A stretch of DNA of 38,509 nucleotides, taken from assembly GCA_020035195.1 (NCBI GenBank), contig JAIQBT010000070.1:1-38509 (forward strand), given 5' to 3'. The first letter of the stretch is position 1. Each line of letters begins with the position of its first letter. The notes under the pieces were generated by a model. It saw only the letters and a program-made list of their open reading frames with translations. It ran no database searches and was not told the DNA's origin. Below are positions 1 to 38,509 of this stretch, in pieces. The translations under genes and the position numbers were made by a program. Origin of the DNA: Methylotenera sp. Its GTDB lineage: Bacteria > Pseudomonadota > Gammaproteobacteria > Burkholderiales > Methylophilaceae.

Positions 1-11
1 GAGAATTAAGT

Positions 12-530
12 ATGTCGAAATTAACTGCACTTGCATTAAGTATTGCTGTTTTAGGTGGTGTGTGGGCGTTCATTGCGTTAGGACCATTAGGCGCAGAGGA
101 CGGAACGGTTGAAGCCTTAGTATGGGTTGGCTTTATCGCTTGGGGATGTTACTTCCACAGTGGCGCTGATGACGCTGCATTACAAAAAACCATCGCAGGC
201 ATGATATACGGTGCTGTTCTTGCTGGTGTTGCCTTAACCTTAGTGGGCTCTAATCCACTAGGCTTAGCCGGCGCTGTCGGTCCAGCCGTTTACATCGCTG
301 CAACAGTGTTCCTTTTAGTCATAGTGGCAGGGCAAAACTTACTATCCGTGGTGCCAGCAAATGTTTATGGTTATGCTGCAACAGCCGGTTACGCATTGCA
401 AACGCCTACTGCAGGCAGTGTGATGGCAACAGATTTAAGCAACCCAGTGTTACTTGTTGCTTTATCCGTTGTGCTAGGTACATTGTTTGGCATGGCATCA
501 GGCAAACTTGCGGGTGCGCTAAGTAAGTAA
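12..530 (+). CDS. DUF1097-family inner membrane protein
   Basis: 172-aa ORF with several TM segments; DUF1097/YcdZ-like sequence (WGCYFHSGAD...); followed by a terminator. Confidence 0.75.
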   Translation: MSKLTALALSIAVLGGVWAFIALGPLGAEDGTVEALVWVGFIAWGCYFHSGADDAALQKTIAGMIYGAVLAGVALTLVGSNPLGLAGAVGPAVYIAATVFLLVIVAGQNLLSVVPANVYGYAATAGYALQTPTAGSVMATDLSNPVLLVALSVVLGTLFGMASGKLAGALSK

Positions 531-550
531 TTTCAACGCTTAATTTAAGC

Positions 551-579
551 AAAAAAACCGCCTTTATGGCGGTTTTTTT
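551..579 (+). terminator. Rho-independent terminator
   Basis: aaaaaaaccgcctttatggcggttttttt: GC stem with A/T flanks, likely bidirectional. Confidence 0.85.
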
Positions 580-598
580 ATGCCTAGTGCTTAGGCGC

Positions 599-1474
599 TT
601 AATTATTTTTTACGATTTTAAAGCCGTAGTACGTACCAAATTCACCTTCGGATTCATGGTAAACAAACAGCATGTCGTTGGCATAACCCGTGCCATTGAG
701 GTGGTTGTGTGAACGCAATTTCATGTCCTTAGGCAAGGCGCTCTTACCTTGGTATTGGCCGTTTAAATTGAACACCAATACCGATTTATGATCGACATCC
801 AGTAGTAAAAGCTCTTCATTTTTAACCCCGCTGTAGGCCACGAAGTAATCACTTACGTCATCGCTAGCCGCACCCGCTTTAGCGATGTCCAGTGTGATTT
901 CACTGGACGGCTCACGCAGTCTTAAATCCACTACCAAGACCTTGTTGCTGCGGCCTTGCTTCGCATAATACAAGCCCGTTTCTGGGTTGTAACTGGGCAT
1001 GGTGTTGGCATCACCAAAAGCTGGATTAAAGCCGGCCACATCGTTTGAGCTGTCTTTCACTTCGCCGGATTCGGTTAAATCCAAAGAATAAATGCCGGTG
1101 TTAGGTGAAAACCCACCGTAGCTAGAAATGTTGTAGGTAATGGTTTCTAATTTATGGCTGTTGCTGTTGTAATAAATGGAGCGGTTGTCGTAACCAGGAC
1201 GCGCTGAATTTAGGTATTTGCCGTCCTCGTCGTAAGTGTGTATCAAGGATTTGGAGATGGGCGCCTCAAACTCGCTGCCCATAGGCGCCAAGCCACCATC
1301 GGCAATGTAATAGCGTTTTAAGCTGGCGATGTGCGCTACCGTCATGGGCCGCGTGCTGGATTTTTTGGCCAAGGGTATTTTCACGCCTACTTGCGCGTCG
1401 GCGAGAATTTCTGCATGGGCAAGGTGCCCGGCCGTTGAGATGGCCACTGTAAGTAATAGGGTGGAAATACGCAT
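599..1474 (-). CDS. exported protein, possible beta-propeller
   Basis: 291-aa ORF with N-terminal signal peptide (MRISTLLLTVAISTAGHLAHA); repeated strand-like segments. Confidence 0.6.
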   Translation of the reverse strand: MRISTLLLTVAISTAGHLAHAEILADAQVGVKIPLAKKSSTRPMTVAHIASLKRYYIADGGLAPMGSEFEAPISKSLIHTYDEDGKYLNSARPGYDNRSIYYNSNSHKLETITYNISSYGGFSPNTGIYSLDLTESGEVKDSSNDVAGFNPAFGDANTMPSYNPETGLYYAKQGRSNKVLVVDLRLREPSSEITLDIAKAGAASDDVSDYFVAYSGVKNEELLLLDVDHKSVLVFNLNGQYQGKSALPKDMKLRSHNHLNGTGYANDMLFVYHESEGEFGTYYGFKIVKNN

Positions 1475-1543
1475 AAATAAACTTTCTTTAATGACTAGAT
1501 TAATAGTGGGATAAGTCTTGGGGTTAGTGTTATTCGTTCAAGC

Positions 1544-2590
1544 TTAGTTCGTTTGTTTTTCAATGAGCATGGCATCGCCGTAACTAAAAAACCGGTATTG
1601 TTTACTAATGGCATGCGCATAAGCGACTTTAATGTTATCGAGTCCAGCGAAGGCTGACACTAACATAAGCAGCGTGCTTTTGGGTAGGTGAAAGTTGGTA
1701 AACAAACGATCGACCACCTTAAATTGGTAACCAGGGGTGATGAAAATATCGGTGTCACCACTGCCTGCTTGCAAGAGTGTGCTTGCCCCGTCATTGAGTT
1801 TAGCCGCGCTTTCCAATGCCCGCAATGCCGTGGTGCCAACGGCCGTGACTTTGCCGCCTTGTTGTCTGGTTTGCAGTATCAAGTCCACCGTGGCCGCCGG
1901 TATGCTGTACAACTCGCTGTGCATTTTATGCTCGGCTATGTTGTCCACCCGCACCGGTTGAAATGTTCCAGCTCCCACGTGCAAGGTCACGTAAGCGATG
2001 CCTATGCCTTGGTTTTTTATGGTAGCCAACATGGCCTCGTTAAAATGCAAACCTGCGGTGGGTGCGGCAACCGCCCCAGGGTGTTTACTAAACACCGTTT
2101 GATAACGGGCTTCGTCCTCGCTAGTGGCTACATGGGTGATATAAGGCGGCAAGGGCAGGGCGCCGTGCTGATCGAGCAAATCCAACACCGCCGTTTCACT
2201 CAAAAAACGCAGCTCGAATAAATCGTCATGACGTGCCGTGACTTCGGCATCAAAGGCATTGGATAAATTAATTAAGCTGCCCACTTTCGGCGCACGCGAG
2301 GCGCGAATGTGCGCGTAAGCGGTATGCATATCCAGCACGCGCTCTATCAAGACTTCCACATTACCACCGCTGTGTTTATGCCCGAATAGGCGTGCTTTAA
2401 TCACGCGGGTGTCGTTAAACACCAGCAAATCGCCGGGCGCTAAATAGGCTGTTAAATCTAGGAATTGTTTATCACTGAGGCTGCCGTCTTCGCCGTTCAG
2501 GTGCAACATGCGGCTGGCGGTTCGATCGTCGGTAGGATGTTGGGCAATTAATGCATCGGGCAAATAAAAATCGAAATCTTCTGTACGCAT
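1544..2590 (-). CDS. queA: S-adenosylmethionine:tRNA ribosyltransferase-isomerase
   Basis: 348 aa; [37 protein letters not shown] and [10 protein letters not shown] motifs characteristic of QueA. Confidence 0.97.
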
Positions 2591-2653
2591 AATTCCCAGA
2601 GCTTGTTATAATAGCGAAATCGCAAATTATACAGTAATGAATAATCCAACGAA

Positions 2654-2740
2654 GCCCGGGTGGCGGAATTGGTAGACGCACGGGACTCAAAATCCCGCGC
2701 TGGCAACAGCGTGCCGGTTCGATTCCGGCCCCGGGCACCA
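2654..2740 (+). tRNA. tRNA-Leu(CAA)
   Basis: gcccggg...cccgggcacca acceptor stem with encoded CCA; anticodon stem cggga-CTCAAAA-tcccg gives anticodon CAA; long variable arm; GGTTCGATTCC T-arm. Confidence 0.95.
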
Positions 2741-2749
2741 AGTAAAATA

Positions 2750-2779
2750 AAAGCTTAACCAACAGGTTAGGCTTTTTTT
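2750..2779 (+). terminator. terminator downstream of tRNA-Leu
   Basis: aagcttaacc-aaca-ggttaggctt stem (one G-U) followed by a T run. Confidence 0.8.
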
Positions 2780-2825
2780 ACGTCTATAAAATCCTCTGGC
2801 TTGCCCTCAATAACTAGCAGCCAAT

Positions 2826-3896
2826 TTAGGGTGCGGGATTCATCATGCGTAAATGCAAATCTTCAATTTCCAACATCACCTCGGCTGATAGTTGCGTATC
2901 CCATGCCGCGATATTTTCTCTGAGCTGATCCATGTTGGTGGCGCCTATGATGGTGCTGGTGACGAACCAACGGTGGTAAACAAAAGATAAAGCCAATTGC
3001 GTTGGTGTCAAGCCATGCGCCCTAGCCAGCTCCGCGTAGGCCTTGCTGGCTGGGGTGACATTGGGTTTTTTATAGCGCTGGGCATAGCCTAAAAATTGCG
3101 TTACGCGCCCAGACGCAGCAGGGTTGTCTATGTACTTGCCGGTTAAATGCCCAAAGGCCAGGGGCGAATAAGCCAGCAGGCTGACTTCTTCGCGGAACAG
3201 CACTTCAGACATGCCAAATTCCATGCCGCGATTGAGCAGGTTGTAGCAATTTTGAACCGTGACCACTCGGGGTAAATCGTATTCCTTGGCTATGCGTAAA
3301 AACTCCATCAAGCCCCAAGGCTGTTCGTTGGAGAGGCCCACATAACGCACCTTGCCTTCTTTGATCAGTTCAGCCAATGTTTCAAGTTGGTTGTGTATGG
3401 ACACCCATGCCTTGCGTTCGCCCTCTTGGTATTGGCCTGACACATACTCGTTGGCCGGATCAAATAAGTATTGCCCAAACATGGGCACATTACGTTCAGG
3501 CCAATGCAATTGGTAAATATCGATGTAATCGGTTTGCATGCGCTTGAGCGAGCCTTCAATGGCGGCACGAATGTTGGCTTTATCTAAACAGGGTGGGCCG
3601 CCGCGTATCCAATCCATCCCGCGTCTTGGCCCAGCCACTTTGCCGCCCAACACAATTTTGTCGCGCTGCTGGTTTTTAAGCCAATGGCCGATGATGGTTT
3701 CTGTGCGCGTGTAGGTTTCTGCTTTAGGCGGCACTGGGTACATCTCGGCGGTATCAATAAAATTAATGCCATTCGCCACGGCATAGTCGAGCTGGTCGAA
3801 GGCTTGGGCTTGGGTATTTTGATCACCATAGGTCATGGTGCCCAAGCAGATGGCAGACATGTTTAAATCGGTATTGGCGATGCGGCGGTATTGCAT
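2826..3896 (-). CDS. tas: NADP(H)-dependent aldo/keto reductase, Tas-like
   Basis: 356 aa; MQYRRIANTDLNMSAICLGTMTYG...FIDTAEMYPVPP, Tas-type aldo/keto reductase motifs. Confidence 0.9.
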   Translation of the reverse strand: MQYRRIANTDLNMSAICLGTMTYGDQNTQAQAFDQLDYAVANGINFIDTAEMYPVPPKAETYTRTETIIGHWLKNQQRDKIVLGGKVAGPRRGMDWIRGGPPCLDKANIRAAIEGSLKRMQTDYIDIYQLHWPERNVPMFGQYLFDPANEYVSGQYQEGERKAWVSIHNQLETLAELIKEGKVRYVGLSNEQPWGLMEFLRIAKEYDLPRVVTVQNCYNLLNRGMEFGMSEVLFREEVSLLAYSPLAFGHLTGKYIDNPAASGRVTQFLGYAQRYKKPNVTPASKAYAELARAHGLTPTQLALSFVYHRWFVTSTIIGATNMDQLRENIAAWDTQLSAEVMLEIEDLHLRMMNPAP

Positions 3897-3984
3897 TGAT
3901 TTCCTGTGGCTAATGACTCATTAGCTTGAATTGTACCCTTTAAAAAATTAAAAGCTAAAGTGCCAACTACACTTTTATCGACAC

Positions 3985-4056
3985 TCAATTTTGGCGGTTT
4001 TTAGCTTGTTGGCAGGCGGCACAAATTTTACTGGGGAAGTTTTCTTTTTTTAGCAT
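3985..4056 (-). pseudogene. short ORF resembling the N-terminus of DUF2256, possibly truncated
   Basis: MLKKENFPSKICAACQQAKNRQN*: matches the KKxxLPsKxCxxC start of DUF2256 but lacks the following RPFxWRKKW segment. Confidence 0.3.
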
Positions 4057-4102
4057 GGCAAAGCAATAATGGCGCTGGCAGATGAGCAGTCCATGTTGAC
4101 CA

Positions 4103-5383
4103 CTACATCGAGGCAGGCCGTCTGTTTTCCGGTTTGACCAATAACAGGTGCACATTGCCCAAAGCCCTTTCTTCAAAGCCGCCCTCGCAATAGCACAAGT
4201 AGAAATCCCACATGCGCAGGAAGGTGTCTGGGTAACCTAATTGCCTAACTTCTGGCAGGCGATTTAAAAAGTTTTTTCGCCATTCGGCCAAGGTTCTAGC
4301 GTAATGCGGGCCTATGTCTTCTAGGTCGAAGACGCGCATGTCGGTCGACTGGGTGATGCTGTTGAGCATGGCCGTGACGGATGGAATGCAGCTGCCAGGA
4401 AAGATATGGCGCTGGATGAAATCCACCGATTTAATGGCTGCGGCGTAGCGTTGATCCACGATGGTGATGGCTTGCAGCAGCATCATGCCGCTGGGTTTTA
4501 ACAAGGCGCTGCAGCAGGCAAAATAGGTGTTGTAGTATTGGTGGCCAACGGCCTCTATCATTTCTATGGACACTAGCTTATCGTATTGGCCGCTGAGGTC
4601 GCGGTAATCGGTCAGCAATACCGTGATTTGCTTGTCTAAGCCCAAGGCGGCGATGCGTTCTTTGGCCAAGACGAACTGGGCTTGCGAGATGGTGGTGGTG
4701 GTAATTTGGCAGCCGTAATGTTGCGCGGCATAAATAGCAAAACCGCCCCAACCGGTGCCTATCTCCAGCACGTGGTCGGTGACTTTCAAATCCAATTTTT
4801 TGCAGATGCATTTAAGTTTATTTAGCGACGCTTGCTCTAAGCTGTCCTCCGGCGATTCAAACACGGCCGAGGAGTACATCATGGTAGGATCCAGCATCAA
4901 CCTAAAAAAATCGTTGCCCAAATCATAATGGGCGGCGATGTTGCGACGACTGCCTTGCTGGGTATTTTTATTCAAGCGATGCAAGAAGGCTTGTATGGGC
5001 GTCGTTAACTTGGCCAAACCGCCTTCTATGCCGTCCAACAAGGATTGGTTGCGCACCATCAGTCGGATCAGGTTGGTGAGGTTGTCGCATTCGTATAAAT
5101 CGCGCATGTAAGCTTCGCCTGCGCCTATCGAACCACCGAACACCACTTCCCCATAAAATTGCGGGTCTTTAACGGTGAGCATCACCTGAATGTCAGTCAA
5201 AGCCGCGGCCGAGTTAGTCGCACCAAAGGTCAGCGTTTCTAGCCCATCTATCAAGGTCAGTGTGCCGTGTTGCAGTGGCTTGAGCCGTTGCCGTAAAATT
5301 TGCTTGGCCAAGCGGTCTAAGCGCCTAGGTTTTGGGGTAAATTTACCTAATGCAGGGTTGATGGTAGGCAGGAGTTTGTTCAT
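4103..5383 (-). CDS. cyclopropane-fatty-acyl-phospholipid synthase family protein
   Basis: 426 aa; NIAAHYDLGNDFFRLMLDPTMMYSSAVF, VLEIGTGWGGFAIYAA, VSIEMIEAVGHQY motifs. Confidence 0.93.
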   Translation of the reverse strand: MNKLLPTINPALGKFTPKPRRLDRLAKQILRQRLKPLQHGTLTLIDGLETLTFGATNSAAALTDIQVMLTVKDPQFYGEVVFGGSIGAGEAYMRDLYECDNLTNLIRLMVRNQSLLDGIEGGLAKLTTPIQAFLHRLNKNTQQGSRRNIAAHYDLGNDFFRLMLDPTMMYSSAVFESPEDSLEQASLNKLKCICKKLDLKVTDHVLEIGTGWGGFAIYAAQHYGCQITTTTISQAQFVLAKERIAALGLDKQITVLLTDYRDLSGQYDKLVSIEMIEAVGHQYYNTYFACCSALLKPSGMMLLQAITIVDQRYAAAIKSVDFIQRHIFPGSCIPSVTAMLNSITQSTDMRVFDLEDIGPHYARTLAEWRKNFLNRLPEVRQLGYPDTFLRMWDFYLCYCEGGFEERALGNVHLLLVKPENRRPASM

Positions 5384-5399
5384 GGGTACGGTCTATCGA

Positions 5400-6158
5400 T
5401 TAGGGATGGGGAATAAATGGAACGCGTTTGAGCCACAGTTTGAGCGCCTGCCAATAAATGGCCAAGATGACTTTAAGCGTCATGAAAGGGTAATGCAACA
5501 ATACTTTAAACATAGCGCTTGGCGACAGCTCCAGCCTGTTTAGCGTGAGCGTAGCATCGAATTTTTTTACACCGGCTTGGGCATTTTCCATGTGCACAAA
5601 CAGCTGCGCGTCGGGGATATTAAAGCGCCAATCGTAATCCATGTTCATGGGCAGAAAAGGCGACACATGGAAGGATTTTTCAAACAAAAACCGATATGGT
5701 GGGTGTTGCGTTTGGCAATTTAAAACGTAACGGTGCCGCTCGCCCCAAGGCGTGTTGGTGATCTCGGCTACGATGTATTGCAATTCTTGATCCGACTGGT
5801 CGAAACAATAATAAAAGCTGACCGGGTTAAAGATGAAACCAAAATAGCGCATGTGCGTGAGCAAGCGAATTGGGCCGGTGATGTGCTCGCCGGTTTCGGC
5901 ATAAACCAAGTGACGAATGGCGGCATCGAGATCTTGCGTTTGCCCATTGAAGTAATCCTGGCTAAGGAAACTGGCCAAATTGGCGCGTTGCCATGAGCAA
6001 AACCAATAGCGTTTAAACAGTTGCGGCAATTCCGCCAAATCCAAATACATCATGAATAAGGTGTAGTTAAAGCCATGCGGCACCGGCAGGTAGCGCTGAT
6101 GCTTAACATGGCCTGTGTAGATGCCACTCTTAAGCTGGGTCACGATGCTAGGGCCCAA
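5400..6158 (-). CDS. DUF1365 domain protein
   Basis: 252 aa; [42 protein letters not shown] motifs. Confidence 0.93.
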
Positions 6159-7390
6159 TTAAAATGCGCTAGCGCCGCTAAGGCGCTGACTACGCCGTCT
6201 TCATGAAAGCCATTGCGCCAATAAGCACCTGCATAGGCCGTGCGCTGATGACCACTGATTTCCGCGTGCCTGGCTTGAGCGGCTATGCCGGCTGGGCTAA
6301 AGACCGGGTGCGTGTAGTCCAGTGTTTTGATGATTTTTTCATGGACAATTTTGCCGGTGTGATTAAGCGTCACTAAAAATGGCTCTGGCGAATCCAAGGA
6401 TTGCAGTATGTTCATGTTGTAGGTGACCGCAGCCAATCCTAAGGGTTGGGCAGTGAGGTGGTAATTCCATGCGGCCCAGGCCAATTTCCTTTTAGGCATC
6501 AGCGTGGCATCCGTGTGCAACACGACGCGATTTTTTTGATAAGGCAGGGCCCCCAATATTTCCCGCTCTTGCGCACTGGCATCGCTCAGTAGGCTTAAAG
6601 CTTGATCGCTGTGGCAAGCGAAAAACACCCAGTCAAATTTTTCTTCATCCTGACCTTTAGCCCGCAACCACGCACCATCGCTGCTGCGACGAACGCTTTC
6701 TATGGGCGTATTTAAACGAATTTTGTCTCGAAAACTGGCCGTCAATTTTTCCACATAGGCTTGCGATCCTCCCTTAATCACACGCCACTCGGGTCGATTA
6801 GACACGCTTAACATGCCGTGGTTATGAAAAAAGCGGATGAAAAACTTGCTGGGGAAATCAAACATTTGCTTGGGCGATGCCGACCAGATGGCCGAGCCCA
6901 TAGGAATAATGTAATGCTTGATGAAGGACTCACTGTAACGGTGTTTTTTTAAGTAGTCAGCAAATGGCAGGTCGGCGACGTCGTCCCCTAACAACAAAGG
7001 CGCTTCTTTATTAAAGCGCAGTATGTCTTTAATCATGCGCAAAAAGCTGGGTCGCAATAGGTTGCGCCGTTGCGCAAACAGGCTGTTTAAACTGGTGCCG
7101 TTGTACTCTAAGCCGGACACCTCATCGTGCACACTGAAGCTCATTTGGCTGGCTTGGGTGGCAACGCCCAGCTCATCCATTAATGCGATGAAGTTCGGGT
7201 AAGTCCAATTGTTATAAACAATAAAGCCGGTGTCTATGCTGTACTCACGACCAAAGGCTTGCACGCGGTGCGTGTGGGTGTGCCCACCGACATGGCTGTC
7301 GGCACTAAAGACGGTGATGTCGTGGTTTTTTTGCAAGTGCCAAGCCAGGGTGTTGCCGGCAATGCCTGACCCTATAATCGCTACCTTCAT
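6140..7390 (-). CDS. FAD-dependent amine-oxidase-like NAD(P)-binding protein
   Basis: 416 aa; [19 protein letters not shown] Rossmann motif; [10 protein letters not shown]; typical partner of DUF1365 and CFA genes. Confidence 0.92.
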
Positions 7391-8304
7391 TTACCGGTGC
7401 GCTTTTGGCTGAGCACGTCGACCGGCACTTTTCTTAAGTCCCAGACCAAGCCGAGTGCGGATAGGATTTTTAAGCCGTAATAGGTTAAATCGATTTCCCA
7501 CCAATAAAAACCTTGCCTGGCTGAGCTGGGGAAGTGGTGGTGGTTGTTATGCCAACCTTCGCCCAAAGTGAATAGCGCAATCAAGGGGTTGTTGCGGCTG
7601 TCGTCGTTGGTTAGAAATCGCCGTTTACCCCAAACATGGGCCAATGAGTTGACCGTGAAGGTCATGTGGTAAAGAAAAACCGTGGAGATCACAAAGCCCC
7701 AAACCAATAGCTGCATGCCGTTGGTTTGCAAGTGCGGCGCGCTGTTTTCTAGCCAAGCGCCTAAGCAAAATAGCGCTAGCGCTAGCACGATGGGGGCCAC
7801 CGCATCAAAGCGATCCAATAGTTTTAGCTCCGGGTAGTGCAACCAATCTTTAATGCGCTCATTTTTAGATTTAAAGTTTTTGTTGGCTAAAAACCAGCTC
7901 AAATGGCTCCAAAAAAAGCCGTGTTGTTTCGGTGAATGCGGGTCCTCAGGGTGGTCTGAATGGGCATGGTGATGCCTATGGTGGGAGGCCCACCATAAGG
8001 GTCCGCGTTGCGCAGCACTAGCGGCTAAGAAGGCGAAAATAAATTGCACCGGCCTGGACGTTTTAAACGCCTTATGCGCGAAGTAACGGTGGTAAAAACC
8101 GGTGATGGCAAACATTCTAAGTAGGTATAAAAGCGTGGCGATGGCGATGGCGATGGGGCTAAATTCCACCCAAAAAACCGCAAAACAGGCCAAGTGCAAA
8201 ACGATAAAAGGCAGCACCCGCAAAAATTGTATTTTTTCTGGATTTTCATCGGCCGCGACTGCGGCTTGATTATCGAACCAAGAAACGATGGTTTTATAAA
8301 ACAT
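7387..8304 (-). CDS. fatty acid (acyl-CoA/lipid) desaturase
   Basis: 305 aa; three histidine boxes HRYFAH, HRHHHAH, HNNHHH; multiple TM segments. Confidence 0.93.
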   Translation of the reverse strand: MFYKTIVSWFDNQAAVAADENPEKIQFLRVLPFIVLHLACFAVFWVEFSPIAIAIATLLYLLRMFAITGFYHRYFAHKAFKTSRPVQFIFAFLAASAAQRGPLWWASHHRHHHAHSDHPEDPHSPKQHGFFWSHLSWFLANKNFKSKNERIKDWLHYPELKLLDRFDAVAPIVLALALFCLGAWLENSAPHLQTNGMQLLVWGFVISTVFLYHMTFTVNSLAHVWGKRRFLTNDDSRNNPLIALFTLGEGWHNNHHHFPSSARQGFYWWEIDLTYYGLKILSALGLVWDLRKVPVDVLSQKRTGK

Positions 8305-8316
8305 GAGGGACTGCCC

Positions 8317-8838
8317 TTAATTTTTTTGCTGATGAGGAATTTTAACTAATTTGCTGACATCGTAGCCCATGCCTTTGATTTGTTCTACAAAGCCTTGGTA
8401 TTGCGCGTCCGGCATCTGGGCTTGGCGTGACATCAGCCAAACATAATCCCGTGCATTTCTTGCAATGATGGTGGTTTGGTAAGCCTCATCCAAATAGACG
8501 ATGCGGTACTCGGCTTTGATGGGCCAAACAAATTGCATGCCCCATACGGCATTACCCGTGTTGGGCACCACAAAGCCGGTGGGTTGGTAGCGCTTTAGCT
8601 CACCGTCAAACGCCCCTTGGTTAAAGGTGAATGTGGTGTTGATGCGTCCATCGGCGCCCATGGCATAGGATTCAACGCCATTGTGCACGCCCTTTTCAAT
8701 GAATGTCGGTATGCAGGCAATCACGTACCAATCGCCCATGAATTGATCCAGCTTCACTTGCTTAACGGTAGGGATGGGCGCCATGTGGCTGCAAGCGCTA
8801 AATAACACGCATAAAGTACTTAACAAGGTTTTCTTCAT
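8317..8838 (-). CDS. lipocalin-family lipoprotein (Blc-like)
   Basis: lipobox-like LFSAC; VKQVKLDQFMGDWYVIACIPT lipocalin motif; start moved to the MKKTLLSTL methionine. Confidence 0.88.
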   Translation of the reverse strand: MKKTLLSTLCVLFSACSHMAPIPTVKQVKLDQFMGDWYVIACIPTFIEKGVHNGVESYAMGADGRINTTFTFNQGAFDGELKRYQPTGFVVPNTGNAVWGMQFVWPIKAEYRIVYLDEAYQTTIIARNARDYVWLMSRQAQMPDAQYQGFVEQIKGMGYDVSKLVKIPHQQKN

Positions 8839-8851
8839 TTTTTCACTTCTA

Positions 8852-9481
8852 TTATTTAAGGGCGTAATCGATACGACCATCGGGGGTGGTGGATTGCAGC
8901 GCTAGCCACTCACCGTCCAAACCGTACCACAGGTCTATGACAAATTTATTGGTATTAATTTTATAGCGTTCGGCCTTCACCGCTTGGCCTTTGGCCAGTA
9001 TGGTTTCTTGCCCCAGCGCACTGATTTGGGCATTCAAGTACTCGCCGGTTTGTGGGTTTAGCAATTTTTTTTGCTGCAGTATTTTTGGGTTCCAATAGGC
9101 AAAGGTCATCACACATTGTTGGCTTATTTCCAGTGGCGTTGGCGCGGCTAACCTAAACATGGCTTTGTCTTGCGTGCCTCCTACCACGGTGGCTTTGCTG
9201 TTTTCTTGGGTTTTGGCCTCCAATTTTTTTAAGCAATCGTTTTGCCAAACTTCATTGGCCACGTGGTGGTATTTAAAAACGCTGATGGACAAAAATGTTA
9301 CATTAAATTTGGCCTCACTTTTTAAAGCCAATTGACCGTCCTCTTTAGCATCGAGCACAAACGCATGCGTGCCTATGGCTTTGCCGTCCATGGACACATC
9401 AAACTGCCAATCTTGGGCCAGGGCCAAGCATGGGCATAGCCAAACTAAAAAAAGCGCGCTTATAAATTGTCTGCGGGTCAT
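8852..9481 (-). CDS. exported protein, DUF6134-like
   Basis: 209 aa with signal peptide; WQFDVSMDGKAIGTHAFVL...WYGLDGEWLAL; embedded in the operon. Confidence 0.65.
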   Translation of the reverse strand: MTRRQFISALFLVWLCPCLALAQDWQFDVSMDGKAIGTHAFVLDAKEDGQLALKSEAKFNVTFLSISVFKYHHVANEVWQNDCLKKLEAKTQENSKATVVGGTQDKAMFRLAAPTPLEISQQCVMTFAYWNPKILQQKKLLNPQTGEYLNAQISALGQETILAKGQAVKAERYKINTNKFVIDLWYGLDGEWLALQSTTPDGRIDYALK

Positions 9482-9484
9482 GCC

Positions 9485-10264
9485 TTAATCCACTTTTTTT
9501 GGAAACCAGGGCACAAAGCCCGAGGTGGTTTTCATGTAAGTCGCGTAGCCAGGACGCCTAGTAGCAATGTCGGCTTCCAGTAATTTTGCGCCTGTCACTT
9601 TGACCAATAAATAGGCCATGAACAACGATGAGATAATCGCCCACCAATAGTCTGAGGCCACTGCGATGCACCCGTAGCCAAACCAAAGGCAGGCTTCACC
9701 AAAGTAATTGGGGTGGCGGGTATAACGCCAAAACCCGCTGCTTAAGACTTGATCTTTGTTGCGGGCTTGCGAGACAAAATGCGCCAATTGCCTGTCGCTC
9801 ACCACTTGAAAGCACATGCCGATTAGCCAGAGCATCAAGCCTAGCGCATCCCAGCCATTAAGTGGGCTGGCAGATAGGGTGGCGACGTGCAAGGGTAAGG
9901 CTATTATCCACGCCAACACGGCTTGCAATAGAAACACCAAATACAGGCTTTTCATTCGGAAGTTGGGTTCGTTATGGGCGCGTATGGCTTGGTAGCGTCC
10001 GTCTTCTGGCTTGTTGTGATTGCGCTTGTGCAAATGCCAACTGAGGCGGCAAGACCAAATGGCCACCAAGCTTAAAATCAACCAAGCGCGAGGGCCGGCT
10101 TCTGCGTAGGCAAAAAAACTAAACAGCGTGCTGAACAAGAAAAACATGGCCCACACGCTGTCCACCAAGGTGACATTGTTGTTTTTTAAACTTAAGGCCC
10201 AGGCCAATATGGCCATCATGCATAGCGGAACAAGGGTGATTAAGTAATGCGCAAAATTAAACAT
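9485..10264 (-). CDS. DUF1295 / steroid 5-alpha-reductase-like membrane protein
   Basis: 259 aa; SGFWRYTRHPNYFGEACLWFGYG motif typical of DUF1295. Confidence 0.92.
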   Translation of the reverse strand: MFNFAHYLITLVPLCMMAILAWALSLKNNNVTLVDSVWAMFFLFSTLFSFFAYAEAGPRAWLILSLVAIWSCRLSWHLHKRNHNKPEDGRYQAIRAHNEPNFRMKSLYLVFLLQAVLAWIIALPLHVATLSASPLNGWDALGLMLWLIGMCFQVVSDRQLAHFVSQARNKDQVLSSGFWRYTRHPNYFGEACLWFGYGCIAVASDYWWAIISSLFMAYLLVKVTGAKLLEADIATRRPGYATYMKTTSGFVPWFPKKVD

Positions 10265-10778
10265 GCTTAGACTCTGTTTGATTAAGGAATGAGGCTAGTT
10301 TTAGCAACAAAGGCACGGCGATGGCCCAGCCCATGGCTAAATACAACATGGCGAGGCTAAAGTTAGGCAAGCTAAGTGCACCGAGTCGCTCCCCTGCCCA
10401 ATAACATAAAGGTCCAGCAAGGCCGCCAAGCAAGACGGCAAGCGCCGTGTGCTTTTTCAGCCAAGCTAAGCTGATGTTTAAGGTGCTGGCAAATAAAGCC
10501 CACAAACTGATCATCCATGGTGGCGACAAGGCGTCTGGCCAAGAAGCCATGGGGCTAAACGTCACCCCATTTAATTGCAGTAACACGCTATCGAACACTA
10601 AACCGAATACGGCGGCCAACAACAGCAAACGGATTTCCGCTCTTTTTTGCTTGGATCGCGACAGGTGTAAGGTCAAGATGACTAAGGCATTAAGTACGCC
10701 CAACCATGGAGAGAGGTAAGCCGCCCCCAACACGCAGGCAAACCAGCCTATTTGAAAGCCGATGATATTAAATAACAT
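10257..10778 (-). CDS. DUF2878 membrane protein
   Basis: 173 aa polytopic protein; overlaps the DUF1295 start by 8 bp; sequence and position fit DUF2878. Confidence 0.75.
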   Translation of the reverse strand: MLFNIIGFQIGWFACVLGAAYLSPWLGVLNALVILTLHLSRSKQKRAEIRLLLLAAVFGLVFDSVLLQLNGVTFSPMASWPDALSPPWMISLWALFASTLNISLAWLKKHTALAVLLGGLAGPLCYWAGERLGALSLPNFSLAMLYLAMGWAIAVPLLLKLASFLNQTESKHV

Positions 10779-10787
10779 GCCTAGGCT

Positions 10788-11828
10788 TCATTTTTTTTCA
10801 AACAGGTAATGGCCTACCCACCATTCTTGGCCAGCGTTGTAGCCAAACAACTCGGCACAAGCCATGAAGAAAATGCGCCAGCGCTGACGCCACAGCACGA
10901 CGTTTTCCGCGCCGTAACAATCGGCCAAAATGCCGTTAATGACTACTTCGTTATGGGCCATATTGACCAACCATGCATTGGCAGTTTTTTCGTAGTGCGT
11001 GCCATCCCAGCGCCATTGCCTGCTTAATTTTAGGTGTTTTTGAAATTGGCTGGGGGTGTCGTCGCTGGGCATGAAGCCGCCGGAAAAAAAGAATTGGCTC
11101 ATCCAGTCGTCGTCGCCTTGCACTTCAAAAGCGTAGGGCACGTCTTTGTGGCAAAAGATGTGCATGAAAAACTTCCCTTGCGGGGACAGCCAGCGCTTGA
11201 TTTTTTCAAACAGCACTTCGTAGTTGCGCATGTGCTCAAACATCTCGACCGAAACGACGCGATCAAAGCGCTGCTCGGTATCAAAATTATTCATGTCGCA
11301 GGTGATGACATTCAGGTTGTTTAAATTTTCTTTATTAGCGATGGCTAAAATAAAATCGCGTTGCGATTTGGAGTTGGACACCGAGGTGATTTGGCTGTTG
11401 GGGTAATGCCTGGCCATCCATAAGGATAAAGAACCCCAGCCGCAACCCAATTCCAAAATGGCCTGACCATTTTTTAAATCCGCGTGCAGGGTGGTCTGGG
11501 TCAGAGCCTGCTGTTCAGCATCGTCTAAATGATGGATGCCGTTTGGCCAATAGCAACTGCTGTATTTTCGGTGTTTGCCCAGCACTAAATCAAAGAAGGC
11601 GGCAGGCACTTCGTAGTGTTGGGCATTGGCCATTTCTGGCAAGGGGGCGATTTGTGCCTGTCGCATGCTTTGAAAAAACTGGGCACGGAGCTCGCTGGCG
11701 ATTTCCGTGTTGCCGGCAGAAATATCAATCAAACGTTGTTGGCTAAGCTGGCGTATGCCAAATCGAATAAGAAAATCGGGCATTAAACCCGACTCGGATA
11801 AACGGATGGCCGCCTTAGAAAAAATCAT
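10788..11828 (-). CDS. second CFA-synthase-like SAM-dependent methyltransferase
   Basis: 346 aa; HYEVPAAFFDLVLGKHRKYSSCYW, ILELGCGWGSLSLWMA, RVVSVEMFEHMRNYE. Confidence 0.9.
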   Translation of the reverse strand: MIFSKAAIRLSESGLMPDFLIRFGIRQLSQQRLIDISAGNTEIASELRAQFFQSMRQAQIAPLPEMANAQHYEVPAAFFDLVLGKHRKYSSCYWPNGIHHLDDAEQQALTQTTLHADLKNGQAILELGCGWGSLSLWMARHYPNSQITSVSNSKSQRDFILAIANKENLNNLNVITCDMNNFDTEQRFDRVVSVEMFEHMRNYEVLFEKIKRWLSPQGKFFMHIFCHKDVPYAFEVQGDDDWMSQFFFSGGFMPSDDTPSQFQKHLKLSRQWRWDGTHYEKTANAWLVNMAHNEVVINGILADCYGAENVVLWRQRWRIFFMACAELFGYNAGQEWWVGHYLFEKK

Positions 11829-11927
11829 TTTTTGCCTTTAATAAATAGATATACATTCGTATGAGTTAAAACCCTAAAAAAGGTTTAGCTGTTTGAACAA
11901 TTTCTTAGTTATACACTCAGAGTGATC

Positions 11928-12440
11928 ATGAAAAATTTACAAAAATTATACCTAGCCGGCGGCTGTTATTGGGGCATGGAAGAATTATTTCGCCACATGC
12001 CCGGCGTTGTGGCTACCCAAGTAGGATTTTCCGGGGGGCACATCGCTAATGTGGCCTACCGTGAAGTGACCACTGGCACCACTGGCCATGCCGAAACACT
12101 GATGGTGGAGTTTGATGCAGACCAGGTCAGCTTAAGGCACCTGCTGTTTGAGTTCTTTCGGGTGCACAACCCGACCAAACCGAATCAGCAGGGTAATGAC
12201 CTAGGCACGCAATACCGTTCCGCTATTTTTTATACCAACGATGCGCAAAAAGCCATGGCCGAACAAGTGATTGCCACCGTCGATGCCTCTGGCCAATGGG
12301 GCATGCCGCTGGTGACTACACTGGAAGCATTTCAGGCCTTCTACCCGGCGGAAGAAAAACACCAGAAATACATCATGCAATTTCCCGATGGCTACACATG
12401 CCACCACAGGCGCAATTTTGATTTGGGTGAAACAGCATGA
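11928..12440 (+). CDS. msrA: peptide-methionine (S)-S-oxide reductase MsrA
   Basis: LAGGCYWGMEELFRHMPGV...GYTCHHRR; ATG at 11928 preferred over in-frame GTG at 11922. Confidence 0.93.
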   Translation: MKNLQKLYLAGGCYWGMEELFRHMPGVVATQVGFSGGHIANVAYREVTTGTTGHAETLMVEFDADQVSLRHLLFEFFRVHNPTKPNQQGNDLGTQYRSAIFYTNDAQKAMAEQVIATVDASGQWGMPLVTTLEAFQAFYPAEEKHQKYIMQFPDGYTCHHRRNFDLGETA

Positions 12441-12976
12441 TTAAGCTACTGCTACTGCTACTGCTTGTTAGCGTGGTGGCCTTGGCGCTGTTCCTTTATT
12501 TTCAATTTTCAGCCCGCGCGCAGCCCAAGGTCGGTGAGCCGGCGCCACCTTTTAGCTTGCCCGATCAACACGACCAACGGCAACGCTTATCTGACTTTAA
12601 AGGGCATTGGTTAGTGCTGTATTTTTACCCCAAAGACGACACGCCAGGTTGCACGAAAGAAGCCTGTCACTTTCGTGACGATCACACGGCTTTGCAACAA
12701 TACGGCGCCAAGGTGGTGGGCATCAGTGTCGACAGCAGTGCAGCGCACGCCCAATTTGCCAATAAATACCGTCTGCCTTTTCCGCTATTGGCCGATACGT
12801 CGGGTCAAGTTGCTCAGTCCTACGGCGCCTTGATGCATTTGGGTTGGCTAAAGCTGGCTAAACGCCATACTTTTCTCATAGACCCGGAAGGCAGGGTGGC
12901 CAAAGTGTATGTGAATGTGGACCCCAACACCCATAGCCAAACCTTGCTAAAAGACATTCAAGCTTTGCAGGAGTAG
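12437..12976 (+). CDS. peroxiredoxin, Bcp/PrxQ family, with N-terminal membrane anchor
   Basis: 179 aa; YFYPKDDTPGCTKEACHFRDD; N-terminal hydrophobic LLLLLLVSVVALALFLYF; 4-bp overlap with msrA. Confidence 0.93.
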   Translation: MIKLLLLLLLVSVVALALFLYFQFSARAQPKVGEPAPPFSLPDQHDQRQRLSDFKGHWLVLYFYPKDDTPGCTKEACHFRDDHTALQQYGAKVVGISVDSSAAHAQFANKYRLPFPLLADTSGQVAQSYGALMHLGWLKLAKRHTFLIDPEGRVAKVYVNVDPNTHSQTLLKDIQALQE

Positions 12977-12979
12977 ACC

Positions 12980-13393
12980 ATGACTAAACCGCGTTTTTAT
13001 ATCCCCGGCATTTTTCTGTTGTTAGGCTTAGCCTATGCCATCAACATGGATTGGTTGCAGGCACCTCAAGCAAGAGCACCCACGCCCCTAGAAAAGGCCG
13101 GCAATGACTGTGCCGGTATTGCTGACAATGCGGTGGCCCACATGCAGGCGGTCGTGGCTTTTCAAGTGCTGGAAAAAGAGGGGCGTAAGATTAATGTCAT
13201 GCGGCGTTGCATGGCAGACCATGGCTACATGGCAAACCCTAAATGGTTGGCCTACGGTGCACCGATGGCCAAGGAGCAGGCCTTAAAGAATGGCATATCC
13301 GAAGCCGAAGCCATAGAAAGCCTTAGGCGCCTTAACATGATGGTCTTCACGGCCAAAGACCAACAGCCTATTTACTGGGTGGCAAAGCCTTAG
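12980..13393 (+). CDS. hypothetical membrane-anchored/exported protein
   Basis: 137 aa, N-terminal hydrophobic segment, starts 3 bp after the peroxiredoxin stop. Confidence 0.65.
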   Translation: MTKPRFYIPGIFLLLGLAYAINMDWLQAPQARAPTPLEKAGNDCAGIADNAVAHMQAVVAFQVLEKEGRKINVMRRCMADHGYMANPKWLAYGAPMAKEQALKNGISEAEAIESLRRLNMMVFTAKDQQPIYWVAKP

Positions 13394-14399
13394 ATTGTTT
13401 CAAGGCCACGATGTTGCTGGCCAACAATTCCGCGGCATAGGGGTCCAAGCTGTTAATGCGCTGCGTCAATTTTTCCAGGGCATCAAAATCGGCTTCCTGC
13501 AAAGCGATTTTCGATTGTTGCATGAAGACCTCAAGGTGCTGCGGATTCAAGCTCAATGCTTTATTTAACTCATTTTTAGCCAATGGTGCACGGTTTAAAC
13601 CGTGGTCAGCGACGCCTAAGTAATACCAGGCATCAGGGGCCTCAGGTTGGCTTTTGGTCCAAGCCTCAGCGATGGCGTGTAAGGTAGGCCAATCCTTATT
13701 TTGATAGGGAATTACCACCTGCATAAAATAGGGTTGTTGATCAAAAGGCAACGCCCAAAATGGCGACTCGTCTGTATTTAAACTCAATAATTCTTTGCTG
13801 GCGATGAGTGCTCTTATCCATTCCACCGGCAAGCTGTAATAGAAACCTTGCGGTCCTGGGCTTTTAAAGGTGGTCATGCCGATTAAATTCAGCTTTTTGT
13901 CAAACAGTGCACCGCCACTAGATCCCAATGAAAATGCCGTGTTAGAACGGATAATGAGGCTGCCATCCATGGCGTATTTGGCCTTGATTGAGCCGTACGA
14001 TGGTTGCGGTACGTTGTTGCCATTGGGGTAGCCCAAACTAAACACGTCTTCTTCTATGGCCAAGCTGGCCGAGTCGCGTAAATTGACCGGCTTAAACGGC
14101 AAGCCTTCAAATTTGAGGGCGCACAAGTCATGCTTCCAGTCGGCTTTTAGGGCGATGGGTTTGTAGCCATCGTTGTATTTGGCGACGTTGGCCCCTTTGC
14201 CATTGGCTAACACGTGGCAATTGGTCACTACGTATTCTGGGCTGACAACCACGCCTGTGCCTGTACCTACCGTGCCGTTACCCAGCTCAACGGAAATTTG
14301 CACGATGGAATGGTGCAAGGACAGCAGTTCACCTATGCTGGGTTGGGCGATCACTTGGCTGGCTTGGGCCAGCAAAAAAAGCGCGATGAGATTTTTCAT
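13368..14399 (-). CDS. trypsin-like serine protease with C-terminal TPR-like region
   Basis: 343 aa, signal peptide; VVTNCHVLA (His), HDLCAL (Asp), LGSSGGAL (Ser); TPR-like tail. Confidence 0.88.
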   Translation of the reverse strand: MKNLIALFLLAQASQVIAQPSIGELLSLHHSIVQISVELGNGTVGTGTGVVVSPEYVVTNCHVLANGKGANVAKYNDGYKPIALKADWKHDLCALKFEGLPFKPVNLRDSASLAIEEDVFSLGYPNGNNVPQPSYGSIKAKYAMDGSLIIRSNTAFSLGSSGGALFDKKLNLIGMTTFKSPGPQGFYYSLPVEWIRALIASKELLSLNTDESPFWALPFDQQPYFMQVVIPYQNKDWPTLHAIAEAWTKSQPEAPDAWYYLGVADHGLNRAPLAKNELNKALSLNPQHLEVFMQQSKIALQEADFDALEKLTQRINSLDPYAAELLASNIVALKQSKALPPSK

Positions 14400-14525
14400 G
14401 GGTGGCTTACCTTGTGAGAACAGACAAAATACCTATGCACTTGGTCTCTTGCGCACCCACTAGGTTCAATTAACTTACCTGGCTGCTTGCCTAACACCGC
14501 ATGGCAAGGGCGTAAGCGTGCTGGG

Positions 14526-16112
14526 CTATTTGGGCTGGGCTAAATGCGCGTTATGAAACGCGTGGCATGACATGCAACTGCTGGCAATGCGTTTGGGTTT
14601 AGGGCTGTTGCCGGAATGGCAGCGTAAACAGGTTTTTCTGTCCGGCATGGCCACGTCGGCACTGCTTTCTGATTGCTCCACCTGATGGCAGGCTACGCAT
14701 TTTTGTGTGCGGTGCGAGGCGTGATTAAATTGCGCTTTGCTAAACCAATCTTGGCTAATCCTGACTTTTTTAACACGCCATGGCGCGCTGCTGTCTTTAT
14801 GGCTGGCTTGAATTTCGTGGCAATAGGCGCAGCCATTTTCTTTGAGGGAATTGGCATAGCGGGCTTGGTCTTTAGGCGCCTTCACTTTGAGGGCGTTCAT
14901 CACCGTTTCTTCATCGCCATGCGGCACGCTAAAGCTTTGTTTGCCTAAGCCTAATTGCAGTTGGTTTGCATGGCACAGTTGGCAGTCGCGCTTAAAATCA
15001 ATCGGCTGTATGCGCATTTCCTTGCCCTCACCTTGGTGGCAATTGCTGCAACTTAATTCACGAATGTCCATGACCCCGTTGGGCCCTTGCACCAGACCCA
15101 CGTGTTGGGAATGCGGAAACTTCAAACCGGAATGCTCCACTAAACGCGTCTTATTCGTTTGTGGAATGCGCTCTAGGCTGGTTTTCCCCAGTTGGTCATG
15201 GTGCTCACGGATGAAGCTGAGTTTAAATTCTGGGTGGCTACGGTCAAAATCTTTGACATCGGCTAAGGTGCTTTTAGCATCCACCGCTTTGATGTCCGCA
15301 TGGCAATTGACACAATTGTTGTTGTCTTGCTTGGCCAGTGGATGTGGTGCTTTGTGTTCTCTATGGCACTCAGCGCAGCGCATGCCATCCGACAAGCGGC
15401 CGCTGCTGTTAAACACGCGTTTTTGTAAAGCAGGATCGGCGATGTGTGCGGCGGTGTTCTGATGGCATTTCACGCAGGCCTGATCTTTAACCTGTTGGGT
15501 TAATTTTTCGTGGCAATTAAAGCACTGTGAGCCGAAATGCAAATGCGCATTTGAGACATGGCCTGGGCTCCAAACTCGGTCAAAGCCTAATGGAAGCTGC
15601 GCCATGGTTTTGTTTAGGGATGGAATTAGATTTTGTGCCAAAGGCAGGGCAATAAACACCAAGGCAATAAAAGCCGCCATCCACAATGCTATGCGTCGTT
15701 TAAAGCTAGATGCACCGCGCAAGGGTTCGTGCGTGCGTAATTTTAAATCTTGAAAATCATCGGGTAGGCGTTGCAGCAATAACAAGGACACCGCAATGTC
15801 CACATCGGGCGGTGCCGGCTCAACTTTTAATTGGTAAGGGCCTATGCTGATGAGTTTGCCGTGGCTCAATTCTATATGTTGTTGCACCACGCCATCGACC
15901 GCTAGTTCGCCGTTGATGGCGACTAAATAAAGTTGCCCGTCGTCCAAGCGTTTGATGACGGCATGGTGCATGGCCAAGCGCGGGTCTAACAGATGAATGG
16001 TGCATTCGGCGCCGCGGCCTAGGCTGATTTCTTCAGACGTTAAGGTGCGGTAGTTGCGTGATAACACGCCGCGTGTGCTGTGGGAGATTTTAATTAATAG
16101 GCAATTGATCAT
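14526..16112 (-). CDS. FHA-domain, membrane-spanning decaheme c-type cytochrome
   Basis: 528 aa; N-terminal FHA-like ISLGRGAECTIHLLDPRLAMHHAVI; one TM (RIALWMAAFIALVFIALPLA); ten CxxCH motifs (CFNCH, CVKCH, CAECH, CVNCH, CSNCH, CQLCH, CAYCH, CVACH, CLRCH, CMSCH). Confidence 0.9.
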   Translation of the reverse strand: MINCLLIKISHSTRGVLSRNYRTLTSEEISLGRGAECTIHLLDPRLAMHHAVIKRLDDGQLYLVAINGELAVDGVVQQHIELSHGKLISIGPYQLKVEPAPPDVDIAVSLLLLQRLPDDFQDLKLRTHEPLRGASSFKRRIALWMAAFIALVFIALPLAQNLIPSLNKTMAQLPLGFDRVWSPGHVSNAHLHFGSQCFNCHEKLTQQVKDQACVKCHQNTAAHIADPALQKRVFNSSGRLSDGMRCAECHREHKAPHPLAKQDNNNCVNCHADIKAVDAKSTLADVKDFDRSHPEFKLSFIREHHDQLGKTSLERIPQTNKTRLVEHSGLKFPHSQHVGLVQGPNGVMDIRELSCSNCHQGEGKEMRIQPIDFKRDCQLCHANQLQLGLGKQSFSVPHGDEETVMNALKVKAPKDQARYANSLKENGCAYCHEIQASHKDSSAPWRVKKVRISQDWFSKAQFNHASHRTQKCVACHQVEQSESSADVAMPDRKTCLRCHSGNSPKPKRIASSCMSCHAFHNAHLAQPK

Positions 16113-16127
16113 GGTGGTTAAAATCGC

Positions 16128-16958
16128 TTACCAATAAAAAAAGACCGCGAGCACATGGGCTATCATGGCCATCAATAAGGCGATGGCAAAAGGCACGTGG
16201 AAGTAGAGCCAAAAGCCCATGCGTGCCCGGTACATCAAATCTTGCCTGGCGCGTTTCACCAAGGATTCGCGGCGCACCATAATCGAGTACAAGTCGCGGT
16301 AAAGTTTACGCTGGTCGGCCGGTAAATCTTGCCCTAGCATGGTGAGCTCTTCGACGGCCATGGCCGTTGGGCAATCCGGTTGAAACCCGCGAAGTTGCTC
16401 TAACAAACCTATGCCTATGGAGGTTTCGCGGCAGGCGCGCATCACCGTGTTATTGATGTCGTCTGGCATTACCAAGGCAATTTGGCGCGCCATTTTGTCC
16501 GACTCGGCGATACGCAATAACAGGCCATCTAAATTGTCCTCGCCCATGTTTTCCGTCATCAAGCGCGGGTAGATCATGTAGGCATAGTTACCAAAAAAGC
16601 CACTCACCACCACAATCAATAAGAGGCCGTAGGTCACCGTGTGTATATTTAAACCGTAATTAAAGCCGCTGTGAAAGGTGGCAATAAAGGTCAGGGCTGT
16701 GCCTAAATAGATGTGGGCAGACAGCCAGGCTTGGGTGGTGCCACTGCTGCGGTAACGGCGTTTGCGGATGCCATACCATGCCATCCAAAACACCAAGGCC
16801 GCTGAGATGGTGCCTAAGGTGTAACCCAGCCAACTGCCGCCGTAATGGCCGACCGCCGGTTCAAAGACCAGGAAGGCCGCGAAGGCGAGTAAAATCATCA
16901 CCACCGCCAGTTTGAAGTAGCGGTATTTTTTGTAATCGAAAATATTGCTGTGTTGCAT
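16128..16958 (-). CDS. b-type cytochrome-like integral membrane protein
   Basis: 276 aa, about 5 TM helices with histidines (SAHIYLG, TFHSGF, NIHTVTY, YFHVPF, IAHVLAV) and a hydrophilic loop of about 100 aa. Confidence 0.7.
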   Translation of the reverse strand: MQHSNIFDYKKYRYFKLAVVMILLAFAAFLVFEPAVGHYGGSWLGYTLGTISAALVFWMAWYGIRKRRYRSSGTTQAWLSAHIYLGTALTFIATFHSGFNYGLNIHTVTYGLLLIVVVSGFFGNYAYMIYPRLMTENMGEDNLDGLLLRIAESDKMARQIALVMPDDINNTVMRACRETSIGIGLLEQLRGFQPDCPTAMAVEELTMLGQDLPADQRKLYRDLYSIMVRRESLVKRARQDLMYRARMGFWLYFHVPFAIALLMAMIAHVLAVFFYW

Positions 16959-16968
16959 GGCTTGAGTA

Positions 16969-19467
16969 TTAATCCTCGTCGTCGTTCATTAGTTTGGCGT
17001 CGCCACCTGCGCCACCGGCGTAGCTTAACAAGGCTTCCGGTTTTACCCGGAGCGCTGCGCCCACAGGGCATGCCCGCACGCACACGGGGCCGCCGCTGAT
17101 GTCTTTACACATATCGCATTTCACCGCCACTTTGGCGCCGTCTGTGACCGGTACGGATTTGGGTTTGATGCCCAAGAGCATTTGCACGATGCTGGGTTCT
17201 TTTTGCTCGTGTATCACCGACATTTGTATCACGTCGTACGGGCAGTTTTCTTGGCAATTGCCGCAGCCTATGCAACTGTCGTCTATGTAGACCTCGCCAT
17301 GCGGCGCTCGGTGTATGGCGTCCGGCGGGCAATCTTTCATGCAATGCGGGTGCTCGCAATGGCGGCAGGAAGTCGGCACGCGGATGTTGGCAAAAATAGG
17401 GCCGGCATCGCGGTCTAATCGAGTGGCGCCGCCGTGGGTGTCTGCACACGCTTGCTCGCAATGGTTGCAACGCACGCACAAGGATTCATCAATCAGCAAC
17501 ACGTCGGTGGCTTCGCCCAGGCCTTGTTGGATTAAAAAGGAAATTAAGTTGGATGGGCTGGATTGCTTGCCCGTGACGTTATTGCTTTCAAACGCCGTTT
17601 CTAGCTGCTGGCGATTTTCTTGATCCTGCAAATGCTGCAGGTAGCGCGCATCCAATTCGCCGCGTATTTCTGGGTTACGCGCAATGATGTCGCGCATGCG
17701 CCCGGCCTCAATAAACACCGCTTCCGTGGCTATCGCCGCACGCACCGTGGCATAGCGGGGTTCACCCGAAATCAAAGACATCTCGCCGACATAGTGCCCG
17801 GCAGCCACATAGAACAGCACCACCTCGCGCCCCCCTATCATGTGTGACACGGTTACCGATCCGCTTTGTATGAGGTAGAGGCCATCGGCCTCATCGCCTT
17901 CATGGAATAATTCCTCGCCGGCGGCGTAGTTTTTTAAGGTGGCGTTATTCGCCACATCGTTTAGATCTTTTTCGCTAAGCGACAAGCCTATGCAAAGGTG
18001 GATGATGGTTTTAATGGCCACCTCATTTAAGATGCGGCGCATGGATTGCACGGAATCAATCAGCTTCTGCATCACCCGTCTAGGCGTTTCAATTAACACG
18101 CAGGCTTGCGTGGCACGCACGGTACCGGCGCGGCGGCGGCCAGAGACCAGAGCCAGCTCGCCAAAGAACTCACCGGCTTTGAGAGTGCCATCGGGCACAT
18201 CGTCGTCGTCTATCAGTATGTCCAACTCGCCTTCGACAATAAAAAAGAAGGTGGTGCTGTAATCGTTGCGTTTAAATATAACATCGCCGGCTTGTGGCAA
18301 TAAAATGGCGCTTTCTAATACCAGCTCACGCAGTTGCAAGGTGCTGAGCATGGCCAGCAAAGGCACGCTTTTGCGTATTTTTTCCAAGACGTCGTCTATG
18401 CCACGGTCCGTGCAAAAGCTGGCAAATTTTTCACGCAATAATTGACTGTCGGCCGGCTCAACCGGGTTTCCCAGAATATGCTCAATGACATCGTAGCCTT
18501 GATTAATGCCTTGCTTGATCAGCGGGTAGCCGGCTAGTGCGCCTATGACATACAAGCCAGGCACGCTGGATTCATAGTGCGACGACAATTGCGGTAAGGC
18601 ATACAAATCAGGGGTGGAAAAGCCCACGCCAAAACTTTCTAACAAGGGCCGTGGCGATAGCGCACCCAAGCGAGCAATGACGCGGTGGCAAGGTATACGC
18701 TCTACCCCATTGGCCGTGTTGGCGAACACTGTAATGGGGTAGTCGCCCGTGGCATTCGCTTCTATGGATTGCGGTTTGGTCTCCAGCAACCAGTCCAACA
18801 CCCCGCGTTTTTTCGCTTCGGTTAATTGACTAAGGTTGATCTCCTTACAATTGCTGAAGTCTTCCGCGCGATTGAGGATGATGAGTTGGTTGCGCGCCGA
18901 TAAGGCGATGGCGTTTTCCACGCCGCTGTCACCGCCACCAATGACTACGATGGTTTCATTTTGGTAAGCATCGGGATCATCCAGTTGGTATTGAATTTGT
19001 GGCAAATCGCCGCCTGGAATGTCCAGTTGGCGTAAGCTGCCTTGCACGCCCATGGCCAGCACGGCATTTTTAGTGCGTAGGCTGCTGCCGTCGTCCAGTT
19101 CCACTAATAAGCCATCGGCTTGTTGCTGTATGCCCACGGCTTTTGCCCCATAGCGCACATTCACTTGGTGCTCGGCCATGGTCTGTTCCCAGGTCTGCAA
19201 TACCGATTCGCGCGAGGATGCCGTGAAAGGCAAAGCGCTGCGCAAGGGTAAGCCGCGCGGTTCAGACATCACCAATTTGCCGCGCTGGTAATTGCGCACG
19301 GTATTGGCAGGGGCTTGTTCTGCTTCTAATAATAAGTAGCTCAAGCCTTGTTGGCTGGCGCGCACGGCCGCGGACAAGCCGCTAGGACCAGCGCCTATGA
19401 TGACGATGTCATATAAGGGGTTGGTCGCCGACTTGGCTGACTTTTTATTTTTTTCAGCTTTTGCCAT
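16969..19467 (-). CDS. fused FAD/NAD(P) oxidoreductase + two cyclic-nucleotide-binding domains + 4x[4Fe-4S] ferredoxin domain
   Basis: 832 aa; DIVIIGAGPSGLSAA and VVIGGGDSGVENA dinucleotide motifs; two cNMP-type segments (FFGELALVSGRRRAGTVRA, YVGEMSLISGEPRYATVRA); four cysteine clusters (CVRCNHCEQAC, CRHCEHPHCMKDCP, CIGCGNCQENCP, CDMCKDISGGPVCVRACP). Confidence 0.93.
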   Translation of the reverse strand: MAKAEKNKKSAKSATNPLYDIVIIGAGPSGLSAAVRASQQGLSYLLLEAEQAPANTVRNYQRGKLVMSEPRGLPLRSALPFTASSRESVLQTWEQTMAEHQVNVRYGAKAVGIQQQADGLLVELDDGSSLRTKNAVLAMGVQGSLRQLDIPGGDLPQIQYQLDDPDAYQNETIVVIGGGDSGVENAIALSARNQLIILNRAEDFSNCKEINLSQLTEAKKRGVLDWLLETKPQSIEANATGDYPITVFANTANGVERIPCHRVIARLGALSPRPLLESFGVGFSTPDLYALPQLSSHYESSVPGLYVIGALAGYPLIKQGINQGYDVIEHILGNPVEPADSQLLREKFASFCTDRGIDDVLEKIRKSVPLLAMLSTLQLRELVLESAILLPQAGDVIFKRNDYSTTFFFIVEGELDILIDDDDVPDGTLKAGEFFGELALVSGRRRAGTVRATQACVLIETPRRVMQKLIDSVQSMRRILNEVAIKTIIHLCIGLSLSEKDLNDVANNATLKNYAAGEELFHEGDEADGLYLIQSGSVTVSHMIGGREVVLFYVAAGHYVGEMSLISGEPRYATVRAAIATEAVFIEAGRMRDIIARNPEIRGELDARYLQHLQDQENRQQLETAFESNNVTGKQSSPSNLISFLIQQGLGEATDVLLIDESLCVRCNHCEQACADTHGGATRLDRDAGPIFANIRVPTSCRHCEHPHCMKDCPPDAIHRAPHGEVYIDDSCIGCGNCQENCPYDVIQMSVIHEQKEPSIVQMLLGIKPKSVPVTDGAKVAVKCDMCKDISGGPVCVRACPVGAALRVKPEALLSYAGGAGGDAKLMNDDED

Positions 19468-19683
19468 CGATTGCGAGGTATTTGTTTGAGGGTAGGGGTG
19501 CTTGCATGCTGATTAATGGGTGCTTATTTGCCTAAAGGGATTGCCTGATAATTAAGCCTAACCCCTGTTTGGGAGGCAATATGGTTGCGTGCTGGCATGG
19601 TTGGATAGTGGCATATTCGCCCCTATAAGTCAAAAGCCAGCGGACAAAACAGCAGGCTAATTTATACGCTGCTTGTGTGATGT

Positions 19684-19707
19684 AAATGTTACAAAAATGT
19701 AACATTT
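19684..19707. promoter_or_regulatory. spaced palindrome, candidate operator
   Basis: AAATGTTACA-AAAA-TGTAACATTT, perfect 10-bp arms, between divergent genes. Confidence 0.5.
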
Positions 19708-19744
19708 TCCTTGAGCCAAAGCTTTTTTCATGGTATTTTTGCAC

Positions 19745-19761
19745 TGCGTCAAATTGACGCA
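19745..19761. promoter_or_regulatory. palindrome, candidate operator
   Basis: TGCGTCAA-A-TTGACGCA, perfect 8-bp arms. Confidence 0.45.
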
Positions 19762-19788
19762 TGTTAAGGCGTGCTACGAAAAGATTAA

Positions 19789-19813
19789 AAATAGCCTGTT
19801 TCGCTGGCTATTT
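19789..19813. repeat. inverted repeat/hairpin in the cox leader
   Basis: AAATAGCC-tgtttcgct-GGCTATTT, perfect 8-bp arms. Confidence 0.5.
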
Positions 19814-19874
19814 CGACTTAATTTTCCCTAGGATGTTAAGTGAGGACTTTAAGTTTTTTGATTAAGGGCCGTGT

Positions 19875-20354
19875 ATGGCAGTAGCAGATTTGGGTTACAA
19901 GATTATAGCCAGGCCCAACAATTCATTGTCTGTAAACGACAGCGTTAAATTGCTAGCGGTATTGGCTGGCATAGCCTTAATAGTGGCATTGGGTTTTCTG
20001 CACATAGGCGCGTGGTTGGTGTTGCCGTTTGCTGGCTTGGAAATTTTGGCCTTTGCTTCCGCCTTCCGCTACATTTATTTGCATGCGGATGATTTTGATA
20101 GCATTACGATTGAAAGCGATCGCATTGTTGTAGAAAAAAGAAATGCCAAAGAAACAACGACAACGGTTTTTCAACGTTACTGGGCGCAAGTGAAAGTGCG
20201 TGATGTGGCGATGATAAAAGGCAGTAATGGTAGGTGTGCGCTATTTATAAGTTCACACGGTAATGAAGTGGAATTTGGTCGAAATTTTATAAACGATGAG
20301 CAGCGCAGCCAATTGGCGCGGGACCTCAGACAAAAATTAAAAAATATTAATTAA
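19875..20354 (+). CDS. DUF2244 membrane protein
   Basis: 159 aa, two TM segments; positioned directly upstream of cox genes as typical for DUF2244. Confidence 0.8.
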   Translation: MAVADLGYKIIARPNNSLSVNDSVKLLAVLAGIALIVALGFLHIGAWLVLPFAGLEILAFASAFRYIYLHADDFDSITIESDRIVVEKRNAKETTTTVFQRYWAQVKVRDVAMIKGSNGRCALFISSHGNEVEFGRNFINDEQRSQLARDLRQKLKNIN

Positions 20355-20375
20355 TTTAGTTTTGGAGTGAGTTTT

Positions 20376-21548
20376 ATGCGAGGTTTTACAAAAATTAGTT
20401 TAGCGCTATCGGCCATGCCGGCATCCTTTGCTGCGCATGCGGATTATGCTTGGAATTTCCCTGAGCCAGTCACGCCTATGGCCTTAGACACATTGCATGT
20501 GCACAACAAGTTCATGTTAATCACCATGGTGATTTTCTTTGTTGTTTTGGCCATCATGATTTACTCAATTTTTGCCCACAGAAAAAGCAAAAACTTCAAA
20601 GCCGTGAAAGATAAAACACCATCCACCGCGATGGAAATTTTTTGGACATTGGTGCCATTCGCCATTCTATTGTTGATTGACTTCGTCATCATGGGTATCC
20701 CTGCTTACCACAGCGTGATCATGATGGAAGACACTCGCGATAAAGCGACCATGGTGGTTAAAGTGACCGGTTCACAATGGCGTTGGCAATACGAATACTT
20801 AGACGGCGATGCTAAAGGCATTAAATTTGTCAGCAACCTGTCCACCCCTAAAGAGCAAACAGACAAGGGCTACCAAGGCAAGAAAGATGAACAATATTTG
20901 CTAGAAGTGGATAACCGTTTGGTCTTGCCAGTGGGTGAGAAAGTACGCATTTTAATGACGGCCACCGACGTAATGCATAACTGGTGGGTGCCGCAATTTG
21001 GTTCATCACGCTTGGCTGTGCCTGGTTTCTTACGTGAAACTTGGGTGCAAGTGGACAAAGCCGGTACTTACCGCGGCCAATGTAAAGAGTTGTGCGGTAA
21101 AGGCCATGGCTACATGCCAGTGGTGGTGGATGCCGTGCCTATGGAAGAATACAAGGCCTGGGTAGTGGCGAAGAAAGAAGAGATGGCAAAAGCCTCTGCC
21201 GGCGCTGACAAAGAATGGACTAAAGACGCGTTAATCGCTGAAGGCAAGGGCGTGTACGAGAAGAACTGTGCCGTTTGTCACCAAGTATCCGGTGCCGGTC
21301 TACCGCCAGCCTTCCCAGCATTGACTGGCAGTAAAGTGGCTTTAGGCCCAATCTTTGATGCCGATGGCAAATACCTAAAAGACGGCCATTTAGACCGTGT
21401 GTTAAACGGTATCCGTGTGATGCCAGGTTGGAAAGCCTTGCTTAATGACACCGAAATTGCTGCCGTGATTACCTACGAAAGAAACGCTTTAGGTAACAGC
21501 GTGGGGGATGTGTTACAACCCGCTCAAGTCAAAGCCGCACGTCAATAA
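20376..21548 (+). CDS. coxB: cytochrome c oxidase subunit II with C-terminal cytochrome c domain (caa3-type)
   Basis: GQCKELCGKGHGYM CuA motif; NCAVCHQVSGAGLPPAFPAL heme c site; ATG at 20376 preferred with GGAG upstream. Confidence 0.96.
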   Translation: MRGFTKISLALSAMPASFAAHADYAWNFPEPVTPMALDTLHVHNKFMLITMVIFFVVLAIMIYSIFAHRKSKNFKAVKDKTPSTAMEIFWTLVPFAILLLIDFVIMGIPAYHSVIMMEDTRDKATMVVKVTGSQWRWQYEYLDGDAKGIKFVSNLSTPKEQTDKGYQGKKDEQYLLEVDNRLVLPVGEKVRILMTATDVMHNWWVPQFGSSRLAVPGFLRETWVQVDKAGTYRGQCKELCGKGHGYMPVVVDAVPMEEYKAWVVAKKEEMAKASAGADKEWTKDALIAEGKGVYEKNCAVCHQVSGAGLPPAFPALTGSKVALGPIFDADGKYLKDGHLDRVLNGIRVMPGWKALLNDTEIAAVITYERNALGNSVGDVLQPAQVKAARQ

Positions 21549-21584
21549 CATTAATTATTTAGTTTGAGTAATCAGGAGAAGGTA

Positions 21585-23177
21585 ATGAGTACAACAACGG
21601 TAGCGCATCATGATGATCACGCTGAGCACCCAACCGGGATCATGCGTTGGTTAACCACCACTAACCACAAAGACATTGGGACTATGTATTTAACGTTCTC
21701 CCTAATTATGTTCTTTGTTGGCGGTGCGATGATTTTAGCCATACGCGCTGAGTTATTTCAGCCGGGTCTGCAGTTGATTAACCCAGAGTTTTTTAACCAA
21801 TTAATCGGTGTACATGCTTTGATTATGATTTTTGCGGCGCTTATGCCAGCGGCGACGGGTTTCGCTAACTGGATGATCCCATTGCAAATCGGTGCGCCAG
21901 ACATGGCCTTGCCGCGTTTGAATAACTGGGGTTTCTGGTTATTGCCACCCTCAGCTATTTTGCTAACCCTACCGTTCACCTTGGCCATGTTTGGTATCGG
22001 TGATGGTGCATTAGCCACCGGTTGGACCTTCTACCCACCGCTGTCTGTGCAAGGTGGTATCGGTGTGGATTTTGCGATTTTTGCGGTGCATTTGTTGGGT
22101 ATTTCTTCTGTCTTAGGTTCTATCAACATCATCGTTACTTTGTTCAATATGCGCGCGCCTGGCATGACCTTAATGAAAATGCCATTGTTCGCATGGGGTT
22201 GGTTAATTACTGCATTCTTGTTGGTAGCTACTATTCCTGTGTTAGCCGGTGCCGTGACTATGTTGCTGACAGACCGTCACTTCGGCACGCACTTCTTTGA
22301 TGCGGCCGGTGGTGGTGACCCAGTGATGTTCCAACATCTATTCTGGTTCTTCGGTCACCCTGAAGTGTATATTTTGTTATTACCGGTTTGGGGCTTCATT
22401 CCACAAATCTTAGAAACATTCTCACGTAAACCTATGTACGGTTACAAAGCGCAAGTATATTCATTCTGGGCGATTGGTGCCTTGTCTGTGGTCGTTTGGG
22501 CTCACCACTTCTTTACATCAGGTATGCCAGTGCCAGCCTTGTTGTACTTCATGTACAGCACCATGGCGATTTCATTGCCACTAGCTGTGATGTTCTTCTG
22601 CTGGATTAAAACCATGTGGAAAGGCTCCATGAGCTTTGAGACACCAATGTTGTTTACCGTGGGTTGGATTATCCTATTTGGTATCGGCGGTTTAACCGGT
22701 TTAGTGTTGGCTGACGTTGCGGCCGATGCGCAATACCACAACAGTTACTTCGTGGTAGCGCACTTCCACTACACCTTATTTGCCGGCGGCATCATGGGTA
22801 TCATGGCTGGTGTGTATTTCTGGTTACCAAAAATGACCGGTCATATGTACAACGAGAAATTAGGGAAAATACATTTCTGGTTAACAGCGATTTCATTCAA
22901 CCTAACCTTTATTCCTCAGTTCTTCTTAGGTTTGGCTGGTATGCCACGTCGTATTCCTGACTATGCCTTGCAATTCGCTGAATTCAACATGATTTCATCG
23001 ATTGCAGCCTTCGTCTTGGGCTTGTCACAATTGTTATTTGTTTACAACATTGTGAGCTGCGTTAAAGGCGGCAAGAAAGCCACGGATCAGGTTTGGGAAG
23101 GCGCGAAAGGTTTGGAGTGGACATTGCCTTCACCACCGCCATACCATAGCTTTACTGAGCAACCTACCGTTAAGTAA
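21585..23177 (+). CDS. coxA: cytochrome c oxidase subunit I
   Basis: heme-copper oxidase motifs WFFGHPEVYILLLPVWG, HFHYTLFAGG; ATG at 21585 with AGGAGAAGG RBS. Confidence 0.98.
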   Translation: MSTTTVAHHDDHAEHPTGIMRWLTTTNHKDIGTMYLTFSLIMFFVGGAMILAIRAELFQPGLQLINPEFFNQLIGVHALIMIFAALMPAATGFANWMIPLQIGAPDMALPRLNNWGFWLLPPSAILLTLPFTLAMFGIGDGALATGWTFYPPLSVQGGIGVDFAIFAVHLLGISSVLGSINIIVTLFNMRAPGMTLMKMPLFAWGWLITAFLLVATIPVLAGAVTMLLTDRHFGTHFFDAAGGGDPVMFQHLFWFFGHPEVYILLLPVWGFIPQILETFSRKPMYGYKAQVYSFWAIGALSVVVWAHHFFTSGMPVPALLYFMYSTMAISLPLAVMFFCWIKTMWKGSMSFETPMLFTVGWIILFGIGGLTGLVLADVAADAQYHNSYFVVAHFHYTLFAGGIMGIMAGVYFWLPKMTGHMYNEKLGKIHFWLTAISFNLTFIPQFFLGLAGMPRRIPDYALQFAEFNMISSIAAFVLGLSQLLFVYNIVSCVKGGKKATDQVWEGAKGLEWTLPSPPPYHSFTEQPTVK

Positions 23178-23226
23178 GCACGCCAACTCGGCTTGATGAT
23201 CAAGCCGAGTTTTATATTGGAATACT

Positions 23227-23340
23227 ATGACTAAGCAAGCCGCAGGCAAAAAATTAAGCAATAAGCATATCGCCATGGTACTAGGCGGGCTGGCTTTAAT
23301 TTGTTATGTAGTATCGATGTTTGTGATATGGCAAAAGTAA
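23227..23340 (+). CDS. 37-aa single-TM protein in the cox operon (absent from the supplied ORF track)
   Basis: MTKQAAGKKLSNKHIAMVLGGLALICYVVSMFVIWQK*; lies between coxA and ctaG and overlaps the ctaG start. Confidence 0.7.
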   Translation: MTKQAAGKKLSNKHIAMVLGGLALICYVVSMFVIWQK

Positions 23341-23900
23341 AAAACAGCGAACCGCTATCGCAAAAACAGCAACTGGATTTGAAAAATAAAGTTTTAGTGC
23401 GCAAGCTCCTTTGGATGCTCTTAGGATCTTTGCTGTTTGCCTTTGCCTTGGTGCCGATTTACGACGTGTTATGTGAAATGACCGGCCTCAATGGCAAGAC
23501 TAAAAATTCTGCAGCCGTGTTGGCAGAAGCTAAGGTAGATGAATCGCGTTGGGTGACGGTGCAATTTACCACTAACGTGATGCCGGGTTTAGGCTGGAAT
23601 TTCTACCCTAAACAAAGCAGCATTAAAATGCACCCAGGCCAAATTGAAACCGTGGCGTTTGTAGCAAAAAACACCACCAATCAAGTGGTGATTGGACGCG
23701 CAATTCCTAGCATTTCCCCGGGTATTGCGGCGGCTAATCTAAAAAAGATAGAGTGTTTTTGTTTCGTGAATCAGGCCTTAAAACCGGGTGAAGAAAAAGA
23801 AATGCCTTTGCGGTTTTTTGTGAGCCCGCAACTGCCAAAAGATGTGTCTGACATGACTTTGTCCTACGCATTCTTTCCATCAGCAGACGACATTAAGTAA
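23328..23900 (+). CDS. ctaG: cytochrome c oxidase assembly protein CtaG/Cox11
   Basis: VPIYDVLCEMTGLNGKT; IECFCFVNQALKPGEEKEMPLRFFV; start chosen at MAKVKNSEP. Confidence 0.95.
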   Translation: MAKVKNSEPLSQKQQLDLKNKVLVRKLLWMLLGSLLFAFALVPIYDVLCEMTGLNGKTKNSAAVLAEAKVDESRWVTVQFTTNVMPGLGWNFYPKQSSIKMHPGQIETVAFVAKNTTNQVVIGRAIPSISPGIAAANLKKIECFCFVNQALKPGEEKEMPLRFFVSPQLPKDVSDMTLSYAFFPSADDIK

Positions 23901-23990
23901 GCATTAAGTGGTGAGTAGTAGCAGGTGAGGAGATAGCGGCAGTTTCGCTATTTGAATTTAAAATATAAAAAAATGCACGGGAGTTATTGC

Positions 23991-24896
23991 ATGGCGACAC
24001 ATTCTAACAATCAGTATTACGTACCGCACGGTAGCATTTACCCAGCGATCATCTCCATGGGCTTGCTGTCGTTAGCTTCTGGTTTTATCTTTAGCGTGGC
24101 TACCGATAAAAACAAAGACTTGGCTTATTTGCAAGCGCCAGGTAAATGGATGATGATTTTAGGTTTTGCACTAATTTTATTCATGGCGTTCAAATGGATG
24201 GGATCTGTGATTGCCGAGAGTATCGCCGGCCAATATAAAAACTGGGAAGACAAATCATTCCGTATCGGCATGATCGTGTTCATTTGCTCGGAGATTGCCT
24301 TCTTTGCAGCATTCTTCGGTGCGCTCTTCTACATGCGCATATTGTCCGTGCCTGAATTAGGTGGTTACGATTTAGACGTCACCCCGTACAAGGATTTCTT
24401 GGGTTCCTGGCCATCGACTGGCCCAGGCGGTTTAACCGTAAACGGTGAATTCACACCGGGCCCATTGCACCCTATGGGCGCATGGGGTTTACCAGCCATC
24501 AATACGGCATTGTTGTTAACTTCTGGTGCCACCATCACTTGGGCGCATTGGGGTTTGATTAAAAACAACCGTAAACAATTGGTGGCTGGCATGGCCTTAA
24601 CCGTGTTGCTAGGTATCGCCTTCTTGGCATGCCAAGCTTTGGAATACCATGAAGCCTACACTGAAATGGGTTTAACCTTGGCTTCTGGTGCCTACGGCGC
24701 AAGCTTCTTCATGTTGACCGGTTTCCACGGTTTCCACGTCATGTTGGGTACCATCATGCTGATCGTGATTCTATTGCGCTGCATGAAAGGCCACTTCACC
24801 CCTGAGCACCATTTTGGTTTCGAAGGCGTGGCTTGGTACTGGCACTTTGTGGACGTGGTTTGGCTAGGTCTATTCGTGTTCGTGTACTGGCTATAA
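23991..24896 (+). CDS. coxC: cytochrome c oxidase subunit III
   Basis: FICSEIAFFAAFFGALFY; GFHGFHVMLGTIML; WYWHFVDVVWLGLFVFVYWL; ATG at 23991 with GGGAG upstream. Confidence 0.97.
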   Translation: MATHSNNQYYVPHGSIYPAIISMGLLSLASGFIFSVATDKNKDLAYLQAPGKWMMILGFALILFMAFKWMGSVIAESIAGQYKNWEDKSFRIGMIVFICSEIAFFAAFFGALFYMRILSVPELGGYDLDVTPYKDFLGSWPSTGPGGLTVNGEFTPGPLHPMGAWGLPAINTALLLTSGATITWAHWGLIKNNRKQLVAGMALTVLLGIAFLACQALEYHEAYTEMGLTLASGAYGASFFMLTGFHGFHVMLGTIMLIVILLRCMKGHFTPEHHFGFEGVAWYWHFVDVVWLGLFVFVYWL

Positions 24897-24909
24897 GCAG
24901 TCATTAATA

Positions 24910-24942
24910 AAAAAAGGCGATGCATCTGCATCGCCTTTTTTT
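24910..24942. terminator. bidirectional terminator between coxC and polA
   Basis: aaaaaaggcgatgca-tc-tgcatcgcctttttt. Confidence 0.9.
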
Positions 24943-24959
24943 ATTTCAAATTCCAGCGA

Positions 24960-27737
24960 TTAATGCGCGCTTTCCCAGTTATTGCCCACCCCCACCTCGG
25001 CCAGCAAAGGCACATCCAATGCCGCCACGCCTTGCATGAGTTCGGCCAATTTTGGTTTAACCAAAGCCAATTCGTGTTCAGGCACTTCCAGCACCAACTC
25101 ATCGTGCACCTGCATGATCAATTTACTTTCCAAATTGCTGGAATGGAGCCAGTCATCCACGGCGATCATCGCTAGCTTGATTAAATCCGCGGCCGTGCCT
25201 TGCATGGGCGCATTAATCGCGGCGCGTTCTGCGCCAGCGCGGCGCATGCCGTTGGGGCTATTAATTTCCGGCACCCACAAGCGTCGGCCAAAATAGGTTT
25301 CAACATAGCCGCGTTGCTTGGCCATGTCGCGTGTGCTTTGCATGTAATCACGCACCCCTGGGTAGCGAGCAAAATAACGTTCTATGTAACTCTGCGCTGA
25401 GGCGCGATCAATGTTTAAGTTTTGCGCTAAACCAAAGGCGCTCATGCCATAAATCAAGCCGAAGTTAATCACCTTGGCGTAGCGGCGTTGCTCGCTATCG
25501 ACAGCGGCTAGGTCCACGCCAAAAATCTCGGCCGCGGTGTGGCGGTGGATGTCCTCGTTGTTGGCGAAGGCTTTAAGCATGCCAGGGTCTTGCGATAAAT
25601 GCGCCATGATGCGCAGCTCAATTTGAGAATAGTCGGCCGACACGATCACGCTGCCTGGTGGGGCGATGAACGCCTCGCGTATGCGCCTGCCCTCAGCGGA
25701 ACGCACCGGTATGTTTTGCAAATTCGGATCCGAGCTGGCCAAACGACCGGTGATGGCCACCGCTTGGTTGTAGCTGGTGTGCACGCGGCCTGTGCTGGCG
25801 TTGATCATGCGCGGTAATTTGTCGGTGTAGGTGGACTTTAATTTGGCCAAGCCACGGTATTCCAATAACACCTTAGGCAAGGGATGATCCAAAGCCAATT
25901 CTTGCAATACATCTTCGTCGGTGGACGGCGCACCAGACGGGGTTTTTTTGGTGGGTTTAATGCCCAATTTATCAAACAGAATTTCTTGCAATTGTTTAGG
26001 CGAGGCTAAATTAAACGGTTGGCCGGCCAGCTCAAAGGCTTGATTTTCCAGCGCGATTAATTTGCCGCCTATCTCATTGCTTTGACTGGCCAGCATGGCG
26101 CGGTCTATGAGCACGCCGTTGCGCTCTATGTTAAACAGCACTTGCGAGCTGGGCATTTCAATCTGGCTATAGATGTAATCCAATTTGCTGTCTGCAGCCA
26201 CTTGTGGGTACATGGCTTGGTGCAATTGCAAGGTGATGTCGGCATCTTCTGCCGCATACTCGGCCGCGGTTTCCACCGTCACTTGGTTGAAGGTCACTTG
26301 CTTGGCACCTTTGCCAGCCACATCTTCAAAGCTGATGGTTTTTAGACCCAAATGCCGCTCGCTTAAGGCATCCATGCCGTGTGTTTTGTGCGATTCAAAC
26401 ACATAAGATTGCAACAAAGTGTCGTGAGCTATGCCATTAATGGCAATGCCGTGGTTGGCCAGCACGTGCTGATCGTACTTTAGATTTTGCCCAACTTTTT
26501 TAATGTCTGGGTTTTCTAATATGGGTTTAATTTTAGCCAGGCATTCGTCAAAGTTCAGTTGCACAGGTGCATCAAAGTAGTCGTGCATCAATGGCAAATA
26601 GGCCGCGCTACCGGCTTTCACGCTAAACGACAAGCCCACAATTTTCGCCGTCATGGGGTCCAGCGAGGTGGTTTCGCTGTCAAAACACACCAGCTCAGCC
26701 GTTTGCAATTTAGCCAACCAGCTGTCCAACTGCGTCGTATTTAAAATGATTTCATACTGACGGTTGGTATTGGCAGCGTGCTGCACCACGGCAAACATGT
26801 CCACCGTGTCTGCGCTATGCACGTTGCTGCTGGTAGGCATGGCTTTAGGGGTGCTGGGGGCTTGTTGATCGCTCATGCCATCCAATTCACGGCGCCAACT
26901 TTTAAACTCGAAGCGCTCAAACAGTTCCGCCAGCTTGGCCTTGTCCATGGCTTGTGGTGCCAGGTCGCTCAAGCGCTCTTGTATGCCCACGTCACAGCGT
27001 ATGGTGATGAGTTCACGGGCGGTGGGTAACCAGGGCAAGGCCTTGCGTAAATTCTCGCCCACCACGCCGCTTATTTTGTCGGCATTGGCCACGATGTTGT
27101 CCAGGCTGCCGTATTCCAGCAACCACTTCACCGCCGTTTTGGGGCCGACTTTTTCCACGCCAGGCACGTTGTCTGAGGTGTCGCCTATCAACACCAAGTA
27201 ATCAATAATTAAACGCGGTGGGATGCCAAATTTCTTTTCCACGCCTGCGATGTCCAGCACGTCGTCCACCCGCCTGAAGGCATCGCGCATGGTGTTAATC
27301 ACGGTGATGTGTTCGTTGACCAGTTGCGAGATGTCTTTGTCGCCGGTGGAAATGATGACCCGCACGCCTTCGCGTTCGGCTTGTTTTGCCAGCGCGCCTA
27401 TCACGTCGTCCGCCTCTACGCCGCTCTCCATGAGTAAGGGCCAGCCCATGGCCTTGATCGCTTCGTGTAAGGGCTCTATCTGTGCGCGCAGTTCGTCTGG
27501 CATGGACGCGCGGTTGGCTTTGTACTCGGTGTATATGTCGTCTCTAAAGGTTTTGCCTTTTGCATCGAAAACACACGCGCTATAATCGGAGGGGTAATCT
27601 TTATGTAAACGGCGCAGCATGTTCAACACGCCTTGGATGGCACCGGTCGGTTCGTTTTGACTGTTGCGTAAGTCAGGCATGGCGTGAAAGGCCCGATACA
27701 GGTAGGATGAGCCATCAACCAATAACAATGTTTTCAT
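24960..27737 (-). CDS. polA: DNA polymerase I
   Basis: 925 aa; LLVDGSSYLYRAFHAMP, 3'-5' exonuclease CFDSETTSLD, polymerase DYSQIELRIMAHLS and MQVHDELVLEV motifs. Confidence 0.98.
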   Translation of the reverse strand: MKTLLLVDGSSYLYRAFHAMPDLRNSQNEPTGAIQGVLNMLRRLHKDYPSDYSACVFDAKGKTFRDDIYTEYKANRASMPDELRAQIEPLHEAIKAMGWPLLMESGVEADDVIGALAKQAEREGVRVIISTGDKDISQLVNEHITVINTMRDAFRRVDDVLDIAGVEKKFGIPPRLIIDYLVLIGDTSDNVPGVEKVGPKTAVKWLLEYGSLDNIVANADKISGVVGENLRKALPWLPTARELITIRCDVGIQERLSDLAPQAMDKAKLAELFERFEFKSWRRELDGMSDQQAPSTPKAMPTSSNVHSADTVDMFAVVQHAANTNRQYEIILNTTQLDSWLAKLQTAELVCFDSETTSLDPMTAKIVGLSFSVKAGSAAYLPLMHDYFDAPVQLNFDECLAKIKPILENPDIKKVGQNLKYDQHVLANHGIAINGIAHDTLLQSYVFESHKTHGMDALSERHLGLKTISFEDVAGKGAKQVTFNQVTVETAAEYAAEDADITLQLHQAMYPQVAADSKLDYIYSQIEMPSSQVLFNIERNGVLIDRAMLASQSNEIGGKLIALENQAFELAGQPFNLASPKQLQEILFDKLGIKPTKKTPSGAPSTDEDVLQELALDHPLPKVLLEYRGLAKLKSTYTDKLPRMINASTGRVHTSYNQAVAITGRLASSDPNLQNIPVRSAEGRRIREAFIAPPGSVIVSADYSQIELRIMAHLSQDPGMLKAFANNEDIHRHTAAEIFGVDLAAVDSEQRRYAKVINFGLIYGMSAFGLAQNLNIDRASAQSYIERYFARYPGVRDYMQSTRDMAKQRGYVETYFGRRLWVPEINSPNGMRRAGAERAAINAPMQGTAADLIKLAMIAVDDWLHSSNLESKLIMQVHDELVLEVPEHELALVKPKLAELMQGVAALDVPLLAEVGVGNNWESAH

Positions 27738-27774
27738 AAAGTAGCGCTTTCAATTATTACTTAGGTGCCAGTAC

Positions 27775-28512
27775 ATGACTGTGACAAAAAAACCGCAAAA
27801 AGCCCCCGAGCTCTGTGCCCCCGAATTGCAGGGCCTGCATCAAACTGGACAAGAGTCCTGGCGTGCTTTTGAGATTATGGCAGAATTCGTCGATGCCACC
27901 GAGCGCCTCAAATCCATCACGCCAGCCGTGTCCATTTTCGGCAGTGCGCGCACACCGGTAGGCCACCCGTATTATAAGCTAACCGAAGAGCTTGCAAGGC
28001 TGTTAAGTGAGTCCGGTTTTAGCGTCATATCCGGTGGCGGGCCTGGCATTATGGAGGCGGCTAACAAAGGCGCTTACCCTGGCCCATCGCCTAGCGTAGG
28101 CTTGAACATTGAATTGCCGCACGAACAAACGCGCAACCCCTACCAAGACATCAGCCAAAACTTTAAACATTTTTTCATGCGTAAAGTCATGTTTGTTAAA
28201 TACGCCAGTGCTTATGTCGTCATGCCCGGTGGCTTTGGCACCTTAGACGAAGTGATGGAAGCCGTGACCTTGGTGCAAACCGGCAAGACCATCAAGATCC
28301 CGATTATTTTGGTGTGCGAACCGTTTTGGCGCGGCTTGTTGGATTGGATAAAAACCACCTTGGTCAACGAGAAGATGATCGCGGTGGAAGACCTCGATTT
28401 AATCCAAGTCATCGACGAGCCGGCCGAAATTGTCGAAGCGATCTTCAAACATTACCAAGACCGTGGCTTTAAATTGTCCGCCGAAGAAGAGCGCGTGCAG
28501 CTTTATTTATAA
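27775..28512 (+). CDS. LOG-family (TIGR00730) Rossmann-fold protein
   Basis: 245 aa; SGGGPGIMEAANKGA and MPGGFGTLDEVMEA motifs. Confidence 0.93.
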   Translation: MTVTKKPQKAPELCAPELQGLHQTGQESWRAFEIMAEFVDATERLKSITPAVSIFGSARTPVGHPYYKLTEELARLLSESGFSVISGGGPGIMEAANKGAYPGPSPSVGLNIELPHEQTRNPYQDISQNFKHFFMRKVMFVKYASAYVVMPGGFGTLDEVMEAVTLVQTGKTIKIPIILVCEPFWRGLLDWIKTTLVNEKMIAVEDLDLIQVIDEPAEIVEAIFKHYQDRGFKLSAEEERVQLYL

Positions 28513-28609
28513 GCCTTTATTTACAATCTATGTAAGACTAGGCGCGGGGAATTTGTTAAAATAAAACCGTTGGTATCAACACAATACAAAAAGAGAGCGA
28601 GTGTCAGTG

Positions 28610-28957
28610 ATGCGAAAAATTCATGGTAGTTTAGCGGTGTTGCTAGCCTTCGTGGCCTTGCCCTTAGCGGCGGCTGACAACAAGGCGGCGCCAGCCGATT
28701 TGCAAACCCTAGAAGAATTGCCACCGCCTGCCATCAGTAACGAAGAAAATGCCGACGAGCCGCAAATTACCATCATTAAAAAAGGCGGTGAAACCATAGA
28801 GGAATACCGCATCGGCGGCCAACTGTACATGATGAAAATCACCCCAGCGCACGGCGTACCGTATTACCTGCACAAAGAAGACCAAGACGGTGCTTGGCTA
28901 AACAGTGGTCCAGTGCAACCCATGAGCATTCCTAAGTGGACGATATTCCGATTTTAA
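28610..28957 (+). CDS. DUF2782 periplasmic protein
   Basis: signal peptide; ITIIKKGGETIEEYRIGGQLYMMKITPAHGVPYYL; next to polA/thrB as usual. Confidence 0.85.
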   Translation: MRKIHGSLAVLLAFVALPLAAADNKAAPADLQTLEELPPPAISNEENADEPQITIIKKGGETIEEYRIGGQLYMMKITPAHGVPYYLHKEDQDGAWLNSGPVQPMSIPKWTIFRF

Positions 28958-28971
28958 AACACAGGCACGAT

Positions 28972-28995
28972 AGGCTGGCGCGAGCCGGCCTTTTT
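28972..28995 (+). terminator. Rho-independent terminator
   Basis: aggctggc-gcga-gccggcct then ttttt. Confidence 0.7.
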
Positions 28996-29040
28996 GATGG
29001 TCCGTTTTACGCTCACACACATTACTCAATCGCTTAATTT

Positions 29041-29979
29041 ATGTCGGTATTTACCTCAGTCAGTGTCCCCCAATTGCAAGCTTGGCTTAAAGACTACGCC
29101 ATCGGCGAACTGCTGGAATTAAAAGGCATCGCGTCCGGCATCACCAACACCAATTACTTTGTCACCACCACGCAAGCCAAATACGTGCTCACCTTGTTTG
29201 AGCACAACAGCCTAGACGAGCTGCCGTATTTTATTGATTTGATGAGCCACTTGGCCGCCCATGGCATCCCTTGCCCTAAGCCGATTGCCGACAAAGCCGG
29301 GCAAGCTTTGCACACGCTAAACGGTAAGCCGGCGGTGTTGATCAGTTGCTTGAAGGGGCAAGATGTCAGCCAGCCGAATGCGACGCAATGCGCGGCCGTG
29401 GGTCGCGTGTTGGCGCAGATGCATGTCGCCAGCTTGTCTTTTGATTTGCAGCCTAATCACCACAATAGCCACAACCCGCGCGGTGCCGATTGGCGCACCA
29501 AAACGGCCGCGCTGGTCATGCCGCATATCAGCCCGGCCGAGCAACAATTATTAAGCGATACGCTAAGCTTTCAAGCTGCATGCGATTTGTCCGCCTTGCC
29601 CAGCGGGGTCATCCATGCCGATTTATTCCGCGATAACGTGCTGTTTGATGGCGATGAAATTGGCGGACTGATTGATTTTTACTACGCTTGCCACGATGTA
29701 CTGGCCTACGATTTGGCCATCGCTGTTAACGATTGGTGCGTGGAGTCGGGCGGCCGCTTTGATGAGGCAAGGTTAAATGCCATGCTGGGCGCTTACCATA
29801 CGGTTAGGCCTTTCAACACTGCCGAGCAAGCGGCTTGGCCTAGCCTATTACGCATGGCCGCCTTGCGCTTTTGGTTGTCACGCTTGCACGATAAAACATT
29901 CCCGCAAGCCGGCGAATTAACCCACGCTAAAGACCCCGATCACTTTCAACGCATACTCACCTTACGCACGCTAGGATAA
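29041..29979 (+). CDS. thrB: homoserine kinase, ThrB (APH-fold type)
   Basis: 312 aa; MSVFTSVSVPQLQAWL...GIASGITNTNYFV; VIHADLFRDNVLF. Confidence 0.96.
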   Translation: MSVFTSVSVPQLQAWLKDYAIGELLELKGIASGITNTNYFVTTTQAKYVLTLFEHNSLDELPYFIDLMSHLAAHGIPCPKPIADKAGQALHTLNGKPAVLISCLKGQDVSQPNATQCAAVGRVLAQMHVASLSFDLQPNHHNSHNPRGADWRTKTAALVMPHISPAEQQLLSDTLSFQAACDLSALPSGVIHADLFRDNVLFDGDEIGGLIDFYYACHDVLAYDLAIAVNDWCVESGGRFDEARLNAMLGAYHTVRPFNTAEQAAWPSLLRMAALRFWLSRLHDKTFPQAGELTHAKDPDHFQRILTLRTLG

Positions 29980-29985
29980 GCCGCC

Positions 29986-30720
29986 ATGAGCACCGACAAC
30001 CCCAGTTCCATCCCGCAGTTTAGGCAAGTGCCTGCCAGCCACGCGTGGGCATGGACAGTCAGCGGCTTTCAATTGTTTAGAGCAAACCCGGCCATGTGGA
30101 TCATCCTTTGGGTCATCTACTTGGCCATTATTTTACCCATCTCCTTAATCCCCTTGTTGGGTTCGGTGTTGACCACCTTGTTGGCGCCGGTATTCGCTGC
30201 CGGCATGATGTGGGGTAGCCGAGCCGTGGCCCATCAGCAAGATTTGGAAATCAACCATTTGTTTGAAGGCTTCAAGAAAAACACCGCGCAACTGGTCACC
30301 GTTGGTGGCATTTACATGGCCTGCTTGCTGGCCGTGGCCGTCATGGTGGTGGTCAACATGGACAGCGCCACCATTGCCGCCATCAAGCTCAATCAAGATT
30401 TAACGCCAGACCAAACCGATGCCATGCTGCGCCCTTTATTGTTCGCCATGCTGTTGATAGTGCCGATATTGATGGCGTATTGGTATGCGCCTCTGTTAGC
30501 AGGCTTGCATAATTTGACGGCTCGCCAAGCCATGAAACTAAGCTTTACGGCTTGCCTAAATAACCTGTTACCATTCTTTTTGTACGGGTTGATTTTTACC
30601 GGCTTGTTGCTGTTGGCCATTATCCCGCTGGGCTTAGGCTTGCTCATCGTGGTGCCGGTCATGATGACCAGCTTGTACGCCAGTTATGCCGATGTGTTTG
30701 CGCAGGACACCGGCGCTTAA
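29986..30720 (+). CDS. BPSS1780-type membrane protein
   Basis: 244 aa polytopic protein; HAWAWTVSGFQLFRANPAMWIIL. Confidence 0.8.
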   Translation: MSTDNPSSIPQFRQVPASHAWAWTVSGFQLFRANPAMWIILWVIYLAIILPISLIPLLGSVLTTLLAPVFAAGMMWGSRAVAHQQDLEINHLFEGFKKNTAQLVTVGGIYMACLLAVAVMVVVNMDSATIAAIKLNQDLTPDQTDAMLRPLLFAMLLIVPILMAYWYAPLLAGLHNLTARQAMKLSFTACLNNLLPFFLYGLIFTGLLLLAIIPLGLGLLIVVPVMMTSLYASYADVFAQDTGA

Positions 30721-30730
30721 AGCATTTAAC

Positions 30731-32929
30731 CTATATAGGGCTTAGTTTAGCAAACTCCATGGCCAGCCACTTCAGGCCTTGGTGCCCAAAATTCACCTGC
30801 ACGCGCATGTCGCTGGCATTGCCCTCGTAACTCACCACCACCCCGTTACCAAATTTAGCATGGGCCACTTGCTGGCCTATTTTCCAGGGCATGGCATTCT
30901 TCTGCGTCGCACTTTGTTGCGCGCTCATCATGGCCGGCATGGCATTAAAATCTCGGCCGCTGCCGGAGCGTGCGACCGGTTTGCTGTTGAGGTGCTTGAG
31001 CAAGCCTACCGGGATTTCTTCCAAGAACCGCGATGGGATGCCGTAGCGCACTTTGCCATGCAGCATGCGGCTTTGTGCGTGGCTTAAATACAAGCGTTGG
31101 CGCGCGCGGGTCACCGCCACGTACATCAGGCGGCGCTCTTCCTCCAAGCCTTGCGTTTCGTACAAACTTTGCTCGTGTGGGCACAGGCCTTCTTCCAGGC
31201 CGCTGATAAAGACCACCTTAAATTCCAAGCCTTTGGACGCGTGCACCGTCATCAACTGCAAAGCTTCTTTGCCGACATCGGCTTGGTGCTCGCCGGCTTC
31301 TAAGCTGGCATGACTTAAAAATTGCGTGAGCAAATCTTGCTCGGTTTCGCCGTCCACATTGTTGTGGTTGCCGAAGTCTTGGTTGGTAAACGACACCGCC
31401 GCGGTCACCAACTCTTTCAAGTTTTCGATGCGATCTTCGCCTTCTTTGTCGTTTTCGTAATGCGCCATTAAACCGGATAGGGATGTGGCCAATTCAGTCA
31501 TCTCGGCCAGGCTGATGCCGTAGGCTTGGTCCACCATTTGCCGTATCAAGGCCACAAAGCCTTCTATGCCTTTGGCGCCCAATTTGCCGTTGCCGACTTT
31601 ATTAATCGCCGCTTGCCAAATGCTGCAGTCGGCGGCCCGTGCCGTTTCCTGCAATTGTTCTAAACTACGGGCGCCTATGCCGCGCGCCGGGAAGTTAATC
31701 ACGCGCAGCAGCGCCGTGTCATCGTTGGCATTGGCAATCAAGCGCATGTAAGCCAAGGCGTGTTTGATTTCTGCGCGTTCAAAAAAGCGCAAGCCGCCGT
31801 ACACGCGGTAAGGCAGGTTGGCTGAAAACAGCGCGTGTTCTAAGATGCGTGATTGCGCGTTGGATCGGTACAGTAGGGCGATCTCGCCCAAGGAAGTGCC
31901 CTCGCAATGCAGCATTTTAATTTCATCGACGATAAATTGCGCTTCGTCATTATCGTTGTACGCATCGTAAACGCGTACCGGTTCGCCCGCGCCGGCCGAG
32001 GTCCAAAGGTTTTTGCCTAAGCGGTTGGTGTTGTGCGAAATGATGGCGTTGGCCGCGTCTAAAATATTGCTGTGTGAGCGGTAGTTTTCTTCCAGTTTAA
32101 CGATGTGCTGTATGGCGTAGTCTTTTTCAAAGTCGCGCATATTGCCCACTCGCGCACCGCGAAAGCCATAGATGGATTGGTCATCGTCGCCCACCGCAAA
32201 CATGCAATTGTCGGCGCCCGCCAGCAGCTTCAACCACAAGTATTGCAATCGATTGGTGTCTTGAAACTCATCGACCAAGATGTATTTAAAGCGGCTTTGG
32301 TAATGCTGCCGAATGTTGGCATCGCGCTCCAATAACTCGTAGCAACGCAATAGCAATTCAGCAAAATCGGCCACGCCGTCGCGCTGACATTGCTTATCGT
32401 ATTCTTCAAAAATTTCCCGCATTTTTTGCGAGTGCGCATCGTAGGCTTCCACTTTATTGGCGCGCAAGCCTTCGTCTTTGCAACCATTGATAAAGTTTTG
32501 CACTTGCTTGGGCGGGAATTTTTCGTCGTCCACATTCATCAGCTTCATTAAGCGTTTGATGACAGACAACTGATCGGCGATGTCTAAAATTTGAAAGCTG
32601 GCAGGTAAATCGGCTTCGCGGTGATGCGCGCGCAATAAGCGATTGCACAGGCCATGAAAAGTGCCTACCCACATGCCGCGCGTGTTAATCGGCAATGAGG
32701 CGGTGATGCGCGTGAGCATTTCTTTAGCGGCTTTGTTGGTAAAAGTAACCGCCAATAAACCGGTGGGCGACACTTGGCCGGTTTGTATCAACCAAGCGAT
32801 GCGCGCCGTCAGTACCCGCGTTTTACCGCTGCCGGCACCGGCCAATATCAAGGCAGATTGGTGTGGCAGGGTGACTGCTTCGAGCTGCTTGTTATTCAGG
32901 TCGGCGAGTAAAGTTGATTGATTTTCCAT
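30731..32929 (-). CDS. uvrD: UvrD-type DNA helicase II
   Basis: LAGAGSGKTRVLTARIAWL, VDEFQDTNRLQY, VTRARQRLYLS motifs; start chosen at MENQSTLLADL. Confidence 0.95.
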   Translation of the reverse strand: MENQSTLLADLNNKQLEAVTLPHQSALILAGAGSGKTRVLTARIAWLIQTGQVSPTGLLAVTFTNKAAKEMLTRITASLPINTRGMWVGTFHGLCNRLLRAHHREADLPASFQILDIADQLSVIKRLMKLMNVDDEKFPPKQVQNFINGCKDEGLRANKVEAYDAHSQKMREIFEEYDKQCQRDGVADFAELLLRCYELLERDANIRQHYQSRFKYILVDEFQDTNRLQYLWLKLLAGADNCMFAVGDDDQSIYGFRGARVGNMRDFEKDYAIQHIVKLEENYRSHSNILDAANAIISHNTNRLGKNLWTSAGAGEPVRVYDAYNDNDEAQFIVDEIKMLHCEGTSLGEIALLYRSNAQSRILEHALFSANLPYRVYGGLRFFERAEIKHALAYMRLIANANDDTALLRVINFPARGIGARSLEQLQETARAADCSIWQAAINKVGNGKLGAKGIEGFVALIRQMVDQAYGISLAEMTELATSLSGLMAHYENDKEGEDRIENLKELVTAAVSFTNQDFGNHNNVDGETEQDLLTQFLSHASLEAGEHQADVGKEALQLMTVHASKGLEFKVVFISGLEEGLCPHEQSLYETQGLEEERRLMYVAVTRARQRLYLSHAQSRMLHGKVRYGIPSRFLEEIPVGLLKHLNSKPVARSGSGRDFNAMPAMMSAQQSATQKNAMPWKIGQQVAHAKFGNGVVVSYEGNASDMRVQVNFGHQGLKWLAMEFAKLSPI

Positions 32930-33039
32930 GGCATTATTATCGCACGGGATGCGCATAAAGTTAGGATGTTCACACGACACAAACTGTTACAAAAGAATAG
33001 GAACCAAACGAAATGACCTTCAGTCTGATAGCGCATGAT

Positions 33040-33147
33040 AGTTAAACTGATGTTTAGCTAGCGTTCCGTTCTTCCTCCCTGAACGGAAGCCTTAATTAAG
33101 GCATTTTGCCCCGGCTCTCTCCCCCTTTGAGTCGGGGCTTTTTTTTA
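33040..33147 (+). ncRNA. candidate small RNA between uvrD and ctaB
   Basis: three successive perfect or near-perfect hairpins (33064-33088, 33089-33102, 33108-33138) ending in an 8-T run; no plus-strand CDS nearby upstream; 5' end is approximate. Confidence 0.55.
33108..33146 (+). terminator. plus-strand Rho-independent terminator
   Basis: GCCCCGGCTC-tctccccctttt-like loop-GAGTCGGGGC followed by TTTTTTTT; no T run on the minus-strand side. Confidence 0.9.
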
Positions 33148-33182
33148 TTTGGTTTAGTCGGGTTTTAACCAGACATCACGGT

Positions 33183-34100
33183 TTAGAAAAACCAGTAATG
33201 ATCCACCAAGAGGGCGGCAAACAGCAGGGTCAAATAAATGATGGAATAGCGGAAGGTGCGTTTGGCCAGATCATCTGAATAGCGACGGTATAAGCCGATC
33301 ACATAAGCCATGAAAATGGCATTTAAAATCACGGACGAGGCCAGGTAAATTAAACCACTCATGCCCATCGCATACGGCATCAAGGCGACAGCCACCAAGA
33401 TGATGGTATAGAGCAAAATGTGCAGCAGGGTGAACGCCTCGCCGTGCGTGACCGGCAACATAGGCATGCCGACTTTAGCGTATTCCTCACGGCGGTATAA
33501 AGCCAAGGCCCAGAAGTGCGGTGGCGTCCAAACGAAGATGATCAAAAACATAATCAGCGATTCAGGTGCGACCACGTTGTTGACGGCGGCCCAGCCCAAT
33601 ATCGGTGGCATGGCACCGGAGGCGCCGCCAATCACGATGTTCATCGGCGTGGCCGGTTTTAAAAACACCGTGTAGACCACCGCATAACCAACAAAGGTAG
33701 CAAAGGTTAGCCACATGGTTAAGGGGTTCACAAAGAAGTACAAAATAGCCAAGCCGGTAGCGCCCAATAGCGTGGCAAACACGCCGGTTTGGCCAGACGA
33801 CACTTGCCCGGTCGGCAAGGCGCGGCCGCGGGTGCGCGCCATGATGGCGTCAATTTTATGTTCGATTAAGCAGTTGAATGCGGCCGCTGCGCCGGACGCA
33901 AAAGCGATGCCCAAGGTAGTGGCTATCAATAAGGACCAAGGCACCATGCCCGGCGTGCCCATAAACATCCCTATCAGTGCGGTAAACACGATAAGGGAAG
34001 TGACCCTGGGCTTGCACAGGGAAAAGAAGTTTTTAAAGCTTGCGCCTAAAGTTTGTTTGGTTTGAGTGGTGCTGGTCATCGTTTGCTCATCGCCTTGCAT
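33183..34100 (-). CDS. ctaB: protoheme IX farnesyltransferase
   Basis: [24 protein letters not shown] and [30 protein letters not shown] UbiA/CtaB motifs. Confidence 0.97.
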
Positions 34101-34155
34101 GGGCCCGGTTAGGGCTTATCCATGCCGTTAAAAAATCCATTAAAAATACCGAGCC

Positions 34156-35181
34156 TTAGCTCGCTTTGCCACCGCTGATTTTGGAGTTAAGCACCACTAA
34201 AATAATCACCAATAGACCGGCGGTAAAGTTGTGCGCCACGGCCAATACCAAGGGCAGGTGCAGCAGCAAATTGCCGATGCCTAAAATAATCTGCGTCAGT
34301 AAAGCCACTAACAATAAAACGCTCCAGCGTTTTAACTGCCAGTATTTTAAGGCAGTTAATCCCACTGCACCTAAGTAAATGAAGCTGATTAAGGCGCCGA
34401 CGCGGTGCGTCCATTGGATGGCCGTTAAGGATGCCAAGGATAGCGCGCCGCCGTCTTTGCTTAACCCAAGCTCGCGCACCATGTGGAAGGCATCGTTAAA
34501 ATCCATGTCCGGCACCCAAGCGCCGTGGCAGGTCGGGAAGTCGGTGCAGGCCAAAGCCGCGTAGTTGGTGCTGGTCCAGCCACCTAAAAATATTTGCGCA
34601 AACAACAAAACCAAGGCTACGCGTATGGCCAAGATCAAGCCGCGACTGGAGACGATGCTGTCGGAGTAATAGCCCCAATGCCGGTGGGTAATCCAGGTGA
34701 GCAAGGCTAGGGTAGACATGCCGCCCAGCAAATGCGCGCTGACGATGGCCGGCTTCAGCAGCATGGTCACGGTCCACATGCCCAGCATGGCTTGAAAGCC
34801 TATCAACAGCAGTAGAAAGGTGGAGGTGTAGGGTGAGCTTTTAATTTCACGGCGCGCTTTCCAGCCCAGCACAAAAATCGCCAACACCATTAAGCCTAAG
34901 GTGCCAGCCAGATAGCGGTGTGCCATTTCGCGCCAGGCTTTGCCCACCATCACGGCGCTGTCCGGGTAAGCCGTTTGCGCTTTAAGGATGGCCGCTTCGC
35001 TTTGCGGCACGGTTAAGGTGCCGTAACACCCTGGCCAATCTGGGCAGCCCAAACCGGCGTCGGTTAAGCGCACGTAAGCGCCCAGCGCCACCACGCTTAA
35101 AGCTAAAACAGTGGCGGCTACCACCAAGCCTTTGAAATAACGGTATGCGTTAGAACTTGGATGCATGCTTAGCCCGCCCAT
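34156..35181 (-). CDS. ctaA: heme A synthase (COX15/CtaA)
   Basis: ALGAYVRLTDAGLGCPDWPGCYG; GGWTSTNYAALACTDFPTCHG; WTHRVGA. Confidence 0.96.
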   Translation of the reverse strand: MGGLSMHPSSNAYRYFKGLVVAATVLALSVVALGAYVRLTDAGLGCPDWPGCYGTLTVPQSEAAILKAQTAYPDSAVMVGKAWREMAHRYLAGTLGLMVLAIFVLGWKARREIKSSPYTSTFLLLLIGFQAMLGMWTVTMLLKPAIVSAHLLGGMSTLALLTWITHRHWGYYSDSIVSSRGLILAIRVALVLLFAQIFLGGWTSTNYAALACTDFPTCHGAWVPDMDFNDAFHMVRELGLSKDGGALSLASLTAIQWTHRVGALISFIYLGAVGLTALKYWQLKRWSVLLLVALLTQIILGIGNLLLHLPLVLAVAHNFTAGLLVIILVVLNSKISGGKAS

Positions 35182-35780
35182 GAAAATCGCAATAAGCGCG
35201 TAACGTCTTTACGCACCGTGGCCAGTGGCAAACTGGCTTGGTAGCTCATCATGAAATGACCCAGCGGATCGACCAAATACAAACGCTTGCTGCTGGCCAC
35301 GTCCTCATTACCCACCTTAAATTGCGCGGTTAAAGGCGCAATCGCCTCAGTCGGTTGGTTAAGCACGATCAGATCCGGGTAATCGCGTTTAATCGCAGCC
35401 ACGTCTTGCGTGCGGGTAATCAACACGCGTTGCGCGCGTGGCATGTCTTTATACAGTGACACATGCAATTGACGCATGTCGTGCAATTTGGCTAAACACA
35501 CGGCCTCGCAATCGTCGGCTATGTAAACTATGCTCCAACGCGTTTTCCAAAAATCGCTGGGCAGTGCTTGGCCGGCTTGGTCTTGCAAGGCCGGTTCGCT
35601 GTTTAGTAAGCGCGCAGGACGCACCAGTTCACCCACGCTTTCGCTGTGTGGCATCCAGTTGAATTTGTACATCAACATCACTACCACTAATGGCACCACA
35701 AAAAAGGTCAGCATCAACACCAGCACGATACGGCCTTTGCGTTGCTGCGCTGCGTCTAAAGTTTGTTCATTGGTTTGCAT
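35169..35780 (-). CDS. membrane-anchored SCO/thioredoxin-like oxidase assembly protein
   Basis: 203 aa, N-terminal TM, WSIVYIADDCEAVCLAKLHDMRQLH with CxxxC; between SURF1 and ctaA. Confidence 0.7.
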   Translation of the reverse strand: MQTNEQTLDAAQQRKGRIVLVLMLTFFVVPLVVVMLMYKFNWMPHSESVGELVRPARLLNSEPALQDQAGQALPSDFWKTRWSIVYIADDCEAVCLAKLHDMRQLHVSLYKDMPRAQRVLITRTQDVAAIKRDYPDLIVLNQPTEAIAPLTAQFKVGNEDVASSKRLYLVDPLGHFMMSYQASLPLATVRKDVTRLLRFSWAG

Positions 35781-35891
35781 GTAACACTCGGTGTAAAAAA
35801 TAAGAGTTAAAAATAAATCGCACTATTGTAACTGCCAGCCTGCTGTTTGCATAAAAAAACTAAACGTCACCAAACCATTATTCCTGCGTCA

Positions 35892-35929
35892 TGGGCGATT
35901 CAGAACGCAGTCTGAGGCGCTGCTCCTAC
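35892..35929 (-). repeat. GTAG-headed REP-like sequence (degenerate)
   Basis: minus strand GTAGGAGCAGCGCCTCAGACTGCGTTCTGAATCGCC, REP-like head plus hairpin. Confidence 0.4.
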
Positions 35930-35964
35930 AAAAATCTAGGAATGATGAAATTCTTTTCATCCCA

Positions 35965-36074
35965 CCGTTCGTGCCGAGCTTGTCGAAGGGTGCCAAGTGC
36001 AAGCTCTAGATAACCGTGATGTTTGTCGGCTTGTTTCTGGACAGTGCATGCTTCGACAAGCTCAGCACGAACGG
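35965..36074. repeat. inverted pair of REP-like 24-mers
   Basis: ccgttcgtgccgagcttgtcgaag (35965-35988) and cttcgacaagctcagcacgaacgg (36051-36074): reverse complements with one mismatch. Confidence 0.85.
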
Positions 36075-36125
36075 GTTGAAAATTGCGGTATTGCGGCGGT
36101 TAACCACCACGCTAATAATCAAGCC

Positions 36126-36902
36126 TTATTGCTCTGGCCTTACTTTGCTAATGCTCATGTACAAAAATATCAGCAAGGTGGCGACCGCAAAGCCAAACCA
36201 TTGGTAAGCGTAGCCCATGTGCGTGGTAATGCGCTCGGCGGACACCGTCCAGTGGCGGACAAAGCCACCAGCCTCACTCGCCGGGTCCAGCTTAATGACC
36301 ATGCTAGACACCTTAAGCGGCACGCGTTGCTGGTAAGCCGCTAAATTCATGTGTTGCCAAACCGCTTGCCAAGGCTGGGTAGGACCGCCGGCGTTAGGCG
36401 CAGTTTTCGCTTCCAAGCTAAATATTTTTTTACTCGGTACCCACACTTGCCCAACCACGGTTTGCACGCCACTGGGGGTGCTAAAATCAGGCAAGCTCGC
36501 GTGCGTTGCGTGGGCCAAAATCCAACCCCGATTCACCAATACGTAATCGCTGCTGCCGCTGATTTTTAACGGGGTAATCACGTGAAAGCCGGCCCGATTG
36601 CCTTCCACTTGGTTGTCCAATAAAAACTGGTATTGGGGCGCGTACTCGCCGCTCACCATCACCTTTTTGTATTGCCAATCGGCTGGCGTTATGCCTGCTT
36701 GTAACGACACCGGAAAAGGCAAAGCACCGTTCACCTTGGCCGCTTCATAGACCGCCTGTATGGCTATTTTTTGCTGCGCTTTATGGTTTTGCCAAAAGCC
36801 AAATTTAATAAACAAAGGGATGCAAACCAAGCACGCGATCACGCCTACCAAGGACGGTTTAAAAACAAAATTAGCTAGCTTACATTGCATGCTTAACCCC
36901 AC
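36126..36902 (-). CDS. SURF1-family oxidase assembly protein
   Basis: FIKFGFWQNHKAQQK; GYAYQWFGFAVATLLIFLYMS; location in the ctaA/ctaB block. Confidence 0.9.
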   Translation of the reverse strand: MGLSMQCKLANFVFKPSLVGVIACLVCIPLFIKFGFWQNHKAQQKIAIQAVYEAAKVNGALPFPVSLQAGITPADWQYKKVMVSGEYAPQYQFLLDNQVEGNRAGFHVITPLKISGSSDYVLVNRGWILAHATHASLPDFSTPSGVQTVVGQVWVPSKKIFSLEAKTAPNAGGPTQPWQAVWQHMNLAAYQQRVPLKVSSMVIKLDPASEAGGFVRHWTVSAERITTHMGYAYQWFGFAVATLLIFLYMSISKVRPEQ

Positions 36903-36976
36903 CGATCGTTTACTGAATTGAAATTACGCGCTATCTGACCCATAATGGTCGATCAAATTCATCGTTAGGTAAAATT

Positions 36977-37171
36977 ATGTTAATTAAAGTATTCATCGTT
37001 TTAACGCTACTGGTCATTGTGGGCAGCTTATTTTCTGCCTTATTCTTTTTATCTAAAGACAAAAGCGGTGGCGACCGCACAGTCAAAGCACTCACCGTGC
37101 GCATAGGGTTATCCATCACGCTGTTTCTATTGCTCATGATTGGCTATTACTTTGGCTTAATCGGTCACTAA
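36977..37171 (+). CDS. DUF2909 twin-TM protein
   Basis: 64 aa, two TM segments, ...DRTVKALTVRIGLSITLFLLLMIGYYFGLIGH. Confidence 0.85.
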   Translation: MLIKVFIVLTLLVIVGSLFSALFFLSKDKSGGDRTVKALTVRIGLSITLFLLLMIGYYFGLIGH

Positions 37172-37221
37172 GCCATACCTTGGTATAAGAACCGCACCGC
37201 GCATTATCCGCTATACCCAAT

Positions 37222-37250
37222 AAAAAGCCACCCCAGGGGTGGCTTTTTTT
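37222..37250. terminator. bidirectional terminator
   Basis: aaaaagccacccc-aggggtggcttttttt. Confidence 0.85.
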
Positions 37251-37291
37251 CGGCCCACGCAATGCGGGCCTATGTCACTAAAACGGCCTGC

Positions 37292-37660
37292 TTATTTATC
37301 GCCTTTGTTGTAAAGCTTTTTAGCCTCCATGTTGCAGTGCTCAGGGTCATGGCCTTTGCTCTCGGCTTTACCTTGCATTTTGCCGTGGCCATGCATGGCT
37401 TTGCGTTCAGCCGCATCAATCTTGCCATCCTTATTGGCATCCATGGCGCTAAACATTTCATCGGCGCGCACTTGGTGCGCTTTAGTAAATTCTTCGCGGC
37501 TAACCATGCCGTCTTTATTCGCATCGGCATCCATCATGCCGTGCTTTTTGTAATCGCAATGTTTTTCATCGCAGTGTTTTTTGCAATGGTGATCGGCATA
37601 CGCCACGCTGCTTAAGCCCAAGGTCAAGGCCGCAATTAGGGCTAGGTGTAATTTCTTCAT
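37292..37660 (-). CDS. exported His/Cys-rich EF-hand protein
   Basis: signal peptide; DADANKDGMVSREEF and DANKDGKIDAAE EF-hand loops; HHCKKHCDEKHCDYKKH segment. Confidence 0.85.
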   Translation of the reverse strand: MKKLHLALIAALTLGLSSVAYADHHCKKHCDEKHCDYKKHGMMDADANKDGMVSREEFTKAHQVRADEMFSAMDANKDGKIDAAERKAMHGHGKMQGKAESKGHDPEHCNMEAKKLYNKGDK

Positions 37661-37786
37661 GGTAACTCCTTTACATTAGTGAACAAGAACAATGCTAAGA
37701 CTATAACGCAAGGCGCTTAGTTTCGATGCTGGGTGGAATAAAAAATTCAGGGGCATACGCTTTAAATGCCCACTAACTTAGCTATC

Positions 37787-37824
37787 CCCATTTCATTTGA
37801 TTGTTGTACAATAATCAAATGAAA
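37787..37824. promoter_or_regulatory. 34-bp near-perfect palindrome over the umuD-like start codon (approximate bounds)
   Basis: TTTCATTTGATTgTTGT/ACAAtAATCAAATGAAA: 17-nt arms, 16/17 complementary. Confidence 0.7.
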
Positions 37825-38439
37825 GATCAACAATCCCCTATCACTAAGCGCGGCGGTAAGCGTCCAGCTGCAGGCCGCAAATCCGGCACCGGTAAATTTG
37901 GCGAGGCCACCGTGGCCTTGCGGGTGCCAGCCAGCCAGGGTGCGGTGATTAAGGATTTTTTAGCGGCCTATCAGCGCAAGCGTTTGGCTAGCGATTTGGA
38001 TGCGGTGGGTGAGCTGAGCTTGCCGGCGCTGCATGCCTTGCCGGTGAGCTTGCCGCTTTACAGCTCTAAGGTATCGGCGGGCTTTCCTAGCCCGGCGGAA
38101 GAGCACGTGGAAAAGCGCTTAAACCCCAATGATTTTTTGATAGACAAACAAGAGGCGACTTTCTTTGTGACCATACAGGGTTATTCAATGATAGACGTGG
38201 GTTTGTTGCCTAACGATAAGGCGGTGGTGGATCGCTCTAAAATCCCTTCGGTGGGTGACATCGTGTTGGCGGTGATCGATGGCGAATTTACCATTAAGAC
38301 CTTGAGCCGTAAAAAAGACGGTGTGCCGCGATTGTTGCCGGCCAACAGCAGTGGGGCGTATGCGCCTATCGAGATTACCGAGGCGATGAACTTTGAAATA
38401 TGGGGCGTGGTGACGGGGTCGTTTAGGCGCTTTAAGTAG
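37819..38439 (+). CDS. umuD: UmuD/LexA-type S24 self-cleaving protein with N-terminal basic extension
   Basis: SAGFPSPAEEHVEKRL cleavage region, GYSMID (Ser), DGEFTIKTL (Lys); N-terminal KRGGKRPAAGRKSGTGKFGEATVALRVPASQ. Confidence 0.88.
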   Translation: MKDQQSPITKRGGKRPAAGRKSGTGKFGEATVALRVPASQGAVIKDFLAAYQRKRLASDLDAVGELSLPALHALPVSLPLYSSKVSAGFPSPAEEHVEKRLNPNDFLIDKQEATFFVTIQGYSMIDVGLLPNDKAVVDRSKIPSVGDIVLAVIDGEFTIKTLSRKKDGVPRLLPANSSGAYAPIEITEAMNFEIWGVVTGSFRRFK

Positions 38440-38509
38440 CCTGAGGGTGGGAAAGAGTCCCCCAAACAATCATCTGCAATCTAATAATATTGTAGGTTTT
38501 GTAATATTG

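Follow-up and report, generated by a model that had tools for sequence, protein, structure and literature searches.

A conserved three-gene module of Methylotenera encodes a candidate NAD(P)H-fed inner-membrane electron conduit with cyclic-nucleotide-binding domains

We propose, with a probability of about 60%, that a three-gene module of Methylotenera sp. encodes an inner-membrane conduit for electrons from NAD(P)H to the periplasm, a reading in which we infer complex formation, direction, ligand and acceptor. The module lies in the window, i.e., the whole analyzed stretch of 38,509 nucleotides from a Methylotenera MAG, and its genes are called FAD, CYB and C10 here:

16969..19467, minus strand, FAD gene: 832 aa, NAD(P)H-type flavoprotein with two cyclic-nucleotide-binding (CNB) domains and four [4Fe-4S] sites
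16128..16958, minus strand, CYB gene: five-TM membrane cytochrome
14526..16112, minus strand, C10 gene: 528 aa, FHA domain, one TM helix and decaheme c-type cytochrome

As the preliminary description had stated, the three genes are adjacent on the minus strand with tiny gaps; the ORF ends match exactly and leave 15 bp between C10 and CYB and 10 bp between CYB and FAD. Across 130 loci of Alpha-, Beta- and Gammaproteobacteria, 116 kept the exact order FAD>CYB>C10, which contradicts a lack of conserved co-occurrence, named earlier as grounds for refutation. Among the 130 loci, four had CYB>C10 without an adjoining FAD, and FAD was found without adjoining CYB and C10 in L124, L126, L135 and L152. 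The module was present in 24 of the 25 Methylotenera genomes that were at least 90% complete, with flanks varying among several contexts even inside this genus. Comparison with a close relative gave dN/dS values of 0.04, 0.03 and 0.08 for the three genes, i.e., strong purifying selection. From these low values and the conserved gene order we hence conclude that the module is not a chance arrangement. Moreover, gene order, small gaps and the invariant cofactor ligands described below support the earlier suggestion of a single electron-transfer unit.

A possible operator lies in the region that separates the module from the divergent DUF2244/cytochrome oxidase genes:

19687..19704, no strand, inverted repeat TGTTACATTTTTGTAACA

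It was rejected as a conserved promoter or operator because only the closest relatives have it and the divergent operon shares it.

In the FAD protein, Pyr_redox_2/3 and several Fer4 families scored above the Pfam gathering cut-offs:

18496..19413, minus strand, Pyr_redox FAD/NAD(P) domain of FAD, residues 19–324, with GxGPxG and GxGD motifs
17068..17478, minus strand, four [4Fe-4S] sites of FAD, residues 664–800, 16 Cys

Both dinucleotide-fold motifs were invariant or nearly so in the homologue alignment, the second one being followed by N199-R200. The sites of the four [4Fe-4S] centers described before were confirmed, with all 16 cysteines present and invariant or nearly so among relatives. 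Thioredoxin reductases are marked by a redox-active CXXC and YpdA, the bacillithiol disulfide reductase, by a Cys after GxGP. Among NCBIfam models, YpdA matched the flavin domain best (106.9 bits, cut-off 339.9). Since a CXXC occurred in 0/55 and a Cys directly after GxGP in 1/55 FAD homologues, the active-site cysteines are missing and we rejected both identities, in line with the low YpdA score. FAD shares its four [4Fe-4S] sites with NrfC/DmsB/HycB-type 4x[4Fe-4S] proteins, and AegA-like fusions likewise carry flavin oxidoreductase and Fe-S parts on one polypeptide. The Fe-S part of AegA, however, is N-terminal, whereas in FAD it is C-terminal and separated from the flavin part by the two CNB domains.

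CYB scored 28.6 bits against the Ni_hydr_CYTB/cytochrome b561 family (PF01292), under the cut-off of 30.1. Its earlier label as a b-type cytochrome can therefore be kept because of invariant histidines, not because of family membership. These are H82 and H96 on TM3 and H254 and H268 on TM5, spaced 14 residues apart on each helix; H106 was found in 56 of 57 homologues. The structure model (pLDDT 90.6) has five long helices, and a helical cytosolic loop spans approximately residues 139–245. Searches of CYB against solved structures gave no PDB profile match and no usable Foldseek fold match; heme number and pairing are therefore predictions.

In C10, Cytochrome_C7 and Cytochrom_c3_2 exceeded the Pfam gathering cut-offs, and the following parts were assigned:

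14553..15545, minus strand, ten CXXCH heme sites and ten further conserved His of C10
15636..15692, minus strand, single TM helix of C10, residues 141–159
15840..16025, minus strand, FHA domain of C10, residues 30–91, with Arg33 kept and the canonical Ser replaced by Ala47

The ten CXXCH motifs, and with them the sites for the ten c-hemes of the preliminary description, are complete, and together with exactly ten other histidines (H190, 223, 253, 293, 334, 337, 398, 464, 467 and 520) they are essentially invariant among relatives. C10 is not a member of the MtrA/DmsE decahemes, as it reached 37 bits with the DmsE-family model TIGR03508 (cut-off 192.2).

The FHA fold described earlier for C10 was found both by Pfam (29.2 bits, cut-off 20.7) and by a Foldseek match to the Ki67 FHA domain (E 6e-6). 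Among 59 homologues, 48 matched FHA and 49 matched YscD-cytoplasmic. The FHA arginine (GR) was kept in 62 of 66 C10 homologues, and the position of the canonical serine (SxxH loop) was occupied by Ser in 9/66 and by Ala in 33/66. Moreover, a module-bearing close relative (94% complete) had no Pkinase match. Because the serine is rare, is Ala in the window, and this relative has no Pkinase match, the suggested gating by Ser/Thr phosphorylation is unsupported, and we rejected a phosphothreonine-reading FHA domain as the default. The serine criterion calls for caution, since in GarA/OdhI the FHA serine is dispensable for one interaction with ODH/KGD (PMC10415282). The C10 FHA domain probably serves for docking and not for reading phosphothreonine.

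The essentially invariant ligand residues support a relay of flavin, Fe-S clusters, two hemes b and ten bis-His hemes c. In the proposed path, a reduced pyridine nucleotide would reduce the flavin of FAD, from where electrons would pass one at a time along the four [4Fe-4S] clusters, which would sit against CYB at its cytosolic loop. Two b hemes, an inner one at H82/H254 and an outer one at H96/H268, would then take the electrons through the membrane to C10 and its ten bis-His c hemes. A single TM helix would anchor C10, leaving its FHA domain on the cytosolic side. Placed between the flavin part and the Fe-S part, the CNB tandem would probably gate electron entry by cyclic nucleotide. The electrons would leave C10 for an acceptor in the periplasm or the outer membrane. 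In many other Pseudomonadota this acceptor is probably the c3–c5 set described below, in Methylotenera and Gallionella presumably a different one. Several module carriers are aerobic heterotrophs, and an extracellular respiratory role is therefore not obvious.

Two stretches of FAD matched cNMP_binding (PF00027) with 128.7 bits, above the Pfam gathering cut-off:

18043..18309, minus strand, CNB1 of FAD, residues ~387–475, edges approximate, phosphate cassette FGELAL...R
17674..17934, minus strand, CNB2 of FAD, residues 512–598, phosphate cassette VGEMSL...R

In CNB1, the cassette residues E437 and R446 were found in 55/55 FAD homologues, and in CNB2, E562 in 54/55 and R571 in 53/55. The two cyclic-nucleotide domains named before are thus borne out; PF00027 score and cassette Glu/Arg identify FAD as a CNB-domain protein with predicted ligand binding. 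A CpdA/SpdA-like phosphodiesterase gene directly follows C10 in all eight genomes of family f215 and in both Sphingobium records read. With 78–99 bits for CpdA (cut-off 225) and 133–137 bits for SpdA (cut-off 400) in the NCBIfam equivalog models, its product is a related metallophosphoesterase rather than a member of either family, and a putative phosphodiesterase. Class III cyclases were found in the fetched flanks of full or partial modules at L070, L072, L076, L141, L198, L080 and L135.

In the module-bearing genomes G016 (99% complete), G012 and G018 no class III cyclase was found, and class I cyclases were found in 0/10 genomes tested; the second messenger may therefore be absent in some carriers. 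The earlier idea of second-messenger gating consequently stands in part: conserved Glu/Arg cassettes and phosphodiesterase or cyclase neighbors elsewhere speak for it, some near-complete, module-bearing Methylotenera genomes without a detectable class III or class I cyclase against it. Given intact CNB sites and cyclic-nucleotide enzymes beside the modules of relatives, a pathway of respiratory type may be under second-messenger control. Taken alone, the claim that the tandem CNB domains form a cyclic-nucleotide switch on electron entry has somewhat less than an even chance. To our knowledge, allosteric control of a transmembrane redox chain through a cyclic nucleotide that binds its own redox enzyme would be new.

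In lineages other than Methylotenera and Gallionella, the module often has as neighbors c3 (HbpS-like), c4 (a putative outer-membrane barrel) and c5 (a 10-heme LVIVD cytochrome). c5 was found only alongside the module (9/9 c5 genomes among 370; P ~2e-15, uncorrected for relatedness). Searches with c5 as query gave no match in nine Methylotenera genomes; as the query matched 17 other genomes, this absence is meaningful for c5 and we rejected a distal c5 partner elsewhere in Methylotenera (0/9). Beside the module, Methylotenera has no barrel gene, and with none adjoining the decaheme gene we also rejected an Mtr/Mto porin-cytochrome complex there. The putative c4 barrel of many other lineages matched MtrB neither in PDB nor in Pfam. 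c5 of relatives significantly matched ExtM (NF040943), a cytochrome of a selenite/tellurite reduction operon, but its 80.7 bits are far under the cut-off of 800; unlike ExtM, c5 carries LVIVD repeats in its C-terminal region and has neighbors of its own. Tentatively, and with a chance of clearly less than one half, cAMP or another cyclic nucleotide at the CNB domains might open or close NAD(P)H entry to a quinone-independent relay that feeds an outer-membrane barrel/10-heme conduit in many Pseudomonadota, aerobic heterotrophs among them.

The chain is formally reversible. Periplasmic electrons, from Fe(II) or from methanol or methylamine dehydrogenase cytochromes, could enter C10 and, with the membrane potential as driving force, pass inward through CYB to reduce NAD(P)+ or ferredoxin. 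Gallionella, with many Fe(II) oxidizers, has the module without c3–c5, and a 10-heme Forkhead-associated protein is present in 27 of 87 iron-oxidizing Gallionellaceae (PMC10734462). This is just a part of these autotrophs, however, and the module also occurs in many heterotrophs that obtain NADH from organic carbon; we regard inward flow as unlikely. Less likely still is a sensor with small flux, in which the heme and Fe-S parts would report the periplasmic redox state to a cytosolic CNB/FHA assembly that tunes cyclic-nucleotide level or another output. Two signaling-type domains and the adjoining phosphodiesterase or cyclase genes of several lineages fit such a role, but the equipment, with ten bis-His hemes and four Fe-S clusters besides an NAD(P)H-type flavoprotein, goes far beyond the needs of a sensor, and the strict co-occurrence of c5 and module points to envelope flux. 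Delivery of reductant by a YpdA/TrxR-like flavoprotein to periplasmic disulfides or heme ligation is highly improbable: it draws on the YpdA match and on cytochrome c maturation-like genes that a few loci carry close to the module, but the active-site cysteines are missing, thiol chemistry needs no decaheme wire and most loci have no such neighbors.

Outward conduction from NAD(P)H resembles MtrCAB, MtoAB and DmsEF-type conduits with CymA, where inner-membrane entry feeds a periplasmic decaheme, and in relatives the module also has a putative barrel and a large multiheme protein next to it. In contrast to the quinol oxidase entry of MtrCAB-type conduits, the module would use an NAD(P)H-type flavo/Fe-S protein and a b cytochrome. 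Geobacter CbcL and CbcBA are inner-membrane b/multiheme pairs fed from quinol, which likewise connect a b-type membrane cytochrome with a periplasmic multiheme cytochrome; the module differs by a flavin/Fe-S protein with CNB domains in the unit and by an FHA domain fused to the decaheme. If our reading is true, envelope electron transfer starts not only from quinol but also from NAD(P)H, through an inner-membrane unit that is widespread and has a built-in second-messenger switch. The module is conserved in Methylotenera, a genus of methylotrophs common in fresh water, and ranges to Sphingobium, Colwellia, SAR116 and Gallionella; for methylotrophs it would be a testable candidate for disposal of excess reductant at low oxygen.

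The only literature trace of the module we found is one table row on Gallionellaceae. In this pangenome, cluster 403, a "Forkhead-associated protein" with 10 hemes, is given under "Other" in Table 1, without partners, mechanism or taxonomic range (PMC10734462). Matched by description, cluster 403 probably represents C10 orthologues, and the proposed conduit would account for this uncharacterized FHA-decaheme counted among Gallionellaceae cytochromes.

The open reading frames of the window, when re-read, included the three genes that the preliminary description had proposed. They are given here with the features on either side:

13368–14399, minus strand: trypsin-like protease with TPR repeats, directly downstream of C10
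14526–16112, minus strand: C10, 528 aa, with an N-terminal FHA domain, one transmembrane helix and ten CXXCH motifs
16128–16958, minus strand: CYB, 276 aa, a membrane protein with a cytochrome b561 match below threshold
16969–19467, minus strand: FAD, 832 aa, with a pyridine-nucleotide-type flavin domain, two cyclic-nucleotide-binding (CNB) domains and four ferredoxin-type sites
19687–19704: perfect inverted repeat (TGTTAC-N6-GTAACA) in the region that separates the module from a divergent DUF2244/cytochrome oxidase operon

The protease gene was kept only in the closest relatives. Conservation of the inverted repeat was also confined to the nearest relatives, and it may hence serve the oxidase operon. 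Judged by its nearest named records, i.e., Methylotenera MAGs and strains, the host is Methylotenera.

A genome-wide collection scan with FAD retrieved loci from Methylotenera, Gallionella, Lysobacterales, Comamonadaceae, Colwellia, Rhodospirillaceae, SAR116 and others. The exact order FAD–CYB–C10 was found in 116 of 130 loci, a number that includes some loci fetched twice via different collections; the remainder were mostly cut contigs or had FAD located separately. Within Methylotenera, the triplet was intact despite several different surroundings: it is flanked by cytochrome oxidase genes in the clade of the window and by unrelated genes in other clades. Of the 25 Methylotenera genomes with a completeness of 90% or more, 24 encoded full-length CYB (protein search of 60 relatives), and dN/dS of the triplet genes was 0.03–0.08. 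We conclude that the module is real, conserved and, as far as searchable, functionally undescribed. Its distribution was patchy (14/370 genomes sampled from the class, 17/398 from the phylum). In a quick FAD tree, Methylophilaceae and Gallionellaceae clustered (support 99) within a betaproteobacterial clade, and most alphaproteobacterial rows stood apart from most gammaproteobacterial rows. These groupings suggest mostly vertical descent with many losses. Two record names disagreed with their sequences: a Sulfuritalea MAG (L089) clustered with Methylotenera and a Mesoflavibacter MAG (L164) with alphaproteobacterial rows; both are likely misnamed or mis-binned.

In the simplest reading, the module is a putative inner-membrane NAD(P)H:decaheme oxidoreductase that would supply the envelope with electrons, where the CNB domains would control electron entry and the FHA domain would act as a docking element. 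The electron chain between NAD(P)H and the periplasmic hemes proposed earlier was strengthened by the kept gene order and by conserved cofactor ligands. All 16 Fe-S cysteines and both dinucleotide-fold motifs were conserved in 55 FAD homologues. A thioredoxin reductase was ruled out because the flavin domain lacks CXXC in every one of them. N199-R200 after the nucleotide-binding motif would weakly point to NADPH. In 57 CYB homologues, H82, H96, H254 and H268 were invariant and H106 was present in 56; the invariant histidines form two pairs with 14-residue spacing on two helices, as usually seen for two stacked b hemes, the pair predicted here. Besides five long helices, the CYB model (pLDDT 90.6) has a helical domain that is predicted to be cytosolic by the positive-inside rule. 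In 69 C10 homologues, ten CXXCH motifs and exactly ten further histidines were invariant or nearly so, compatible with ten bis-His hemes and thus with a role in electron transfer rather than catalysis. In Gallionella loci L123, L125, L129, L134, L137 and L155, one heme site reads CX4CH (CQQSxCH), so that a plain CXXCH count yields nine.

The CNB cassettes were conserved among the FAD homologues (E437 and R446; E562 in 54/55, R571 in 53/55), with the nine-residue Glu-Arg spacing of the PKA regulatory subunit. In the eight genomes of family f215 (L190–L197) and the two Sphingobium records read (L232, L233), C10 is directly followed on its own strand by a calcineurin-like phosphoesterase related to SpdA/CpdA; one of the Sphingobium records annotates it as CpdA. 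The Sphingobium module sits on plasmids of roughly 1 Mb. L070, L072, L076, L141, L198, L080 and L135 have class III cyclases, several with CHASE2, within the flanks that were fetched; the first four are not independent cases because they share one gene set. This CHASE2-adenylate cyclase set adjoins the module or its CYB-C10 part and also holds two conserved genes, by eye one FecR-like and one with TPR-like repeats. Gene context speaks in favour of a possible cyclic-nucleotide link, and the second-messenger gating suggested earlier gained support from both the cassettes and these neighbours. Near-complete Methylotenera mostly encode a class III cyclase. As none was found in G012, G016 and G018, and no class I cyclase in ten genomes, the ligand may be other than cAMP in some carriers.

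Gating by Ser/Thr phosphorylation, also proposed earlier, was weakened. Sequence and structure comparison confirmed the FHA fold of C10; the phosphothreonine-site Ser was kept in only 9 of 66 homologues and is Ala47 in the window. Most Methylotenera have Ser/Thr kinases; neither the 80%-complete MAG that contains the window nor G015, a 94%-complete module carrier, gave a match. Docking is the likelier FHA role, since GarA and OdhI can bind partners without that Ser (PMC10415282). Among 5.39 million open-access papers, we found no description of FHA with decaheme, multiheme or c-type cytochromes, a provisional result. A single table row (PMC10734462) counts a 10-heme Forkhead-associated protein in 27 of 87 genomes of iron-oxidising Gallionellaceae and assigns it no function.

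At least one of three genes occurred in the fetched flank of 32 of 48 representative loci outside the Methylophilaceae/Gallionellaceae clade:

c3: HbpS-like
c4: putative barrel, about 610 aa, signal-peptide-like start, aromatic C-terminus, no Pfam match
c5: about 1250 aa, with ten CXXCH motifs and LVIVD repeats at its C-terminal end

In many loci the c3–c5 block comes after C10 and shares its strand; in f215 and Sphingobium it faces the module, and in L126 and L135 it lies upstream of FAD. The block thus stays close while its arrangement varies. Nine genomes of the 370-genome class sample matched c5 strongly, and every one of them belonged to the 13 other module carriers (plain hypergeometric P about 2e-15, genomes treated as unrelated). 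c5 matched ExtM of Geobacter weakly, with 80.7 bits against a cut-off of 800, and was not found in nine Methylotenera genomes searched. The acceptor in Methylotenera could be a soluble protein of the periplasm or a compound outside the cell. A further frequent neighbour was c6, a four-heme cytochrome c554-like protein, often beside FAD on either strand (L069, L071, L073, L074, L124, L126, L135, L146–L151 and others). By eye, CcmF/G/H/I-like cytochrome c maturation genes lay close to the module in L047–L049, L069, L123 and L140.
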